Source of the DNA: Humibacillus xanthopallidus
GTDB lineage: Bacteria > Actinomycetota > Actinomycetes > Actinomycetales > Dermatophilaceae
Assembly: GCF_006717145.1 (NCBI RefSeq)
Contig: NZ_VFQF01000001.1
Coordinates: 558,001-622,000 of the forward strand
DNA length: 64,000 nucleotides
Reading direction: 5' to 3'
The notes under the pieces are model-generated. The model ran no database searches and was not told the DNA's origin. It was given only the letters and a program-made list of their open reading frames with translations. A program made the translations under genes and the position numbers. Positions within the stretch are counted from its first letter, which is position 1, and each line of letters starts with the position of its first letter. Positions 1 to 64,000 of the stretch are shown here, one piece after another.

Positions 1-560
1 CACGAGCGTTCGAGGGCGACGGCATACCTGAGGTCGGTGAGCTTGCGGGGCAGGGTCTTGGCGATGGCCGCCTGCGCCTCTGAGGTCTGGCCCTGGCTGA
101 GCGCCTTGGCCTGGAGCGTCATCTTGACGAACTGCTGCGTGAGGGTCGACGCGCCCTGCGTGGCCTCACCGGTCCGCAGATCCTGCAGAACGGCGCGGGT
201 CAGGCCCGAGGGGTCGATGGCGCCATGGCCGTAGAAGCGGCTGTCCTCGATCGCCACCTGCGCCTCGCGCATGACAGGCGCGACCCGGGAGAGGCTGACG
301 GTGCGGCGGTTCTGGTCCTGCGGGGCGGCGATGAGCGAGCCGTCGGCGGCGAGGATCCGTGAGCCCTGCGACATCGCGACCGCCGTGAAGGTGCTCGGCA
401 GGTCGAGGAAGGCGGTGCTCCCGGAGTCGGCCAGGCTGCCGAGAGCCGCGACCGTCGGGGCCGAGAGGCCGGCGGCCAGCAGGCCGATCGCGCACGCCGC
501 CACGACGAATCCCGCGAGGAGGCGGAGGATCCTGCCTGCACCGTGCCGTGGAGCGCTCAC
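1..560 (-). CDS. Class A penicillin-binding protein, N-terminal part (cut by window edge)
   Basis: The reading frame runs off the left edge, so only about 186 residues are visible. After a short basic N-terminus there is one membrane anchor (about residues 12-40, rich in Leu/Ala). A glycosyltransferase 51 domain follows, with the diagnostic EDSRFYGHGAID and QGASTLTQQFVK motifs; the first Glu of EDS is the family's catalytic acid. These enzymes polymerise lipid II into glycan outside the membrane and usually carry a C-terminal transpeptidase, which would lie beyond the window. I chose the GTG at 560 because the signal anchor follows at once. A GGAG directly abuts it, so an in-frame GTG at 578 is also possible. 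The family call is secure, the start is not. Confidence 0.85.
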   Translation of the reverse strand, partial: MSAPRHGAGRILRLLAGFVVAACAIGLLAAGLSAPTVAALGSLADSGSTAFLDLPSTFTAVAMSQGSRILAADGSLIAAPQDQNRRTVSLSRVAPVMREAQVAIEDSRFYGHGAIDPSGLTRAVLQDLRTGEATQGASTLTQQFVKMTLQAKALSQGQTSEAQAAIAKTLPRKLTDLRYAVALERS

Positions 561-673
561 TCCTGAACCTACCCACACGAGCTTGACGACTCGCTGGACG
601 CGAACTGGGTGCACTCTCAGGTGCGCGCTCGCGGGTGCTCCCGCTGGCGGGTCCGGCCCTCAGCGGGCCGGGG

Positions 674-1048
674 TCACCGGCGGACGAAGTCGCCGACCTC
701 GGAGACGACGGTCAAGACGAACCAGCCAGCGGCGACGACCCAGCCGATGATGAGCGGCACCCGACCACGCAGGTCGCCGGCCTTCATCGCTCGCCGCCCG
801 TAGTGGATGGCGAAGAAGCAGGGGACGACCACCACGGCGAGCGTGACTGCCGAGACGACGGCGATCGTCCAGCCCGGCGCCTCGGCGGTGCCGGCCTCGT
901 AGCCCAGCATCGAGTAGAGGCCCTCGCCGACGGCGAAGGCGACGAAGAAGAACACCGGCACCAGGGCGACGCCGATCCATGCGCGCGTCAGCCACGGGGT
1001 CTGCTGACCCGTGGGGACGAGCGGCTGCTCCTGCTTGGAGCTGCTCAT
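674..1048 (-). CDS. Small membrane protein, three predicted helices, function unknown
   Basis: A 124-residue protein with a hydrophilic N-terminus (about 20 residues) followed by three hydrophobic segments near residues 24-50, 58-85 and 98-118, ending in a charged VGDFVRR tail. No enzymatic motif is visible. It lies upstream of, and on the same strand as, the penicillin-binding protein, with about 110 bp between them, so a shared role at the envelope is possible but not shown. The ATG at 1048 is preceded by a purine-rich GGAAAGGTAGG. I do not recognise the family; it resembles the many short uncharacterised actinobacterial membrane proteins. Confidence 0.6.
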   Translation of the reverse strand: MSSSKQEQPLVPTGQQTPWLTRAWIGVALVPVFFFVAFAVGEGLYSMLGYEAGTAEAPGWTIAVVSAVTLAVVVVPCFFAIHYGRRAMKAGDLRGRVPLIIGWVVAAGWFVLTVVSEVGDFVRR

Positions 1049-1441
1049 GACGCACCTACCTTTCCCCGCTTCGATCGTTCGCCCGAGGGGGGCACTCGAT
1101 CAAGGGACGAAGGTCCGCCTGAGTCGTCACACAGCGACCCCAGCGCAGGCGTGGCTCCCAGGGTGGCGTGCAGCAAGGGCTTGAACCCTCGGGCTCTGGC
1201 GCGTCTCATCAAGGAACCCTTCCTTTGGGTCGGAATCCTTGAGCACGGTCATCATGTCCAAGGCGCAGTCCTCGAGTGCAGTCATGACAGCGAGTTCCTC
1301 TACCCCTGTGAGAAGGGGGCCGTGGCAAGGCAGCTTCTTAGCGCTTCGCCGCCCGGAGAGTGTGCGCCAACTGCCCCACGTTCCTCGCCAAGACGACGAC
1401 AAGTGCCGAAGCAACACTGAGCACGCGGGACGTGTCAGGCC
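1049..1441. other. Non-coding stretch with a decayed tRNA fragment
   Basis: About 390 bases with no convincing gene. The only open frame (1127-1417, minus) has no plausible start context and its product resembles nothing known. The stretch contains the degenerate tRNA 3' copy listed separately near 1170. It looks like the outer edge of the accretion zone downstream of the tRNA-Met gene. Confidence 0.4.
1169..1218 (-). repeat. Decayed copy of the tRNA-Met 3' end (possible old attachment site)
   Basis: The segment around GGGCTTGAACCCT matches the T-arm and acceptor side of the tRNA-Met at 3876-3949 with one mismatch over the first about 19 bases. It then diverges, and shares GCGTCTCATC again with the copy at 2221 (positions 2255-2264). 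On the minus strand it can still fold a T-arm-like hairpin. I read it as an older attachment site or a degraded duplicate. The match is short, so confidence is moderate. Confidence 0.45.
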
Positions 1442-1885
1442 TCACGCTGTGGGGGCAGGCGCCACGGGCGGCCACGCGGCAGCCCAGGTGGCCTCGTCGG
1501 GCACCTGCTTGTTCGCGGCCAAGAGGTTCTCGATGCCTGCGAGTTTGATAGCCCAGTCCCCGGTAGGCATTGGCCCCTGCCACTCAGCGAGCTGTCGGAA
1601 CTCCGAGGAGAGGCGCTTGAGGTCGGCCGCAAGCTGCGTGTGGGCAGCGCTCTTGTCTAGCGGCTTGAAGGCCGCGGTTAAGATCCCGAGCGCGGCCGAA
1701 AGCGCCGCTGCGGCGGTTGTCATCCAGCTCGGTACGCTGGTCAGTGACGTGACTGCTGCCAGTGCCGCAAGGGCTGCAGTGAGTATCACCCCGGTCACAT
1801 TCAGGGCTGCAAAATACTCAGCGCGCTTGCAGTGGACCTTCGCATCGGCGAGGTACTCGTCCCTTTTGTCTTCGTAAATAGTCAT
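1442..1885 (-). CDS. SLATT-type two-helix membrane protein (DUF4231-like)
   Basis: 147 residues from the ATG at 1885 (an AGGAA lies about 9 bases upstream; an in-frame ATG at 1894 is an alternative). A charged, probably helical N-terminus (TIYEDKRDEYLADAK) precedes two close hydrophobic helices at about 25-47 and 52-75. A cytoplasmic helical tail follows, with KSAAHTQLAADLKRLSSEFRQLAEW. This is the layout of SLATT domains, two-helix membrane modules predicted to act as pore-forming effectors in nucleotide-signalled conflict systems. No SMODS nucleotidyltransferase or SLOG partner is next to it, so it would be a solitary version. It sits between two copies of the tRNA 3' end, in DNA that looks slightly less GC-rich than its surroundings, which suggests acquisition. 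Confidence 0.6.
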   Translation of the reverse strand: MTIYEDKRDEYLADAKVHCKRAEYFAALNVTGVILTAALAALAAVTSLTSVPSWMTTAAAALSAALGILTAAFKPLDKSAAHTQLAADLKRLSSEFRQLAEWQGPMPTGDWAIKLAGIENLLAANKQVPDEATWAAAWPPVAPAPTA

Positions 1886-2510
1886 GAGAACCATTCCTGC
1901 TGCTCCAGTTGGCCGCCCTCGAACCGCCCGCTGCAACCTGGTCCGAGGACCCGCGATCTCATCGCCTACATCAATAGTCCGTAGCGCCAGGTCTGGGTCA
2001 TAAGGGCCGAAGGTCCCCGTTTGTGTTCGATTGTGAGCGGTCGAAGAACGAGCCGAGATCGGGTCGGGGAGATGCCCCTCTGCAACGGACCACCGTGGAG
2101 GTTGAGGAAGCCGCTGCTCGCGTAGACGCGACGTACCCCTGCACGCCGCGGGGGCTCCTCGTCCGCTTCACCGCATCGACCAGCCTTCGCGAGGCGAAAC
2201 CGGGGCAAACCTAGAGTGGAGCAGCAGGGGCTTGAACCCTGGACCGACGGATGATGCGTCTCATCCGCCCGGCCTGGACCCTGACCAGCCCGCGGTGGTC
2301 GCTCTGGGCGCCGTCCGGTGCTCAATCGTGGCCTCGTCGACATCATCGTCCGGCTGTGTCCTGGCGTGTTGGCGAGCTGCGCGTAGCAGAGTGTTGGCAG
2401 CGGCTGCCCACGCGTGCGCCCCGTTGTTCCGGTCCGTTGGGCCGGACTGTCGATCTGGCCTTGCGCCATTCGTGTAGGTAGTGACCACCACGAACCGAGG
2501 GGACGACACC
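1886..2510. other. Gene-poor spacer containing the 32-bp tRNA 3'-end repeat
   Basis: About 620 bases where open frames on both strands (for example 1966-2469 minus and 2023-2214 plus) show no recognisable product and no good ribosome site. I treat them as spurious. The only feature I can support is the exact copy of the tRNA-Met 3' end at 2221-2252. The remainder is probably debris of an integrated element. Confidence 0.4.
2221..2252 (-). repeat. Exact 32-bp duplicate of tRNA-Met 3' half (attachment-site-like direct repeat)
   Basis: Bases 2221-2252 are identical to 3880-3911 inside the tRNA-Met gene (core GGGCTTGAACCCTGGACCGA). On the minus strand the match runs from the anticodon-arm 3' side through the T-arm to near the acceptor end, followed by TCCA where the gene has CCCA. 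A direct repeat of a tRNA 3' end about 1.66 kb from the tRNA is the classic footprint of site-specific integration. No integrase lies between the copies. Confidence 0.8.
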
Positions 2511-2897
2511 ATGACCACGTCCACGCCGAACACGCCAGGCATCGGTGCCATCAAGGTCGTTGGCATCCCCGTCAACGACCAGGACCGTGCGCTCGAGTTC
2601 TACTCGGGACGCTTGGGATTCACGCTTCAGACCGACGCGCCACTGCCCGGGTCCGAAGCCCGCTGGATCATGCTCACCTCCGGCGCCGGAGCGAGCATCG
2701 CCTTGGTCAAAGCAAGCATCGACACGCCTGCCGGGGTCGAGACGGGCATCCGGTTCCACACCGATGACGCGGACTCCACCCACGCAGCGTTGCTGTCCCG
2801 GGGAGTCAAAGTCGGCGAGGTGCTGCGCTGGCCTGGGGTCCCGGCGATGTTCCAAGTGTTTGACGGCGATGGGAACCGGTTCGAGATCGTGGAGTGA
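2511..2897 (+). CDS. VOC (glyoxalase/bleomycin-resistance) superfamily protein
   Basis: About 128 residues forming one VOC domain. It begins with a beta strand and the VNDQDRALEFYSGRLGFTLQ helix, and ends with FQVFDGDGNRFEIVE, whose final Glu is a typical metal ligand. Such proteins act as dioxygenases, isomerases, or drug and toxin binders; the substrate cannot be read from the sequence. I prefer the ATG at 2511, with GAGGGG about 8 bases upstream, over the in-frame GTG at 2481. The gene lies inside the interval bounded by the tRNA-Met gene and its 32-bp repeat, so it is probably cargo of that mini-island. Confidence 0.75.
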   Translation: MTTSTPNTPGIGAIKVVGIPVNDQDRALEFYSGRLGFTLQTDAPLPGSEARWIMLTSGAGASIALVKASIDTPAGVETGIRFHTDDADSTHAALLSRGVKVGEVLRWPGVPAMFQVFDGDGNRFEIVE

Positions 2898-3112
2898 GGA
2901 GGCCACCCTCCCCGGCCGCCTGGGCTCGACCAGGCCGGTTGGCCGCCGTGAACCGGAACGTGAAACCACCCGCTATCGGATGATCCCTCGCCCGGCTCAT
3001 CCTCGTGCGTCGAAACCTCGTGCCAAGCCGCCGGTGCGCACGCGACGACTCACCCCGGCGAACGGGACGATTGGCCCTGTCAGCAGTCACGCCGGTCCGT
3101 CATCGTGTGGAT

Positions 3113-3718
3113 ATGGGCACTCAGTCATCGAGCAGTCTGTGGACGACTCGAAGAGTGCTGCTGCCAGCCTTGGCTTCGGCCGGGCTGGTTCTTGCGGGCT
3201 GCGGCGACGCCCCGACAGGCGGCTCGGCATCGCCAACCGCGACAGCGGTCAACACGTCCACCAGCACAGAAGCCGCATCGACGACCACTGCCAATCCTCT
3301 TCCGACGACAACCGGCGGACGCACGAGGGCCGCTTCTCCCACGTCGACCACGTCGACCACGTCGACCACGTCGCCGAAGTCCACCACCTCCCCGAGGGCC
3401 ACTGCGCCGACCGCGACACTCCCGTCGCCCACATCAACCAGCCCTCCGAAGGGTGCCGCGACACCGGCAGGGGCGATCCGGGCCTGGATGGCCAGAAAGG
3501 GCTACACCTACGCCGGCGACTGTGGGAGCACCCAGCTGGAGACGGACGTCGGCAAGTACTGCTCGTCGCTCTACGAGAAGCAGCCTGCTCTGCGGATCTA
3601 CAGCGTCGGCCCCACCTTCTCGGAGTACACGACCTGGTTGCTGCTCAGACAGTCCTCCGGCACATGGCGGGTCACAGCCGCCGCCAGGATCACCGGGATG
3701 TCGCCGCCGCCGTGGTGA
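3113..3718 (+). CDS. Secreted lipoprotein with Ser/Thr-rich linker
   Basis: From the ATG at 3113 the product has about 201 residues. It has an Arg-containing signal peptide, a lipobox (LASAGLVLAGC), and a long Ser/Thr/Pro linker encoded partly by 9-bp repeats of the type GTCGACCAC near 3345-3375. A compact C-terminal domain of about 75 residues begins at AGAIRAWMARKGYTYAGDC and has two cysteines. The N-terminus predicts export and lipid anchoring on the outer face of the membrane. The C-terminal domain is not one I recognise. A longer frame opens at 3005, but the signal peptide argues for 3113, although no clear ribosome site precedes it. It shares the tRNA-bounded interval with the VOC gene. 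Confidence 0.65.
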   Translation: MGTQSSSSLWTTRRVLLPALASAGLVLAGCGDAPTGGSASPTATAVNTSTSTEAASTTTANPLPTTTGGRTRAASPTSTTSTTSTTSPKSTTSPRATAPTATLPSPTSTSPPKGAATPAGAIRAWMARKGYTYAGDCGSTQLETDVGKYCSSLYEKQPALRIYSVGPTFSEYTTWLLLRQSSGTWRVTAAARITGMSPPPW

Positions 3719-3735
3719 CCGGTTCGAGATCGTGG
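3718..3735 (+). repeat. 18-bp repeat of the VOC gene 3' end
   Basis: ACCGGTTCGAGATCGTGG at 3718-3735, overlapping the lipoprotein stop codon, repeats 2875-2892, which encode the last residues of the VOC protein. It may be a scar of a second VOC gene copy or of the event that brought the lipoprotein gene in. Confidence 0.5.
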
Positions 3736-3875
3736 CCACGCTGCACCTTTGCCGCCGCCAGACAGCAGGGCGCCAGGGCCGCATCTGCGACGCGTTAGCA
3801 GTCTGTTGGCAAGCGGGCCCGACGCTCGGGCGCCAGAAGGGTGACCCATGGCCTCCTGACCTGCGATGACTTGTG

Positions 3876-3949
3876 TGGGGCAGCAGGGGCTTGAACCCTG
3901 GACCGACGGATTATGAGTCCGCTGCTCTGACCGGCTGAGCTACTGCCCC
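3876..3949 (-). tRNA. tRNA with CAT anticodon (elongator Met; Ile2 not excluded)
   Basis: The minus strand folds as a full cloverleaf of 74 bases. The acceptor stem GGGGCAG/CTGCCCC is perfect, the D-arm contains AGCTCAGCCGGTCAGAGC, the anticodon stem CGGA/TCCG closes the loop CTCATAA (anticodon CAT), and the T-arm is CAGGG-TTCAAGC-CCCTG. The CCA end is not encoded. CAT can serve elongator Met, initiator Met or lysidine-modified Ile. The TTCAAGC T-loop and the acceptor pairing argue against the initiator. Its 3' end is the target duplicated at 2221 and, decayed, near 1170. Confidence 0.93.
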
Positions 3950-4069
3950 GACCCTCGGCCGGCTCGCGGTCGCCGAGGACGCTGGGAGTCTAGCGACCGC
4001 CGCCGGGCACAGCCGACACACCCTCTAGGCTCGCGGGGGACCAACCCCGAGGACCGAAGGACGCAACCC

Positions 4070-4411
4070 ATGAGTGACGGCATCCGCGTGGCCGCGGTCG
4101 ACGACGTGGCACCCGGTGAGGCGCTCGTCCTGGCGACAGACCTGACCGGCACGACGGAGCCGATCTCGCTCTTCCGCGACGACGACGGCACCTACTACGC
4201 CCTCGACGACACGTGCTCGCACGAGGACGCGTCGCTCGCCGAGGGCTGGATCGAGGCGGGGGAGGTCGAGTGCCCGCTGCACGCGACACGCTTCTGCCTC
4301 AAGGACGGGGTGCCGCAGTGCCTGCCTGCGACGAAGCCGGTCGCGACGCACAAGGTGGAGCTGCGCGGCGATGAGGTCTACCTCCACCCCGGGGTCCCGG
4401 CCACCGCCTGA
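4070..4411 (+). CDS. Rieske [2Fe-2S] ferredoxin-type protein
   Basis: 113 residues containing one Rieske domain. The cluster ligands are C49-x-H51 (TCSH) and C68-x-x-H71 (CPLH). Stand-alone proteins of this size act as small electron carriers for non-heme oxygenases, and in actinobacteria often accompany iron-sulphur assembly genes. No oxygenase or suf gene is visible here, so the partner is unknown. The ATG at 4070 follows GAGGACCGAAGGACGC, a reasonable ribosome site. The gene stands alone between the divergent tRNA and DUF3145. Confidence 0.85.
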   Translation: MSDGIRVAAVDDVAPGEALVLATDLTGTTEPISLFRDDDGTYYALDDTCSHEDASLAEGWIEAGEVECPLHATRFCLKDGVPQCLPATKPVATHKVELRGDEVYLHPGVPATA

Positions 4412-4550
4412 GGCGCCATGTCAGCGCCACGGTCATGCAGGACGCACGCCCTGCTGTGCGCTCTGCATGACACCGACACCACCGAAGGCACCCCGTCCGT
4501 TCCTCGAGAGACCTCTGGTGCGCGTGTGCTGGGTGGTGCACAATGGACCG

Positions 4551-4570
4551 GTGCCCACACCCGTGGGCAC
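4551..4570. terminator. Short hairpin downstream of the Rieske gene
   Basis: GTGCCCAC and GTGGGCAC form a perfect 8-bp stem with a 4-base loop. It is followed at once by the 9-mer ACGGCATAC. The hairpin is 140 bp after the Rieske stop and 100 bp before DUF3145. A weak terminator or leader hairpin are both possible. Confidence 0.35.
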
Positions 4571-4669
4571 ACGGCATACCTGAAGTGAAGATCGGCACGA
4601 CGAGCACCGCGAGCACAACTCGGCCAGCAGGCGTTGGGGAAGACGTCCCTGCACACCGAGGAGGTTCGG

Positions 4670-5185
4670 ATGTCTGTCGCGTTGCCGCGCACGATGACGC
4701 GTGGGGTCGTGTTCGTACACGGAGCCCCAGCGGTGCTGTGCCCCCACATCACGTGGGCCATCGAGGCCGTTCTCGATCGTCGGGTAACCCTCGACTGGAT
4801 GCCCCAGCCCGCCGCGCCCCGCCACCTACGGGCCGAGCTCAGCTGGACCGGTGATTCCGGCACGGGCGCCGAGCTCGCCAGCGCCCTGCGCGGCTGGGAC
4901 TCGCTGCGCTACGAGGTCACCGAGGAGCCGTCGCCCGGCTGCGACGGCGCGCGCTGGTCCTACACGCCGCGCCTCGGCATCCACCACGCGATGACCTCGG
5001 CGTCGGGCGACGCCGTCGTGCAGGAGGACCGCCTGCGCGAGGCGGTGCTGCGCACCCACGGTGACCTCGAGGCGCTGCAGGAGGAGATCGACCTGCTGCT
5101 CGGGCTGCCGTGGGACGAGGAGCTCGAGGTCTTCCGGCACGCCGGTGACGGCGCGCCCGTGCGCTGGCTGCACAAGGTCGGCTGA
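4670..5185 (+). CDS. DUF3145 family protein
   Basis: 171 residues matching the actinobacterial DUF3145 pattern (start MSVALPRTMTRGVVFVHGAP, a WxPQPAAPRHLRAELSW segment, and a helical C-terminus with LQEEIDLLLGLPWDEELEVFRHAG). No catalytic motif is obvious and the role is unknown. The gene is characteristically found convergent to the fatty acid synthase fabF gene, as here, which hints at a link with lipid metabolism. The ATG at 4670 has an excellent GAGGAGG 6 bases upstream; the longer frame from 4634 lacks one. Confidence 0.85.
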   Translation: MSVALPRTMTRGVVFVHGAPAVLCPHITWAIEAVLDRRVTLDWMPQPAAPRHLRAELSWTGDSGTGAELASALRGWDSLRYEVTEEPSPGCDGARWSYTPRLGIHHAMTSASGDAVVQEDRLREAVLRTHGDLEALQEEIDLLLGLPWDEELEVFRHAGDGAPVRWLHKVG

Positions 5186-5229
5186 CCACGGACGTCCCGC
5201 CTGCCCGTCCTCCAGCGCGGCAGCCGGGA

Positions 5230-5270
5230 CGACGAGGGCCCGGGGGGTTCGTGCCCCCGGGCCCTCGTCG
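5230..5270. terminator. Strong hairpin terminator after DUF3145
   Basis: Bases 5230-5246 and 5254-5270 form a perfect 17-bp stem (CGACGAGGGCCCGGGGG and its complement) with a 7-base loop. It is 45 bp after the DUF3145 stop and lies between convergent genes, so it can act in both directions. No U-tract follows, as is common in actinobacteria. Confidence 0.8.
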
Positions 5271-5293
5271 TGCCGTGCTGTCGTGTTCGCTCC

Positions 5294-5328
5294 GGGCCCA
5301 CCGCGGCGGTATGCCGTCCGGCGGGCTC
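5294..5328 (-). terminator. Hairpin terminator after fabF with GTATGCC in its apex
   Basis: GCCCACCG (5296-5303) pairs with CGGCGGGC (5319-5326) with one mismatch. Inside it CGGC/GCCG (5304-5307 and 5313-5316) closes the loop GGTAT. It starts 5 bases after the fabF stop on the minus strand. The apex contains the over-represented motif GTATGCCGT. Confidence 0.6.
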
Positions 5329-5332
5329 GCGC

Positions 5333-6583
5333 TCAGTAGCTGCGGACCGCCAGGGCGACGTTGTGCCCACCGAACCCGAACGAGTTGTTGAGCGCCGCGA
5401 TGTCGCCGTCGGGCAGCTTCTGGTGCTCGCCCTTGACGACGTTGAGCGGGATCTCGGGGTCCTGGTCGTCGAGGTTGATCGTCGCGGGGACGAGCCGGTG
5501 GTGCACCGAGAGGATCGTGATGACTGCCTCGAGGGCGCCGGCCGCACCGAGCAGGTGTCCGGTCATCGACTTCGTCGCCGTCACCGACATGTTCTCGGTG
5601 TGGTCGCCGAAGGCCCGCTTGATCGCGTTGTACTCGGCGACGTCGCCGACCGGCGTCGAGGTCGCGTGCGCGTTGATGTGCAGGATGTCGGTGGGCGCGA
5701 GGTCGGCCCGCTCGACGGCGAAGAGCATCGCGCGGGACGCGCCGGAGCCGTTGGGCTCGGGGGCGGTGATGTGGTGGGCGTCGGCCGACATGCCGACGCT
5801 CGCGAGCTCGGCGTAGATGCGCGCGCCTCGTGCCTTGGCGTGCTCCTCGGACTCGAGCACGATGACGGCAGCGCCCTCACCGAGCACGAAGCCGTCGCGG
5901 CCGGTGTCGTAGGGACGCGAGGCCGCGGCCGGATCGTCGTTGCGGGTCGAGAGGGCCTGCATCGCGGCGAAGCCGGCAATCGGCAGCGGGTGCACGGCAG
6001 CCTCGGTGCCACCGGCGACGACGATGTCGGCGCGACCCGTGCGGATCATGTCGATCGCGTAGCCCATGCTCTCGGCTCCGGAGGCGCAGGCGCTGACGGT
6101 CGTGTGGGCCCCGGCGCGGGCGCCGAGGTCGAGTGACACGGCAGCCGCGGGACCGTTGGGCATGAGCATCGGGACGGCCAGGGGGTAGACCCGGCGGGGG
6201 CCCTTCTCCTTGAGCACGTCCCATTGGTCGAGCAGGGTCCAGACTCCGCCGATGCCGGAGCCGATGGCGGCGCCGAGGCGCTCGGGGTCGATCTCGGGGG
6301 CGCCGGCGTCGGCCCACGCCTCGCGCGCGGCGATGAGGGCGTACTGGCTCGACGGGTCGAGACGGCGGGTCTCGACCTTGGCCAGCACGTCGATGGGCTG
6401 CGTGTCGATGAGTGCGGCGAAGGTGACTGGCAGCTCGTACTTCGAGACCCAGTCGAAGTCCATCGTGCGGGCGCCGGAACGACCGGCGAGGATGGCCTCC
6501 CACGTCTCGGGGACGGTGCCGCCGACTGGCGTGGTCGCACCGAGTCCGGTGACCACGACACGGCGGTCGCGAATGGACGTCAT
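5333..6583 (-). CDS. fabF: 3-oxoacyl-ACP synthase II (FabF)
   Basis: 416 residues, the usual KAS II length. The thiolase-fold triad is visible: Cys166 in TTVSACASGAES, His306 in HINAHATSTPVGD and His343 in ATKSMTGHLLGAAG, with the C-terminal NNSFGFGGHN motif. It condenses malonyl-ACP with acyl-ACP in the elongation cycle of cytosolic type II fatty acid synthesis. I chose the ATG at 6583 because AGAGGAG lies 9 bases upstream and MTSIRDRRVVVTGLG is the expected N-terminus. It is the last gene of the fabD-fabH-acpP-fabF cluster, separated from acpP by 205 bp that contain a strong hairpin. Confidence 0.97.
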   Translation of the reverse strand: MTSIRDRRVVVTGLGATTPVGGTVPETWEAILAGRSGARTMDFDWVSKYELPVTFAALIDTQPIDVLAKVETRRLDPSSQYALIAAREAWADAGAPEIDPERLGAAIGSGIGGVWTLLDQWDVLKEKGPRRVYPLAVPMLMPNGPAAAVSLDLGARAGAHTTVSACASGAESMGYAIDMIRTGRADIVVAGGTEAAVHPLPIAGFAAMQALSTRNDDPAAASRPYDTGRDGFVLGEGAAVIVLESEEHAKARGARIYAELASVGMSADAHHITAPEPNGSGASRAMLFAVERADLAPTDILHINAHATSTPVGDVAEYNAIKRAFGDHTENMSVTATKSMTGHLLGAAGALEAVITILSVHHRLVPATINLDDQDPEIPLNVVKGEHQKLPDGDIAALNNSFGFGGHNVALAVRSY

Positions 6584-6732
6584 GGTGACGTGCTCCTCTG
6601 GGTCGAGTGACGGGGGTGATGCGGTGCTGTGCGGCTGTCTGTGCGGGACCAGCCCGGGTGCTGCTGGGGTGTCGGGCCGTGGACCCGGCTTCTGCCCCGA
6701 GCCGTGTTGGGCTCGGTGGCTGCTGTCGCGAG

Positions 6733-6775
6733 CCACGTGACCGGCGCTGACGCGCTGCCCGCGCCGGTCACGTGG
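6733..6775 (-). terminator. Intercistronic hairpin between acpP and fabF
   Basis: CCACGTGACCGGCGC (6733-6747) and its exact complement (6761-6775) form a 15-bp stem with a 13-base loop, 13 bases after the acpP stop. It may terminate part of the transcription or protect the upstream mRNA from 3' decay. Either would raise acyl carrier protein levels above FabF. Confidence 0.65.
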
Positions 6776-6788
6776 ACGACGGCGACGA

Positions 6789-7037
6789 TCAGGCCTGCGC
6801 GCCGCTGATGAACGTGACGGCGTCGCGCACGGTCTTGAGGTTCTTGACCTCGCTGTCCGGGATGCGCACGCCGAACTTCTCCTCCGCGTTGACGACGATC
6901 GTCATCATCGAGAGGGAGTCGATGTCGAGGTCCTCGGTGAAGGACTTGTCCATCTCGACGGACGCGGTGTCGATGCCGGTCTCCTCGTTGACGATCTCTG
7001 CGAGACCGTCGAGGATCTCCTGCTCGGACTGAGCCAT
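6789..7037 (-). CDS. acpP: Acyl carrier protein
   Basis: 82 residues, acidic, with the phosphopantetheine attachment motif DLDIDSLSMM; the modified serine is Ser41. It carries growing acyl chains between the enzymes of type II fatty acid synthesis. The ATG at 7037 has AAGGAG 7 bases upstream and gives the standard length; the longer frame from 7076 is not needed. It lies between fabH and fabF, the conserved actinobacterial order. Confidence 0.97.
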   Translation of the reverse strand: MAQSEQEILDGLAEIVNEETGIDTASVEMDKSFTEDLDIDSLSMMTIVVNAEEKFGVRIPDSEVKNLKTVRDAVTFISGAQA

Positions 7038-7155
7038 CTGGGTGCTCCTTGTGTCGTTGGTGTTCTCGTCTGTCATCCGTGGTGGATGTCATGCCGTTGG
7101 CCCGAATGACCCGTCGGGACCGGCGGGAGCTGGTGGCTGCCTGGGCGCCCGCTGC

Positions 7156-8214
7156 TCAGGGCAGCACGACGACCTGTGCGGCATACACGAGTCCGGCGCC
7201 GAAGCCGATCTGCAGCGCGAGGCCGCCGCTGGGCGCCTCGCCCTCCGCGAGCATCCGCGTCGTGGCGAGGGGGATGGAGGCGGCCGAGGTGTTGGCCGTC
7301 GTGACGATGTCGCGGGCGACAGGGATGTCGGCCGGCAGCTTGAGCTGCTTGACCATCGCATCGATGATGCGGATGTTGGCCTGGTGGGGGATGAAGGCGT
7401 CGAGGTCGTCGGCCTTGATGCCGGCCTTGTCGATGGCCTGCTGGGCCACGGGGGCCATGCCCCAGACGGCCCAGCGGAAGACGGTCTGACCCGCCATGCC
7501 GATGTTGGGCCACACAGCCTTGTCGGCCTGGGCGTCCTTCCACGACTCACGGACCTCGGTCCAGGCCTGCTTCTGGCTGATCGCGTCGCGCTGGACGCCG
7601 TCGGATCCCCACACGGTGGGGCCGATGCCGGGGGTGTCGCTCGGGCCGATGATGCAGGCGCCCGCGCCGTCTCCGAAGATGAACGCGCTGCCGCGGTCGT
7701 AGGGGTCGGTGAAGTCACTGAGCTTCTCGACACCGACGACGAGGACGTAGTCGGCCGAGCCGCCCTTGACCATGTCGCTCGCCATCGCGACGCCGTAGCA
7801 GTAGCCGGCGCAGGCGGCCGAGATGTCGATGGCCGGGGCCGTCGAGCCGAGACGCGCGGCGAGCTCGGGCGCTGCGGCCGGGGTCTGGTAGGGGTGGGTG
7901 ACCGTGGCGACGAGGACGAAGCCGATCTGGTCGGCCGAGATGCCGGCGTGCTCCATGGCCTGGCGGGACGCGTGCTCCGCCATGTCGATGACGCTCTCGT
8001 CCTCGGCGGCGAAGTGGCGGCTGATGATGCCCGACCGCTCGCGGATCCACTCGTCGCTCGAGTCGATCTTGTCGATGATCTCGGAGTTCATGACGACGCG
8101 CGCGGGACGGTAGGCGCCGACGCCGATCATGCGCGAGTGGCGCGCCGCGCCGTTGTCGACGAGGGTGCCGGTGCCCTTGGGGGCGGGCGGAGTGGAGGCG
8201 GTGGGAGAGGTCAC
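7156..8214 (-). CDS. fabH: 3-oxoacyl-ACP synthase III (FabH)
   Basis: 352 residues. The catalytic Cys lies in ISAACAGYCYG, the His in FIPHQANIRI and the Asn in TTANTSAAS, the KAS III triad. It starts fatty acid chains by condensing an acyl-CoA with malonyl-ACP, so it helps set branched versus straight chain composition. The GTG at 8214 overlaps the fabD stop by four bases (GTGA), implying translational coupling. A disordered stretch of about 25 residues precedes the fold (IGVGAYRPARVV). The frame open further upstream belongs to the fabD shadow. Confidence 0.96.
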   Translation of the reverse strand: MTSPTASTPPAPKGTGTLVDNGAARHSRMIGVGAYRPARVVMNSEIIDKIDSSDEWIRERSGIISRHFAAEDESVIDMAEHASRQAMEHAGISADQIGFVLVATVTHPYQTPAAAPELAARLGSTAPAIDISAACAGYCYGVAMASDMVKGGSADYVLVVGVEKLSDFTDPYDRGSAFIFGDGAGACIIGPSDTPGIGPTVWGSDGVQRDAISQKQAWTEVRESWKDAQADKAVWPNIGMAGQTVFRWAVWGMAPVAQQAIDKAGIKADDLDAFIPHQANIRIIDAMVKQLKLPADIPVARDIVTTANTSAASIPLATTRMLAEGEAPSGGLALQIGFGAGLVYAAQVVVLP

Positions 8215-9185
8215 TGGTTGCCTTCTCGGGGGGAGGGGGTGTCGGTGCCACCGTGGGTCTCGACGAGCGCACGCGCCGCGTCGAGGTCGTCGGGGGTCTT
8301 GAGGGCGACGGTCTCGACGCCGGGCATCGCGCGCTTGGCGAGACCGACGAGGGTGCCGGCGGGTGCGAGCTCGAGCAGGCCGGTGACGCCGAGGTCGACG
8401 AGGGTTGCCATGCACTGGTCCCAGCGCACGGGGTTGCTCACCTGGCGCACGAGCCGGGTCACGACCTCGGCGCCGTCGGTCACGGCCCGTCCGTCGGCGT
8501 TCGACAGGAGGGCGAGGGTCGGGTCGGCCGGGGTGACGTCGGCGGCCGCCGCGGCGAGCGCGTCGACCGCAGGGGCCATGTGGTGCGTGTGGAACGCGCC
8601 GGCCACCTGGAGCGGGATGACGCGGGCCTTGGCGGGCGGGTCGGCGCGGAAGGCCTCGATCTGCTCGAGGGTGCCTGCGGCGACCACCTGGCCGGCGCCG
8701 TTGACGTTGGCGGGGGTGAGGCCGTGTCGCTCGATCGAGGCGAGCACCTCGTCGGCGTCACCGCCGAGCACCGCGGCCATGCCGGTGGGGGTCACGGCGC
8801 TGGCCTCGGCCATGGCCCGACCGCGCGTCGCGACGAGCGACATCGCCTGCGCGCCGCTGACGACACCTGCGAGGGCCGTCGCGGTGAACTCACCGACCGA
8901 GTGGCCGGCGAGCACGGCGCCGGTGGCCGCGAGCGAGGCGTCTGCCTCGGTGCCGGTCGGCAGAAGGGCGCTCGCGGTGACGAGCCCGGCCGCGACGATG
9001 AGGGGCTGGGCGACGGCGGTGTCCTTGATCATGTCGGCATCGGACACCGTGCCGTGCGCCACGAGGTCGAGCCCGCCGGCCTCGCCGAGGGCTTCGAGTC
9101 GGCCGCGGACTCCGTCGAGCTCGAGCCACGGGGAGAGGAAGCCGGGGGTCTGGGAGCCCTGACCAGGGCACACGATCGCTAGCAC
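8211..9185 (-). CDS. fabD: Malonyl-CoA:ACP transacylase (FabD)
   Basis: About 324 residues with CPGQGSQ at the N-terminus, the nucleophile motif GHSVGEFTA, and GAFHTHHM carrying the catalytic His. It transfers malonyl from CoA to the acyl carrier protein. I prefer the GTG at 9185, which has GAAGG 9 bases upstream, over the GTG at 9194, which would abut that site. It opens the fabDH-acpP-fabF cluster. A perfect 19-bp palindrome lies 68-86 bp upstream, within the end of the regulator gene, and may be the operator. Confidence 0.95.
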   Translation of the reverse strand: MLAIVCPGQGSQTPGFLSPWLELDGVRGRLEALGEAGGLDLVAHGTVSDADMIKDTAVAQPLIVAAGLVTASALLPTGTEADASLAATGAVLAGHSVGEFTATALAGVVSGAQAMSLVATRGRAMAEASAVTPTGMAAVLGGDADEVLASIERHGLTPANVNGAGQVVAAGTLEQIEAFRADPPAKARVIPLQVAGAFHTHHMAPAVDALAAAAADVTPADPTLALLSNADGRAVTDGAEVVTRLVRQVSNPVRWDQCMATLVDLGVTGLLELAPAGTLVGLAKRAMPGVETVALKTPDDLDAARALVETHGGTDTPSPREGNQ

Positions 9186-9231
9186 GAGTTCCACCCTTCC
9201 GCGTTACCGACGAGGACCCTCCCACCGATTG

Positions 9232-10563
9232 TCACGAAGTCACACTCGATCCTTTGGAGGAATCCTCCAAACGGCCGCGTGGGACGAGGTCGGGCTGGCG
9301 ACCCGGGGGGACGGCATACGGTTGCACCTTGGAGCCCAACGTACTCCGCGCGCGGTCGCCGGGGGGAGGGGCGAGGGCGGCCGGTGTGCGCCCCTCGCCG
9401 GACAGCCGTCCGAGCGCGAGGGCGATGCGCACGACCCATGCCTCGCGCGGGGTGGCGAGGTCGTAGCCGGTGAGGTCGCTGATGCGCCCGAGGCGGTAGC
9501 GCACGGTGTTGGCGTGGACGAAGAGGGCGCGGGCCGTGGCCTCGAGCGAGCCGCCGCTCTCGAGGTATGCCGTCGCCGTCAGGAGCAGGGGAGCTTGGGC
9601 TGCCGCTGCGAGCGGGCGGTGGACGCGGTCGACGAGGATGCGCCGCGCGGGCTGGTCTCCGGCAAGGGCCCGCTCGGGGAGCAGCGCCTCCGACTCGACG
9701 ATGCGGGGGGCGTCCGGCCAGGCCGGCGCGGCCGAGAGGCCGCTGAGCGCGGCTCGGGCAGAGCGGCCGGCAGCGAAAAGGTGCGGCACCGTCGGACCGA
9801 CGACGATCGGCCCTGGCCCGAACGCGTCCGCGACCGCTGCGACGACGCGGAGCGGCTCGCGGGTGCCTCCGATGATCGCGATGAGGCGCGAGCGCTGGAC
9901 AATCGCAAGTGCCTCCACACCGTGCTCGCGCACCGCGCGCCGCAGCTCGTCGATCGCGGGAACGGTGCTGCCCCGGCTCGCGGGTGTGCTGCCGACGACG
10001 AAGGTGACGTGCGAGACCTCGCCCCAGCCCAGGGCGCTCGCTCGCGACTGCATCGAGTCGTCGGCCTCGCCGCGGAGCACGGCGTCGACGACGAGGGCCT
10101 CGAGCCGGGCGTCCCAGGCGCCGCGGGCCTCGGCGGCTCCGGCATACACCTCGGCCGCGGCGAAGGCGATCTCGCGCGAGAAGCGCAGCACCGACTCACG
10201 CAGGAGCTGCTCGTCGCCTGGCCCCGCGAGGCTCTCGACGCGCGACTCGACGACATCGACGACGGTGCGCACGAGGTCGAGGGTGTGTCGCAGGCTCACA
10301 GTGCGGGTCAGCTCTTGAGGTGCGTTCGCGAAGATCGATATGGCAGAGGGGGATTGGTCGTCCTGCCGAAACCAGGCGATGAACTGCGAGATGCCGGCCT
10401 GGGCCACGAGGCCGACCTGGGAGCGTTCCTCGGCGGAGAGGCGGCGATACCAGTCGAGGTTCTCCTCCATCCGCCGGACCGCGAGCGTCGACAGCTCGCC
10501 GGCGCTGCGCTCGACGGCGAGCATCGTCGACGCGCTGGCGTGCTGCCGCGACGGAGGGCTCAT
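9232..10563 (-). CDS. fasR: PucR/CdaR-type transcriptional regulator of fatty acid synthesis (FasR-like)
   Basis: 443 residues. The C-terminal region carries the PucR-type helix-turn-helix (LEATARALFVHANTVRYRLGRISDLTGYDL, about residues 355-385). The middle resembles the GGDEF-like domain of CdaR regulators. Its position directly upstream of fabD matches the Streptomyces FasR locus, where the protein activates fabDHPF. Function here is inferred from family and context. The last 40 or so residues form a poorly conserved tail, and the DNA encoding it holds the palindrome upstream of fabD. The ATG at 10563 follows GGGTGG. Confidence 0.85.
   Translation of the reverse strand: MSPPSRQHASASTMLAVERSAGELSTLAVRRMEENLDWYRRLSAEERSQVGLVAQAGISQFIAWFRQDDQSPSAISIFANAPQELTRTVSLRHTLDLVRTVVDVVESRVESLAGPGDEQLLRESVLRFSREIAFAAAEVYAGAAEARGAWDARLEALVVDAVLRGEADDSMQSRASALGWGEVSHVTFVVGSTPASRGSTVPAIDELRRAVREHGVEALAIVQRSRLIAIIGGTREPLRVVAAVADAFGPGPIVVGPTVPHLFAAGRSARAALSGLSAAPAWPDAPRIVESEALLPERALAGDQPARRILVDRVHRPLAAAAQAPLLLTATAYLESGGSLEATARALFVHANTVRYRLGRISDLTGYDLATPREAWVVRIALALGRLSGEGRTPAALAPPPGDRARSTLGSKVQPYAVPPGRQPDLVPRGRLEDSSKGSSVTS
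9253..9271. promoter_or_regulatory. Perfect 19-bp palindrome upstream of fabD (candidate operator)
   Basis: TTTGGAGGAATCCTCCAAA is an uninterrupted palindrome around a single central base. It lies inside the 3' end of the fasR-like gene and about 70-85 bp before the fabD start, where a promoter for the fab operon is expected. No T-run follows, so a terminator is less likely. FasR or another dimeric regulator could bind it; that is inference. Confidence 0.55.
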
Positions 10564-10628
10564 GGACCCACCCTAGGATGCGGAGCGCGTGGCGGCTTGT
10601 AGGGCGCCGACAAATCCCACGCCCGGGG

Positions 10629-11615
10629 TCAGGACATCAAAGCCCGCCGCAGGGTGTTCTCGATGACCGTCGGCCACGCGTCCTGTGTCGGCACGCTGAC
10701 CTGTTCGGACGGGGTGGACAGCGCCAGAAGCCCACGCTGCAGACCTCGCCATGTTGCATCGACCTTCTTGGCGTCGACGGCAGCGGGCCACTGCTGCGGC
10801 CAGGCTTCGAGCAGGATGTAGAGCGGCACGGACATGGCCGGAAGGCGTTCGTAGGCCGTCCACGACTCGGGGTCGAGGCTCTCCTTGTTGGTTCGCTGAT
10901 CATTGAAACGCTCGACGTCTCGCCACACGTTGCTCAGCTCGGGGTCGCCGGGGTCCGGAGGCGGAAGGGCCTTCACCAAGGAGCCCTTGGGGCCGAGGTA
11001 CCCGGGTGGCATGGGATCGAAGAGGACCAGGGCCCGGGCATCAGCCTGGTGCTTGCTCGCCCAGCTCAGCGCGATGGGCCCGCCGAGCGCATGGCCCATC
11101 ACGACGACCGGACGGGTCAGACCGAGAGCGCTGATGACGCCTTCGAGGTCACCGGCCATCGACGTGAAGGTCTGACGGTCGGGTGCCGCGTCGCTGCGGC
11201 CGACCCCGAGGCGGTCGTAGGCACAGACCCGGCCCTGTGCCGCAAGCCTGCTCTGGATCTCCTGCCAGACGTCGTCCATGGACCGCGCGTAGTCGGTGAC
11301 GAGGATGACCGAGGGGCCGGAGCCGGCGCAGCGCGCCTTGACGTGATGGCCTGCGACGACGACGTCGCGCTCGGGCTCCACGGTTGTGCTGGCGCCCCGT
11401 GGCGCGGTCGCTGCCGTGCCCGCCGCGCCGGAGGCGCGGTTGGGGTCGCCGCTCGAGGCCGTGGTGCACGCCCCGAGCACCAGTGCAGCGACAACCAACA
11501 CTGCCCCTCCGGGCCGGCGGTGTGGACGAGGGGTCGTGCCGCCATGGGGCTTGGCCCAGAGGGTCCGGGGGAGGCGGACCTCCGAGAGCTGGGACGTGCT
11601 GCGTGTCGGTCGCAT
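10629..11615 (-). CDS. Alpha/beta-hydrolase-fold lipoprotein lacking the nucleophile serine
   Basis: 328 residues from the ATG at 11615 (GCAGGAG upstream). A basic N-terminus and hydrophobic segment end in the lipobox VLGAC (Cys50), so the protein should be lipid-anchored outside the membrane. The fold markers of alpha/beta hydrolases are present (VILVTDYARSMDDVW, YDRLGVGRSD, and a C-terminal helical cap). The nucleophile elbow, however, reads MGHALGG with Ala176 where GxSxG needs Ser. Unless another residue substitutes, classic serine hydrolysis should be impossible. A binding or non-catalytic role is likely. It follows the methyltransferase on the same strand by about 100 bp. Confidence 0.75.
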   Translation of the reverse strand: MRPTRSTSQLSEVRLPRTLWAKPHGGTTPRPHRRPGGAVLVVAALVLGACTTASSGDPNRASGAAGTAATAPRGASTTVEPERDVVVAGHHVKARCAGSGPSVILVTDYARSMDDVWQEIQSRLAAQGRVCAYDRLGVGRSDAAPDRQTFTSMAGDLEGVISALGLTRPVVVMGHALGGPIALSWASKHQADARALVLFDPMPPGYLGPKGSLVKALPPPDPGDPELSNVWRDVERFNDQRTNKESLDPESWTAYERLPAMSVPLYILLEAWPQQWPAAVDAKKVDATWRGLQRGLLALSTPSEQVSVPTQDAWPTVIENTLRRALMS

Positions 11616-11715
11616 GGTCGCTCCTGCGCCGGCACCCGCACCCACGAGCGCCGGCCACTCCAGTGTGGCAGCCTCGGCCGCTGCCCGCGGGTTCTTCGGC
11701 GGCTGCGCCCAGCGG

Positions 11716-12429
11716 CTAGCGCGCGGTGAGGATCGCGGTGCTGCCGGCATACGAGCGGGGGGCGTCGAAGGGCGGCAGCGTGCGCGACAGCTCGACGTCG
11801 AAGGTGGCGAGGTAGGCGGCTGCCGCGGCGTGGTCGTCGAAGAACGCGCGGGTCTCGATGTCGCGGCGCGTCACGTGCGAGAAGTGACGAGACAGCACCG
11901 CTTCGGCGACCTCGGAGGTGAACTGGGTGACGAGGGGCTCGCCCCCGGCCTCCCGCTGGAGGTCGGCGAGGTGCCCCACTCCGTTGGTCGCGACAGCGAG
12001 CATTCCCCCCGGGCGGAGCACCCGGCGCAGCTCGCGAAGCGCCGCGTCGAGGTCGGGCACGTGGTAGAGCATCCACGCGGCGACGGCCACGTCGAAGGAG
12101 GCGTCGGCAAAGGGCAGGTCGTCGGCAGGGGCCACCACAGCCGCCAATCCGAGAGCGGTGGCCGACGCGACCATGGCGGGGGAGAGGTCCGTCGCGACGT
12201 AGTCGACCCCGGGGCGGACATCGAGGACAGACCGAGCGAAATGTCCTGTGCCGCAACCGATCTCGACAACCGCAGCAGGATCTGCGTCGAGCACGGCCTG
12301 GCGGAGCGCGTCGACGGGCGACACGCCCTCGGGGCCGGGGCCCCACACGCTCCGGCGGGTCGTGAGGCGGTCCGTCGAGGAGTACTGGGTGCTCATCGCG
12401 TCGGGCGTCGTCATCTCCGAGGGCTGCAT
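11716..12429 (-). CDS. Class I SAM-dependent methyltransferase
   Basis: About 237 residues with motif I VVEIGCGTGHFARSV, an acidic residue after the second strand (YVATDLSPAMV), motif post-I LPFADASFDVAVAAWMLYHV and a RRVLRPGG turn. This is the UbiE/MenG-like small-molecule methyltransferase pattern; the substrate is unknown. I chose the ATG at 12429, which has TTAGGG 8 bases upstream; later in-frame ATGs exist. It lies 37 bp after the SRPBCC gene on the same strand, so the two are probably cotranscribed. Confidence 0.85.
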   Translation of the reverse strand: MQPSEMTTPDAMSTQYSSTDRLTTRRSVWGPGPEGVSPVDALRQAVLDADPAAVVEIGCGTGHFARSVLDVRPGVDYVATDLSPAMVASATALGLAAVVAPADDLPFADASFDVAVAAWMLYHVPDLDAALRELRRVLRPGGMLAVATNGVGHLADLQREAGGEPLVTQFTSEVAEAVLSRHFSHVTRRDIETRAFFDDHAAAAAYLATFDVELSRTLPPFDAPRSYAGSTAILTAR

Positions 12430-12466
12430 CCGCCAGACCCTAACGATCGTCGCGAGGTCAGTCGAC

Positions 12467-12931
12467 TCAGCTGGAGACGGTCTCGGCAAGTCGGCCGAGG
12501 CTGTCCTCCAGCTGCTCCCTGCTGACGAGCGGGAAGCTGACCTTCGACAGGATGTCCTTGTCGGTCACCGAGCTCCAGTCGTAGGTCAGGCTGACCTGCG
12601 TCGAGTCGCGGCCGCTGGGCTCGAGTTGCCAGAGCCACTCCCAGCCGGGCGGGTCGGTGTCCGCAGGCGCCGTCTTCCACGCGAGCAGGGCGTTGTGGGA
12701 GTAGCCCGAGACGGTGTTGTCGGTCTGGTACTCGCCACCCATGTGGTCGCCGACCATGTTCATCCGGAAGACGTCACCGACCTTCTGGATGCGCTCGGCC
12801 TTCTCGTCGGAGCGGACGAATCCCGAGCCGTCGAGGGCGACGTGTCGCTTGGGGTTGCTCAGGACGTCGAAGATCGCGCTCGCCGATGCGTCGATGGTGC
12901 GCTGGACGGTGATGCTCTTGCTGTCACTCAT
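12467..12931 (-). CDS. SRPBCC (START/polyketide-cyclase-like) domain protein
   Basis: 154 residues starting MSDSKSITVQRTIDASASAIFDVLSNPKRH. A helix-grip fold is indicated by the N-terminal strand and helix, the central strands with W residues (WEWLWQLEP), and the long C-terminal helix (SREQLEDSLGRLAETVSS). Such proteins bind hydrophobic ligands in a deep pocket; no specific ligand can be named. The ATG at 12931 fits the fold start, though the ribosome site (GGTGGG) is weak. It is upstream of the methyltransferase in the same orientation. Confidence 0.8.
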   Translation of the reverse strand: MSDSKSITVQRTIDASASAIFDVLSNPKRHVALDGSGFVRSDEKAERIQKVGDVFRMNMVGDHMGGEYQTDNTVSGYSHNALLAWKTAPADTDPPGWEWLWQLEPSGRDSTQVSLTYDWSSVTDKDILSKVSFPLVSREQLEDSLGRLAETVSS

Positions 12932-13147
12932 GTCTGGCTCGTACCCACCGCGCGCTCGGCTCACCCGCCCCACACACCTGGGGTATGCGGCCCTGCCGCG
13001 CTGGAGCGCCCTCTCGGCGCGTCGCCGGATTCACTTCGCCGTCAGCTGATGGCCTGTTGACCGCCCCCACGGCGACCGCCCTCGGTCGCCCGCCCCCGAC
13101 GTCACCGCACGAGGCGCGTTCCTCCGGCAGCTCTGACCCACGAGGAA

Positions 13148-13193
13148 CTTCGAGGCGGACCGCATCCCTCCACGGCTGCGGTCCGCCTCGAAG
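13148..13193 (-). terminator. Strong hairpin terminator after argG
   Basis: Bases 13148-13164 and 13177-13193 form a perfect 17-bp stem (CTTCGAGGCGGACCGCA and complement) with a 12-base loop, 21 bases after the argG stop on the minus strand. Confidence 0.8.
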
Positions 13194-13214
13194 CGGTTTG
13201 GGGGAGTCGGCCCG

Positions 13215-14669
<1,455 letters not shown>

Positions 14670-14840
14670 CTATCCAATCGCGTATGCCGTGTGCCCGGCT
14701 CCCGCTCCGTGGTCTCCCGACCGGCCGACGACCGTTGCTCGCCGGTGGGCCGCGGCGCCCGCACGACACGCTGGTGCGGAGGCGATCAGCCGCAGCAATG
14801 GTCGTCTGACGGCGGCGGCCGAGCCGCCGGTCCGGGCAGG

Positions 14841-14889
14841 GTATGCGTGTGGCCCGGCCCCTGGGCAGGGACCGGGCCACACGGCATAC
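14841..14889 (-). terminator. Hairpin terminator after aceE built on GTATGC...GGCATAC
   Basis: GTATGC-GTGTGGCCCGG (14841-14857) pairs with CCGGGCCACACGGCATAC (14872-14889) with one bulged base and a 14-base loop. It begins 12 bases after the aceE stop. The stem base is formed by copies of the over-represented GGCATAC motif. Confidence 0.75.
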
Positions 14890-14901
14890 GTCAGCGGGGC
14901 G

Positions 14902-17673
14902 TCAGCTCTCGCCGCCTGCGTTGCCCGACGTGCCGGCGGTGACGTCGTCGAGGCGGTACTTGGCGGCGGCCTTGGCGGGCACGTCGGCGTCGACCTTGCC
15001 CTCCTTGGCGAGCAGCTGCAGCGTCCGCACGGCGACCGAGGGGCCGTCGATGTGGAAGAAGCGGCGGGCGGCCGCGCGCGTGTCGCTGAAGCCGAAGCCG
15101 TCGGCGCCGAGCGAGGCGTACGTGCCCGGGACCCACTCGCGGATCTGGTCCTGGACGGCGCGCATGTAGTCGCTCACCGCGACGACGGGACCTTCGGTGC
15201 CCTCGAGGCACTGGGTGACCCACGGCTTGATCGGGGGACCCTCGGGCCTGAGGAACTCCTGCTGGTCGGCCTTGAGGCCGTCACGGCGCAGCTCGTTCCA
15301 CGAGGTCACCGACCACACGTCGGCGGCCACGCCCCAGTCGTCGGCGAGCAGCTGCTGCGCCTCCAAGGCCCACGGCACACCGACGCCCGAGCCCAGGATC
15401 TGCGCCCGCGGCGGCTCGTGCGTCCAGCCCTCGGTGTTCGCGACCGAGATGCGGTGCATGCCGCGCAGGATGCCCTCGACGTCGACGTCCTCGGGCTCCT
15501 TGGGCTGCTGGAGCGGCTCGTTGTAGACGGTGAGGTAGTAGATGACGTTGGACTCCTCGGGAGTCCGGCCCTCGCCGTACATCCGGTCGAGACCGTCCTG
15601 CATGATGTGCGCGATCTCGTAGGCGTAGGCCGGGTCGTAGTGCACGACCGCCGGGTTGGTCGCCGCGAGGAGCGGGCTGTGACCGTCGGCGTGCTGCAGG
15701 CCCTCTCCGGTCAGCGTCGTACGACCGGCCGTGGCCCCGATGAGGAAGCCGCGGGACATCTGGTCGGCGGCCGCCCAGATCGAGTCGCCGGTGCGCTGGA
15801 AGCCGAACATCGAGTAGAAGACGTAGATCGGGACCATCGGCTTGCCGTGCGTCGCGTAGGACGTCGCGGCCGCCGTGAACGCCGCGAGCGAGCCGGCCTC
15901 GTTGATGCCGAGGTGGAGGATCTGCCCTGTGGTGCTCTCGCGGTAGGCGAGCATCAGCTCGGCGTCGACCGGCGTGTAGTTCTGCCCGTTGGGGTTGTAG
16001 ATCTTGATCGTCGGGAAGAACGCGTCCATGCCGAACGTGCGCGCCTCGTCGGGGATGATCGGCACGATGCGCGGGCCGAACTCCTTGTCGCGCAGGAGGT
16101 CCTTGAGCAGGCGGACGAACGCCATCGTCGTGGCGACCTCCTGCTTGCCCGAGCCCTTCTTGACCTGGGCGTAGGCCTCGTCACCGGGCAGCTTGAGCGG
16201 CTCGAAGTCGACGCGCCGACTCGGCAGCGTGCCGCCGAGCTTCTGGCGACGGTCGATGGAGTACTTGATGACCTCGTTGTCGGGCCCCGGGTGGTAGTAC
16301 GGCGGCTGGTAGGGGTTGGCCTCGAGCTGCTCGTCGGTGATCGGGATGCGGAGGCTGTCGCGGAAGGCCTTGAGGTCGTCCAGCGTCATCTTCTTCATCT
16401 GGTGCGTGGCGTTGCGGCCGGCGAAGTGCGAGCCGAGGCCGTAGCCCTTGATCGTCTTGGCGAGGATGACGGTCGGCTGGCCGGTGTGCTCACGCGCCGC
16501 CTTGTAGGCCGCGTAGACCTTGCGGTAGTCGTGGCCGCCGCGCCGGAGGTCCCACCAGACCTTCTCGTCGCTCCAGCCCTCGACCATCTTGGCCGTGCGC
16601 GGGTCACGCCCGAAGAAGTGGTCGCGGACGTACTTGCCGTCGTTGGCGCGGAAGGTCTGGTAGTCGCCGTCGCTCGTCTGGTTCATGATGTGCACGAGCG
16701 CGCCGTCGCGGTCGGCGGCGAGGAGCGGGTCCCACCCGCGGCCCCAGACGACCTTGATGACGTTCCAGCCGGCGCCGCGGAAGAACGCCTCGAGCTCCTG
16801 GATGATCTTGCCGTTGCCGCGCACCGGGCCGTCGAGCCGCTGCAGGTTGCAGTTGATGACGAAGTTGAGGTTGTCGAGCTCCTCGTTGGCGGCGAGCTGC
16901 AGCAGGCCGCGCGACTCGGGCTCGTCCATCTCCCCGTCACCGAGGAAGGCCCAGACGTCCTGCTGGCTCGTGTCTTTGATGCCGCGGTTGTGGAGGTACT
17001 TGTTGAACTGCGCCTGGTAGATCGCGTTCATCGGGCCGATGCCCATCGACACCGTCGGGAACTCCCAGTAGCTGGGCAGCAGCCGCGGGTGCGGGTAGGA
17101 CGGGATGGCCTCGAGCTTGCCGTCGACGATGTGGCTCTTCTCCTGGCGGAACCCGTCGAGCTGGGTCTCCGTGAGGTGGCCCTCGAGGAAGCTGCGGGCG
17201 TACATGCCGGGGGAGGCGTGGCCCTGGAAGTAGATCTGGTCGCCGCCGCCGGGGTGGTCCTTGCCGCGGAAGAAGTGGTTCATGCCCACCTCGTAGAGCG
17301 TCGCGGCCGACGCATACGTCGAGATGTGCCCGCCGACGCCGATGCCGGGCCGCTGGGCGCGGTGCACCATGATCGCGGCGTTCCAGCGGATGTAGCGGCG
17401 CATCTCGCGCTCGACGTCCTCGTCGCCGGGGAACCACGGCTCGCGCTCCGGCGGGATCGTGTTGATGTAGTCGGTCGCCGTCAGCGACGGCACTCCGACC
17501 TGCTGCTGGCGCGCCCGCTCGATGAGCTTGAGCATGATGTACCGCGCTCGGGTGCGGCCCTTCTCGTCGAGCACGGCATCGAGGGAGTCGATCCACTCCT
17601 GCGTCTCGTCGGGGTCGATGTCCGGGAGCTGACTGGGGATGCCATTGAGGATCGGGCCGGCCTCGGGTGCCAC
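14902..17673 (-). CDS. aceE: Pyruvate dehydrogenase E1 component, homodimeric type
   Basis: 923 residues, close to actinobacterial AceE. The thiamine diphosphate motif [12 protein letters not shown]...NCN is near residues 235-265, followed by the transketolase-like central domain ([13 protein letters not shown] region) and C-terminal domain. It decarboxylates pyruvate and passes the acetyl group to the E2 lipoyl domain in the cytosol. E2 and E3 genes are not in this window. The GTG at 17673 has AAAGGA 6 bases upstream. About 290 bp upstream separate it from the divergent DUF3052 gene and hold the promoters. Confidence 0.96.
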
Positions 17674-17965
17674 GTCGGGTCCTTTCTCGTCGCGTCGCAG
17701 GCGCCCGCGACCGGTCGGCCCCGGCGCTGCTCCACCCATCCTCTACCAAATGGTGGTCACCGTCACAGTCGGGTCCAGCAGGGGGATCGCGGGGGGTGTG
17801 CTGTCGGCGCCGCCGACCATCCCGACGGCCCCGAGCAGCCGGTATGCCGTCCGCGACGTGGGCGCCCACGGTGAGCCCTGCTTGCACTTGCGGCCCAGAC
17901 CCGGTGCACTTGTCACACACGAGAGTTCAGACCTACCGGGCAACGGCCCGTGATCGAGAGGATCG

Positions 17966-18388
17966 GTGACAGTGAGCGCGACCGCGGGAGCGGCGTCCCT
18001 CAGCAAGCTCGGGTTTGCCCCAGGGCAGACCGTCCAGGAGTTCGGCTATGACGACGACGTCGACGACGACCTGCGGTTCGGCATCGAGGACGTCATCGGT
18101 AGTGAGCTCGAGGACGAGGAGTTCAAAGACGGCGCCGACGGTGTCATCGTCTGGTATCGCGACGGCGACGAGGATCTCGTCGACCTGCTCGTCGACGCCC
18201 TGACGAAGCTCTTCGACCAGGGCTACGTCGTGCTGTTGACGCCCAAGGCCGGTCGCCCCGGTCACGTCCAGGCGAGTGACGTCGAGGAGGCCGCCTCGAC
18301 GGCGGGCCTGACGACCGGTGGCCAGGTCAACGTGGCGTCGGAGTGGGCTGCGAGCCGCCTCATGCCGCCGAAGGGGCCGCGCCGTTGA
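17966..18388 (+). CDS. DUF3052 family protein
   Basis: 140 residues, acidic, with the family's KLGFAPGQTVQEFGYDDDVDDDLR opening and a C-terminal LTTGGQVNVASEWAASRL segment. The function is unknown. In actinobacteria this gene is regularly found between divergent aceE and the AhpE peroxiredoxin gene, exactly as here. GAGAGGA precedes the GTG at 17966 by 4 bases and the GTG at 17972 by 10, so either could be the start. Its stop overlaps the TTG start proposed for ahpE. Confidence 0.85.
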   Translation: MTVSATAGAASLSKLGFAPGQTVQEFGYDDDVDDDLRFGIEDVIGSELEDEEFKDGADGVIVWYRDGDEDLVDLLVDALTKLFDQGYVVLLTPKAGRPGHVQASDVEEAASTAGLTTGGQVNVASEWAASRLMPPKGPRR

Positions 18389-18927
18389 ACGGGGCGGCGA
18401 CGGCGCCACCGCCGGGGATCGAGTCGCCAGCGACGGCATCGCCGGGAGGGTCGCTCGCGGTCGGCGTGCCCGCGCCCGACTTCACCCTCGTCGACCAGTA
18501 CGGCGTCGACGTGAGCCTCTCGTCGGCGCGGGGCAGGCGCAACGCGGTCGTCGTCTTCTACCCGGCGGCGTTCTCCGGCATCTGCCGCGGTGAGCTGCGG
18601 GCGATCCGCGACGGGCTCGAGGACTTCCAGACCGACGACATCCAGGTGTTCGCGGTCTCGTGCGACTCGATGTACACCCTGCGCGCCTGGGCCGACGCGG
18701 AGGGCCACTTCTTCCCGTTGCTCTCCGACTTCTGGCCCCACGGCGAGGTCGCCCGCCGCTACGGCGTCTTCGACGAGGAGGAGGGCTACGCCCTGCGTGG
18801 CACCTTCCTGCTCGACCGCGACGGTCGGCTCGTCTGGTCCGAGGTGCTCGGCATCGGGCAGGGACGCGACTTCACGGCATACCGCGTGGCGCTCGCGGGC
18901 CTGCGCGAGCAGCAGGCGACGGACTGA
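18385..18927 (+). CDS. ahpE: AhpE-type peroxiredoxin
   Basis: About 180 residues with a thioredoxin-fold peroxiredoxin core. The active site is PAAFSGICRGEL, where Cys is the peroxidatic residue in the PxxxSxxC pattern; the second conserved Arg lies further on. It reduces peroxides, with mycoredoxin or thioredoxin as the likely electron donor in actinobacteria. I propose the TTG at 18385, overlapping the DUF3052 stop (TTGA) with GAAGGGG about 9 bases upstream. That gives a 30-residue extension ahead of the usual core start (LAVGVPAPDFTL). An in-frame GTG at 18343 is the alternative. Confidence 0.85.
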   Translation: MNGAATAPPPGIESPATASPGGSLAVGVPAPDFTLVDQYGVDVSLSSARGRRNAVVVFYPAAFSGICRGELRAIRDGLEDFQTDDIQVFAVSCDSMYTLRAWADAEGHFFPLLSDFWPHGEVARRYGVFDEEEGYALRGTFLLDRDGRLVWSEVLGIGQGRDFTAYRVALAGLREQQATD

Positions 18928-19035
18928 CCCAGCCGGCTCACCTCCGGCTCGGTGCGACCCAGTCGGCGGGAGAGGGCCCGGAGCGCGGCGCGGGCTGACA
19001 CAATGGCCGCCGGGTGGGCTGACCGCGCGCCCCAG

Positions 19036-19108
19036 GGGCCTGTAGCTCAGTTGGTAGAGCACCGCGTTTACACCGCGGGTGTCGTCGGTTCGAGCCCGGC
19101 CGGGCCCA
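19036..19108 (+). tRNA. tRNA-Val (TAC anticodon)
   Basis: A 73-base cloverleaf. The acceptor GGGCCTG/CGGGCCC has one G-T pair, the D-arm is GCTCAGTTGGTAGAGC, the anticodon stem CCGCG/CGCGG closes the loop TTTACAC (anticodon TAC), and the T-arm is GTCGG-TTCGAGC-CCGGC. CCA is not encoded. The next gene starts one base after the discriminator, so processing of the 3' end and expression of that gene are tied together. Confidence 0.95.
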
Positions 19109-19109
19109 C

Positions 19110-20063
19110 GTGCACCACCACGACGACGACGCCGACCCCGGGACCGGCCCTGAGACGGGCCGCGACACCGGCCGGGCGCCGGACCTCACGCTCCGTGACA
19201 TCGTCGGTGCCCTCGAGCGGCTGTGGCCCGTGTCGAGCGCGGCCGAGTGGGACCGGGTCGGTCTCGTCACGGGCGAGCTCGACCAGCCGGTGCGCCGCAT
19301 CCTCTTCGCGCTCGACCCGACCCTCGCGGTCATCGAGGAGGCTCGCGACTGGGGTGCCGACCTGCTCGTCACGCACCATCCGCTCCTGCTGCGTGGGGTG
19401 CACTCGGTGGCGACGACGAGCGCCAAGGGGGCGTCGGTGACCGGTCTCGTGCGCGCCGGGTGCGCGCTCTACGTCGCCCACACCAACGCCGACGTCGCCG
19501 ACCCCGGCGTGTCCACGGTCATCGCCGACGCCCTCGGGCTGACGGAGCAACGCCCGCTCAGCGACCTCGGGGGGTATGCCGCCGGGCGGGTCGGCGTGCT
19601 CGCCGAGCCCCTGTCGCTGGCCGACTTCGCAGACCTGCTCGTCGACGCCCTGCCCGCGACGGCGGGGGGTGTGCGGGTGAGCGGACCGCCGGCCGCGACC
19701 GTGCGCACCGTCGCCGTCATGGGCGGCTCGGGCGACGACCAGTTCGACGCGGCCCGGGCCAGCGGGGCCGACGTCTACGTCACTGCGGACCTGCGCCACC
19801 ACCCCGTCCTCGAGGCCCGCGAGGAGGCCCGCGACGGCACGCCCTTCATCATCGACGCGGGGCACTGGGCCATGGAGTCGCTCTGGCTCGCCACCGCACG
19901 CAAGCAGCTGCTGGCCACGCTCGGGGAGGACGCGGGGGAGGGGCCGTCCGCCGGCGCTGAACCGACTAGGGTCGAGGGCAGACTGTCCGGACTCCGAACC
20001 GAGCCCTGGACCTTCGTCGCCGGAGCCAACCGCGCCCGGCCCGAGCCCGGAGGTGTGTCCTGA
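19110..20063 (+). CDS. Nif3-like dinuclear metal centre protein (DUF34)
   Basis: 317 residues. Metal-binding signatures of the Nif3/YbgI family are visible: THHPLLLRG, HTNADVADPGVS and, late in the protein, AGHWAMES. Family members form hexameric toroids with two metal ions per subunit; activity is debated (GTP cyclohydrolase-like or phosphatase-like). The only upstream start is the GTG at 19110, one base after tRNA-Val, with no ribosome site. The family core begins near DLTLRDIVGALERLW, so about 25 residues are extra. The C-terminus leads into the zinc-ribbon gene with a 4-base overlap. Confidence 0.85.
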   Translation: MHHHDDDADPGTGPETGRDTGRAPDLTLRDIVGALERLWPVSSAAEWDRVGLVTGELDQPVRRILFALDPTLAVIEEARDWGADLLVTHHPLLLRGVHSVATTSAKGASVTGLVRAGCALYVAHTNADVADPGVSTVIADALGLTEQRPLSDLGGYAAGRVGVLAEPLSLADFADLLVDALPATAGGVRVSGPPAATVRTVAVMGGSGDDQFDAARASGADVYVTADLRHHPVLEAREEARDGTPFIIDAGHWAMESLWLATARKQLLATLGEDAGEGPSAGAEPTRVEGRLSGLRTEPWTFVAGANRARPEPGGVS

Positions 20064-20800
20064 AAGCCGATCCGTCCCGTCAGTGGCGCCTGCTCGACCT
20101 GCAGGCGATCGACACGCGCCTCGACCAGATCGCGCACGCTCGGACCCACCTGCCGCAGCTGCCCGCGATCGAGGCGGCCCGTCGCGAGCTCTCGGCCCTC
20201 GACACCGACATCGTCAACGCCCGCACGACCGCCGGCGACGTACGCCGCGAGGTCGCCAAGTCCGAGCAGGACGTCCAGCTCGTGCGTGACCGGGCGGCTC
20301 GCAACCAGTCCCGGCTCGACGCCGGGCAGGGCAGCGCGAAGGACCTCCAGGCCCTCCAGCACGAGCTGGCCTCGCTCGCCCGCCGCCAGTCCGAGCTCGA
20401 GGACCTCGAGCTCGAGGTGATGGAGCGCTCCGAGACCCTCGACGCGCGAGTCGTGCAGCTCGACGCCGACCGTGAGCAGCTCGCGGCACGGCTCGCCGCG
20501 CTCGAGTCGGAGCGCGACGCGGCTCTCGCCGACCTCGCGGCCGAGGAGGCCAAGGTCGGCTCCGGCCGCGCCGACATCGTCGCCGGCATCGGCGAGGAGC
20601 TCGCCGCCCTCTACGAGAAGATCCGCGCGAGCAGCGGGGGTCTCGCTGCGGCCGAGCTGAAGCACCGTCGCTGCGGCGGCTGCCGGCTCGAGCTAAACAA
20701 CGTCGACCTCTCGCGCATCCGCTCTGCCGCGCAGGACGAGGTCGTGCGGTGCGAGGAGTGCCGCCGCATCATGATCCGCACCGCCGAGTCCGGTCTGTGA
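20060..20800 (+). CDS. Zinc-ribbon coiled-coil protein (C4-type, DUF164 family)
   Basis: 246 residues. Residues 10-200 are a long coiled coil rich in Glu, Leu and Arg. A zinc ribbon follows, with CGGC and CEEC pairs about 24 residues apart, near the C-terminus. The family is thought to act in nucleic-acid or RNA-related transactions; no reaction is known. The first ATG/GTG in frame is at 20282, which would remove a third of the coiled coil. The CTG at 20060 overlaps the previous stop (CTGA) and has GGAGG 5 bases upstream, so I take it as the start. Its own stop overlaps the next GTG. Confidence 0.8.
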   Translation: MKADPSRQWRLLDLQAIDTRLDQIAHARTHLPQLPAIEAARRELSALDTDIVNARTTAGDVRREVAKSEQDVQLVRDRAARNQSRLDAGQGSAKDLQALQHELASLARRQSELEDLELEVMERSETLDARVVQLDADREQLAARLAALESERDAALADLAAEEAKVGSGRADIVAGIGEELAALYEKIRASSGGLAAAELKHRRCGGCRLELNNVDLSRIRSAAQDEVVRCEECRRIMIRTAESGL

Positions 20801-21804
20801 GCCCTGCGACGACACGCGCGAAGCAGCCGGGCAGCCGTCGTCGCCTCGTCATCGAGGCAGACGGCGGGTCGCGCGGCAACCCCGGGGTCGCGGGCTACGG
20901 CGCCCTCGTGCGCGACCCCGCGAGCGGGCGCGTGCTCATCGAGATGGCCGAGCCGCTCGGCAAGCAGAGCAACAACGTCGCCGAGTACTCCGGGCTCCTC
21001 GCCGGCCTGCGTGCCGTCGTCGACCTCGACCCATCTGCCGATGTCGTGGCGCGCATGGACTCCAAGCTCGTCGTCGAGCAGATGTCGGGCCGCTGGAAGA
21101 TCAAGCACGAGGACATGCGTCGCCTCGCGCTCGAGGCGCGCGACCTGTGTGCCGAGATCGGTGACGCGGGAGGGTCCGTGTCGTTCGAGTGGATCCCGCG
21201 TGAGAAGAACAAGGCCGCGGACGCGCTGAGCAACGACGCGATGGACGGCAAGTCGATCCACCGGGTCCTGCACGACGTCGACGCGAATGATGCTGCAGCA
21301 CAGGCGGACTCGGCGGTCTCGCCGGGCTCCCAGGAGCGCGCAGACGTCGTCGCCCACCACAAGCCCCTGCGACTGCTGCTCGTGCAGGTGCCGCTCGTCG
21401 AGGCCGCAGTGCCCCTGGTCGTGGGCGCCGTGCTCCGCCTCGTGGGGTCCGGCGCTGAGGTCGTCACGTGCGACGAGCCCCTGGCGCTCGAGGTCGCGCG
21501 GGCGGTCGGCGCCGAGGTGGGCGCCGAGCCGACCGTGTCGGGCCTGTGGGCCGGCCGGGCACCCGGTGAGGACGCCGACGAGACGGTGCGCACGGCATAC
21601 CGCTCGCTCGCGGCGCGCGGCGGCACGGTCGTTGCCGTGACGAGCCGTCGCGGCGTGCTCTCGGTGCTGACCGACGTGCTCGAGACTCCAGGGCCACGCT
21701 TCTGGGCCATCGCGACGGCGCCCGGCAGCCTGACCGCGGTCGAGGTCTGGGAGGACGGGTCGTCCGCGGTCGCTTTCACCAATCGGACCGAGCATCTCGC
21801 CTGA
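20797..21804 (+). CDS. RNase HI fused to a degenerate histidine-phosphatase domain
   Basis: 335 residues. The N-terminal 150 residues are RNase H type I, with the catalytic acids in EADGGSRGNPG (Asp22), NNVAEYSGLL, ARMDSKLVVEQ and NKAADALSNDAM. The C-terminal 140 residues align with the CobC-like phosphatase of mycobacterial Rv2228c. The RHG motif is replaced by VQVPL and the second catalytic His block reads AVTSRRGVLS, so phosphatase activity should be lost. The first half should cleave RNA in RNA-DNA hybrids. The GTG at 20797 overlaps the zinc-ribbon stop by 4 bases, giving a coupled three-gene chain with Nif3. Confidence 0.85.
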   Translation: MSPATTRAKQPGSRRRLVIEADGGSRGNPGVAGYGALVRDPASGRVLIEMAEPLGKQSNNVAEYSGLLAGLRAVVDLDPSADVVARMDSKLVVEQMSGRWKIKHEDMRRLALEARDLCAEIGDAGGSVSFEWIPREKNKAADALSNDAMDGKSIHRVLHDVDANDAAAQADSAVSPGSQERADVVAHHKPLRLLLVQVPLVEAAVPLVVGAVLRLVGSGAEVVTCDEPLALEVARAVGAEVGAEPTVSGLWAGRAPGEDADETVRTAYRSLAARGGTVVAVTSRRGVLSVLTDVLETPGPRFWAIATAPGSLTAVEVWEDGSSAVAFTNRTEHLA

Positions 21805-21816
21805 CGGACGCTGTGC

Positions 21817-21829
21817 GATATTCGCTTGC
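21817..21829 (+). promoter_or_regulatory. Leaderless promoter of the rhodanese-metZ pair
   Basis: GATATT at 21817-21822 is followed by 7 bases and then the ATG at 21830, with no Shine-Dalgarno. This is the actinobacterial leaderless arrangement, with transcription expected to begin at the start codon. Confidence 0.5.
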
Positions 21830-22243
21830 ATGAGCTATGCCGGTGACGTGACACCCGCCGAGGCCTGGGAGGCCCTCTCCGACGACCCCGCCGCCGTCCT
21901 CGTCGACGTGCGCACGGCCGCCGAGTGGTCCTACGTCGGGCTGCCCGACCTGCGCGGTCTGGGCAAGGACATCGTGCGGGTCGAGTGGCAGACCTACCCC
22001 ACCGGCGCGATCAACCCCGACTTCGTCGCGGAGCTCGAGGGCGCCGGTGTGGACCGTTCTGCGACCGTCTACTTCCTCTGCCGCTCCGGCGTGCGGTCCG
22101 TCGCGGCCGCCGAGGCTGCCACAGCCGCCGGATGGTCGCGGTCGCTCAACGTGCTCGAGGGGTTCGAGGGCCCGCACGACGCCAAGCACCACCGCACCGT
22201 GGCGGGCTGGAAGGTCGCGGGCCTGCCGTGGGTGCAGGGATGA
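21830..22243 (+). CDS. Rhodanese-like sulphurtransferase
   Basis: 137 residues forming one rhodanese domain. The active-site loop is CRSGVRS (Cys near residue 84), and the substrate-binding region includes VDVRTAAEWSYVGLPDL. It should transfer sulphane sulphur from a persulphide on Cys. Its stop overlaps the metZ start (ATGA). The pairing recurs in actinobacteria and suggests supply or handling of sulphide for homocysteine synthesis, though the donor is unproven. Confidence 0.9.
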   Translation: MSYAGDVTPAEAWEALSDDPAAVLVDVRTAAEWSYVGLPDLRGLGKDIVRVEWQTYPTGAINPDFVAELEGAGVDRSATVYFLCRSGVRSVAAAEAATAAGWSRSLNVLEGFEGPHDAKHHRTVAGWKVAGLPWVQG

Positions 22244-23421
22244 GCGACGACGTGCAGCAGTGGCGGCCCGACACCCTCGCAGTGCGAGCAGGCTTGTCGC
22301 GCAGTGGTTTCGAGGAAACGGCGGAGGCCATCTACCTCACCTCCGGCTTCGTCTACGAGACCGCGGAGGAGGCGGAGGCGGCCTTCAAGGGCGACGTCGA
22401 CCGCTTCGTCTACTCCCGCTACGGCAACCCCACCGTCACGATGTTCGAGGAGCGGCTGCGCCAGCTCGACGGGGCCGAGGCGTGCTTCGCGACCGGCTCC
22501 GGCATGTCGGCCGTCTTCGTCGCGCTCGCCGCGCTGCTCGGCAAGGGCGACCGCGTCGTGTCGTCGCGCGCCCTCTTCGGCTCCTGCTTCGTCATCCTCG
22601 ACGAGATCCTCCCGCGGTGGGGTGTCGAGAGCGTCTTCGTCGACGGCACCGACCTCGACCAGTGGCGCGAGGCGCTCTCCGAGCCGACGACCGCCGTCTT
22701 CTTCGAGACCCCGAGCAACCCGATGCAGGAGCTCGTCGACATCGCCGCCGTGAGCGAGCTCGCCCACGCGGCGGGCGCCAAGGTCGTCGTCGACAACGTC
22801 TTCGGCACCCCGGTCTTCTCCAAGCCCTTCGAGCACGGCGCCGACATCGTCGTCTACTCGGCCACGAAGCACATCGACGGCCAGGGCCGCGTGCTCGGCG
22901 GTGCGGTGCTCGGGCCCAAGGAGTTCATCGACGGCCCGGTGCAGAACCTCATGCGTCACACGGGCCCGTCGATGTCGCCCTTCAACGCCTGGGTGCTCGT
23001 CAAGGGGCTCGAGACGATGTCGCTCCGGGTCGAGCGGATGGCGGCGAGCGCCCTCGAGGTGGCGCGCTTCCTCGAGTCGCACCCCAAGGTCGCCAAGGTC
23101 GTGCACCCCTTCCTGCCCTCGCACCCCCAGCACGAGCTCGCGAAGCGGCAGATGCTCGCGGCCGGCACGGTCGTGACGTTCGAGCTCGACGGCGGCAAGG
23201 ACGAGGCCTTCGCGCTGATGAACGCGCTCGAGGTCATCGACATCTCCAACAACCTCGGCGACTCGAAGTCGCTCATCACCCACCCGGCGACGACGACTCA
23301 CCGCAGACTGGCGCCCGAGGCGCGGGCTGCGGTCGGCATCACCGACGGCGTGCTGCGGGTCTCGATCGGCCTCGAGGACGTGCGCGACCTCATCGACGAC
23401 CTCACCCGAGCCCTCGCCTGA
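22240..23421 (+). CDS. metZ: O-succinylhomoserine sulphhydrylase
   Basis: 393 residues of the Cys/Met metabolism PLP-enzyme family. The PLP lysine is Lys210 in YSATKHIDGQG. Other marks are the VYSRYGNPTVTMFEERL motif and the FETPSNP block. The length and the VVYSATKHIDGQGR context fit MetZ better than cystathionine synthase. It forms homocysteine from O-succinylhomoserine and sulphide. The ATG at 22240 overlaps the rhodanese stop. The gene is followed by five 32-bp tandem repeats. Confidence 0.92.
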   Translation: MSDDVQQWRPDTLAVRAGLSRSGFEETAEAIYLTSGFVYETAEEAEAAFKGDVDRFVYSRYGNPTVTMFEERLRQLDGAEACFATGSGMSAVFVALAALLGKGDRVVSSRALFGSCFVILDEILPRWGVESVFVDGTDLDQWREALSEPTTAVFFETPSNPMQELVDIAAVSELAHAAGAKVVVDNVFGTPVFSKPFEHGADIVVYSATKHIDGQGRVLGGAVLGPKEFIDGPVQNLMRHTGPSMSPFNAWVLVKGLETMSLRVERMAASALEVARFLESHPKVAKVVHPFLPSHPQHELAKRQMLAAGTVVTFELDGGKDEAFALMNALEVIDISNNLGDSKSLITHPATTTHRRLAPEARAAVGITDGVLRVSIGLEDVRDLIDDLTRALA

Positions 23422-23426
23422 AACAA

Positions 23427-23586
23427 GTCGAGAGGCCACACCTGGTCGCCCAGACTCAGTCGAGAGGCCACTCCTGGTCGCCCGGACCGAGTCGAGAGGC
23501 CACTCCTGGTCGCCCGGACCGAGTCGAGAGGCCACTCTTGGTCGCCCGGACCGAGTCGAGAGGCCAAACCTGGTCGCTCGATCCTC
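23427..23586. repeat. Five tandem 32-bp repeats between convergent metZ and the ArsB-like gene
   Basis: Units begin at 23427, 23459, 23491, 23523 and 23555, each with GTCGAGAGGCCAC near the start and CTGGTCGCCCGGACC later. The inner copies are nearly identical; the outer ones vary at a few bases. Each unit can form a small hairpin (GGCCA-CTCC-TGGTC). There are no spacers, so this is not a CRISPR array. The unit is not a multiple of three and lies outside genes. It may act as a terminator array, a protein-binding array or a variable-number locus. Confidence 0.85.
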
Positions 23587-23588
23587 GC

Positions 23589-24680
23589 TCAGGCGGTGAG
23601 GGCCAGGGCGAGCGTGGCACCCGTGACAACGACCACGGCGCAGGTCAGGCCGGTGGCGCCGAGCCGGCGCCACGAGACCGTCACCCCGGCGGCCCGGCAC
23701 CGCTGGGCCCAGAGGATCGTCGCGAGCGAGCCCCAGACCGTGACGAGCGGTCCGGCGTTGACCCCGACGAGCAGCGCAGCGAGGCGAACGGGGGAGTGCT
23801 CGGCGGTCACCTCGAGCGCGAGGTAGGCGGGGAGGTTGTTGATGGCGTTGGCGGAAACAGCCCCGGTCGAGCTGAGGCGCAGCAGGTCGGCGGCGGTCGT
23901 GCCGCCACCGACGACCTCCGTCAGCCACGGGCCGAGCCCCGCTCCGAGAGCGAGGTCGACGACGACGAAGAGCACGGCGACGCCGAGCGCCGCCTTCCAG
24001 GGCACGCTGATGCGCTTCAGCAGCGTCGGGGCGCGCAGGGCCGTGACGGCGAGCAGGACGAGCGCTGCCGCGATGGCCGGCCACGCCGGCGTGATGCCGG
24101 AGACGAAGGCGGGTGCGAGCAGCGCTGCGACGACCGCCGAGACGACCATGAGGGTGCGGTCGTGCGGCTCGGCCTTCGGCGGCTTCTCGTAGCGGCCGCG
24201 CAGGTCGCGCCGGTGGAGCAGCCACAGCACGATGACCGTGAGGAGGATAGCGACGAGAGCCGGTGGCCACATGAGGGCGACGTACTCGTTGACCGACAGA
24301 CCTAGTGCTGTGAAGTGGTGCAGCGCAAGCAGATTCGTGAGGTTCGAGACCGGTAGCAGCAGCGATGCCGTGTTGGCCAGCCACAGGGTGGTCATTGCAA
24401 AGGCGAGCGGCGGCACTCCCACCTGAGTTGCCACGGTGACCGCCACGGGGGTGAGCAGCACCGCTGTCGTGTCGAGACTGAGCAGGATCGTGCTCACGCA
24501 GGCGAGTACGACGACGAGCAGCCACAGCACGACGACCCGGCCGCGCGCAGCACGAGCGGCGAGGTGTGCGGCTTCGTCGAAGACTCCCGCGAGGTCGCAG
24601 ATCTCGGCGACGACGGTGATGGCGATGAGGAAGGCCAGGACGGGCAGGACCCGATCCGCGAGGACCGCAAGGTCGGTCAC
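23589..24680 (-). CDS. ArsB/SLC13-type membrane permease
   Basis: 363 residues with about ten hydrophobic segments. Features of the ion transporter superfamily include SLDTTAVLLTPVAV in the first half, WLANTASLLLPVSNLTNLLAL, and a second-half repeat with SANAINNLPAYLAL. ArsB members export arsenite or carry anions or cations; the substrate is not evident and no ars regulator is nearby. The GTG at 24680 overlaps the yaaA stop by 4 bases (GTGA), so the two are translated together. The stop lies next to the 32-bp repeat block. Confidence 0.8.
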   Translation of the reverse strand: MTDLAVLADRVLPVLAFLIAITVVAEICDLAGVFDEAAHLAARAARGRVVVLWLLVVVLACVSTILLSLDTTAVLLTPVAVTVATQVGVPPLAFAMTTLWLANTASLLLPVSNLTNLLALHHFTALGLSVNEYVALMWPPALVAILLTVIVLWLLHRRDLRGRYEKPPKAEPHDRTLMVVSAVVAALLAPAFVSGITPAWPAIAAALVLLAVTALRAPTLLKRISVPWKAALGVAVLFVVVDLALGAGLGPWLTEVVGGGTTAADLLRLSSTGAVSANAINNLPAYLALEVTAEHSPVRLAALLVGVNAGPLVTVWGSLATILWAQRCRAAGVTVSWRRLGATGLTCAVVVVTGATLALALTA

Positions 24681-25474
24681 CGCACGCCCTGCTGCGCCTC
24701 ATCGGTACTCACGCCCCGCAGGCCCGGGCGCTGCTCCTGCACGGCGAGGGTCCACGGCCGACCGGCCCGAGGGGGAGCCGTCAGCTCGACGTCGAAGTGC
24801 GCGGACAGTCGCTCCGCCAGGGCGGCGGGACTGCGAGGCGCCTCGGCCTGCACGAGCTCGCGGGTGACGAGACCTCGTGTGTGCTTGGCGTTGTGCGACG
24901 CGCCCGGCACGGTGACGTGCACCCACCGCTCGGCGCGCTCGGCCGTGGGACGCCACATGGCGGCATACGTCGTCGACCGGCAGTCGACGACCAGCTCGCG
25001 CGGCTTGACGGCGGCGTCGAGCGCCCCGGCCAGCAGACCACGCCACTCCCGGTCGAGCACCCCGACCCCCGGCACCCGGGCGCTCACGTGCACCCGGTAG
25101 GCCGGCACCCGGTCGGTGAGACGCAGCGCCCCGAACATCGCGGAGATGACGACGATGCTGCGGTTGGCGCGCCGCTTCGAGGCGGCGTCGAGCGAGGCGT
25201 GGTCGAGCGCCTGGTAGAGCACCCCGCTGTAGACCTGAACCGCAGCGGCGGTCGGCGCGGTGCGCAGGTCGACGTTGCGCAGCACCTGGTCGACGAGCCC
25301 GGCGCTGACCCCCAGCACCTCGGTGGCTCCGGGCTGCGCGCTGACGGCGGCCACTGCGTCGACGACGGACTCGCGCAGCGGGTTCAGGTCGGGGAAGGAG
25401 AGCGTCGTGAGGTCGAGCGGGCGTCCTCGTCGCGCGGGGGTCTTGCCCTCGGACGGGGGAAGCAGGATCAGCAC
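24677..25474 (-). CDS. yaaA: YaaA family peroxide-stress/DNA-binding protein (DUF328)
   Basis: 265 residues with the family opening MLILLPPSEGKTPARRG, then a YSGVLYQALD segment, FGALRLTDRVPAYRV and a C-terminal region with NAKHTRGLVTREL. In E. coli YaaA lowers intracellular free iron under peroxide stress, and the fold binds DNA. The role in this organism is inferred. It is coupled to the downstream permease gene, an uncommon partner that might point to metal or metalloid handling. Confidence 0.85.
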   Translation of the reverse strand: MLILLPPSEGKTPARRGRPLDLTTLSFPDLNPLRESVVDAVAAVSAQPGATEVLGVSAGLVDQVLRNVDLRTAPTAAAVQVYSGVLYQALDHASLDAASKRRANRSIVVISAMFGALRLTDRVPAYRVHVSARVPGVGVLDREWRGLLAGALDAAVKPRELVVDCRSTTYAAMWRPTAERAERWVHVTVPGASHNAKHTRGLVTRELVQAEAPRSPAALAERLSAHFDVELTAPPRAGRPWTLAVQEQRPGLRGVSTDEAQQGVR

Positions 25475-25560
25475 GGGGTCAGCCTAGGTCGACCCGCCGG
25501 CCCGAGGTCCGCGGGTCCGGGTTGCTGGACGGACGGCCCGACCCGCAGCCGCGGGGCTGC

Positions 25561-26571
25561 TCAGCGCAGCGGCTCGAGCGACAGCCCCTTGGCGCGCAGG
25601 CCGCGGATGAGCCCGGGCAGGGCACTCGGGGTGTTCGCTCCCGACATGTGCATGAGCACGACCCCACCGGCACGGGCGGGCGCGGTGACGGCGTCGCCGT
25701 AGAGGACCTTGTTGATGATCGTCGTGGCCGAGACCCCGGCGTAGTCGGAGGTGTCCGTCGTCCAGTGGCACACGCGGTAACCGAGCGCTGCGGCGTCGGT
25801 GGTGACGCGCTGAGAGTAGGCGCCGGCGCCGTAGGGAGGACGGATGAGCTTCGGCGAGGAGGTGGCGCCCACGCCGTGGCTGATCTGCCACCGGACCGAC
25901 GAGCTGGAGAGGCTTGAGAGGGCGGGGTGCGAGTAGGTGTGGTTGCCCAGCAGGTGGCCGGCGTTGCGGATGGCCGCCATCTTCGACGGGTTGGCGGCGG
26001 CCCACTCACCGGTCGGCAGGAAGCGCCCGCGCACGTTGTACGCCTTGAGCGTGGCCAGCATCGAGTTGAGGTTGGTCCACCCGACGTTGCCATCGTCGAA
26101 GGTCAGCTGCACCCGCGAGCTCGTGTTCCAGCACCGCTCGATGCTGTCACGCGTGGCTGCGCTCACCGGGGCCGATGCGTAGCCCTTGGTCGCGATGGAC
26201 TTGTAGCCGTAGGCCGAGTACTGCGTCGCATAGCCGGAACGGGTGAAGATCGCGCGACCGGAGATGCTCCAGGTGCCGGTGCGCGCCGGCAACGTCACCC
26301 AGCAGCGTTGCGACCACGCCGTGCCGTGCTTCCACTGCCCACCGTTGCAGACCCCGGCGACCCCGCCGACCGAGACCCGGAAGCTCAGGGCGTAGCCGCT
26401 CGGCCGTGAGCTCGTCGTGACGACGACGGCGACGGTCGAGCCGGGGGAGTCGTAGCCCGGGCCCGTGACCCGCACGCTCGGCGCTGCCTGCGCCGGCGCC
26501 GACAGCGCGACGACGGGCACGAGGAGCCCGGCCGCAGCGCCCGCGATGAGCGTCCTGATGCACCGTCGCAT
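25561..26571 (-). CDS. Secreted polysaccharide deacetylase (NodB domain)
   Basis: 336 residues. A signal peptide of about 29 residues ends in APAQAAP. An N-terminal beta-rich module of about 110 residues with paired cysteines follows. The NodB deacetylase domain then carries LTFDDGNVGW (catalytic and metal Asp), GNHTYSHPAL (metal His pair) and RPPYGAG. It should remove acetyl groups from extracellular glycan such as chitin-type or peptidoglycan sugars. I chose the ATG at 26571, with GGGGA 5 bases upstream, since the frame extends far upstream only as antisense shadow. It is divergent from the RNB nuclease. Confidence 0.9.
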   Translation of the reverse strand: MRRCIRTLIAGAAAGLLVPVVALSAPAQAAPSVRVTGPGYDSPGSTVAVVVTTSSRPSGYALSFRVSVGGVAGVCNGGQWKHGTAWSQRCWVTLPARTGTWSISGRAIFTRSGYATQYSAYGYKSIATKGYASAPVSAATRDSIERCWNTSSRVQLTFDDGNVGWTNLNSMLATLKAYNVRGRFLPTGEWAAANPSKMAAIRNAGHLLGNHTYSHPALSSLSSSSVRWQISHGVGATSSPKLIRPPYGAGAYSQRVTTDAAALGYRVCHWTTDTSDYAGVSATTIINKVLYGDAVTAPARAGGVVLMHMSGANTPSALPGLIRGLRAKGLSLEPLR

Positions 26572-26688
26572 GACCGTCCCCTGTCGCCGTGGTCGTCGTG
26601 CTCGTCGTGGTTGCCTTGCTCGCATTGTGGCCGGGTTCGGCGAGTGCGTCCCGCTTTTGGACGACGTGCGGTGCGTAGGGTGATCGCC

Positions 26689-28125
26689 ATGGCGCAGCGA
26701 CACATCGTGTTCCGCCCGGCGACGGAGCCGAGCGACACCTCTCAGGCCCTGCTCGACCGGTTCGAGGCGGTGCGCCGCGAGTTCGAGGTTGCCGACAGCT
26801 TCCCGCCCGAGGTCATCGCGGAGGCGCAGCGCGCGGCGGCCGAGGCCGACCTGCCGCAGCGCGACGAGACCGCGGTGCCGTTCATCACGATCGACCCGCC
26901 GACGTCGAAGGACCTCGACCAGGCGATGTCGATCGACCGCGACGGCGCGGGCTACCGGGTGCGCTACGCCATCGCCGACGTGCCCGCCTTCGTGCGCGCC
27001 GGCGGCGCCGTCGACGCGGAGGCGCGCCGCCGCGGGCAGACGGTCTACTGCCCCGACGAGCGGGTCCAGCTGCACCCGAGCGAGCTCAGCGAGGGCGCCG
27101 CGAGCCTGCTGCCCGACCAGGTGCGGCCGGCCTTCGTGTGGGACATGCGCCTCGCGGCCGACGGCGAGGGCATCGCTGTCGAGGTCTACCGCGCCATGGT
27201 GCGCAGCGTGCGCCGCTACGACTACGAGCAGGTGCAGCGTGCCGTCGACGACGGCAGCGCCGACGAGTGCCTCGTGCTGCTCAAGGAGGTCGGCGAGAAG
27301 CGCGTGCTGCTCGAGCGCGAGCGCGGTGGCGCGACGCTGCCGATGCCGGAGCAGGAGGTCGAGGAGGACGGCCACGGCGGCTTTCGCATCTCCTTCCGAC
27401 CGCTCCTCGCCTCGGAGGACTGGAACGCCCAGATCTCGCTGCTCACCGGCATGGGCGCGGCCGACCTGATGCTCAAGGGCAAGGTCGGCATCCTGCGCAC
27501 CATGCCGCCGCCCGACCCGCGTGACCTCAAGCGCTTCCGTCGCCAGGCGGCCGCGGCCGGGGTGCCGTGGCCAGACGGCCTCGCCTACGGCGAGTTCCTG
27601 CGGACGCTCGACCACTCGAACCCGCGTCACCTCGCCCTCATCCACGAGGCGACGACGCTCTTCCGTGGCGCCGGCTACACGCCGTTCGAGGGCGACGTGC
27701 CGGAGCGGCCGATCCATGCCGCGGTCGCGAACCCGTATGCGCACGTCACGGCGCCGCTGCGACGGCTCGTCGACCGCTTCGGTCTCGTCGTGTGCGAGGC
27801 GCTCTCGTCGGGCACGGAGGTGCCTGCTTGGGTACGTGAGGCGCTGCCGTCGCTGCCCGAGATCATGGCCGCCTCCGACCGGCGCACGAACGGCGTCGAG
27901 CGCGCGTGCACCGACGCTGTCGAGGCGGCCGAGCTCGTGCCGCTCGTCGGCGACACGCTTCCTGCCGTCGTCGTCGACGAGAACGGCAAGGGCGTCGTCG
28001 TGCAGCTCATCGACTTCGCCGTCGTGGCCAAGGCCAGCGGCACCGCCCGGCCGGGTGACTCGGTGAAGGTGCGGGTCGACGCCGCCGACGTGTCGACGGG
28101 CTCGATCACGCTCTCCGTCGTCTGA
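26689..28125 (+). CDS. RNB-domain exoribonuclease (RNase II/R type)
   Basis: 478 residues. The RNB signature PFITIDPPTSKDLDQAMSIDRD (residues 63-84) carries the catalytic aspartates. RPIHAAVANPYAHVTAPLRRLVDRF gives the C-terminal Tyr/Arg region. It lacks the N-terminal cold-shock domains and a recognisable S1 domain, so it is the short actinobacterial form. It should degrade RNA from the 3' end. The ATG at 26689 follows TAGGGTGA. A small hairpin follows 15 bases after the stop. Confidence 0.9.
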   Translation: MAQRHIVFRPATEPSDTSQALLDRFEAVRREFEVADSFPPEVIAEAQRAAAEADLPQRDETAVPFITIDPPTSKDLDQAMSIDRDGAGYRVRYAIADVPAFVRAGGAVDAEARRRGQTVYCPDERVQLHPSELSEGAASLLPDQVRPAFVWDMRLAADGEGIAVEVYRAMVRSVRRYDYEQVQRAVDDGSADECLVLLKEVGEKRVLLERERGGATLPMPEQEVEEDGHGGFRISFRPLLASEDWNAQISLLTGMGAADLMLKGKVGILRTMPPPDPRDLKRFRRQAAAAGVPWPDGLAYGEFLRTLDHSNPRHLALIHEATTLFRGAGYTPFEGDVPERPIHAAVANPYAHVTAPLRRLVDRFGLVVCEALSSGTEVPAWVREALPSLPEIMAASDRRTNGVERACTDAVEAAELVPLVGDTLPAVVVDENGKGVVVQLIDFAVVAKASGTARPGDSVKVRVDAADVSTGSITLSVV

Positions 28126-28140
28126 CGCCGGGTCCTCGAG

Positions 28141-28156
28141 CGCGGGTGCCCCCGCG
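28141..28156 (+). terminator. Small hairpin after the RNB gene
   Basis: CGCGGG and CCCGCG form a 6-bp stem with loop TGCC, 15 bases after the stop codon and between convergent genes. Confidence 0.4.
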
Positions 28157-28182
28157 TCCAGGGCTCGTCCCAGCGGCTCGAC

Positions 28183-28989
28183 TCAGGGGCTCGTCGCCGT
28201 GGCTGAGGGCGTCGCGCCCCCCGTCGGTATGCCGCCCGCTGGGCTGCCGCTCGACGCCGGCGCCGTCTGGGTGGTGGCCGGAGCCGTGGTCGGGGATGCA
28301 CCGGACGTGGCCCCCGTGGTGGCGGACCCGTCGGTGGCCTGCCCGGTCTGGGCTGCGCCCGCCGATGCGCTCGCCCCACCCGTCGCGCCCGCACCCGGCA
28401 CGGTCGGGGTGCCCGTCGCGCCGTTCGTGGGGGAGGTGACGGCGCCTCCGGAGCGGTCCGTGGAGGTGTCCGCGCCCGAGGCCGCCGACACCCGCCCGCC
28501 GATGGAGGTGCCGGTGACCTGCGCGCCGGTCGCGAGCTGGAGGCCGGTGAGAAAGGCCGCGGCGATGGCGAAGAGGGCGCCGGTCGTGACGAGCACGCGT
28601 CGCGTCGACGCCCGGTCGACGCGACGCCACCACGCGGGGGAGCGGGGTGGGTGCGGGTCAGCAGCCGGCCCGACGGCCACGTCGGTGTCGATTTCGGGTG
28701 GCTCCACCGCATACAGGGGCACCTCCTCGAGGTCACCGCGGCGCGACCGCACGAGCACGACGGCATCGCGCGCACGAGTCATCGACGCCGTGTAGAGGCT
28801 GGCCGCCACGGCCGAGATGAGGCTCAGCACGGCCGCGCCGGCGATGGTGCCGACGACGCCGAGGCGTGAGCCGAGGGCTGCCGCCGTCGCGGCGGCCGCG
28901 GAGCCGCCGAGCAGCTGGGTGAGGGAGAGATCGAGCACCTTTGCTCTGGTCTTCGTCGGGTTCTGGTCAGGTGTCGTCTGGTGCGTCAT
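28183..28989 (-). CDS. Membrane protein with two helices and a Thr/Ala/Gly-rich tail
   Basis: 268 residues. Hydrophobic segments lie at about 28-65 (a long or hairpin segment) and 133-155. They are joined by a charged cytoplasmic-type loop with ARDAVVLVRSRRGDLEEVPLYAVEPPEIDTD. The last 110 residues are low-complexity Ser/Thr/Ala/Gly/Pro, typical of an extracytoplasmic tail. No domain is recognised. The ATG at 28989 is preceded by a close AGGA. It is divergent from rtcB. Confidence 0.65.
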   Translation of the reverse strand: MTHQTTPDQNPTKTRAKVLDLSLTQLLGGSAAAATAAALGSRLGVVGTIAGAAVLSLISAVAASLYTASMTRARDAVVLVRSRRGDLEEVPLYAVEPPEIDTDVAVGPAADPHPPRSPAWWRRVDRASTRRVLVTTGALFAIAAAFLTGLQLATGAQVTGTSIGGRVSAASGADTSTDRSGGAVTSPTNGATGTPTVPGAGATGGASASAGAAQTGQATDGSATTGATSGASPTTAPATTQTAPASSGSPAGGIPTGGATPSATATSP

Positions 28990-29139
28990 GGTCCTGGCAT
29001 CGGTTGCGATCGTCGTCCGACTCCCCAGCGAACGGCGCCCCGAGATGGTTCCGCGCGTGCGAGCCGCGCGCACAAATCCCGGTGCGAGGCCGTGCGGGCG
29101 GCGCCTAGGGTCGCAGTCCCACCACCAGAGGAAGGAATC

Positions 29140-30309
29140 ATGGAGAAGATCTCGTCGACGCTCATCAGCTGGGCGTCGATCCTCGAGCCCGCGACACCCG
29201 CCCAGGCGGAGACGACGGCGACGATGCCGTTCATCCACCCGCACGTGGCGCTCATGCCTGACGCGCACCTCGGTCTGGGTGCGACCGTCGGGTCGGTCAT
29301 CCCGGCCCTCGGTGCCATCATGCCCGCGGCGGTCGGTGTCGACATCGGCTGCGGCATGATCGCGGTCCGCACCCAGTTCACGCGGCAGGAGCTGCCGGGG
29401 TATGCCGCCCCGCTGAGGGAGTCGATCGAGCGTGCGGTGCCGTTGTCGGCCGGGGTCTACAACACCACCGTCACGCTCGACCACACGGTCGAGCGGGTGG
29501 TCGACCTCGAGAGCCGAGCGGCAGAGGCGGACTTCGACCCGGCGGCATACGCGGGGAACTGGCGGCTGCAGCTGGGGACGCTGGGATCGGGCAACCACTT
29601 CATCGAGGTGACGGTCGACGAGCTCGAGCGGGTCTGGCTGTTCCTCCACTCGGGGTCGCGCGGGGTCGGCAACAAGATCGCCCAGCACCACATCAAGGTC
29701 GCCCAGCGGCTCAATGAGCGGTGGTGGATTCCGTTGCCGCACAAGGACCTTGCCTACCTCGTGGAGGGCACCGACGAGTTCTGGGCCTACATCCGCCAGA
29801 TGCGGTGGGCGCAGCACTTCGCCCTGCTCAACCGCGAGGAGATGATGGACCGGGTGGTCACGGCCTTCGAGCAGTGGGTCGGCGCGGACGTGGAGCGGCA
29901 CGAGGAGATCAACTGCCACCACAACTACACCGAGCAGGAGAAGCACTTCGGCAAGCAGGTGTGGCTCTCGCGCAAGGGCGCCATCTCTGCACGCAAGGGT
30001 GAGGCGGGTCTCGTGCCCGGGTCGATGGGCACGGCGTCCTACGTCGTCACGGGTCGGGGCAACCCGGTCGGCCTGCACTCGTCGCCGCACGGCGCAGGTC
30101 GGGCGCACTCGAGGTCGGCGGCTCGGCGGCTGTTCACGCGGGAGCAGCTGCGTGCGTCGATGGCCGGCATCGAGTACCGCGACACTGACGCCTTCATCGA
30201 CGAGATCCCGATGGCCTACAAGGACATCGACCAGGTCATGCTCGACGCGGCCGAGCTCGTCGAGGTCCGTCACACGCTGCGGCAGATCGTCAACGTCAAG
30301 GGCGACTGA
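29140..30309 (+). CDS. rtcB: RtcB-type RNA ligase
   Basis: 389 residues. Manganese- and guanylate-binding motifs are present: VGVDIGCGM, LGSGNHFIE, HSGSRGVGNK, HHNYTE, PGSMGTASYVV and the nucleotidylated His in SPHGAGRAHS. RtcB joins 2',3'-cyclic phosphate or 3'-phosphate RNA ends to 5'-OH ends using GTP and Mn. The length fits the shorter bacterial clade. The ATG at 29140 has GAGGAAGG 3-4 bases upstream. No archease or RtcA gene is next to it. Confidence 0.92.
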   Translation: MEKISSTLISWASILEPATPAQAETTATMPFIHPHVALMPDAHLGLGATVGSVIPALGAIMPAAVGVDIGCGMIAVRTQFTRQELPGYAAPLRESIERAVPLSAGVYNTTVTLDHTVERVVDLESRAAEADFDPAAYAGNWRLQLGTLGSGNHFIEVTVDELERVWLFLHSGSRGVGNKIAQHHIKVAQRLNERWWIPLPHKDLAYLVEGTDEFWAYIRQMRWAQHFALLNREEMMDRVVTAFEQWVGADVERHEEINCHHNYTEQEKHFGKQVWLSRKGAISARKGEAGLVPGSMGTASYVVTGRGNPVGLHSSPHGAGRAHSRSAARRLFTREQLRASMAGIEYRDTDAFIDEIPMAYKDIDQVMLDAAELVEVRHTLRQIVNVKGD

Positions 30310-30328
30310 CGCGGGTCCGAGAACGGGG

Positions 30329-30358
30329 CACCGGCTGACGCAGGCGCGTCAGCCGGTG
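30329..30358. terminator. Bidirectional hairpin overlapping the ppc stop codon
   Basis: CACCGGCTGACGC (30329-30341) and its exact complement (30346-30358) form a 13-bp stem with loop AGGC. It follows rtcB by 19 bases, and its right arm contains the last codons and stop of ppc on the other strand. Confidence 0.8.
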
Positions 30359-33030
30359 TTGCGCAGCCCGGCGGCGATGCCGTTCATCGTCAGGAGCAGG
30401 GCGCGGCGCAGCTCGGGGTCGGCGGCCTGGCCTGAGCGGGTGCGCTGGAGCAGCGCGATCTGCAGCTCGTGCACCGCGTGGAGCCGGCCGTGGCGCACCG
30501 CGAAGGTGCGCCGCAGCACCGGCTCGTCGGAGAGCAGCGCGTCCTTGCCGGTGACGGCCAGCAGGTGCTGGACGGTGCGGGTGTGCTCGTCGGTCACGGC
30601 CCCGAAGAACCGCTGGAGCGAGGGGTCGACGAGCTGCTCGACGTAGCGCCGGCTGATCGCGAGGTCGGTCTTGCTCAGTGTCATCTCCACGTTGGAGAGG
30701 AACATCCGCAGGAAGCGCCACCGCCGGACCGCCTCCTCGAGCTGGTCGGAGTAGCCGGCGTCGATGGCGGCGGCGAGGCCCGAGCCGACCCCGAACCAGC
30801 CGGGGATGAGCTGGCGCGACTGCGTCCACCCGAAGACCCAGGGGATGGCGCGGAGGTCCTCGAGCCGGCCCCCGCCACCTCGGCGCGCGGGCCGCGAGCC
30901 GAGGTTGAGGTCGGCGAGCTCGTCGACGGGGGTCGACTGGCGGAAGTACTCGGGGAACGCCTCGTCGCCGACGAGGTCGAGGTATGCCGCGTGCGACGCC
31001 TCCGAGATGACGTCCATGAGGCTGTCCCACCGTCGACGGACCTCGATGGTGTTCTGCGCCTCGCGGCGCAGGGTCGCCGCTCGCAGGGTCGCCGCGAGCG
31101 ACAGCTCCATGTTGTGGTGGGCGAGGGAGCGCACGAGGTACTTGTCGGAGATGACCTCGCCCTGCTCGGTGAACTTGATCCGCCCGCTGACGGTGCCAGC
31201 CGGCTGGGCGACGATGGCCTCGTGGGTCGGGCCTCCGCCTCGTCCGACGCTGCCTCCGCGGCCATGGAACATCACGAGGCTCACCCCGTGCGTGCGAGCG
31301 ACCTCGACGAGCTCGCGCTGGGCGCGGTGCAGGCCCCAGCGCGAGACGGTGATGCCGCCGAGCTTGGACGAGTCGGAGTAGCCGAGCATGACCTCCTGGC
31401 TGTCACCACGGAGGCGTACGAGCTCGCGGTAGGGGGCGCACGAGAGGAGCCGGTCGAGGAAGTCACCGGCGATGGCGAGCGAGGAGGGGGTCTCGAGCAG
31501 GGGTACGAAGCCGATGCGGGCGACGCCTGCGTTGACATCGACGAGTCCGGCCTGGCGGGCGAGGACCGCGGCGGCGAGCACGTCGTCGACGTCCTCGCTC
31601 ATCGAGACGATGTAGGACTCGATGGCGCCCGGGTCGCGGTCGAGGGCGCGGCGCACCGTGTGGAAGGTCTCCATCGTGCGCTCCGGCACGCCCTCGAGCC
31701 GGGTCGTGGGGCTGAGCAGCGGCCGGGGTTCAGCGAGCTCGCGGGCGAGCAGGTCGGTGCGCTCCTGGGGGCTGAGCGTCGCGTAGGCGGGGTCCTGCCC
31801 GACGAGGTCGTAGAGCTGCGCGAGCGTCGTGTGGTGGTGCGCCGCGTGCTCGCGGATGTCGAGGACCGCGAGGTGGAAGCCGATGAGCGACACCGTGCGC
31901 ATGACGCGGGAGACCGGGCCGCGAGCGGTCAGCTCCCCCCGGTGGTCGACGAGCGAGCGGTGGATCGTGGCGAGGTCGGCGAGGAGCTCGTCGGCGTCGG
32001 CGTAGGAGCGCTCGCTGTGCTGACCGTCGAGCAGTCGACCGGAGGTGGCGGCCAGCCGGTCGAGCATGGTCTGCAGGGCCGCGCGGTAGGGCTCCTCGGT
32101 CTGCGCGCCCTCGGTGAGGGCGAGCACCTCGTCGCTCGGCGGGACGACGCGGGAGGACTCCGACATCTCCACCTGGAGCGCCTGGAGGTTGCGTTCGAGC
32201 ACCCTCAGCGCGGTCCTCGTCTGCTGGAGGAGCACCTCCTCCGTGACGGCAGGGGTGACGAGGGGGTTGCCGTCGCGGTCGCCGCCCACCCAGGAGCCGA
32301 GCCGCACTGGCACCGCCGTGGGGGAGAGGTCGACCCCGAGCCCGGCGAGACCCGCCGCGAGCTCGTCGACGACCTCCGGGAGCACCTGGTCGGCGAGCTC
32401 CTCGAGGTAGAAGAGGGCCGATCGGGCCTCTTCGATGACGCGGGGCCGGTCGACGCGCAGCTCGTCGGTCTGCCAGAGCCGCTCGATGACCTCGGCCAAC
32501 CGCCGCTCGACCCGTGCGCCGTCGCCCGGCTGCGACCGGGGGTCGGCCCGCTCCTCGAGGAGGTCGGCGACCTGACGGATCTTGGTGAGGACCGACCTGC
32601 GGGAGGCCTCGGTCGGGTGCGCGGTGAACACGGGGCGCACCTCCACCTGTTCGACGGTCCGGGAGAGGTCGGCGGTGTCGAGACCGGCCGCGCGCACCGC
32701 GTCCATCGTGTCGGCGAGGGAGGCCCCGTCGTGCAGGGCGGACTCGTCGAGCCGGTGCACCTGCTCGGCGACGTTGATGAGGTGGAAGTAGACGGTGAAG
32801 GCGCGCGCCAGCTTGGCGCTGCGATCCGGGTCCAGGGCGCTGAGGGCCTGGGTGATGCGTGCGTCGTCGGCCGGGGAGCCCGAGGCGTGTGCCGCCGACG
32901 CCCACCGCTCGACGTCCTGCATCTGCGTGACGACCTCGGCGCTGTCGTGTCTCTCGACGGTTTCGTAGAGCAGGCGCGTGAGCAGCTGGACGTCGGCATC
33001 AAGGCGGGTGTCTTCGGTGCTCGGAGTCAC
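30349..33030 (-). CDS. ppc: Phosphoenolpyruvate carboxylase
   Basis: 893 residues, full length. The first catalytic motif VFTAHPTEASRRS has His138. FHGRGGSVGRGGGP carries the second active-site region, GYSDSSKLGG is present, and the C-terminus ends in the invariant NTG. It carboxylates phosphoenolpyruvate to oxaloacetate to refill the citric acid cycle. The GTG at 33030 has AGGGTTGG upstream. The gene is divergent from prfC and convergent with rtcB, sharing a terminator hairpin with the latter. Confidence 0.97.
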   Translation of the reverse strand: MTPSTEDTRLDADVQLLTRLLYETVERHDSAEVVTQMQDVERWASAAHASGSPADDARITQALSALDPDRSAKLARAFTVYFHLINVAEQVHRLDESALHDGASLADTMDAVRAAGLDTADLSRTVEQVEVRPVFTAHPTEASRRSVLTKIRQVADLLEERADPRSQPGDGARVERRLAEVIERLWQTDELRVDRPRVIEEARSALFYLEELADQVLPEVVDELAAGLAGLGVDLSPTAVPVRLGSWVGGDRDGNPLVTPAVTEEVLLQQTRTALRVLERNLQALQVEMSESSRVVPPSDEVLALTEGAQTEEPYRAALQTMLDRLAATSGRLLDGQHSERSYADADELLADLATIHRSLVDHRGELTARGPVSRVMRTVSLIGFHLAVLDIREHAAHHHTTLAQLYDLVGQDPAYATLSPQERTDLLARELAEPRPLLSPTTRLEGVPERTMETFHTVRRALDRDPGAIESYIVSMSEDVDDVLAAAVLARQAGLVDVNAGVARIGFVPLLETPSSLAIAGDFLDRLLSCAPYRELVRLRGDSQEVMLGYSDSSKLGGITVSRWGLHRAQRELVEVARTHGVSLVMFHGRGGSVGRGGGPTHEAIVAQPAGTVSGRIKFTEQGEVISDKYLVRSLAHHNMELSLAATLRAATLRREAQNTIEVRRRWDSLMDVISEASHAAYLDLVGDEAFPEYFRQSTPVDELADLNLGSRPARRGGGGRLEDLRAIPWVFGWTQSRQLIPGWFGVGSGLAAAIDAGYSDQLEEAVRRWRFLRMFLSNVEMTLSKTDLAISRRYVEQLVDPSLQRFFGAVTDEHTRTVQHLLAVTGKDALLSDEPVLRRTFAVRHGRLHAVHELQIALLQRTRSGQAADPELRRALLLTMNGIAAGLRNTG

Positions 33031-33189
33031 GGTCCAACCCTAGGGGCGCTGCTTGGGTGGCGTCAGGCGTTGTGCCCGACGCTGGGGCGGGCACACCTGA
33101 CAGGACCCGCTGCGCGCTCCGCGTGGGTGGGCGCCGATGCCGTGGATCGGGCCCAGCGATGGGAGACTCGACCCGATCACTGGAGGACC

Positions 33190-34830
33190 ATGCACACGAC
33201 CGCGTCGCCTACCGAGCGCGACCTCGAGACCACCCGCCACACCGCCACCGGGGGCAATGCCTCCCCGGAGGTTGCCGAGCAGGCGGCCCGGCGCCGCACC
33301 TTCGCCGTCATCTCGCACCCCGACGCGGGCAAGTCGACGCTGACCGAGGCGCTGGCGCTGCATGCCCACGCCATCGGCGAGGCGGGCGCCGTGCACGGCA
33401 AGGGCAACCGTCGTGGGGTCGTGTCCGACTGGATGGAGATGGAGCGCGACCGCGGCATCTCCATCACGTCCGCGGTGCTTCAGTTCGCCTACGCCGAGAC
33501 GGTGATCAACCTGCTCGACACCCCCGGGCACGCCGACTTCTCGGAGGACACCTACCGCGTCCTCGCTGCCGTGGACGCGGCCGTCATGCTCGTCGACGCC
33601 GCCAAGGGCATCGAGCCGCAGACGCACAAGCTCTTCGAGGTATGCCGTGCCCGTGGCGTCCCCGTCATCACGGTCGTCAACAAGTGGGACCGCCCCGGTC
33701 TCGATGCGCTCGCGATCATGGACGAGCTGACGACGCGTCTCGACCTGCACCCCATGCCGCTGACCTGGCCGGTCGGGGTGGCCGGCGACTTCCGTGGTGT
33801 GCTCGACTGTGCCACAGGCGATTTCGTCGAGTTCACCCGCACTCCCGGTGGCGCGACCGAGGCCATCGCCACGCGGTGGTCCGCCGAGGAGGCCCGGGCG
33901 ACCGTGGGTGAGGTCTTCACCCAGGCGGAGGAGGAGTACGACCTCCTGAACGCCTCCGGTCACGGCTTCGACCTCGAGCTCTTCCTGTCCGGTGCTGCGA
34001 CGCCGGTCCTCTTCGGCTCGGCGGTGCTGAACTTCGGCGTGCGCCAGCTGCTCGACACCCTCGTAGCGCTGGCGCCCGCGCCGGGTGCGCGCGCCGACGC
34101 GTCCGGCGGTGCGCGTGCGGTCTCGGCCCCCTTCTCCGGGTTCGTCTTCAAGATCCAGGCGGGCATGGACAAGGCCCACCGCGACCGGCTCGCCTTCGTG
34201 CGCGTGTGCTCCGGCCACTTCACCCGCGGCATGGTCGTCACCCATGCCGACACGGGGCGTCCCTTCGCGACGAAGTATGCGCAGAGCGTCTTCGGACGCG
34301 ACCGGTCGACTCTCGACGAGGCCTTCCCCGGCGACGTCATCGGGCTCGTCAACGCGAACGCGCTGCGCGTCGGTGACACGCTCTTCGCCGAGGAGAAGGT
34401 CGCCTTCCCGCGGATCCCGCTCTTCGCTCCCGAGCACTTCGCCGTGGCCCGGGCCGCGGTCAGCGGCAAGCAGAAGCAGTTCCGCCGTGGCATCGAGCAG
34501 CTGGGGGAGGAGGGCGTCGTGCAGGTGCTGCACTCCGACCGGCGTGGCGCGCAGGCGCCGGTGCTCGCCGCCGTCGGCCCCATGCAGTTCGACGTCGCGA
34601 AGCACCGGATGGAGCACGAGTTCGGCTCGCCCATCCGGCTCGAGCAGCTGCCCTACTCCGTCGCGCGGGCGGTCATACCGGCTGCGCTGCCCCAGCTGGA
34701 GAACCGTGGGGGAGCCGAGGCGCTCACCCGCGCCGACGGCGTGCACCTGGCGGTCTTCGCCGACAAGTGGCGCATGGCGTCGGTCGAGCGCGACCTCCCG
34801 GCAGGGGCCCTCAGCCCCGTCTTCGGCTGA
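33190..34830 (+). CDS. prfC: Peptide chain release factor 3
   Basis: 546 residues. A GTPase domain has the P-loop ISHPDAGKST near residue 42, DTPGHADFSEDTYR and NKWDRPG, and is followed by the RF3 domain II and III (KQKQFRRGIEQLGEEGVVQVL). It recycles RF1/RF2 from the ribosome after termination. The ATG at 33190 has GGAGG 3-4 bases upstream. The frame stays open more than 2.7 kb further upstream, but that part is only antisense to ppc. The spermidine-synthase-like gene follows after 4 bases. Confidence 0.95.
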   Translation: MHTTASPTERDLETTRHTATGGNASPEVAEQAARRRTFAVISHPDAGKSTLTEALALHAHAIGEAGAVHGKGNRRGVVSDWMEMERDRGISITSAVLQFAYAETVINLLDTPGHADFSEDTYRVLAAVDAAVMLVDAAKGIEPQTHKLFEVCRARGVPVITVVNKWDRPGLDALAIMDELTTRLDLHPMPLTWPVGVAGDFRGVLDCATGDFVEFTRTPGGATEAIATRWSAEEARATVGEVFTQAEEEYDLLNASGHGFDLELFLSGAATPVLFGSAVLNFGVRQLLDTLVALAPAPGARADASGGARAVSAPFSGFVFKIQAGMDKAHRDRLAFVRVCSGHFTRGMVVTHADTGRPFATKYAQSVFGRDRSTLDEAFPGDVIGLVNANALRVGDTLFAEEKVAFPRIPLFAPEHFAVARAAVSGKQKQFRRGIEQLGEEGVVQVLHSDRRGAQAPVLAAVGPMQFDVAKHRMEHEFGSPIRLEQLPYSVARAVIPAALPQLENRGGAEALTRADGVHLAVFADKWRMASVERDLPAGALSPVFG

Positions 34831-34834
34831 TCCC

Positions 34835-35563
34835 GTGAGCAAGCGTCTCGAGGAGATCGACTGGCAGCACACGTCGCTCGGCACGATCAGCCTGCGCCGC
34901 AGACTCGAGCCGACACTGCAGGTCGACGTCTACGAGGTGAAGCTCGGCGACGAGTTCCTCATGTCGAGCCTCTTCACCGTGGCGGAGATCGAGCTGGCCC
35001 GACTGGGGCTCGCGGCCGTGGGCGGTGCGGCTCTTGACGTGCTCGTCGGTGGTCTCGGTCTCGGCTACACGGCTGCCGCCGCCCTCGAGGACGACCGCGT
35101 ACGGTCGGTGACCGTCGTCGAGGCACTGGCGCCGGTCATCTCGTGGCACCGCCGGCAGCTGCTGCCCGACACGGCGGAACTGACGACCGACCCCCGCACC
35201 GTGCTCGTCGAGGGCGACTTCTTCGCGTTGTCGCGCGGGTCCACAGGGTTCGGCCCCGATGCGCCGGCGCGATTCCACGCCGTGCTTCTCGACATCGACC
35301 ACACGCCCCACCACGTGCTGCACCCGAGCCACGCGTCGTTCTACACCGGCGACGGACTGCGCGAACTGGCAGCGCGCCTCCATCCGGGCGGCGTCTTCGC
35401 CCTGTGGTCGGACGACCCACCGGACGAGCCCTTCACGGCGCTGCTCGCCGAGGTCTTCGACACCGCCACGGCCCACCTCGTCACCTTCCCCAACCCCCTG
35501 ACGGGCGGAACCTCGTCCAACTCGGTCTACGTCGCGACGCGGGGTGCGCAGGTGCCGGACTGA
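34835..35563 (+). CDS. Spermidine-synthase-like methyltransferase-fold protein
   Basis: 242 residues with a Rossmann-type fold: LDVLVGGLGLGYTAAAAL as the nucleotide-binding loop, VTVVEALAPVISWHR, and FHAVLLDIDHTPHHVLHPSHASFYT, the position of the aminopropyl-transfer Asp region in spermidine synthases. The family is widespread in actinobacteria and its substrate is unknown; polyamine synthesis is unproven. The GTG at 34835 is 4 bases after the prfC stop with no clear ribosome site, so it probably depends on translation of prfC. Confidence 0.75.
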   Translation: MSKRLEEIDWQHTSLGTISLRRRLEPTLQVDVYEVKLGDEFLMSSLFTVAEIELARLGLAAVGGAALDVLVGGLGLGYTAAAALEDDRVRSVTVVEALAPVISWHRRQLLPDTAELTTDPRTVLVEGDFFALSRGSTGFGPDAPARFHAVLLDIDHTPHHVLHPSHASFYTGDGLRELAARLHPGGVFALWSDDPPDEPFTALLAEVFDTATAHLVTFPNPLTGGTSSNSVYVATRGAQVPD

Positions 35564-35615
35564 CGAACCACCTGCGGCGCGGTGACCGCGGTCGGGGCGG
35601 ACGGCATACGGGCTC

Positions 35616-35621
35616 TATGCT
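35616..35621 (+). promoter_or_regulatory. -10 element of rnpB
   Basis: TATGCT lies 7 bases before the predicted 5' end of the RNase P RNA. The motif ACGGCATAC sits just upstream at 35601-35609, where a -35 region would be. No good -35 hexamer is visible. Confidence 0.45.
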
Positions 35622-35628
35622 GGGTGGC

Positions 35629-36026
35629 GGATGAGTCGGCCAGACGGTCGCGTCAGGGCCTCGGCCCTGCCGAGGAACGTCCGGGCTCCACAGGGCAGGG
35701 TGGTGGCCAACAGCCACCCGGGGTGACCCGCGGGACAGTGCCACAGAGAACAGACCGCCGGCCGCTTCGGCAGCCGGTAAGGGTGAAACGGTGGTGTAAG
35801 AGACCACCAGCGTTCCAGGTGACTGGAGCGGCTCGGTAAACCCCACCCGGAGCAAGTCCAGACAGTGCATGCACGGCGCCCTCGGGCGCCGAGGAGACCG
35901 GCCCGGTCGAGTGTGCGGGTAGGACGCTCGAGCCGGCCAGCAATGGTCGGCCCAGATGGATGGCCGTCGCCTCGTCACCGGTAACGGGGGCGAGGAACAG
36001 AACCCGGCGTATCGGCCGACTCATCC
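35629..36026 (+). ncRNA. rnpB: RNase P RNA (class A)
   Basis: About 398 bases. The terminal P1 helix is a perfect 13-bp pairing of GGATGAGTCGGCC (35629-35641) with its complement at 36014-36026. Conserved core segments are present: CGAGGAACGTCCGGGCTCCACAG, AACAGCCACCCGGGGTGACCC, GGGTGAAACGGTGGTGTAAGAG, GGTAAACCCCACCCGGAGCAAG and the 3' core near GGCCCAGATGGATGGCCGTC. It is the catalytic subunit that matures tRNA 5' ends. A hairpin terminator follows at 36064. The accessory island begins right after it. Confidence 0.97.
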
Positions 36027-36063
36027 ACCCCCGCCGAGGATGCACGGGCAGTCGGACCAGGAT

Positions 36064-36084
36064 TCGGCACGGGCCCGGTGCCGA
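36064..36084 (+). terminator. Hairpin after rnpB
   Basis: TCGGCAC and GTGCCGA form a 7-bp stem with loop GGGCCCG, about 40 bases after the RNase P RNA and just before the integrase remnant. Confidence 0.6.
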
Positions 36085-36098
36085 CGTCCTTCGGGTCG

Positions 36099-36218
36099 TC
36101 ACGTGCCGGAGGCCATGTAGGCGACGAGGATGTAGTTGGGGTGGGGGTCGAGGTTCTTGCGGGCTCGGCCGTAGCGCATGGTGGTGCGGGGGTCGGCGGG
36201 CTTGGCGGCGATCTGGAC
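36099..36218 (-). pseudogene. 3' remnant of a tyrosine recombinase
   Basis: The minus strand encodes VQIAAKPADPRTTMRYGRARKN and onward to YMASGT followed by a stop. That is the last 39 residues of an integrase closely related to the intact one at 37851-38771, including the catalytic Tyr. By eye the DNA is about 88-89% identical over 115 bases. No frame continues upstream, so the rest of the gene is gone. It abuts rnpB. Confidence 0.8.
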
Positions 36219-36326
36219 GAGCGGATACTCCGGGGAGTGTGTCCGTGGGCCTCGCTCTGCGCGGTGGCCCTAGAGGCTGTCTCGGGGGCGTGGTTGCTGC
36301 ACCGAGAAGAGCGTGCGCGTGTTGAG

Positions 36327-36989
36327 CTACTGCCCGAAGGTGTGCCACTCGCCTTCGGAAACCACCTCGACAGAGTCGCCGACGACCTTGATGGCGGTCT
36401 GCTCGTCGATGGCGTAGGCCGGGCCGGCGATCTCAGCGGCCCAGCGCTCCGCGTCCGCAAGGGTGTTCGTCGGGAACGCGTTCAAGTGAGGGAAGATCGC
36501 AAATTCCACGAGCCCCAAGGTCCGATCGTCACGGGCAGCAGGCCAGCTGACGAAGTCCGAACCGATTCGGGGTGCCATGACCATGCTCCCGGCGCTCACT
36601 CCGACCCAGGTCGTATCGGTCAGGGAGGACAGGTGGTCGACCAGGCCGGACTGCCGAAGCCAGTGGCACAGGTACGTGGCATCGCCGCCGTCAACGAGCA
36701 GAACGTCGGCCTCATGGATCCATTCAACCCATCGCTCCGTGCCGATGGTGGGCAGGGCAGTGAGCTCGAGGACACCCACGGACTTCCACCCCAGCGACGT
36801 CATGGCGTCACCCGGATCTCCGCCACTGACGAAGCTGTGCACCGATCGCGGCCCGCACATGGCATGCCCCCATTGCGCGGTCGGGATGCAGAGCGCGTCG
36901 CACTCGGAGATCGGCTTGCCCAACATGCCGACGAGCGCATCGCGGATGCTGGTGTTCCTGACGCCGCCCGAGGTGAGAAGCAGCTTCAT
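36327..36989 (-). CDS. Peptidase S51 (dipeptidase E-like) family protein
   Basis: 220 residues from the ATG at 36989, which has AAGGAG 8 bases upstream. The fold is class I glutamine-amidotransferase-like. LLLTSGGVRNTSIRDAL opens it, DVLLVDGGDATYLCHWL precedes the nucleophile elbow WVGVSAGSMVMAPRIG (Ser), and a His follows in FPHLNAFP. PepE-type enzymes cleave Asp-X dipeptides; some relatives have other roles. It lies between the integrase remnant and a toxin-antitoxin pair inside the island, so it is probably cargo. Confidence 0.8.
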   Translation of the reverse strand: MKLLLTSGGVRNTSIRDALVGMLGKPISECDALCIPTAQWGHAMCGPRSVHSFVSGGDPGDAMTSLGWKSVGVLELTALPTIGTERWVEWIHEADVLLVDGGDATYLCHWLRQSGLVDHLSSLTDTTWVGVSAGSMVMAPRIGSDFVSWPAARDDRTLGLVEFAIFPHLNAFPTNTLADAERWAAEIAGPAYAIDEQTAIKVVGDSVEVVSEGEWHTFGQ

Positions 36990-37294
36990 CGTCGGGGCTC
37001 CTTGGCGTAGCTGGGACAGAGTGGCAACCGACGGGCCGGGGGAGGCTCCACGAGTATTGACCTTCGTCGACCGTTGCCAACGGGTGTTGACACCGTACAC
37101 ACAGACATCCTCGCCTGGGTGAATGGGAACGCACAGGTTTGGCTTGGCGACGGCGTCTTCGAGGACGACCAGATCCCAAGCCGTCGCCGTCGCTCAGAGG
37201 CAGGACGGATGGCCATTTCTCAGGAGTCCTTAAAGTTCCTGCACGTCCGCTCATCGGCGGAATCGCCAGCGTCGCGGCAGATCCGCGCGTTGCG

Positions 37295-37537
37295 TCAGGG
37301 CAGAAGATCCCAGTACTGCCGCCGGGCCAGCATCGCGTGGATGACCATCTCCTCGCCACTCTGGAAGATCAGCACAACGATCTCCAGGAGCCGCGCTTGA
37401 GTGTCGAACCCGAGCCGCAGCTCGCGGCGTGGCCACTCCTCTTCCTCCAGGGGCTCGATCCACAGCGACAGGTCGGCCGCGTGGACCGCGTCCTCGGGCA
37501 GGACCGCGTGCTTGAGTGCACTGCGGTGGACCTTCAC
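37295..37537 (-). CDS. Small toxin-like protein of a toxin-antitoxin pair
   Basis: 80 residues: MKVHRSALKHAVLPEDAVHAADLSLW...RLGFDTQARLLEIVVLIFQSGEEMVIHAMLARRQYWDLLP. The pattern, a short beta-rich protein with an E-V-V-L core and a C-terminal VIHAMxARxxYxDLL, is that of a BrnT-like or related actinobacterial toxin partner. The start GTG overlaps the antitoxin stop by 4 bases (GTGA), the usual coupling in such modules. A nuclease activity is inferred from the family only. Confidence 0.65.
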   Translation of the reverse strand: MKVHRSALKHAVLPEDAVHAADLSLWIEPLEEEEWPRRELRLGFDTQARLLEIVVLIFQSGEEMVIHAMLARRQYWDLLP

Positions 37538-37782
37538 GCGGCGTAGCCGGCCAAGGCCCGTCGGATCGCCTCGGAGCGCGACAGGTGCTCCCGCGCCGCG
37601 TAGTCATCGAGCGCCGCGATCTCCTCGGCGGTAAGCCGCACGGCGATGACTTGCGTTGGTTCGGCCCCCCGCCCCGGGCGCCCTCGCCCGCGGCGCTTCA
37701 GCTGCTCGACGTCATAACCAGCCTCGGCTTCGTCCGCCCACTTCTGGATCTGCTCGTCCGTCACTTGGTCATCACCCGGCAT
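37534..37782 (-). CDS. Ribbon-helix-helix antitoxin
   Basis: 82 residues with a C-terminal ribbon-helix-helix domain: TQVIAVRLTAEEIAALDDYAAREHLSRSEAIRRALAGYAA, the strand followed by two helices. The N-terminal 40 residues are charged and probably bind the toxin. Such proteins repress their own operon as dimers. It is the first gene of the pair with the 80-residue toxin. The promoter region upstream (37783-37850) is A/T-richer than average, with ACAAAATCGTATAACGAAAA. Confidence 0.75.
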   Translation of the reverse strand: MPGDDQVTDEQIQKWADEAEAGYDVEQLKRRGRGRPGRGAEPTQVIAVRLTAEEIAALDDYAAREHLSRSEAIRRALAGYAA

Positions 37783-37850
37783 GACAAAATCGTATAACGA
37801 AAACCGATCGTCGGGGAAGGCCGCGTCCGATCATTGTCAGGATCAGTCTT

Positions 37851-38771
37851 CTAAGTGCCGGCGGCCATGTATGCGGCGAGGATGTAGTTGGGGTGTCGGT
37901 CGAGGTTCTTGCGGGCTCGGTCGTAGCGCATCGTCGTGCGCGGGTCGGCGTGTCTGGCAGCGATCTGGACGTCGCGGAGGTCGACGCCGGCGTCGAGCAT
38001 GGTGGTGACGAAGGTGTGGCGCAGCATGTGGGGGTGCATGCGGGCGACGTGGACGCCGCCGGCCTCGGCGAGGCGATGCAGTCGTCGGGTGGCGCAGTGG
38101 CGGTCCATCCGGGTACCGCGGCTGGTGCGCAGGATCGGGCCTGAGGTTCGGCCATCAACGGCGCGGTCGATCGCGCGGGCGACGGCCGGCGGAAGGGGCG
38201 TGAGGACGACTTTGCCGCCTTTGCCGGTGACGCGCAGGACGCGGTGCCCGTGTTCCTCACCGAGGTCGGCGATGCTCGCAACGCAGGCTTCGAAGATCCG
38301 CAGCCCGAGCAGGCCGAGCATCGCGACGAGGGCGAAGTCGTTGACGTTGCTGGAGGTGCGACCACTCGCGAGCATGGCTTCGAACTGCAGGTGGGTCAGC
38401 GCGAGGGTGGGTGACTCGGCGGGCACGTTCGGGCGGCGGACGTGCTCGGCCGGTGAGTGTGCGAGGACGGCGTCGATGACGCAGGTCCAATAGAACCCGG
38501 CGACGACGGCGATGCGTCGGCTCACGGTGGAGGGCTTGTAGCGGCGGGTCTCCTGCATCCAGCGGATGTAGAGCTCGAGGTGGGGTCGCTGCGCGCTCAG
38601 CGGGTCCAGGCCGTGGCTACTGCACCAGGTCAGGAAGGCGCGCAGGTCGGACTCGGTGTGGACCCGGGACTGGCCCTTGAACCGGGCCAGGTAGGCCGCG
38701 ACAGCGCGTCTGAGCGTGTCGGACTCGGTCGGGAGCGGCGTTGGCATCAGGACGTTCTCGTAGGTGCTCAT
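37851..38771 (-). CDS. Tyrosine recombinase / phage-type integrase
   Basis: 306 residues. An N-terminal SAM-like core-binding domain (residues 15-105) precedes the catalytic domain, whose motifs are LLGLRIFEAC (Arg), VTGKGGKV (Lys), HMLRHTFVTTML (His-x-x-Arg), HADPRTTMRYD (His and the nucleophile Tyr). It should cut and join DNA at short recombination sites. The ATG at 38771 is preferred to a TTG at 38777. It is intact, and a second, truncated relative lies at 36099. It probably mobilised this island or another element inserted near rnpB. Confidence 0.92.
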   Translation of the reverse strand: MSTYENVLMPTPLPTESDTLRRAVAAYLARFKGQSRVHTESDLRAFLTWCSSHGLDPLSAQRPHLELYIRWMQETRRYKPSTVSRRIAVVAGFYWTCVIDAVLAHSPAEHVRRPNVPAESPTLALTHLQFEAMLASGRTSSNVNDFALVAMLGLLGLRIFEACVASIADLGEEHGHRVLRVTGKGGKVVLTPLPPAVARAIDRAVDGRTSGPILRTSRGTRMDRHCATRRLHRLAEAGGVHVARMHPHMLRHTFVTTMLDAGVDLRDVQIAARHADPRTTMRYDRARKNLDRHPNYILAAYMAAGT

Positions 38772-39093
38772 CTGCAAGCGTGACCCCGCTCCGACACTCG
38801 GGGAAACGTCCGCTACCGCGCCATGCGCGGCAGATGAGTGCGTTGGGTGCCCTTGCTGTCGATGACGACGATGACTTCGCGGCCGGTGAGGTCATGGTCC
38901 GCGGGGTTCCGGGGGGAGCCCTTCGACCGTCACAGCGGGACCGCCGTCGGTGCGCCACTAGGTTTGGGACCCGATGGCAGGGCTGAGGTCGCCCGCCTCC
39001 GCCTGCGCCCCTGCGCATCGCGGAGGATAGGGGTACCAGTCGCACTGGGCTCAGTCGCGTTCAAGCTGCGGTCCAGCGCGTCATCCGCGCTGA
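38772..39093. other. Spacer between integrase and serine hydrolase; no gene seen
   Basis: About 320 bases. Open frames on the plus strand (38741-38986 and 38838-39152) lack recognisable products and ribosome sites. I see no repeat or RNA structure that I can support. It could contain the recombination site of the adjacent integrase. Confidence 0.3.
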
Positions 39094-40317
39094 TCATGGC
39101 AGCGTTGGCACCAGCGCGCCGGACACCACGTTTTGGTAGAAGTGCAGGCTAGGTCCCTGTGCGACGCTGGCCAGGGTGTCCACGTGGGTGGCGAACACGA
39201 CCACAAGGGCCTTGTCGGGGACCACTTCGACGAGCTGCCCGCCGAAGCCGAGGGCTGCGTACGCGGGGTGGCCGCCCGCAGTGGTGACCCACCACTGGTA
39301 GCCGTAGCGGTCTGCTCCTTGGGCTCCCACGTCCACGTGCCCGGTGGTGGCGTCCTGCACCCAGCTTTGCGGCACGATCTGCTTGCCCTGCCACGTGCCG
39401 TGGTCGAGATAGACCTGTCCCAGTTTGGCCATGTCCTGGGGCCGCAGCTTCAGCCAGCCGGCTCCGTAGTTGATGCCTTGGTGGTCGACGGGCCAAGCGA
39501 AGCGGGCCTTGTCGTACGCCGCTGCCGAGGCCTTGACCAGCAGAGGCTGCGCGGCGCCGGTCATCTTGATGCCCAATGGCTCGAACAGCTTCTCGGTCGC
39601 ATAGTCCAGCACGGACCGGTGGGTGGCTCTGGCCACAATGGCCGACAGCAGGTGCGAGCTCGCCGAGGAGTAGGCGAAGGTGCCGGGATTCCCAACAACA
39701 CCCTGCCGCAGGATGCCCTCGACGAAGTGGTCGCTCTGGATCCACGCCCCGACCGAGCTGTCGGGTAGGTCGGCGTCCAGGCCCGCTGTCATGGTCAGCA
39801 GCTGACGGAGCCTGATGCTCGCCACCGCCGGACTCATCACCGCCCGGTGCTCGGGAAGCAGCTCGCCCAAGGTCTGCTCGAGGCTCTTCAGGGAACCGTC
39901 GGCCAGAGCGATCCCGACCAAGGTCCCGATGACGCTCTTGGTGACCGACGCGACGTTGTGGGTCTCCTGCGCCGTCGAGGACCGGTACTCCTCGTGGACG
40001 GGGACACCGCAGACGTGGACCAGCACGGCCCGGACTTCGCGGAGCGAATAGTCGCTCAGCACGCCCAGCTGCTCGGTCAGGACGGCCGAGACTTTCGCCC
40101 CCATCGCTTGACGCTGGGCCTCCCCAAGAGGGCACCGCGACAAGGTGGCCGTGGGCTGCGCTGGGGAGCCGCCTGAACAGCCAGCGGCAAGCAACAGCAC
40201 CGACGCCAAAGCGGCGAGCCCACAGGCACGCCACCACCGAACGCGATGGACTTTTCGCGCCCCGGCCGAGTCAGGCATCGTGCAGCGAAGGGAGGCTGCC
40301 TTCCTACCGGTGGTCAT
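39094..40317 (-). CDS. Serine hydrolase lipoprotein (beta-lactamase/PBP-like)
   Basis: About 407 residues. A basic N-terminus and hydrophobic stretch end in a lipobox (VLLLAAGCS). The beta-lactamase-fold domain has the SxxK nucleophile in ASVTKSVIG, a YxS-type motif in FAYSSASSHLLSA and a late HTG/KTG-equivalent in the FGGQLVEVVPD region. Such proteins cleave D-amino-acid peptides or esters outside the cell. The start is uncertain: the ATG at 40317 has a GGAG too close to it, and an ATG at 40278 is also possible. It is in the accessory island. Confidence 0.8.
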   Translation of the reverse strand: MTTGRKAASLRCTMPDSAGARKVHRVRWWRACGLAALASVLLLAAGCSGGSPAQPTATLSRCPLGEAQRQAMGAKVSAVLTEQLGVLSDYSLREVRAVLVHVCGVPVHEEYRSSTAQETHNVASVTKSVIGTLVGIALADGSLKSLEQTLGELLPEHRAVMSPAVASIRLRQLLTMTAGLDADLPDSSVGAWIQSDHFVEGILRQGVVGNPGTFAYSSASSHLLSAIVARATHRSVLDYATEKLFEPLGIKMTGAAQPLLVKASAAAYDKARFAWPVDHQGINYGAGWLKLRPQDMAKLGQVYLDHGTWQGKQIVPQSWVQDATTGHVDVGAQGADRYGYQWWVTTAGGHPAYAALGFGGQLVEVVPDKALVVVFATHVDTLASVAQGPSLHFYQNVVSGALVPTLP

Positions 40318-40416
40318 ACTCCAAAGTGTCCTCACCCACGTGAGCGCCGTCTGTCGTCCGGGACACACAGGACGACCCTGACTGGACCTGCACGCTCAAA
40401 AGCCCGGTCGCGCGGT

Positions 40417-40515
40417 GAGCGGCAATGTCGGACGTCCCGTCCTCCGAGCGGCAATGTCCGACGTCCCGTCCTCCGAGCGGCAAGATCGGACGTCCCGTCC
40501 TCCGAGCGGCATGAG
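40417..40515. repeat. 29-bp tandem repeats upstream of a MazEF-like pair
   Basis: Three full units begin at 40417, 40446 and 40475 and a fourth partial one at 40504. The shared core is GGACGTCCCGTCCTCCGAGC preceded by GGCAATGTC (with small variations). Another unit plus a partial one occurs at 41117-41152, directly after the toxin gene. The core holds the palindrome GGACGTCC. The flanking arrangement suggests an operator array, a recombination footprint or a duplicated border. Confidence 0.85.
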
Positions 40516-40544
40516 CGTGCATCCCACTTTGGGATTCAATGGAG

Positions 40545-40557
40545 TATCCTCGTCTAC
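40545..40557 (+). promoter_or_regulatory. Leaderless promoter of the antitoxin gene
   Basis: TATCCT (40545-40550) is followed by 7 bases and the antitoxin ATG at 40558. No ribosome site lies between, so the mRNA probably starts at the ATG. The 29-bp repeats end 30 bp upstream. Confidence 0.45.
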
Positions 40558-40791
40558 ATGAGCACCCAGATTGCGGTCCGCCTGCCCGACGAGATGGTGG
40601 CCTTCCTCGACCGTGCTGTGGCCGCGGGCGAGGCACCGAGCAGGGCAGCCCTCGTCACGTCGGCGCTGGAACGGGAGATGCGCCGGCTGGTCGCGGAGCA
40701 TGACGCGCGGATCCTTGGCGCCAAGGGCGCGGCGGACGATCTTGACGAGCTCGTGGCCTGGACCAGCACCCACATTCGGGTCGAGGACTGA
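40558..40791 (+). CDS. mazE: Ribbon-helix-helix antitoxin (MazE-like)
   Basis: 77 residues. The N-terminal ribbon-helix-helix is STQIAVRLPDEMVAFLDRAVAAGEAPSRAALVTSALEREMRRL. A charged C-terminus (GAADDLDELVAWTSTHIRVED) would wrap the toxin. It should bind DNA and neutralise the MazF-like product of the next gene, 4 bases downstream. The upstream and downstream 29-bp repeats may be bound by the complex; that is inference. Confidence 0.85.
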   Translation: MSTQIAVRLPDEMVAFLDRAVAAGEAPSRAALVTSALEREMRRLVAEHDARILGAKGAADDLDELVAWTSTHIRVED

Positions 40792-40795
40792 CCGG

Positions 40796-41110
40796 GTGCG
40801 AGTGATCTGCTTGGTCCGCCTCGACAAGACGCGACCAGCGCTGGTCCTGACCCGGGAAGCTGCTCGGGGTGCGATGACCAAGGTGACCGTGGCCCCCATC
40901 ACCGGCACCATCAAGGGGTTGTCAAGCGAGGTGGCGGTGGGACCCGGCAACGGACTGGACCACGACTGCGTGGTCTCGTTGGACAACGTCCTCACCGTTC
41001 CGGTGGGCGCGCTGGGGCGTACCGTCGGCTATCTCAGCCCCGCACAGGAAAGGCAGTTGGCGCGAGCTGTAGTGCTGTCATACGACCTCGACGTGCCACT
41101 TCTCGAGTAG
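40796..41110 (+). CDS. mazF: MazF/PemK-type toxin
   Basis: 104 residues with the PemK-like barrel: RVICLVRLDKTRPALVLTREAARGAMTKVTVAPITGTIKGLSSEV, then the DCVVSLDNVLTVPVGALGRTVGYLSPAQERQLARAV end. RPALVLTRE and the S-D-N-V segment match MazF endoribonucleases that cut single-stranded RNA. The N-terminus is slightly short (the family usually starts with a GDVWWVDL strand). The GTG at 40796 follows the antitoxin stop closely; a GTG at 40802 is possible. Confidence 0.85.
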   Translation: MRVICLVRLDKTRPALVLTREAARGAMTKVTVAPITGTIKGLSSEVAVGPGNGLDHDCVVSLDNVLTVPVGALGRTVGYLSPAQERQLARAVVLSYDLDVPLLE

Positions 41111-41116
41111 CTCGCG

Positions 41117-41152
41117 GCGGCAATGTCGGACGTCCCGTCCTCCGAGCGGCAT
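41117..41152. repeat. 29-bp repeat unit downstream of the MazEF-like pair
   Basis: One unit (GGCAATGTCGGACGTCCCGT and continuing CCTCCGA) plus the first bases of another lie 7 bases after the toxin stop. It is the same sequence as the array at 40417-40515 in the same orientation. The cassette is therefore bracketed by direct repeats. Confidence 0.85.
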
Positions 41153-41246
41153 AGGAAGGCGTTGAGCGTCTTCGGTCTGGCGTTGGGAACGTCCTCCTGA
41201 TGCGCTTGTCGGGCTTGGTGTCCCATCGCATCGAAGGAGGACGTTC

Positions 41247-42625
41247 ATGTCTCACGGTAGTGGCGTTTCGCGTGGTGATCGCAACCGCAACGCTCGGCTC
41301 TCGAGGCTGCGGGCGGCGGTCCCGACCGTGAACGCGGTCGTGGGGATCGACCTGGCCGACCGCAAGCAGATGCTTGTGGTGACCGACCACGACTCGAAGG
41401 TGCTGGCGCGGCGGACGTTCCGGTGCAAGGCGTGGGACCTCGGGTCGGCGCTGGACTGGGCCGCGGAACGAGCCGAGGCGAAGGGCTTCGCCGGGTGACG
41501 GTGGCGTGTGAGCCGACCGGGCACCGGTGGATGGTCTTGGCGCAGCTCGCGGCCGAACGCGGGATGTCGTTCGTGTGCGTGCAGCCGGCGGCGTCGTCCT
41601 GGGCCCGTAAAAGCGAGGACCTCACGACGGACAAGACCGACGACAAGGACGCCGTGCTCATCGCCCGGCTGACCGGGCAGCTGCGCTGCTACCTGCCCGA
41701 ACCGGTTGACGAAGCGAACGCAGCCTGGACCCGGTTGCGGCACCTCGGGTCCCGACGTGAGGAGCTGCTCGGGCAGCACGTCGCGGCCGTGCAGACCGTC
41801 CGGGACCTGCTCGAGTGCGTGTGGCCCGCCGCGCTCGAGACAGCGAAGCAGCCGTTCCGATCGGCCACGTGGGTCGCCGCCCTGACCGTCGTCGTCGGGC
41901 AGGGCCGCGGTCGTGACGCCGGTGACCTGGACCGGACCCGACGGCTCGGGCTGGCACGGTTCGAACGGGCTGTCCGCGCGGAGGTGGCCCGTCGTGGCGG
42001 GATCCGGTCGTGCCTGCGGATCGCGCGAGGCCTCTTTGCGGCACTGACCGATACCGCCGGCGTGATCGCACACCGACCCGCGGTGTTCGAACGCATCGAG
42101 TGGACCCTGGCCGACTGGGACGACGCGCGGGCCAAGCTCGCGAACGTCGAGGACCGAATGACCGCAGCGCTCGACGAGCTTGGCCTCACCCCGCTGGTGA
42201 GCAGCATCGACGGGCTCTCCCCGGTCGGGGCCGCAGCGATCCTCGCCCAGACCGGCGACCTGACCCGGTTCACCTCCGCGCGGGCCGTGGTCAAACACGC
42301 CGGGCTCGCGCCGCGGGAACGCAAGTCGGGCACGTTCACCGGCAAGGCTCGGGTCACTGGCGCCGGACGGCCGCAGCTGCGGGTCGCGGCCTGGCGGGCG
42401 GTGTGGGGATGCCTGCAAACGAACCGGGTGTACGCCGCCCGCTACCGACACCTCACCAGCCGCGAGACCAACCGGCTCACCCCGACCCAAGCCCAAACGG
42501 CCGTCGCCGGTGCGATCCTGCGTCAGCTGTACGCCGTCGTCACCCAGCAGCGGGCGTGGGACCCGGTCATCGCCGCCCATGGCACCACCACGTCGAAGGA
42601 GAACGCGAGAACCGCTGCCGCATAA
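41247..42625 (+). pseudogene. IS110-family transposase, split by a frameshift
   Basis: An ATG at 41247 with AAGGAGG upstream opens a frame that stops at 41496-41498. The remainder continues in another frame from about 41495 to 42625. Together they give about 459 residues of a DEDD recombinase: VVGIDLADRKQ (Asp), TVACEPTGHRW (Glu), DKTDDKDAVLIARL (two Asp), and a C-terminal domain with APRERKSGTF (Ser) and a G-A-G-R-P-Q-L-R helix. A single base restored in GGGTGA would rejoin the frames. No slippery heptamer is present, so I read it as a mutation, not programmed frameshifting. Confidence 0.85.
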
Positions 42626-42961
42626 AGACATTCAGCACGAAGAGCCCAAGGACCAAGCCACAAGCACGAGGCGCTGACCGCCCATGAGCTGGGGCGGGGT
42701 GAGCCTTCCGCGGCATTGAGAACCCCAGGGGTATCTCGTCGCTCATCGCAGGCCGCCCCGTCCCGTCGTCGACACAACCCGATCACACGCTGCCGAGCAC
42801 GAACTCGATTAGCTATGCAGGGACCGACGACGAGACGCCGGCACCCGCCCAGCCCTTGACGCTAAACACCTCACGCTGATGAGCGGAAGGTGGGACGCCG
42901 CGCGCAGGTCACTGGTGAGAGCATGAGCTTCCCTGCTCCCGCCCGCTTGCAAGGTCCCCGA
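42626..42961. other. Non-coding flank after the first IS110-type gene; possible structured RNA
   Basis: About 336 bases without a gene. GGGGCGG (42691-42697) and CCGCCCC (42753-42759) could close a larger stem. In some IS110 relatives (the IS1111 group) the bridge RNA lies 3' of the transposase gene, so this flank is a candidate. The right end of the element is not identifiable by eye. Confidence 0.3.
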
Positions 42962-43354
42962 ATGCCGAGCACCTTGATCGAGGTTCGCCGCACGTACACG
43001 GCTGAAGAGCAGGTCCAGCTGATGAACGCCGTCCACGACGCCCTCGTCGCCGCGTTCAAGATCCCGGTCGAGGACCGCTTCATCCGCCTGGCCGAGTTCG
43101 CACCACACGCTATGGTCAACGGGCTGCACGACGGCGTGTCAGACACCTACGTGCGCGTCACGATCGACTGCTTCTCCGGGCGCTCTATCGCGGCCAAGCG
43201 AGAGCTGTACCGCGAGATCGTGGACCGGCTTGGCGAGCATGGAGTCCCCCGTGAGCATGTCTCGATCCTCTTGCGCGAGGGCCCGCCCGAGAACGGGGGC
43301 GCGGGCGGCGTGGCGGCCAGTGACTACGACCTCGGTTTCGAGATCAACGTCTAG
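42962..43354 (+). CDS. Tautomerase-superfamily protein
   Basis: 130 residues. The ATG at 42962, with AAGG 7 bases upstream, puts Pro directly after Met (MPSTLIEVRRTYTAEEQ), the catalytic amino-terminal proline of the 4-oxalocrotonate tautomerase superfamily. Longer in-frame starts would bury it, so the proline decides the start. The length suggests two fused beta-alpha-beta units, as in the MIF/malonate-semialdehyde-decarboxylase-like groups. The substrate is unknown. It lies between the two IS110 elements. Confidence 0.8.
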   Translation: MPSTLIEVRRTYTAEEQVQLMNAVHDALVAAFKIPVEDRFIRLAEFAPHAMVNGLHDGVSDTYVRVTIDCFSGRSIAAKRELYREIVDRLGEHGVPREHVSILLREGPPENGGAGGVAASDYDLGFEINV

Positions 43355-43399
43355 GCATCAGGTCCGTCATGCCAGCGCGAACGTCCGACGAGCGGCTAC

Positions 43400-43622
43400 T
43401 TGTTTCATTGACGTTAGGACCGGTGCCTGCGCAGGCTCTGGTTTAGGTGCCCGGGTTCGTCGCTCTCATCCGCGGCTGCCCACGATGATCGTGTGGCTCT
43501 CACATGGACTGCGCCGCCCGGGCACCGCCGGGCAGGAGAGGCTCAAGAAGGGATTGCTCTGCTCGAAGTAGCGGTGCCCTCCACGCCCAACCATCTACAG
43601 GTTTGAGGCAACGGAGGACGCG
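43400..43622 (+). ncRNA. Candidate bridge RNA region upstream of the IS110 transposase
   Basis: IS110-type elements encode a bridge RNA in the non-coding end next to the recombinase gene. This stretch is non-coding and has clear foldable pieces: CACGATGATCGTG (43481-43493) and GCCCGG-GCACCG-CCGGGC (43516-43533). Its boundaries and guide loops cannot be assigned by eye. Confidence 0.35.
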
Positions 43623-44822
43623 GTGAACGAAGACATCTCGCGGGTCGTGATCGGCATGGACCCGCACAAGCGCACGGTGACGATCGAGGTCATGACCGCC
43701 GACGAGACGGTGCTCGACGGTGGCCGGTTCGACACCACCGTCGAGGGCTACCGGGCGATGCTGGCCTTCGTGTCGGCGTGGCCGGTCCGGGTCTGGGCGA
43801 TCGAGGGTTGTGAGGGTATCGGGCGGCACATCGCGCACAGGCTCCTCGCGGACGGGCAGGAGATCGTCGACGTGCCGGCGAAGCTGTCCGCGCGGGCCCG
43901 GGTGTTCGCGACCGGGCAGGGCCGCAAGACCGATGCGACCGACGCGCACTCGGTCGCCCTGGTCGGCACGCGGATGGCGGGGCTGCGCCCGGTCGTGTCC
44001 GATGCCCAGCTCGAGGTGTTGCAGCTGCTCGTCGACCGGCGCCGCTCGATCGGTGAAGAACACACCCGCAAGGTCAGCCAGCTACACCGAATCCTGTTGG
44101 AAATGCTGCCTGGTGGCGCGAAGAAGCACCTCTCGGCCGCCCAGGCCAGGGCGCTGCTGACAGGCATACGACCGCGCGATGACGTCGGCAAGACCCGGAA
44201 GCGGGTCGCGATGGAGCTGGTCGTCGACCTCGAGCGGATCTACGCCCGGAAGAAGGCCGCCGACAAGGAGCTGCGGCAGCTCGTCGCGGCGACCGGGACC
44301 TCGCTGCTGGGCCTGTACGGTGTCGGCCCGTCCGGTGCGGCGCGGCTGCTCGTCGAGGTCGGAGACCTGTCCCGGTTCCCGGACCGCAACCACTTCGCCT
44401 CCTGGACCGGGACGGCGCCGGTCGACGCGTCCTCCGGTGAGCACGTGCGCCATCGCCTGTCCCGGGGTGGGAACCGTCAGATCAACCGGGTCCTGCACAT
44501 CATGGCCACCGTGCAGCTGCGGACCCCGACCGAGGGCCGCGCCTACTTCGACCGGAAGAAGGCCGCAGGGAAGACTTCGATGGAAGCGATGCGCTGCCTC
44601 AAACGACGCCTGTCCGACCTGGTCTTCCGCACGATGCTCGGCGACTACGTCGCCGGCAGGATCACCACGGCGACGGGCCAGGCGACAGGCCCGGGAGGGC
44701 ATCGGGGCAACGACTCTGACTCCAGCGCGACCGGCTCACAACCCCACACCGGCTCTTCGGACAAGCCACTTCCCGGACCCGTCACCACCCAGCGTAGAAC
44801 CCCACTCCCGACGGCGTCTTGA
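43623..44822 (+). CDS. IS110-family transposase (DEDD recombinase), intact
   Basis: 399 residues. The N-terminal RuvC-like domain has VVIGMDPHKRTVTIEV (Asp), WAIEGCEGIG (Glu) and RKTDATDAHSVAL (two Asp). A coiled middle is followed by the C-terminal domain with LYGVGPSGAARLL, WTGTAPVDASSGEHVRHRLSRGGNRQIN (catalytic Ser region). The last 50 residues are a variable tail rich in Gly/Ser/Thr. The start is GTG with GGAGGACGC upstream. It catalyses RNA-guided insertion and excision in characterised members. Unlike the neighbouring copy it is uninterrupted. The two transposases are distant relatives, not copies. Confidence 0.92.
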   Translation: MNEDISRVVIGMDPHKRTVTIEVMTADETVLDGGRFDTTVEGYRAMLAFVSAWPVRVWAIEGCEGIGRHIAHRLLADGQEIVDVPAKLSARARVFATGQGRKTDATDAHSVALVGTRMAGLRPVVSDAQLEVLQLLVDRRRSIGEEHTRKVSQLHRILLEMLPGGAKKHLSAAQARALLTGIRPRDDVGKTRKRVAMELVVDLERIYARKKAADKELRQLVAATGTSLLGLYGVGPSGAARLLVEVGDLSRFPDRNHFASWTGTAPVDASSGEHVRHRLSRGGNRQINRVLHIMATVQLRTPTEGRAYFDRKKAAGKTSMEAMRCLKRRLSDLVFRTMLGDYVAGRITTATGQATGPGGHRGNDSDSSATGSQPHTGSSDKPLPGPVTTQRRTPLPTAS

Positions 44823-44951
44823 CACAGAAGGGAGCCATGATCGGACCACGGGAGTGGCCGTCGGGGCGGCCGCCCCCATCGATTCCGCCGATAGTGAGAC
44901 CGCGATGCCGGAAACACGATGCGTTGGGCTGATCCGGAGGACCATCGAACG

Positions 44952-45113
44952 ATGGCCCACCGCAACTGGATCTGCACCCTTACTCGGCACAGGTGGTCGC
45001 GACAGCGGCTACCGGACCGAACCGTCCGACGCACCTGCACGCGATGCGGCGAGACCGACCTCATCGAGCGCGATATGCCCGGCCCTCAGCGGGGAACGAC
45101 GCCCGGCTACTAG
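44952..45113 (+). CDS. Small putative zinc-binding protein
   Basis: 53 residues starting MAHRNWICTLTRHRWSRQRLP and containing CTRCGE, so three Cys and a His could bind a metal. GGAGG lies 11 bases before the ATG at 44952. The protein is basic and short, and I do not recognise a named family, though small CxxC proteins with an HRW motif occur in actinobacteria. It follows the IS110 element and may be cargo or chance. Confidence 0.4.
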   Translation: MAHRNWICTLTRHRWSRQRLPDRTVRRTCTRCGETDLIERDMPGPQRGTTPGY

Positions 45114-45312
45114 GGCTTGTGATTGAACCCGTGCGGGTGTCACTGTCGGGAGGACCCGGAATTGGGGCATCGCACCGAGGATGCTGGCCAAACGCACGGG
45201 CGGCCCTCTGGTGGCGACGACGTCGCCGGCGACTCATCGGGCGTTAAGGCTGTACCGCTCGGCAGATTCGGACGAGCGCAGCCGTCCTTAGTGCGGCAAA
45301 TCCGGATGTTGC

Positions 45313-45975
45313 TTACGACGCGGAAAGCCCCATCGCACGCAGCTGTGCACGGACGTTCTCGTAGTCGGCGTGGGGGTTGAGCGCGGCGAGGATCGCGGGG
45401 TCGAGTGGCTTTGACCTGTAGACGGCGTTGACCGCCGCGTCGTCGGGGCGCACATCGAAGTAGTCCTCGGCGAAACGGGCGAACGTCTGGGGGTTGTCGT
45501 CAAGGATCAGTTCGAAGAGCTCCTCGGCGCCATCAGGGTCCGGCTCGCCGGCAGGCGGGATGACCGACCCGGTGTGCCACCGCCGTCCGCCCTGGGACCA
45601 GAAGGCCGCCGTTGCCATGAAGGTGTCGGCCAGCTGGAAACGGGCGTCCCGAGTCAGGGGTTCGAACGCAGCCGGCATGTCGTGGAGGAGACCGGGCCAC
45701 ACCGCGACCGGTGTCCGTGCGAAGGGGTTCATCGGATACTCGTGCGAGAACCCCCACCCGAACACCGTGTCCTCGGTGAAGGCGATGAAGTACCGATCGC
45801 CTGAACCGTTGTCCATGCTCGCCAACGCCACCCCGGAGGAGTCGCGCGGATCGAAGCGGAAGTAGCGATCGTCCGGGTCGTCTTCAGGGCTCATCGCGAC
45901 GTCAAGGATGGCGAGAGCGATGGACAGTTCGCGCAGGCGGTGTGGAGAAGGAAGTCGTTCGAGCAGGTCGGCCAT
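45313..45975 (-). CDS. Hypothetical acidic protein
   Basis: About 220 residues, acidic, no signal peptide or membrane segment. Recognisable stretches are DDRYFRFDPRDSSGVALASMDNGSGDRYFIAFTED and WGFSHEYPMNPF in the first half. The end is a Pro/Asp-rich region with AAVNAVYRSKPLDPAILAALNPHADYENV. The first half resembles the style of immunity or SMI1/SUKH-like proteins, but I cannot assign it. No toxin gene is adjacent. The codon use looks normal for the region. The start could also be the GTG at 45981. Confidence 0.6.
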   Translation of the reverse strand: MADLLERLPSPHRLRELSIALAILDVAMSPEDDPDDRYFRFDPRDSSGVALASMDNGSGDRYFIAFTEDTVFGWGFSHEYPMNPFARTPVAVWPGLLHDMPAAFEPLTRDARFQLADTFMATAAFWSQGGRRWHTGSVIPPAGEPDPDGAEELFELILDDNPQTFARFAEDYFDVRPDDAAVNAVYRSKPLDPAILAALNPHADYENVRAQLRAMGLSAS

Positions 45976-46248
45976 TGTCACGACCGGCAGCGTGGCACAC
46001 GACGGTGCTCAGACGAACATAGCGGCAATCCTTGGCGCGGCATGTGCGGACATGGGCCGGGTGGCGTCAGGGACAGGCAAAGGGCTGCCAAGTCGCGGTC
46101 CCCTGTCCCGCCGTGTCATAGCGCTTGTGTCAGCACCGGCACAGACAAGGCCGGGTCAGGGCCAGATCCTTTGTGCATGGCAACGACACACAGCAGCCGG
46201 GGCGCGGCTCGAGCATCGAATGAATCCTGGGTGGCATGGGAGGGCGCG

Positions 46249-46905
46249 ATGTCCAAGGGAGTGCGATCTCGCCGCACCGTTCGGAACGCAGAAACGATGG
46301 CGTATGTCGTGGTGACGTTGGCGGCGGCTGCCGCGGTCACAATCCTGGCTGGCTGCCAGAAGGTCGAGCCGCTAGCCGTGGCCGGCAAGGCGGCCTCGAG
46401 CGCCTCCGTGACGACGTCCAGCTCGTCCGCTAGCTCCCAGCCCACTTCAGAAGCGTCAACGTCCTCGCCTCCGCCGCCGACGTCCACGCGGCCACCGACC
46501 CAGCCGTCGACGCGGCCCCCCGCTCCTCCCGTCAAGGCCAAGCGGATCTTCTGGCAGAACCTCAAGCCCGGTATGTGCGTCCGGAATCCGTCGAACGCCT
46601 CCGTGCTGTACATCACCGTCGTGGACTGCAGCGCAACCCACGACGCAGAGGTCACGCTCCGGGCCCTCCTGACGGGAACGAGGAAGTGGCCGGGAGACGA
46701 TGCGGTGGACGCGGCGGCGGAGGCGAGGTGTAACGCAGCCTTCGCATCGTACGTCGGTGTCCCGTTCGAGCAGTCACGGCTCGAGACCGACTTCTACACC
46801 ACGGATCGGACGGGCTGGTCGGCCGGCGACCGCCGGCTCATCTGCCTCGTGTACGACCCCGACAACACCTCGCTGACCCGGTCCCTTCGCGGCAGTCATC
46901 TGTAG
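46249..46905 (+). CDS. Lipoprotein with a septum-formation-like C-terminal domain
   Basis: 218 residues. A basic N-terminus, hydrophobic helix and lipobox (VTILAGC) are followed by about 55 residues of Ser/Thr/Pro linker. The C-terminal domain of about 115 residues has four Cys (GMCVRN, VVDCSATHDAEV, EARCNAAF, RLICLVYDP), the pattern of the Septum_form domain, whose function is not well known. It should be lipid-anchored outside the membrane. GGGAGGG precedes the ATG at 46249. It lies at the right part of the accessory island. Confidence 0.7.
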   Translation: MSKGVRSRRTVRNAETMAYVVVTLAAAAAVTILAGCQKVEPLAVAGKAASSASVTTSSSSASSQPTSEASTSSPPPPTSTRPPTQPSTRPPAPPVKAKRIFWQNLKPGMCVRNPSNASVLYITVVDCSATHDAEVTLRALLTGTRKWPGDDAVDAAAEARCNAAFASYVGVPFEQSRLETDFYTTDRTGWSAGDRRLICLVYDPDNTSLTRSLRGSHL

Positions 46906-47310
46906 CCGGCGGTTCGAGTCGTGACACGGTGCGCTAGGGACTATTACGAAAGTCGTAGGCGGCTGTCCGCTCATCGGCAGATCCGGACGACTTCGACCCT
47001 CGCATTCGGCTTGGAGACTCGAAGGAGGGAGCGCCACCTCAGATGGTTGGCCCCTGCCATGACTGCGCCTGTTGCCTTGGATGTGACTACGTCAGACGGC
47101 TTGGCGCGAGGTAGCTCCGGGGGAGAGCTATGCGTCATGAAGTCCGCAAAGAGTCCGCAACACCCCAGAGACGAGCCGCGAAATGGCCGTCGTGCTCCAC
47201 ATGGTCAGCTTGGTTTGCGCCTAGCAGCTGGAGGCACGACCGCCTGCAGGAAGGCGACCGAGGCTTTCCTCCCCATCAGGCATTGAGCCAATCATCGACG
47301 TCCCGCCGGG
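46906..47310. other. Gene-free stretch of about 400 bases
   Basis: The open frame at 46921-47286 has no ribosome site and a product with no recognisable features. Short A/T-richer segments occur near 46935-46955. I see no RNA gene. The stretch separates the island from the serine protease gene. Confidence 0.3.
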
Positions 47311-48105
47311 TCAGGGGAGCGGGTAGCCGACCTGGGTGGCGAGGAACCCACGCGCAGATGGCGTGTCGAGCCGGAGTGCGACGTTGGTGGCGCGGCAGAC
47401 CATGTCTCCGGTGATCGTTGTGGAGACGATGACGTGGGTTCCACGGAGGTAGTTGGGGCCACCGGAGTCTCCGCCACAGGCGCCGCCCCAGCCGGCTGAC
47501 CAGTTCTGGTCCTCGTGCACCCAGCCGGGCGTGACACTGGCCAGCCCGAGGAGGGCGGCCTGTCGCTCGCCGGTGGGCGGGTAGGCGTGAGCCCCGTCTC
47601 CGAAGGTGACGGTGGAGCCGTAGCCGATGACATCGAAGGTCTGGTCGCGGGTGACGGCGCCGAGCTCGTTCGCGCTCGGTAGCGACGCCGGGGCGAGGCC
47701 GGGATCGGTAGCCAGATGGACGACGGCGATGTCGTTGGTGTCGTTGGCGTAGACGTTCTGGCGTGAGGTCAGCTTCGGCACGAAGGCCGGGTCGATGGCG
47801 ATCGTTCCGCCGTAGAAGGTGCTCGTCTCGGTCGGCTTCTGGTCGAACGTCGCCCACGCATACGGCAGGCGACCGTTGGCGCGGTAGTAGTCCGCGAAGC
47901 AGTGGGCTGCCGTCAGGAACGCGGTGTGGTCGATGAGGGCTCCGCTGCACGCGAACTGCCTTGGGCCGTCGGGGGTATCGCTGAAGTAGAGCGCGCCCGC
48001 CTCGGGGTGGGAGTAGTCGGGCGATCCGTTGACCATCGCCGTGGCGACCGAGGGGATGAACGCGAGTGCGGCGCCGAGAACGGCGGCGGGGATGAATCGC
48101 CTCAT
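47311..48105 (-). CDS. Secreted trypsin-like serine protease (S1 family)
   Basis: 264 residues with a signal peptide of about 24 residues ending ATAM. The chymotrypsin triad is complete: His in FLTAAHCFADYY, Asp in DTNDIAVVHLA, Ser in GGACGGDSGGPNYL. Paired cysteines (ACSG...AAHC, GACGG...MVCRA) can form the expected disulphides. There is almost no propeptide; the VNGSPDYSH that follows the signal would be the mature start. The specificity pocket is not assignable. The ATG at 48105 has GAGGA 12 bases upstream. Confidence 0.9.
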   Translation of the reverse strand: MRRFIPAAVLGAALAFIPSVATAMVNGSPDYSHPEAGALYFSDTPDGPRQFACSGALIDHTAFLTAAHCFADYYRANGRLPYAWATFDQKPTETSTFYGGTIAIDPAFVPKLTSRQNVYANDTNDIAVVHLATDPGLAPASLPSANELGAVTRDQTFDVIGYGSTVTFGDGAHAYPPTGERQAALLGLASVTPGWVHEDQNWSAGWGGACGGDSGGPNYLRGTHVIVSTTITGDMVCRATNVALRLDTPSARGFLATQVGYPLP

Positions 48106-48250
48106 GCGTCAGCACATTCCTCGCCGGGAGCTGGGCCTGTCAAGGCGTCGAGGTGGCCCCAGACGCCACGGCGAGGCTGGCACGAGCCGTGATGAGTTCG
48201 ACCCTGACGACAGCCCCCGCCGTCGAGGTGCAAGGCGAGATGATGAAGAC

Positions 48251-49030
48251 GTGCGTGGGGTGTTGCTCGACCTCGATGGGGTCGTCTACGTGGGCGACCA
48301 GCCGGTGCCGGGCGCCCCCGAAACCATCCACTGGCTGGCACGTGAGGGCATCCCGCACGCCTTCCTGACCAACACCACCTCTCGTCCACGGCAGGCGGTG
48401 ATCGCCAAGCTGGCCGGTCTGGGTGTCGCGGCCGGAGCGGAGCAGATCCTGACACCGGCGGTGTCAGCGGTGGCTTGGATGCGGCGGCACTCCATCACCG
48501 GGCCTGCGGTGTTCGTCCCGGAGGCCACCGCAGAGGAGTTCGCAGAGCTGGCGCCGCTCGCGGGCGATGCCGAGCGCGGCGCGGGCGCTGTCGTCATCGG
48601 CGACCTGGGCGACGGGTGGACGTTCGCGACGCTCAACCGCGCTCTTCGTCTGCTCATGAGCGACCCGGCGATCCCGCTCGTCGCCCTGGGGATGACGCGC
48701 TACTGGCGCGCCGAGGACGGACTCCGGCTCGACGCGGGTGCCTTCGTGCGTGCACTGGAGTATGCCGCGAGCCGCGCCGCCGTCGTCGTCGGGAAGCCCG
48801 ACCCGACGTTCTACGGCGCCGCGGTCGATGCCCTGGACCTTCGGGCCGACCAGGTCGTCATGATCGGCGACGACATCCACACCGACATCGAGGGCGCGCA
48901 GCGCGCGGGCCTGGCGGGCGTGCTCGTGCGGACGGGCAAGTTCTCTCCGTCGGATATCGGCTGCGGTGTGGTCCCCGACGCGGTGCTCGACTCGCTCGCC
49001 GACCTGCCACGACGGTGGACCGACCTCTGA
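48251..49030 (+). CDS. HAD-IIA family phosphatase (LHPP-like)
   Basis: 259 residues from the GTG at 48251, the length of the TIGR01458-type family. HAD motifs are GVLLDLDGVVYVGD, FLTNTTSRPR, VVGKPDPTFYGAAVDAL and MIGDDIHTDIEGAQRAGL. Relatives include phospholysine/phosphohistidine phosphatases; the physiological substrate is unknown. The frame opens far upstream (48029) but that part overlaps the protease gene and has no motif. No strong ribosome site precedes the chosen start, so it could be a little longer. Confidence 0.85.
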   Translation: MRGVLLDLDGVVYVGDQPVPGAPETIHWLAREGIPHAFLTNTTSRPRQAVIAKLAGLGVAAGAEQILTPAVSAVAWMRRHSITGPAVFVPEATAEEFAELAPLAGDAERGAGAVVIGDLGDGWTFATLNRALRLLMSDPAIPLVALGMTRYWRAEDGLRLDAGAFVRALEYAASRAAVVVGKPDPTFYGAAVDALDLRADQVVMIGDDIHTDIEGAQRAGLAGVLVRTGKFSPSDIGCGVVPDAVLDSLADLPRRWTDL

Positions 49031-49151
49031 GTGCACGGTTGGCATGCGGCCGCGCCGCCGCTATGACGTTCGAGACATCGTGGCGAGACTGCACGTGATC
49101 AGCGGGATGCTGGGGATGGGCCCGGCAGTCGTCGGGCCGCACGGAGCAGTC

Positions 49152-49661
49152 ATGGATGTGGTTGAAGCCCCTGGATCTGGGACCACGAGCCCAGTACGGT
49201 CGCCGTGGACGGGATGGTTGGCGCCCTCGCTCGCGGGAGCCGGCGCGTTCTGGTTGGCCAACCTCGTCATCTCGCTGACACCGGTGGCTTCCGACTACCG
49301 TTCTGCCCTGTCGATCGAGTACGGGTCGATGCTCCTGGAGGCAGCCGTAGGAGGACTGGTCGTCTCGGTCGCAGTGACATTAGTGCTCGTCCGCTTCCCG
49401 AGGCGGATCCGTGGCGATGGTCCGGTGCGCAAGGCGCTGACTGTCGCCGCATGCGCGCTTGCCGTCGTCACAGTGTTCGTCGAGGTGCCTTCGAAGCTCC
49501 TTGCTGGCGTGGACGATCCGCTCAAGTGGCTCATTGTCGCCACGGCGATCAACGCGGTTCGGGTGCTGGCCATGGGACTGGCCATCGGTGTGGTGATGTG
49601 GGTGCGCCGAGAGCGAAGCGAGCACCGCCCGATGCGGGCGGGAAAGGAGCGGAAGCCTTGA
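49152..49661 (+). CDS. Membrane protein, four predicted helices
   Basis: 169 residues with hydrophobic segments near 22-43, 58-80, 94-115 and 128-152 and a basic C-terminus. No known domain is seen. GGAGCAG immediately precedes the ATG at 49152. The stop overlaps the TTG start of the DUF4386 gene (TTGA), so the two are translated together and probably work together in the membrane. Confidence 0.65.
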   Translation: MDVVEAPGSGTTSPVRSPWTGWLAPSLAGAGAFWLANLVISLTPVASDYRSALSIEYGSMLLEAAVGGLVVSVAVTLVLVRFPRRIRGDGPVRKALTVAACALAVVTVFVEVPSKLLAGVDDPLKWLIVATAINAVRVLAMGLAIGVVMWVRRERSEHRPMRAGKERKP

Positions 49662-50395
49662 CCATCACCACGAGGACAGCCACGTCCAGCATGCCGAGCT
49701 CGTGGCAGCCCAACACGACCGCGCGGTGGGCCGGCGGCCTCTACCTCGCCTACATCGTCGCCAACGTGGTCGCCAGCGTGACGGGTCGCATCGGGCTCAG
49801 CGACGCCCAGACCCTGCGCCAGACAATCGCGGACAACGAGTCGATGTTCCGGATCGGGCTCGTCGCTGCCCTCGCGTCGGCCTTGCTGTTCGTCGTCACT
49901 GCGTGGGCGCTCTATACCCTGCTCCGCCCGGTTGACGACACCATGGCACTCCTGCTGCTCGTCCTCAATGCCGTCGGGGTCGCCGTCCAGTGCGCCAGCT
50001 ACCTGCCCCTCCTTGCCGTCCTCGCACAAGGGGACAGCAGCGTCGACCTGCAGGCACTCACCGGCACGCAGCTCGGCGGTCTGGCGATGCTGTCGATCAC
50101 GACCTACCAGGTGGGGTTCGTCACCGCGCAGCTCTTCTTCTCAGCCTGGCTGTTCCCCCTCGGCTGGCTCGTGCTCCGCTCCGGATTCCTGCCCCGAGTG
50201 CTCGGATGGATCCTTCTCCTGGACGGTGTCGCGGTCCTCATCTGGTTCCTCCAGACCCTGCTCGCGCCGGCGTACCGAGCGATCAGCTACCCCGCGTGGG
50301 TCGTCGGCTTCGTCGCCGAGGTCGGCCTCGCACTGTGGCTCCTCATCAAAGGCGTGCACGCCGACACGTCTCCGCAACACCCGGCCCAGGCGTGA
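49658..50395 (+). CDS. DUF4386 family membrane protein
   Basis: 245 residues with six to seven hydrophobic segments, including AGGLYLAYIVANVVASV at the start and LFFSAWLFPLGWLVLRSGFLPRVLGWILLLDG, the hallmark of DUF4386. The function is unknown. The TTG at 49658 has AAAGGAG 8 bases upstream and overlaps the previous stop by 4 bases; the next in-frame ATG would remove part of the N-terminus. It is convergent with the STAND-type ATPase gene. Confidence 0.8.
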   Translation: MTITTRTATSSMPSSWQPNTTARWAGGLYLAYIVANVVASVTGRIGLSDAQTLRQTIADNESMFRIGLVAALASALLFVVTAWALYTLLRPVDDTMALLLLVLNAVGVAVQCASYLPLLAVLAQGDSSVDLQALTGTQLGGLAMLSITTYQVGFVTAQLFFSAWLFPLGWLVLRSGFLPRVLGWILLLDGVAVLIWFLQTLLAPAYRAISYPAWVVGFVAEVGLALWLLIKGVHADTSPQHPAQA

Positions 50396-50458
50396 GAGCA
50401 CCCTCCTACGGCATGCTGCCGGGCGCACCCGCGGCCGACGTCTTCGGCGGGAGGGGCT

Positions 50459-52519
50459 TTACAGGGCGGGGGAGTCAGACCCGATCTCCTGGTTCCACAG
50501 GATCTCGGTGAGACGGTCGACGGCGGCAGTCAGGTGCCGTCGGAAGGTGCTGGAAGGGAGCCCGAGGGCCTCGGCGGCCCGTTCAAGCGTCGGCGCGGGC
50601 TGGACGTAGGTCCGGTGGAGCATTCGATACGCTCGCCGATCGTTCTGGTTGGTAGAGGTCTTGAGGTTCTCCTCGACGGCCTCGAGGACGACCTGTTGCA
50701 GAGCGGTGACCAGGTCGCGCGGCGAGGCCGAGGCGGGAGCCCGGGCGGTCACCACCCGGGTCCCGAGCAGTGCGCTGGCTCGGAGCCGATCCGGTCTGGT
50801 CAGCTCGCGCAGGGCATTCCGCACCCCAAGGGCGAAGTCCTCGCGCGGCATGACGTGGAGGTGGGCGGACGGTGGGACCTCCGGGTGACTGCCTACTTCG
50901 CGCTGGGCCAGCACGGACAGCCACTGGGTCGGCGTGACGACCCGCCAGTCATGCCCGTGGACGGCATACCATCGGCCACCGACCTCGAAGTCTGCGTCGG
51001 GCATGGGCGTCTGGTCGGCATACGCGGCGAACTCGGCCCACGCATCCTGGTTGGCGAACGGAAGCAGGGTCAGGGCGGGCCCGGGAACGCTGAGGTAGTG
51101 ACGCCCCAGCTGGACGGCGATGAGGCTCTGCACGGGCGACACGTCCTGGTAGGTGTCGCGGGCCATCCAGAAGCGAATGAGGGTTGCCTCCTCACCGGTC
51201 CGTAGAGGTGGGTGGTTGGTGAGCTCGCGGCGCGCGCTGGCCATGGCTGGGTCTCCGCCGTCATCAGGTTGAACGCGAAGCAGGCACAGCGCTCCGACCA
51301 CCAGGTCCGTGGCGTCGCTGACCACCTGCCAGGCCTGCGGTGCCGTCTCGAGCCAGTGGAGCGCGTGATCGGCTGACTCGGGGCCTTCGTGGCGGCGCAC
51401 CATCTCGACGATGGGCTCTCTGTCGGACGGGTTCGCGGGCCGTGTGCTCAGAGCGCCGGCCGCAGTCGCATCCGCGGGGCGCAGGAACGGGCGCAGCTCA
51501 GGGTGGAGGAACATCAGATCCATCAGGAGGGCTGCGTGGTCGCTCGTGCTCGCAACTGCCAGCCTGTCCAGGTAGTACTGCCGAGCGAGGCGATGCATCT
51601 CGGTGAACAGGTCCGGGTCGCGCCATTGCAGGTCCGCCGCGATGACAGCCTTGGCCAGGTCGTTGAGGTAGAGGCCGGCTCGCCCGTGGTCGACGCAGGG
51701 TAGTCGGCGCAGCCAGTCGAACTGAGCAGCGGCTTCCGCGCCGTCGGCGGGTTCGCCGAGCAGAGCGGCGAGGAGCGGCTCGGTGAGCTGGCGAACGAGG
51801 GCGCACGCCTCGAGGGCGCGTCGGTGTCGGGGTGAGGGGACCACTTGGACGAACTGTTCGACCAGTGTCCCGATGACGTCGGGTGAGCCGGACGGGTCGA
51901 AGTCGCCCCGGTTGAGCAATGTCTCGGCGACCAGCGCCAGCGCGAGCGGGTGCCCACCCGTGAACCGCACGACCGGGGCGCGGCGGTCATCCGGTATGCC
52001 GCGGGCTGCAAGGAAGGCGTTGCTCTCGGCCGGAGACAGGTTGCCGAGCGCAAAGACGGAGATCAGCTGCGACCACCCGGGGTCGGCCAGCCAGCCCGGG
52101 CCGGGCGGGCGCTGACTCGCGAGGACGACCAAGGAATCGGCGGGCAGGGCGGGCAGGAGCTGGTCTCTCAGGACACCCTCCAGAGGGGCCATCAGCTCGA
52201 AGCTGTCGACCAGGATCACTGACCTCGAGCCGGGCGCGGGCAGACCGTCCGGGGACAGGGCGGATGCCAACGCCTCGGCGACCGGCGGGAGCTCGCGAGC
52301 GTCGACCGACGTCACGGTAGCGCCGGCGGTGCGGCTCACGTGCGCGAACTGTCGCAGCAGGGCGGTCTTGCCGCAGCCGCCGGGTCCGTGCACGAAGACC
52401 ACCACGACCGGCATGTCGGTGGCGGTGACGATGTCGGTGAACCGGGCCAGCTCGTCTGCACGCCCGACGAAGCCCTTGCGCTGCGCCGCAGCGATCCTGT
52501 CACCCAGCGTTGAGCTCAT
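50459..52519 (-). CDS. STAND-type ATPase regulator with C-terminal helix-turn-helix
   Basis: 686 residues. An N-terminal P-loop ATPase (residues 20-280) has Walker A VHGPGGCGKTALL near residue 45, Walker B SVILVDSFE, and a GGHPLALALVAETLL motif like the GxP of STAND NTPases. A long alpha-helical middle follows, then a C-terminal segment with TLERAAEALGLPSSTFRRHLTAAVDRL that looks like a DNA-binding HTH. Such proteins act as ligand-gated transcription activators. The target is unknown; the small secreted-protein gene upstream on the same strand is one candidate. The ATG at 52519 has only a weak upstream purine run. Confidence 0.75.
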   Translation of the reverse strand: MSSTLGDRIAAAQRKGFVGRADELARFTDIVTATDMPVVVVFVHGPGGCGKTALLRQFAHVSRTAGATVTSVDARELPPVAEALASALSPDGLPAPGSRSVILVDSFELMAPLEGVLRDQLLPALPADSLVVLASQRPPGPGWLADPGWSQLISVFALGNLSPAESNAFLAARGIPDDRRAPVVRFTGGHPLALALVAETLLNRGDFDPSGSPDVIGTLVEQFVQVVPSPRHRRALEACALVRQLTEPLLAALLGEPADGAEAAAQFDWLRRLPCVDHGRAGLYLNDLAKAVIAADLQWRDPDLFTEMHRLARQYYLDRLAVASTSDHAALLMDLMFLHPELRPFLRPADATAAGALSTRPANPSDREPIVEMVRRHEGPESADHALHWLETAPQAWQVVSDATDLVVGALCLLRVQPDDGGDPAMASARRELTNHPPLRTGEEATLIRFWMARDTYQDVSPVQSLIAVQLGRHYLSVPGPALTLLPFANQDAWAEFAAYADQTPMPDADFEVGGRWYAVHGHDWRVVTPTQWLSVLAQREVGSHPEVPPSAHLHVMPREDFALGVRNALRELTRPDRLRASALLGTRVVTARAPASASPRDLVTALQQVVLEAVEENLKTSTNQNDRRAYRMLHRTYVQPAPTLERAAEALGLPSSTFRRHLTAAVDRLTEILWNQEIGSDSPAL

Positions 52520-52663
52520 CCTCGACCACCCACTCGAGCCAGCGTGCCGAAAGGCCAGCCAGGTGCTGGCGCCGCGGGCATGGCGCCATGGTCCTGCAGC
52601 AGCGGTCCGACTGGCAACCGTCATGGTGTTGTCGGGAGCTCATCTCGTTGAGCGGTGCCGGGG

Positions 52664-52702
52664 CTCCTCACGCTCCAGCAGCCGTGCCGGAGTCGTGAGG
52701 AG
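52664..52702 (-). terminator. Hairpin terminator after the small secreted protein gene
   Basis: CTCCTCACG (52664-52672) and CGTGAGGAG (52694-52702) form a 9-bp stem with an inner CTCC/GGAG pairing, 20 bases after the stop on the minus strand. Confidence 0.65.
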
Positions 52703-52722
52703 CAGCCTGTCCAGCTGGGCTG

Positions 52723-53103
52723 TCAGATCTCGCCGTCCGTGCGCACCTGCAGGGTGACGATGGTGTTCGTCGTACCGGTGTTGGTGGCGCAGAGCGAGTA
52801 GTAGCCGGGGCCGGGGAAGTTCCCCCAGACCGAGCGGAACTCCGCCGCGTACTGGTTGGCACGCGAGGGGGTGCTGTTGATGACGGTCCCGCTCCGCAGC
52901 ACCTTGAACTTCGCTCCGGCGGCGGTCGCGGTCCCGTCGGCCCGGGCCTGGTAGGCGGCGTACTGCTGCACGCAGGCGGTCTGGCCGGGTGCCAGGCCGA
53001 CCGTGTTGAACGTGCTGGCGGAGGCCGAGGTGGCGCCGGCGATGGCGGATGCCGCGGCAACGGACACGGCTGCGAGGCTGGCAAGGCGGGTGAATGTGGA
53101 CAT
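52723..53103 (-). CDS. Small secreted protein
   Basis: 126 residues with a clear signal peptide (about 30 residues, ending SASAS). A compact beta-rich domain follows with two Cys (TACVQQ and SLCATN), aromatic residues (GNFPGPGYYSLC) and a TNTIVTLQV end. No known family is seen. GAAGGAGAG precedes the ATG at 53103, an excellent ribosome site that suggests strong expression. It lies upstream of the STAND-type regulator gene, with its own terminator between them. Confidence 0.65.
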   Translation of the reverse strand: MSTFTRLASLAAVSVAAASAIAGATSASASTFNTVGLAPGQTACVQQYAAYQARADGTATAAGAKFKVLRSGTVINSTPSRANQYAAEFRSVWGNFPGPGYYSLCATNTGTTNTIVTLQVRTDGEI

Positions 53104-53334
53104 GGGAACTCTCCTTCTCGAAGCCCGAGTGGTGTCGACGGGCTGGTCTCGTCCTGGTGTCGGGATCTGGTCCCGGTGACGTGCTCGAAAGGTAGGTCCG
53201 CGGTCCGCTCACCAGACAGGCCACATCGCGCCCAGATGGCTACCACCTGCCGCCATTCCGCCGAGGTCGGCAATGAGTGCAGGCCGCCGCGCCAGTAGTC
53301 CGATCTTGCGGTTCGGGATGCCTGGTCGGTCCGG

Positions 53335-53928
53335 TCAGCTGGGGTGGAGGGTCTCTCCTCGCGCGAGCATGGCGACGAACTGCTCGATGCGTCGCCGTCG
53401 GGTCTCGGCACGCTTCGCGGTCTCGATGCGGTAGAGGATCGAGTAGCGGTTTCGGCTGTTGAGGTTCTCGAACGTCGCCCGCGCAGCGGGGGTGGCGTCG
53501 AGGGCTGCGGCAAGATCGTTCGGCACCATGATGCTCGCCGGTCCGGCGTATGCCGCCTGCCAACGGCCGTCGGCCCTGGCGCGCTCCACTGCGGCGAGTC
53601 CCCAAGCCCTCATGCGCCCTTCCGCCATCAGCCGCTCGGCGATCGCGACGTTCCGCTTCGACCATCCGCTTCGCGCAGTGCGAGGCGTGAATCGCTGTTG
53701 GTAGCAGTACTCGTCGCCGCCGCGGATCTGCCCGTCGATCCATCCGTGGCACAGCGCTTCCTCGAGCGCCTCGGTGTAGGTGAGGCTCGTGGGGGTGGAA
53801 GCGCCCTTCTTGGCCAAGGTCAGCCACACACCGCGGTCGTCGCCGTGGTGCTCCTGGAGCCACGCGCTCCACGCGCCTGCGTCCGGCACCGTCACGGTGA
53901 ACAGCTCGTCACTCACGCGTCCAACCAT
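53335..53928 (-). CDS. YdeI/OmpD-associated family protein
   Basis: About 197 residues. The YdeI pattern is visible: AWSAWLQEHHGDDRGVWLTLAKKG, SLTYTEALEEALCHGWIDGQIRGGDEYCYQQRFTPRTARSGWSKRN, and a C-terminal helical tail with TAKRAETRRRRIEQFVAML. Its biochemical role is not established. The start is uncertain between the ATG at 53928 and a GTG at 53916. It is divergent from the phosphoesterase lipoprotein gene. Confidence 0.85.
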   Translation of the reverse strand: MVGRVSDELFTVTVPDAGAWSAWLQEHHGDDRGVWLTLAKKGASTPTSLTYTEALEEALCHGWIDGQIRGGDEYCYQQRFTPRTARSGWSKRNVAIAERLMAEGRMRAWGLAAVERARADGRWQAAYAGPASIMVPNDLAAALDATPAARATFENLNSRNRYSILYRIETAKRAETRRRRIEQFVAMLARGETLHPS

Positions 53929-54061
53929 GGCACGGGCGCCACAGGCGCAGGTGTGGTCGACCCCGCCCGACACGGCCCGGCTCACGCACGCGCTCTCAGC
54001 GGACATTCACAGCCCCGGAGTACCGTCTGCCCGGCAAGCAGCGAGGGACCGTGGAGGACAC

Positions 54062-54961
54062 GTGTCGAACAGACTGGCCGGATGGGTCATCGCCTCCGCC
54101 CTCGTGCTGCTCAGCGGGTGCGGGGCGGCAGAGCCGTCGGCGCCTGTCGCACCTGTCACCTTCGCCAGTGTTACGCCTGCGACGGTGACCAAGCTGCTCG
54201 TGTTCGTCGTCGAGAACCACTCGCTGGACCAGATGCGTGCAACCATGCCCTACACGGCGGCGTTGGGCAAGGAGTTCGCTGTCGCGACGAACTACCGGGC
54301 GGTGGCCCACCCCTCGCTGCCGAACTACCTGGCGATGACGGGGGGCAGCACGTTCGGTGTGACTGACGACGGCCCGCCGTCCAGCCACACGACCGACCAG
54401 CCATCCGTCTTCGGTCAGGCGTTGTCGCTGGGGAGGACGGCGAAGGTATACGCCGAGGGAATGCCCGGCAACTGCGCCACGGAGAACTCCGGAGAGTACG
54501 CCGTGAAGCACAATCCATGGGCCTACTACCTGAACGAGCGCTCCTCCTGCGCCCAGTTCGACGTGCCGATCACCGAGCTGAGCAAGGATGTCACCGCCGC
54601 AAGGCTGCCCAACGCCGGCATGGTGATCCCCGATCTGTGCAACGACGCCCACAACTGCGATCTCTCGGTCGCCGACCGCTGGCTGCGGACCCAGATCGAG
54701 ATGGTCACGTCCGGTCCGGACTGGCGGGCCGGTCATCTCGCGATCGTGGTGACCGCCGACGAGGATGACCACCAGCAGGACAACCTCGTCCTGACTGCCG
54801 TGGCGCACCCGTCGATGCACGGAGCCATCGTCACCGCGCCGCTGACCCACTACTCGCTCGCGCGCCTCTACAGCGAGGTCCTCGCTGCACCGCCACTCGG
54901 TGAGGCGGCCACTGCCACATCGATGGCCACGGCCTTCGGACTGGATCTGTCAGGCCGCTGA
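54062..54961 (+). CDS. Phosphoesterase-family lipoprotein (acid phosphatase/phospholipase C-like)
   Basis: 299 residues. A signal peptide with lipobox LVLLSGC predicts lipid anchoring. The phosphoesterase domain has VVENHSLDQM (Asn/His metal or substrate contacts), HPSLPNYLAMTGGSTFGVTDDG, and late motifs VTADEDDHQQDN and HYSLARL. These are typical of AcpA/phospholipase C-like enzymes that release phosphate outside the cell. GGAGG lies 4 bases before the GTG at 54062, which fixes the start; the longer upstream frame is antisense to the YdeI-like gene. Confidence 0.85.
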   Translation: MSNRLAGWVIASALVLLSGCGAAEPSAPVAPVTFASVTPATVTKLLVFVVENHSLDQMRATMPYTAALGKEFAVATNYRAVAHPSLPNYLAMTGGSTFGVTDDGPPSSHTTDQPSVFGQALSLGRTAKVYAEGMPGNCATENSGEYAVKHNPWAYYLNERSSCAQFDVPITELSKDVTAARLPNAGMVIPDLCNDAHNCDLSVADRWLRTQIEMVTSGPDWRAGHLAIVVTADEDDHQQDNLVLTAVAHPSMHGAIVTAPLTHYSLARLYSEVLAAPPLGEAATATSMATAFGLDLSGR

Positions 54962-55040
54962 GGCGTCCGACCGCCGCTCCCGACATGTTCCGCACGAACA
55001 GATCCCTGTCGTGACGGAGCTGCCTCTGCCGCCGGGTGCG

Positions 55041-55985
55041 TCACCAGTGGACGACGACTTTGGTGCCGACCGGAGCCGTGTTGTAGAGCGTCTTGAGCAG
55101 GGTGAGGTTGCGGACGTTGACGCACCCGTGCGACGAGCCGTTGTAGCCGTTGAGGGCGAAGTCCGCTGAGTAGTGGATCGCCTGGCCACCGCTGAAGAAC
55201 ATCGAGTACGGCATGGCGGTGTGGTAGATGTTCGACACGACGTCGATCTTCTTGAAGGTGATGGCGAAGACACCCTCACGGGTCGGCTGGGCCTCGTTGC
55301 CGAAGCGGACGTCCATCGAGTACTGCGGTGTGCCGTCGATGACCCAGGTGAGCGAACGGGTCGACTTGCTGATGCAGATGACCCGCCCCGTCATGCAGCG
55401 TTGGTCGACGTCCCAGCTCGAGACACCGGGCTCCGCCGGTGTCGGGTCGATGTTCGCGAGCTCGTCACGAGTCGGAGGCCGGGTCATGGACAGGAGCCGG
55501 TCGTAGGTGCGCTGGTCGGCGATACCCGTCACCGGGAAGCCGCGCTTGGCCTGGAAGCCGCGGACAGCCTCGGTGGTGCGCGAGCCGTAGTAGTCGGTGA
55601 CGTCGCCGTGGAACCAGCCGATCTGCCTCAGTCGTGCCTGCATCGCCCGGACCTTCGCGCCGGAGTCGCCGGGTCGCAGGACGACGGTCTGAGTCGGTGC
55701 CTCAGGCTCCGTGGGCGTGCTCGTGGGCGTCGAAGGCGTTCTCGTCGGCGCGCTGGGCGTCGTCGGCGAGGTCGGCGAGGTCGGCGAGGTCGAGGGCACT
55801 GACGTCGTGGGGGCAGCGGTGGTCGGGGGTGGCACGGTCGACGAGGTCGTGGCCGGGGCACTGGTCTGGTTGCCACTCGGTTCCGAAGGTGCACAGCCGC
55901 CCGCCATCACGACTGCGAGTGCAACGAGGCCCGCGACGCTGCGACGCCGCCCGGAGCGAAACACGCCGTCCGCGTGAGCCCTCAT
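55041..55985 (-). CDS. L,D-transpeptidase with peptidoglycan-binding domain, lipoprotein-like
   Basis: 314 residues from the ATG at 55985 (GGAGGG 7 bases upstream). The N-terminal signal ends in VVMAGGCAPS, a loose lipobox. A Thr/Ser/Pro linker of about 60 residues, partly encoded by 9-bp repeats (GTCGGCGAG near 55765-55795), precedes a PG_binding_1 domain (residues about 105-165). The YkuD catalytic domain then follows with SSHGCVNVRN (Cys nucleophile). It should crosslink peptidoglycan or attach proteins via 3-3 bonds in the cell wall. Confidence 0.9.
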   Translation of the reverse strand: MRAHADGVFRSGRRRSVAGLVALAVVMAGGCAPSEPSGNQTSAPATTSSTVPPPTTAAPTTSVPSTSPTSPTSPTTPSAPTRTPSTPTSTPTEPEAPTQTVVLRPGDSGAKVRAMQARLRQIGWFHGDVTDYYGSRTTEAVRGFQAKRGFPVTGIADQRTYDRLLSMTRPPTRDELANIDPTPAEPGVSSWDVDQRCMTGRVICISKSTRSLTWVIDGTPQYSMDVRFGNEAQPTREGVFAITFKKIDVVSNIYHTAMPYSMFFSGGQAIHYSADFALNGYNGSSHGCVNVRNLTLLKTLYNTAPVGTKVVVHW

Positions 55986-56073
55986 CGTCGACCCTCCTGC
56001 CTCCGCTTCCATCGTGTGGCACGCAGCCACACGCATACAGGGGCGAAGGTCCCCGCCGGCCAGCCGAGCGGTC

Positions 56074-56781
56074 CTACTCCTTCTTCACCGCGGACGCGTC
56101 GGCGCAGAGAACTCCTTTGTTGCCGTCCTGGTCGGCCAGCACGGTGAGTGCGGGGGAGTCGCTGTCATCGACGACGGTCCCGCCTGCGGCGACGACCGCA
56201 GCGATGCGTTGCTCGACCACCTCGGAGGCCACGTACACCTCGATGTGGAACCGCTGACGCGGGGGCTCGTGCTCGTCGGCGTCACCGAACCACAGGTTGG
56301 GCACGCGCACCGTCCGGTCACGCACCTCGTCGCTGGGCGAGCCGCGTCCCTGCGACTGGGCGCTCCCGGTGAGCAGGGCAGCCCACACCGGGGCGATGGT
56401 CGACGAGCCCGCAGTGTCGAGGCCGAGCTCCATCTCGCTGACGGAGGCCGGGTCGGCCTCGAGGCCCTTCTCGGCGGCGATCTCGGTGACCCGGCGCGCG
56501 AGGTCGACGTCCTGCTGGGTCACCCACTCCACGACGTACTCGGTGCCGTCGTCGTCGCGGTAGATGGCGTCGTCGCTGACCAGCTCGAGGTCGACGTGCC
56601 CGTGACCCAGTGACACGCGCGGGTGGTGGCCGACCGCGTCACCCGCCTCGCCCACCGCGGCGAGGAACCGCACTGCCGTGCCGAAGTCGTCGACCAGATA
56701 GCGGGCGTGCAGCCCCTGGGCGAGCTTGCGCCAGTCGTTCAGTCCGGCCTCGGCGATCTGTGCGCCCCTGAGCATGTCCAT
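56074..56781 (-). CDS. Pterin-4a-carbinolamine dehydratase-like domain fused to a VOC domain
   Basis: 235 residues. The first 110 resemble PCD/DCoH (LNDWRKLAQGLHARYLVDDF, VGHHPRVSLGHGHVDLELVSDD, then VTQQDVDLARRVTEIA), including the HHP motif of the dehydratase. The second half is a glyoxalase-like VOC domain (VPNLWFGDADEHEPPRQRFHIEVYVASE, ALTVLADQDGNKGVL). This two-domain architecture recurs in actinobacteria. Pterin dehydration is possible for the N-terminus, but no aromatic amino acid hydroxylase gene is near. The ATG at 56781 is preceded by no strong ribosome site. Confidence 0.8.
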   Translation of the reverse strand: MDMLRGAQIAEAGLNDWRKLAQGLHARYLVDDFGTAVRFLAAVGEAGDAVGHHPRVSLGHGHVDLELVSDDAIYRDDDGTEYVVEWVTQQDVDLARRVTEIAAEKGLEADPASVSEMELGLDTAGSSTIAPVWAALLTGSAQSQGRGSPSDEVRDRTVRVPNLWFGDADEHEPPRQRFHIEVYVASEVVEQRIAAVVAAGGTVVDDSDSPALTVLADQDGNKGVLCADASAVKKE

Positions 56782-56898
56782 GCTCGGCGACCCTAGCCCT
56801 GTTGGAGCCTCGGAAACGTGATCTCAGGGCGCGGACCTCGGTGGAGCCAGCGCTGGTTCGAGCCCTGTCGACCCGGTCACGTCGGTCGCGACTGGGTC

Positions 56899-57489
56899 TC
56901 ACGCCGGCTCGACCAGCTTCACCATGACGCAGTTCTTCAGCCCCTTGGGCCGGTCGTAGGTGAAGCCGAGCCGCTCGTAGAGCCGGCGCGTGCCGTTGTA
57001 GAGGAACGACGACGACATCTTCTTGGTCTGGTCGGTCAGGTCGTGCGGGTAGCTCTCCACCAGCCCGCCGCCGGCCTGCGCGATGAGGTCGAGTGCGCCG
57101 GTGATCGCCAGCTCGGTCACGCCGTGCCGCCGGTGGCGCTTGTCGACGAAGACGCACGTGATCCGGTAGTCGGGGTCCGCGGTCTTGGTGGCGTCGTACT
57201 CCTTGCGGTGGTGCACGCTGGGCAGCTCCACGGGAGTGCCGAACTCGGCCCACGCGATGGCCTCGTCACCGTCCATCACCAGCGCGGCATGCGCCTCGCC
57301 CTTCTCGACGTAGGCCTTCTTCAGCGCTCGGTTGGCCTCGGGTCCCTGGCCGCGCTCGGGCCCGGCCGGGTGGAACCAGATGCACCAGCAGCCACCGAAG
57401 ATGCCGTTGTGCCGCTGCACCAGCGCATCGAAGGCGGGCCAGGTCTCCGAGCTGAGCGGCGCGATGGTGTAGTGCGACTCGGTGGCCAT
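56899..57489 (-). CDS. GNAT-family N-acetyltransferase
   Basis: 196 residues. The central acetyl-CoA-binding core is DYRITCVFVDKRHRRHGVTELAITGALDLI, with the R-x-x-H-G variant of the GNAT loop. A C-terminal YNGTRRLYERLGFTYDRP follows, the usual GNAT end. The N-terminus contains FGGCWCIWFHPAG, giving a Cys pair of unknown use. The acceptor substrate is unknown. The ATG at 57489 gives a standard length; a longer frame extends upstream without homology. It is divergent from the SAHH-like gene. Confidence 0.85.
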   Translation of the reverse strand: MATESHYTIAPLSSETWPAFDALVQRHNGIFGGCWCIWFHPAGPERGQGPEANRALKKAYVEKGEAHAALVMDGDEAIAWAEFGTPVELPSVHHRKEYDATKTADPDYRITCVFVDKRHRRHGVTELAITGALDLIAQAGGGLVESYPHDLTDQTKKMSSSFLYNGTRRLYERLGFTYDRPKGLKNCVMVKLVEPA

Positions 57490-57549
57490 GTCGCACCATA
57501 TCGCCGTCAGTCGCCGTGGCCGGTGCCCGTCAACTGGTGTACTTGTCGG

Positions 57550-58674
57550 ATGGACGCCGCCGAGCTCGAGTGGATCGGGTGGACGACACCGATCACCACC
57601 TCGCTGGGTGCAGCGGTGGCGGCCTCGGACTTCGGCGGTGCCACCGTGGCCTGCCGACAGCACATCCTGGCTGACACGATCCCGATCTTCACGCCGTTCG
57701 TCGAGGCAGGTGCCCGGGTGCGGCTGGCGCCGTGCAACCCCGACAGCACCGATGACCGGACCGTCGCCCACCTGCGGTCGATCGGCGTCGAGGTGCAGGC
57801 CCGATCAGGGATGAGCGTCGGCGAGATGGAGGAGTCGCTCGCGTGGCTCGTCAGCGAACCGTCAGATGCCTTGTGCGACATGGGCGGTGACCTGATCGCC
57901 GCAGCCGCTGCCGCCGGCCACCGGCCCACAGGGGCACTCGAGGCGACGACCACCGGGCTGCATCGGCTCGACGGGCTGGAGCTCCCGTTCCCCGTGCTCG
58001 ACTGGAACGGCATCGCGCTCAAGAACCTGATCCACAACCGTCACCACGTCGGTGTCGAGACGTGGCCCGCCTTCACCTCCATCACCGGTCTGGCACTCTA
58101 CGGCCGCGAGGTCGTCGTGGTCGGGTTCGGACCGGTGGGTCAGGGCGTCGCCGCTCGCGCCCGCGATCTCGGAGCCGTCGTGACCGTCGTGGATCTCGAT
58201 CCGGTCCGCCTCGTCCAGGCGCGGCACGACGGATGTCGTGTGGCCGAGATGTCCACGGCGCTGCGCACGGCAAGCGTGGTCGTCACAGCCACGGGTTTCG
58301 ACGGCGTGCTGGGGGAGCAGCAGCTGTCGCAGGTCGCCGAGGGTGCGATCCTCGTCAACGTCGGCCACAGTGACCGTGAGATCGACGTCGACTGGCTCGA
58401 CCGTCATCCGATCACCCCGATCCGACGGCATCTCGATCGTTACGAGATCGACGGTGGCCCGGTCTACCTGCTCAACCGCGGCAGCCTGGTCAACCTCGCG
58501 ACCGGTCTCGGGATCGCTGCTCCCCAGCTGTTCGACCCGTTCGCGGCCGTCATGCTGCTCGGGCTCGATGCCATCCTCAGCGGGCAGGCGGACAACCTGC
58601 CGAACGGCCTGCAGCCCTACCCGCAACATCTGGAGGCGCGCATCGCGCGAGCCCTCGCCAGCGGCACCACGTGA
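57550..58674 (+). CDS. S-adenosylhomocysteine-hydrolase-like protein, short form
   Basis: 374 residues, compared with about 430-490 for true SAHH. Family blocks appear in order: CNPDSTDDRTVAHL, LCDMGGDLIAAAAA, LEATTTGLHRL, the NAD-binding VVVVGFGPVGQGVAARARDLGA, then VTATGFDGVLGEQQL and NVGHSDREIDVDWL. The conserved NDS..K segment reads WNGIALKNLIHNRHHVG, and the usual N-terminal adenosine-binding residues are changed. It may act on a different nucleoside-thioether or be a non-canonical dehydrogenase. The ATG at 57550 has no strong ribosome site. No methionine-cycle gene is next to it. Confidence 0.75.
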   Translation: MDAAELEWIGWTTPITTSLGAAVAASDFGGATVACRQHILADTIPIFTPFVEAGARVRLAPCNPDSTDDRTVAHLRSIGVEVQARSGMSVGEMEESLAWLVSEPSDALCDMGGDLIAAAAAAGHRPTGALEATTTGLHRLDGLELPFPVLDWNGIALKNLIHNRHHVGVETWPAFTSITGLALYGREVVVVGFGPVGQGVAARARDLGAVVTVVDLDPVRLVQARHDGCRVAEMSTALRTASVVVTATGFDGVLGEQQLSQVAEGAILVNVGHSDREIDVDWLDRHPITPIRRHLDRYEIDGGPVYLLNRGSLVNLATGLGIAAPQLFDPFAAVMLLGLDAILSGQADNLPNGLQPYPQHLEARIARALASGTT

Positions 58675-58724
58675 CCACGTCGCTGGAGTTCTCGAGGGAC
58701 CGTTCGGGGCCTCTCGATCTCGCG

Positions 58725-58753
58725 TGGACAGAACATCACCCTCTGGCTAGTTT
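58725..58753 (+). promoter_or_regulatory. Sigma-70-type promoter of the permease operon
   Basis: TGGACA (58725-58730) and TAGTTT (58748-58753) are separated by 17 bases, close to the TTGACA/TATAAT consensus. Transcription would begin near 58760, giving a 5' leader of about 105 bases that holds a hairpin (GGGGGC-GCGCT-GCCCCC, 58770-58786) and a small open frame. Confidence 0.6.
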
Positions 58754-58811
58754 GGGCTGATCGTCGTGCGGGGGCGCGCTGCCCCCTCGGACCGATCGAG
58801 AGGGTTTCGCC

Positions 58812-58865
58812 ATGCCTCGTTGCCTGCACCTGAACCTGCTTGCCAGCCCGTCTCGGAGGGCCTGA
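58812..58865 (+). CDS. 17-residue leader peptide upstream of the permease
   Basis: ATG at 58812, preceded by GAGAGGG at 7 bases, encodes MPRCLHLNLLASPSRRA and stops at 58863-58865, one base before the permease GTG. The permease ribosome site (GGAGGG) lies within the last codons. The layout fits a translated leader that controls or couples permease expression. The sequence resembles the short R/H/L-rich leader peptides found before transport and sulphur genes in actinobacteria. Too short for domain evidence. Confidence 0.55.
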   Translation: MPRCLHLNLLASPSRRA

Positions 58866-58866
58866 C

Positions 58867-60684
58867 GTGTCCGGCGGCGGCCCGGAGCTGAAGAAGGCCC
58901 TCAGCCAGCGTCAGCTGACGATGATCGCCATGGGCGGCGTCATCGGGGCGGGCCTGTTCGTCGGGTCCGGCACGGTCATCAAGGCCACCGGCCCGGCAGC
59001 CTTCCTCACCTACGCCCTGTGCGGCGTCCTCATCATCATGGTGATGCGGATGCTCGCCGAGATGGCGGTGGCGAACCCCTCGACCGGCTCCTTCGCCGAC
59101 TACTCGCGCAAGGCGCTCGGGGACTGGGCAGGCTTCTCCGTCGGCTGGCTCTACTGGTACTTCTGGGTCATCGTCGTCGGCTTCGAAGCCGTCGCGGGGG
59201 CCAAGGTCATCAACTTCTGGTTCCCCGGCGTGCCGACATGGGTGCTCAGCCTCGTCCTCATGCTCCTCATGACGGGCACCAACCTCATCTCGGTCTCCTC
59301 GTTCGGTGAGTTCGAGTTCTGGTTCGCCGGCATCAAGGTGGCGGCGATCATCGTCTTCCTCGTCTGCGGAGGACTCTTCGTCTTCGGCATCTGGCCCAAC
59401 GCCGACCTCGACTTCAGCAACCTCACCGCCCACGGTGGCTTCTTCCCCAACGGCGGCATCGCGGTGACAGCAGGGGTCGTCACGGTGATCTTCTCGATGG
59501 TCGGGGCCGAGATCGCGACCATCGCGGCCGCCGAGTCCAACGACCCCGAGCGGGCCGTCTCCAAGGCCGCCAACTCGGTCATCACGCGCATCGCGATCTT
59601 CTTCGTCGGCTCGATCTTCCTGCTCACGGTCATCCTGCCGTGGAACTCCTCCACGCTGGAGGCGTCACCGTACGTCGCCGCCTTCGAGCAGATGGGCATC
59701 CCCTATGCCGCTGACGTCATGAACGCGGTCGTGCTCACCGCGGTCCTGTCGTGCCTCAACTCCGGCCTCTACACGGCGTCGCGGATGCTGTTCGTGCTGT
59801 CCGCGCGCCGTGAGGCTCCCGCCTCGATGGTGTCGGTCAACTCCCGCGGCGTGCCCGTCGTCGCGATCCTCGCCTCGTCGGTCGTCGGCTTCCTCGCGGT
59901 CATCATGGCGGCCGTCTCGCCCGACACCGTCTTCTCGTTCCTGCTCAACTCCTCCGGCGCGGTCATCCTCTTCGTCTACCTGCTCATCGCCATCTCGCAG
60001 ATCATCCTGCGGTACCGCACCGACGCGTCGACGCTCAAGGTGAAGATGTGGCTCTTCCCGGTGCTCTCGATCGTCACGGCTCTGGGCATCGTGCTCGTGC
60101 TGGTCCAGATGGGCCTCACCGAGGACGTGCGCATCCAGCTCGTCCTCAGCCTGCTGTCCTTCGGGGTGGTGCTCGTCCTGTTCTTCATCAACAAGGCCCG
60201 CATCGCCCGGCTCCCGGAGCGGGTCGCGCCGCAGCACACGGGCGATGCCCGGCGTGTGCTCGTGCTCGCCAACCAGACCCTGGAGTCCGACGAGCTCATC
60301 GCCGAGCTCCAGCGCATCGACGCCCAGGGCGCCGCCACCTACTACGTATGCGTGCCGGCCAGTCCCGTCGAGACGGGCACCGCCGCGACCCATGGCGCCG
60401 TCTCCGTCAGGGACGCGACGACCGAGGCTGCGCAGCGACGGCTGGACCGGACGCTCGAGTCCCTCACGGCTCACCATCTCGAGGCGACCGGCGGTGTCGG
60501 AGACCAGCGACCGCTGCGGGCTCTGCGGGCGGCGGTGACGGAGTTCGACCCCGACCAGATCGTCATCGTGACGCTCCCTGCCGCCGACTCGATCTGGCAG
60601 CGCTTCGAGGTCGTCGACCGCGCAGCCGAGCTCGGCCTGCCGGTCACGCACGTCGAGGCCGCCTCCCTCGTGCCCGCGGTGTGA
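58867..60684 (+). CDS. APC-family amino acid permease with C-terminal USP-like domain
   Basis: 605 residues. Residues 15-440 form about twelve membrane helices with the APC signature GGVIGAGLFVGSG in helix 1 and FSMVGAEIATIAAAES in helix 6; the pattern is near GABA/lysine-type permeases (AAT family). The last 150 residues (RRVLVLANQTLESDELIAELQ onward) are soluble and resemble a nucleotide-binding or USP-like domain that could regulate transport. The GTG at 58867 has GGAGGG 6 bases upstream. The stop is directly followed by the USP gene, so they form an operon. Confidence 0.9.
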   Translation: MSGGGPELKKALSQRQLTMIAMGGVIGAGLFVGSGTVIKATGPAAFLTYALCGVLIIMVMRMLAEMAVANPSTGSFADYSRKALGDWAGFSVGWLYWYFWVIVVGFEAVAGAKVINFWFPGVPTWVLSLVLMLLMTGTNLISVSSFGEFEFWFAGIKVAAIIVFLVCGGLFVFGIWPNADLDFSNLTAHGGFFPNGGIAVTAGVVTVIFSMVGAEIATIAAAESNDPERAVSKAANSVITRIAIFFVGSIFLLTVILPWNSSTLEASPYVAAFEQMGIPYAADVMNAVVLTAVLSCLNSGLYTASRMLFVLSARREAPASMVSVNSRGVPVVAILASSVVGFLAVIMAAVSPDTVFSFLLNSSGAVILFVYLLIAISQIILRYRTDASTLKVKMWLFPVLSIVTALGIVLVLVQMGLTEDVRIQLVLSLLSFGVVLVLFFINKARIARLPERVAPQHTGDARRVLVLANQTLESDELIAELQRIDAQGAATYYVCVPASPVETGTAATHGAVSVRDATTEAAQRRLDRTLESLTAHHLEATGGVGDQRPLRALRAAVTEFDPDQIVIVTLPAADSIWQRFEVVDRAAELGLPVTHVEAASLVPAV

Positions 60685-60687
60685 GTG

Positions 60688-61587
60688 ATGACGATCGTCG
60701 TCGCCTACACGGCCCAGGACAGCGGTAGGTCCGCCCTCGAGCTGGCGAGCGTCCTGTCGCGCTCGACCGGCGAACCGCTCCTCGTCGCAGTCGTCGTCAC
60801 GACGCCCCACGCGGCAGGGGCCCCGGAGTTCGTCGACGGCAACTACCTCGGCCCGATGACCGACTGGGGGAGCTCCGTGCTCGACCAGGCCCGGGCCAAC
60901 CTGCCGGGGGACATCGCTGCGACCTTCGTGGTGCGCCAGGCGTCGTCCATCCCCCGAGGGCTGCTCGAGCTCGCGGAGGAGAGCGGGGCCTCGGCCGTCG
61001 TCCTCGGCTCGTCGAGCAAGGGGTCGCTCGGCCGGATCTCCCTCGGCAGCGTCACGGACCGGCTCGTCCACTCGGCCCCGCTGCCCGTGGTCCTCGCTCC
61101 GCTCGGCTACCGCGCCGGGCCGGCCTCGCGCATCCGCCGGGTCAGCATCGGCTACGGAGGGTCGAAGGACCTCGCCCACACCGCCGAGGCCGGGGCGGGG
61201 CTCGCCGAGACGGTCGGCGCGAGCCTTCGGGTCGTGTCCTTCGCCGTCCGGCCGCCCAAGAGGCTCTACGGAGGCGTCGAGGAGTCCGCCGACGAGCTGG
61301 TCGTCGACCGCTGGGTGGTCCGCATGAAGGAGGAGCTCGTCACACAGCTGACGGCAGCGGACGCCGGCCGGCTCGGTGACCGGCTCGCGCGGTCGCTCGT
61401 CGTGGCTGAAGGGGCGACGTGGAGCCAGGCGGTCTGGGGCGTCGACTGGAACGACGGTGACCTCCTCGTCGTCGGTCCCAGCTCGTCAGCTCCCGCCGCG
61501 CGCCTGTTCCTCGGCTCCCGGGCCTCCAAGATCGTCCGGTCGGCGCCGGTTCCCGTCTATCTGGTCCCTTCCTCCAGGTCCCACTGA
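60688..61587 (+). CDS. Tandem universal stress protein
   Basis: About 299 residues with two USP domains (1-145 and 150-295). The first has the ATP-binding motif GSSSKGSLGRISLGSVTDRLVHSAPLPVVL. The second is degenerate at the glycine-rich loop (VGPSSSAPAARLFLGSRASKIVRSAPVPVYLV). USPs bind ATP and modulate other proteins. The start ATG at 60688 (or GTG at 60685) is 3 bases or less after the permease stop. Together with the USP-like tail of the permease this suggests control of the transporter. Confidence 0.85.
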   Translation: MTIVVAYTAQDSGRSALELASVLSRSTGEPLLVAVVVTTPHAAGAPEFVDGNYLGPMTDWGSSVLDQARANLPGDIAATFVVRQASSIPRGLLELAEESGASAVVLGSSSKGSLGRISLGSVTDRLVHSAPLPVVLAPLGYRAGPASRIRRVSIGYGGSKDLAHTAEAGAGLAETVGASLRVVSFAVRPPKRLYGGVEESADELVVDRWVVRMKEELVTQLTAADAGRLGDRLARSLVVAEGATWSQAVWGVDWNDGDLLVVGPSSSAPAARLFLGSRASKIVRSAPVPVYLVPSSRSH

Positions 61588-61679
61588 TCCCCACCGGGTC
61601 CTCCGGAGCCAAGCCACGTTCTGCTGAGATCCGTTGCAGCACAGTGGGCTCCGCCGACGCGTCCTCCGCGGGGCACGCG

Positions 61680-61717
61680 GACCGGGCCCGACGGCATACG
61701 CCATCGGAGCCCGGGTC
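61680..61717. terminator. Hairpin between convergent USP and hypothetical genes, GGCATAC at its tip
   Basis: GACCGGGC (61680-61687) pairs with GCCCGGGTC (61709-61717) with one bulge. Inside it CCGA/TCGG and GG/CC close the loop CATACG. It lies about 95 bases after the USP stop and 26 bases past the stop of the convergent gene, so it can serve both. Confidence 0.6.
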
Positions 61718-61742
61718 AGCGCGGCGCCGCGACCGAGGCGGC

Positions 61743-62069
61743 TCAGGGCTGAGCGGGCGGCAGGAGCGGGACGAGGGCGTCGAACATCCGGTCCCGCGCC
61801 GCTCCGTCGGGTCCGCCGAACGTCAGTCCGAACTGCAGGTCGGACGACAGGGTCACCTGCACGACCCCCGGCGCGACCTCACGGACGATCGCCGTGACCT
61901 TCTCGCCCGTGGCGAGCACCAGTCTGCCCGCCGTGAAGACGTAGATCCCGGTCGCGTGGTCCGCCGAGAGGTGCTGCATCCCCGTGCGCCGCGCGGCCTC
62001 CTCGAGCGCGGCGACCGCCTGCGCCGGGCTTGCCGCGAAGGCCGCCGACCGGTCGTCAGTCGTGTTCAT
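61743..62069 (-). CDS. Small hypothetical protein
   Basis: 108 residues, no signal or membrane segment. An N-terminal Ala-rich helix (AAFAASPAQAVAALEEAARR) is followed by beta strands (IYVFTAGRLVLATGEKVTAIVREVAPGVVQVTLSS). It resembles small proteins with a lipid- or ligand-binding beta sheet, but I cannot name a family. GAGGAA lies 8 bases before the ATG at 62069. Confidence 0.65.
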   Translation of the reverse strand: MNTTDDRSAAFAASPAQAVAALEEAARRTGMQHLSADHATGIYVFTAGRLVLATGEKVTAIVREVAPGVVQVTLSSDLQFGLTFGGPDGAARDRMFDALVPLLPPAQP

Positions 62070-62265
62070 CCGACCACTTCCTCGGGCTCCGGGGAGCGTC
62101 TACGAGCTCACTGCTGGACACCTCGAGACTAGCGAGCGGTCCTGGCCCGCGGAGCACTTCCGCGTGGGCGCAGACGCAAACCGGGCGGCATGCCCCGTCG
62201 CCACTGCTCCTTCGAGGGGCCGTATGCCGTGTGGCCGGGTGTGCCGTCGGGCTCGCCTCGCGAGG

Positions 62266-62979
62266 TCAGCGCGGGTGGTCGACGAGGCAGAGCTCGTTGC
62301 CGTCAGGGTCGGCGAGCACCACCCACGGCACGTCGCCCTGGCCGATGTCGACCCTCGTTGCGCCGCGGGCGAGGAGCCGGTCGACCTCCAGCTCGAGGCT
62401 CGTGCCGGCTGGCGCGAGGTGCAGGTGCATCCGGTTCTTGCCCGTCTTCGGTCGCACGGGTGGACCGCCCCAGGCGATCTTGGTGCCGCCGGCGGGAGAC
62501 TGGACCGCCGTCTCCTCGTCCTGGTCCCACAACAGCGGCCAGCCCAGGGCGTCGCTCCAGAAGAGGCCGACCTCGCGCGTGCCGTCGCAGGCCAGCTCGC
62601 CCAGGAAGCCGCAACCCGCGAGGAAGGCGTTGCCCGGCTCGATGACGCAGAGCTCGTTGCCCTCTGGGTCGGCGAGGACGACGTGCCCCTCCTCCGGACG
62701 CTGTCCGACATCGAGGTGCCGGCCACCCAGCTCGAGGGCGCGTGACACCGTCGCCCGCTGGTCGTCCGCGGAGCTGCTCGTCAGGTGGAGATGCATCTGG
62801 TTGGGGCCAGCCTTCGGCGTCGACGTCGGGCGGAACACGATGTCGAACTCCACGCCGGTGCTCGGCTTGATCGTCACACCGTCATCGCCGATCTCACGCC
62901 GTAGCAGGCCCGCCCAGAACTCGGTGAGCCGTCGGGGGTCGTTCGCGTCGATGCAGAGGGCGCCCAGTCGAAGCGACAT
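62266..62979 (-). CDS. Two-domain VOC (glyoxalase-like) protein
   Basis: 237 residues with two tandem VOC domains. The first begins MSLRLGALCIDANDPRRLTEFWAGLLRREI and ends HVVLADPEGNELCVIE. The second ends WVVLADPDGNELCLVD. HLHL strands occur in both. The arrangement matches the actinobacterial glyoxalase-like (DUF/VOC) proteins of unknown substrate; no other enzyme gene is near. GGAG precedes the ATG at 62979 by 8 bases. It lies downstream of the LacI-type regulator gene on the same strand. Confidence 0.85.
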   Translation of the reverse strand: MSLRLGALCIDANDPRRLTEFWAGLLRREIGDDGVTIKPSTGVEFDIVFRPTSTPKAGPNQMHLHLTSSSADDQRATVSRALELGGRHLDVGQRPEEGHVVLADPEGNELCVIEPGNAFLAGCGFLGELACDGTREVGLFWSDALGWPLLWDQDEETAVQSPAGGTKIAWGGPPVRPKTGKNRMHLHLAPAGTSLELEVDRLLARGATRVDIGQGDVPWVVLADPDGNELCLVDHPR

Positions 62980-63063
62980 CGGGGCATCTCCGTTCGGTCT
63001 GGTGGGCGGGGTGGCCTGCCGTGCGGCAGCTGGAATTCGGGGGCGTTCTGCGCTGCCCCCGGC

Positions 63064-64000
63064 TCACCCGAGGGTCGAGGTCCTGGCGACGAGCTCGGGG
63101 GTGAAGGTGACCTGGGTGTGGACGTGCTTCGGGTTCGTCGCTTCGTCGATCACCAGCTCGGTGGCAGTGCGACCGAGCTCCTGACGTGGCTGGCGCACCG
63201 AGGTCAGGGGAACCGCTGCAGCAGAGGCGAACTCGATGTCGTCGTAGCCGACGATGGCGAGGTCCTCCGGCACCAGTCGCCCGCTCCCGATGGTCTGCTG
63301 GAGCAGCCCCAGTGCGAGCAGGTCGTTCGCGCAGAAGGCGGCAGTCGGACGGCGCCTCTTGGGCAGTCCGGCGAGGCGCTCGCCGGCTCCCCGGCCCTCG
63401 ACCACCGTGAGCGCCGCCGTCGAGATCAGGTGCAGCGACTCGGCCGGGAGGCCGGCGTCCGACCACGCCTCCTGAGCTCCCTGCCAACGGTCACGCACCT
63501 GCCCGATGCTGAGGGGGCCGCCGATGAAGGCGACCTGCGTGTGTCCCCGGTCGATGAGGTGCTCGACGGCCAGGCGCCCGCCCAGCACGTCGTCGACCGC
63601 GACGGAGCACAGGTCGAGACCCTGCTGGGTGCGGTCGACGACGACGAGGGGAGTGCCGCGTCCGACCACGTCGCGCAGGTGCTCGGCGTCGGGGTCGACC
63701 GGAGTGATGAGGATGCCCTGCACCCGCTGCTGCTGGAGCAGATCGAGGTAGGCACGCTCACGGTCGGCGTTGTTGCTGCTGTTGCAGATGAAGAGCCAGA
63801 GGTCGGCGAGCCCGGCCGACAGCTCGACGCCCTGGGCGACGTCGGTGAAGAAGGGGTTCGCGGCGTCGAGCACGACGTAGGCGACGACGCGGCTGTGCCC
63901 GGCGCGCAGCTGGCGCGCCGACTCGTTGCGCACGAACCCCAGCTCGCGCATCGCGGTCTCGACCTTGACCCGCGTCGGCTCGCTGACGCGGTCGGGGCGG
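63064..64000 (-). CDS. LacI-family transcriptional regulator (N-terminus beyond window)
   Basis: About 312 residues are visible; the first part of the helix-turn-helix lies outside. The visible start PDRVSEPTRVKVETAMRELGFVRNESARQLRAG is the second half of the LacI HTH plus hinge helix. The periplasmic-binding-protein-like core follows (VVAYVVLDAANPFF, GILITPVDPD, VVDRTQQG, VAVDDVLGGRLAVEHLIDRGHTQVAFIGGP, FCANDLLALGLLQ, VGYDDIEFA). It should repress sugar-related genes and release on ligand binding. The targets may lie beyond the window edge. Confidence 0.92.
   Translation of the reverse strand, partial: RPDRVSEPTRVKVETAMRELGFVRNESARQLRAGHSRVVAYVVLDAANPFFTDVAQGVELSAGLADLWLFICNSSNNADRERAYLDLLQQQRVQGILITPVDPDAEHLRDVVGRGTPLVVVDRTQQGLDLCSVAVDDVLGGRLAVEHLIDRGHTQVAFIGGPLSIGQVRDRWQGAQEAWSDAGLPAESLHLISTAALTVVEGRGAGERLAGLPKRRRPTAAFCANDLLALGLLQQTIGSGRLVPEDLAIVGYDDIEFASAAAVPLTSVRQPRQELGRTATELVIDEATNPKHVHTQVTFTPELVARTSTLG

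Follow-up and report, generated by a model that had tools for sequence, protein, structure and literature searches.

A seventeen-codon leader of drifting sequence probably delivers ribosomes to the start of an amino acid permease gene

What is the role of a seventeen-codon reading frame that ends a single base before the start of an amino acid permease gene? The question is raised by a locus in the genome of Humibacillus xanthopallidus (contig NZ_VFQF01000001.1), which we studied within a stretch of 64,000 nucleotides (hereafter the window). The initial annotation proposed ribosome-mediated control of the permease, with Leu, His, Arg or Cys as the candidate sensed amino acid. Our comparative analysis suggests that the frame is a translational-coupling leader cistron that works independently of its peptide – a reading we consider probable – and that its role is probably the delivery of ribosomes to the transporter start rather than the sensing of an amino acid. 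The parts of the locus, in window coordinates, are these:

58725–58730, forward strand: −35-like hexamer TGGACA (from the sequence and the upstream regions of relatives)
58748–58753, forward strand: −10-like hexamer TAGTTT (from the sequence; spacer of 17 bases after the −35)
58770–58786, forward strand: GC hairpin GGGGGC-GCGCT-GCCCCC in the 5′ UTR (from the sequence; folds in the window's 51-base stretch)
58798–58804, forward strand: leader Shine-Dalgarno-like (SD) site GAGAGGG (from the sequence; highly conserved in 13 relatives)
58812–58865, forward strand: 17-codon leader cistron MPRCLHLNLLASPSRRA, from ATG at 58812 to TGA at 58863–58865 (present at 13 of 13 orthologous loci)
58855–58859, forward strand: permease SD, GGAGG, within the leader frame (from the sequence)
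58867–60684, forward strand: amino acid permease, GABA-permease-like, APC type, 605 residues, GTG start at 58867
60685–61587, forward strand: universal stress protein family gene, directly 3′ of the permease (PF00582, E 3.9e-26)

The basic arrangement described in the initial annotation is confirmed in the sequence: the frame comprises seventeen codons, has its own SD and ends one base before the permease, a single C separating the TGA from the GTG at 58867. The permease ribosome site is indeed overlapped by the leader, GGAGG lying inside the frame. A ribosome site for the leader is likewise present; to call it strong was an overstatement, given a core of four bases, GAGG. From the position of the −10-like hexamer, transcription would start near 58760, and the leader 5′ UTR would comprise about 50 bases.

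The permease matches PF00324 (E 2.8e-117) and is nearest to the GABA permeases, yet its score against TIGR01773 (544.6 bits) is under the cut-off of that family (678.1), and its substrate is thus not settled. Its GTG start is backed by relatives. Named permease matches include Terrabacter sp. Root85 (91% identity) and a Nostocoides MAG (85%). Some 160 residues extend past the transporter domain: the Pfam match stops at residue 443 of 605, and many more distant permease matches align only to about residue 445. The universal stress protein gene, in which the Usp match falls in two stretches, lies 3′ of the permease in 12 of the 13 loci described below; in the other, L116, the contig ends inside the permease. 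Directly 5′ of the leader promoter is an SAH hydrolase-like gene ending at 58674 (its TIGR00936 score of 174.2 bits falls short of the cut-off, 497.6, in a scan that took in 57745–58674). Within the approximately 1.5 kb upstream of the 13 permease loci, this gene was found at the window's own locus and at none of the other 12.

Evidence that the frame exceeds what chance would produce came from relatives. Of 186 genomes of the family, 51 contain a permease match with an E value no higher than 1e-100, in a search that scored up to seven candidates per genome and may therefore have overlooked weak or additional matches. Loci with permease identity of 80% or more occur in 13 genomes, the source genome included. 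Two further upstream regions, those of L075 and L007, are identical to those of L091 and L096, respectively, and each pair was counted once; the G019 locus is split across two contigs, and L116 retains only 250 permease residues. At all 13 loci a short frame with its own ribosome site has its stop next to the downstream start. The frame is 17 codons long in 12 loci and 18 in one (L091); it begins with ATG in 12 and GTG in one, each with an SD-like site, and its TGA is at −4, leaving a gap of one base, in 13 of 13.

The same layout is present at 13 of the 89 permease starts examined and at none of the other 76, among which looser arrangements occur in L011 (43 codons, stop at −14) and L008 (33 codons, stop at +1). 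For this comparison the start was set, close to its expected position, at whichever ATG or GTG had the best SD; loci with an incomplete upstream stretch or lacking such a codon were excluded, and a frame was counted if it had 6–45 codons and an SD. The 13 loci were also used to build an 82-position sequence model, which therefore matches them by construction. It recovers all 13 with E values between 6.8e-18 and 4.1e-10, and the best of the remaining matches across the 186 genomes, at E 4.7e-4, is far weaker. Some match at E 0.05 is present in 88 of the 186 genomes, and those listed outside the 13 loci are all at 4.7e-4 or weaker, the search having taken up to 24 candidates per genome under stricter filters, so that weak or additional ones may have escaped it. 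The two best of these weaker matches (G018 and G045) are, by eye, the starts of ordinary longer lipoprotein-like genes, and a motif scan of the loci for CxHxN-like peptides at permease starts returned nothing like the leader. As far as these searches of the family's genomes reach, the leader element belongs to this permease alone.

While the relatives argue that the frame is beyond chance, the window alone is weak evidence. A loose search across its 56 predicted genes for a short SD-bearing frame that ends near a start gives five, of which only the leader has a stop that precedes the start of the next gene. In the whole source genome a loose pattern gives 236 matches, compared with 63 for a reversed control, and the match with zero mismatches is the leader locus itself.

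Conservation of the leader in relatives had been put forward in advance as a test, and the outcome is divided: the frame is kept, the peptide is not. The 13 peptides have little in common except a Met-Ser-Arg-like start and a GCC TGA-type end. At the nucleotide level, the parts that are kept are codons 2–3 (mostly TCT CGT) and the end, with its SD and GCC TGA; codons 4–12 vary at all three positions (mean entropies of 1.39, 1.39 and 1.24 bits). In four close pairs of loci 47 of 120 interior sites differ, against approximately 22% at permease four-fold sites (p 1.4e-5). The 18-codon frame of L091 is excluded from both the per-codon table and these gap-free pair comparisons. The interior appears to diverge at least as fast as four-fold sites; we do not claim adaptive change, because codon bias may slow the latter.

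Upstream of the leader the picture is mixed. By a scripted count, 12 of the 13 loci, the window's own among them, have a −35/−10 pair with a spacer of 17 or 18 bases at 83–88 bases 5′ of the leader start; L094 is the locus without it. The −35 is TGGACA in seven of these 12 and one change from it in five, and the −10 place reads TAnnnT in 12 of 13. The promoter reported earlier is thus present and common to most loci, but "near-consensus" overstates it: the −10 matches TATAAT at three of six positions, and a generic scan of 58400–59100 by E. coli-type criteria gave no promoter site. In L097 a palindrome-like sequence, GTAACGGTCGTTAC, overlaps the −10 element of the permease promoter, a variant occurs in L096, and the sequence is possibly an operator. 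The GC hairpin is likewise real in the window, but as a conserved structure it does not hold up, being missing from the consensus fold of the 13 sequences. Three stretches from the leader region of the window do not fold better than their shuffled versions (z from +0.87 to +1.63), and no Rfam family, riboswitch or leader, matches within 58600–58950 up to E 1.

The predicted cost of opening the permease start (−16 to +12) has a mean of 20.0 kcal/mol in the 13 loci. In 12 same-family relatives that lack a leader it is 13.1 kcal/mol (one-sided p 2.2e-4; like all p values given here, this one ignores shared ancestry). Among these 12, five have no SD found and uncertain start calls; for the seven that bear an SD the mean is 14.4 kcal/mol (p 0.005). 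A chosen set of 18 leaderless relatives, which includes L008 and L011 with their looser short frames and has L098 in common with the set of 12, gives 15.0 kcal/mol, and the mean is 14.7 kcal/mol for 34 SD-bearing starts in the window, among which the permease's own is expected. Part of the burial is explained by base composition, the start region having a GC content of 75% in leader-bearing loci and 62% in leaderless ones. Compared with composition-matched shuffles, permease starts cost on average 3.8 more to open, the difference being positive in 11 of 13, with L091 and L094 falling below their own shuffles; the corresponding averages are −1.1 for leaderless relatives (p 0.002 against the leader-bearing loci) and −2.3 for the leader starts. 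In 12 of 13 loci, opening the permease start costs more than opening the leader start (paired one-sided p 0.0013), with L089 reversing the trend and L091 a near tie. The permease start is therefore predicted to be buried as a rule, by sequence flanking it on the 5′ or the 3′ side. Alongside the raised predicted opening cost, no conserved sequestering fold was shown among the relatives, in which the pairing partners differ. We also considered whether the leader interior is selected to bury the permease start, and rejected this, real values being mid-range among shuffled interiors (mean fraction of shuffles at least as high, 0.57).

How, then, is a conserved frame with a variable peptide to be explained? 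The location of the leader before an amino acid permease, together with the four Leu and three Arg of the window peptide, speaks for an amino-acid-sensing leader, in which ribosomes stalling at Leu, His, Arg or Cys codons when that amino acid runs short would alter permease translation. We nonetheless give this explanation very little credence. Beyond the Arg codon at position 3, no Leu, His, Arg or Cys codon is kept in place or number across the 13 relatives, and the numbers of the four residues vary without pattern (Leu 4, 1, 0, 1, 0, 0, 1, 1, 3, 1, 2, 0, 0; Cys 1, 0, 0, 2, 0, 2, 0, 1, 1, 1, 0, 2, 0). The free divergence of the interior, the lack of conservation of the GC hairpin and the failure of a generic scan of 58400–59100 to find a terminator-like site all stand against sensing. 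An attenuator leader peptide is not supported, neither conserved codons for a sensed residue nor a terminator or competing conserved hairpins being found, and so was a sequence-specific arrest peptide, given that no conserved peptide motif was found among the 13 relatives; both models are disfavoured because codons 4–12 vary and the residue counts are patternless. Of the control originally envisaged, what survives the comparison is a short leader that probably acts via ribosomes. The frame might instead be a by-product, the conserved bases representing a 5′ UTR element, an SD and a spacer, and the permease initiating at its own SD without help from the leader. High-GC DNA is rich in open frames, and the TGA falls inside the SD-to-start spacer. 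Stops are absent from the 209 codons of the leader frame, and they are equally absent from the 196 of one other frame (the third has 8 in 196), so that stop-codon depletion does not discriminate as a coding test; the probability of finding no stop is only 0.03 even were the rows independent. More telling for selection on the frame, we suggest, is its length: the only net change among 13 frames is three bases, and the 5′ UTR alignment contains several gaps of one or two bases. In neutral simulations of the interiors along the permease third-position tree (400 runs per setting at scales of 0.5, 1.0 and 1.5, with assumed indel ratios), all 13 kept phase and stayed open in 30%, 17% and 13.5% of runs when indels were disallowed; at 0.02 indels per substitution the share was 0.5–5.5%, and at 0.05 or 0.1 it did not exceed 0.25%. 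The conservation of start and stop codons comes on top. Survival of the frame is thus unlikely once indels reach 0.05 per substitution, and an ATG or GTG with a spaced SD, a whole-codon length and a TGA at −4 persist in 13 of 13 loci despite the scrambled interior. The layout is kept even where the permease SD is, by eye, weaker or less well placed (L090–L092, L095 and L096), as expected if coupling can replace direct initiation. A by-product is, on this evidence, quite improbable.

A more elaborate alternative combines coupling with a switch. The leader SD (CGAGAGGG) can pair with codons 2–3 (UCUCG), and translation of the leader, and through it of the permease, would be decided by a protein, small RNA or metabolite, in the manner of CsrA at iraD ORF27. 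Conservation of codons 2–3 extends to the wobble base (TCT in 9 of 12, CGT in 9 of 12), the pairing is the consensus fold, and 89.3% of cells pair, compared with 44–60% when slid. The consensus energy, however, is only −2.25 kcal/mol, and two-sided changes are few, affecting three cells (reached by 7 of 500 shuffles) in two pairs (reached by 43 of 500). By eye, L097 has lost the pairing, and it is weaker in L001 and L089; the average leader start is predicted to open more easily than its shuffles; and sequence constraint from the SD and start alone could account for the pairing. The pairing may therefore reflect a switch, or may be the mere imprint of two conserved initiation signals, and the addition of a switch to coupling strikes us as unlikely. 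The same doubt attaches to a broader proposal, that of a natural, peptide-independent gate of 17 codons which evolved in a single actinobacterial lineage along with a structured permease start; a ligand or protein would regulate how ribosomes enter at the leader (SD versus codons 2–3), and the interior would drift faster than synonymous sites.

Under the coupling mechanism that we favour, a ribosome would load at the leader's own SD, read 17 codons and stop at the TGA one base before the permease start. In terminating, it would cover and melt the structured ribosome site of the permease, whose GTG or ATG would then be used for initiation by that ribosome or a neighbour. That the peptide is dispensable and the frame maintained is suggested by comparison of the loci. 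From these patterns we infer translation of the leader, dependence of the permease upon it and a re-initiation route. Independent initiation of the permease is also possible, because most of the 13 loci have a permease SD of their own.

The plan has both engineered and natural parallels. In bicistronic design cassettes a dispensable short leader frame brings ribosomes to a structured downstream start; those cassettes are engineered, whereas the leader described here is natural and conserved. A close case with experimental proof is iraD ORF27 of Escherichia coli, for which Park et al. 2017 (PMC5574718) describe coupling shown by experiment and regulation by CsrA. As they portray it, ORF27 resembles our leader in being a short frame with its own SD directly 5′ of the gene, in the burial of the gene's ribosome site in RNA structure (predicted in our case) and in a stop at the start codon, the coupling shown there being what we propose here. 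It differs in having 27 codons and a stop that overlaps the start, compared with 17 codons and a one-base gap. Among mycobacteria, Shell et al. 2015 (PMC4633059) describe coupled small ORFs whose placement and coupling are, in some cases, conserved while the peptide is not, and suggest that the coupling is under stronger selection than the peptide. Our leader is similarly actinobacterial, joined to the next gene and, like some of theirs, without a conserved peptide. Unlike it, the mycobacterial frames in that account are on leaderless transcripts with RTGA overlaps; here there is an SD, an inferred 5′ UTR of some 50 bases and a TGA-N-RTG junction, and the comparison extends over 13 loci of nearly fixed length. 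The uPPE2–PPE2 pair of Mycobacterium tuberculosis (PMC11260477) offers a further likeness, PPE2 being reported to depend on a short upstream frame mainly through termination and re-initiation, a dependence that we propose for our permease. According to that source, uPPE2–PPE2 is situated behind a B12 riboswitch, with an AUGA overlap and a PPE2 without an SD, features unlike those of our locus, where 58600–58950 has no Rfam match. Actinobacterial attenuator leader peptides, cysteine-rich and others, are also short frames before metabolic genes (PMC4633059); in the cysteine-rich leaders, as presented there, the peptide and its Cys codons are kept, and here neither is. Among the open-licence literature matches listed, none describes a leader at this permease or in these genera. 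The plan is thus already known from iraD ORF27 and the mycobacterial small ORFs; this further instance shows, as judged from sequence, SD-led entry, a one-base gap and near-fixed length across 13 loci.

Delivery of ribosomes by short upstream frames is, in the words of a 2025 review (PMC12548453) as we render them, a proposed mechanism that may be widespread. The leader locus provides a clean comparative case, in which 13 loci keep what coupling needs and little of what a functional peptide would need. It also carries a caution: short leaders before amino acid permeases should not be taken as sensors unless their relatives have been checked.
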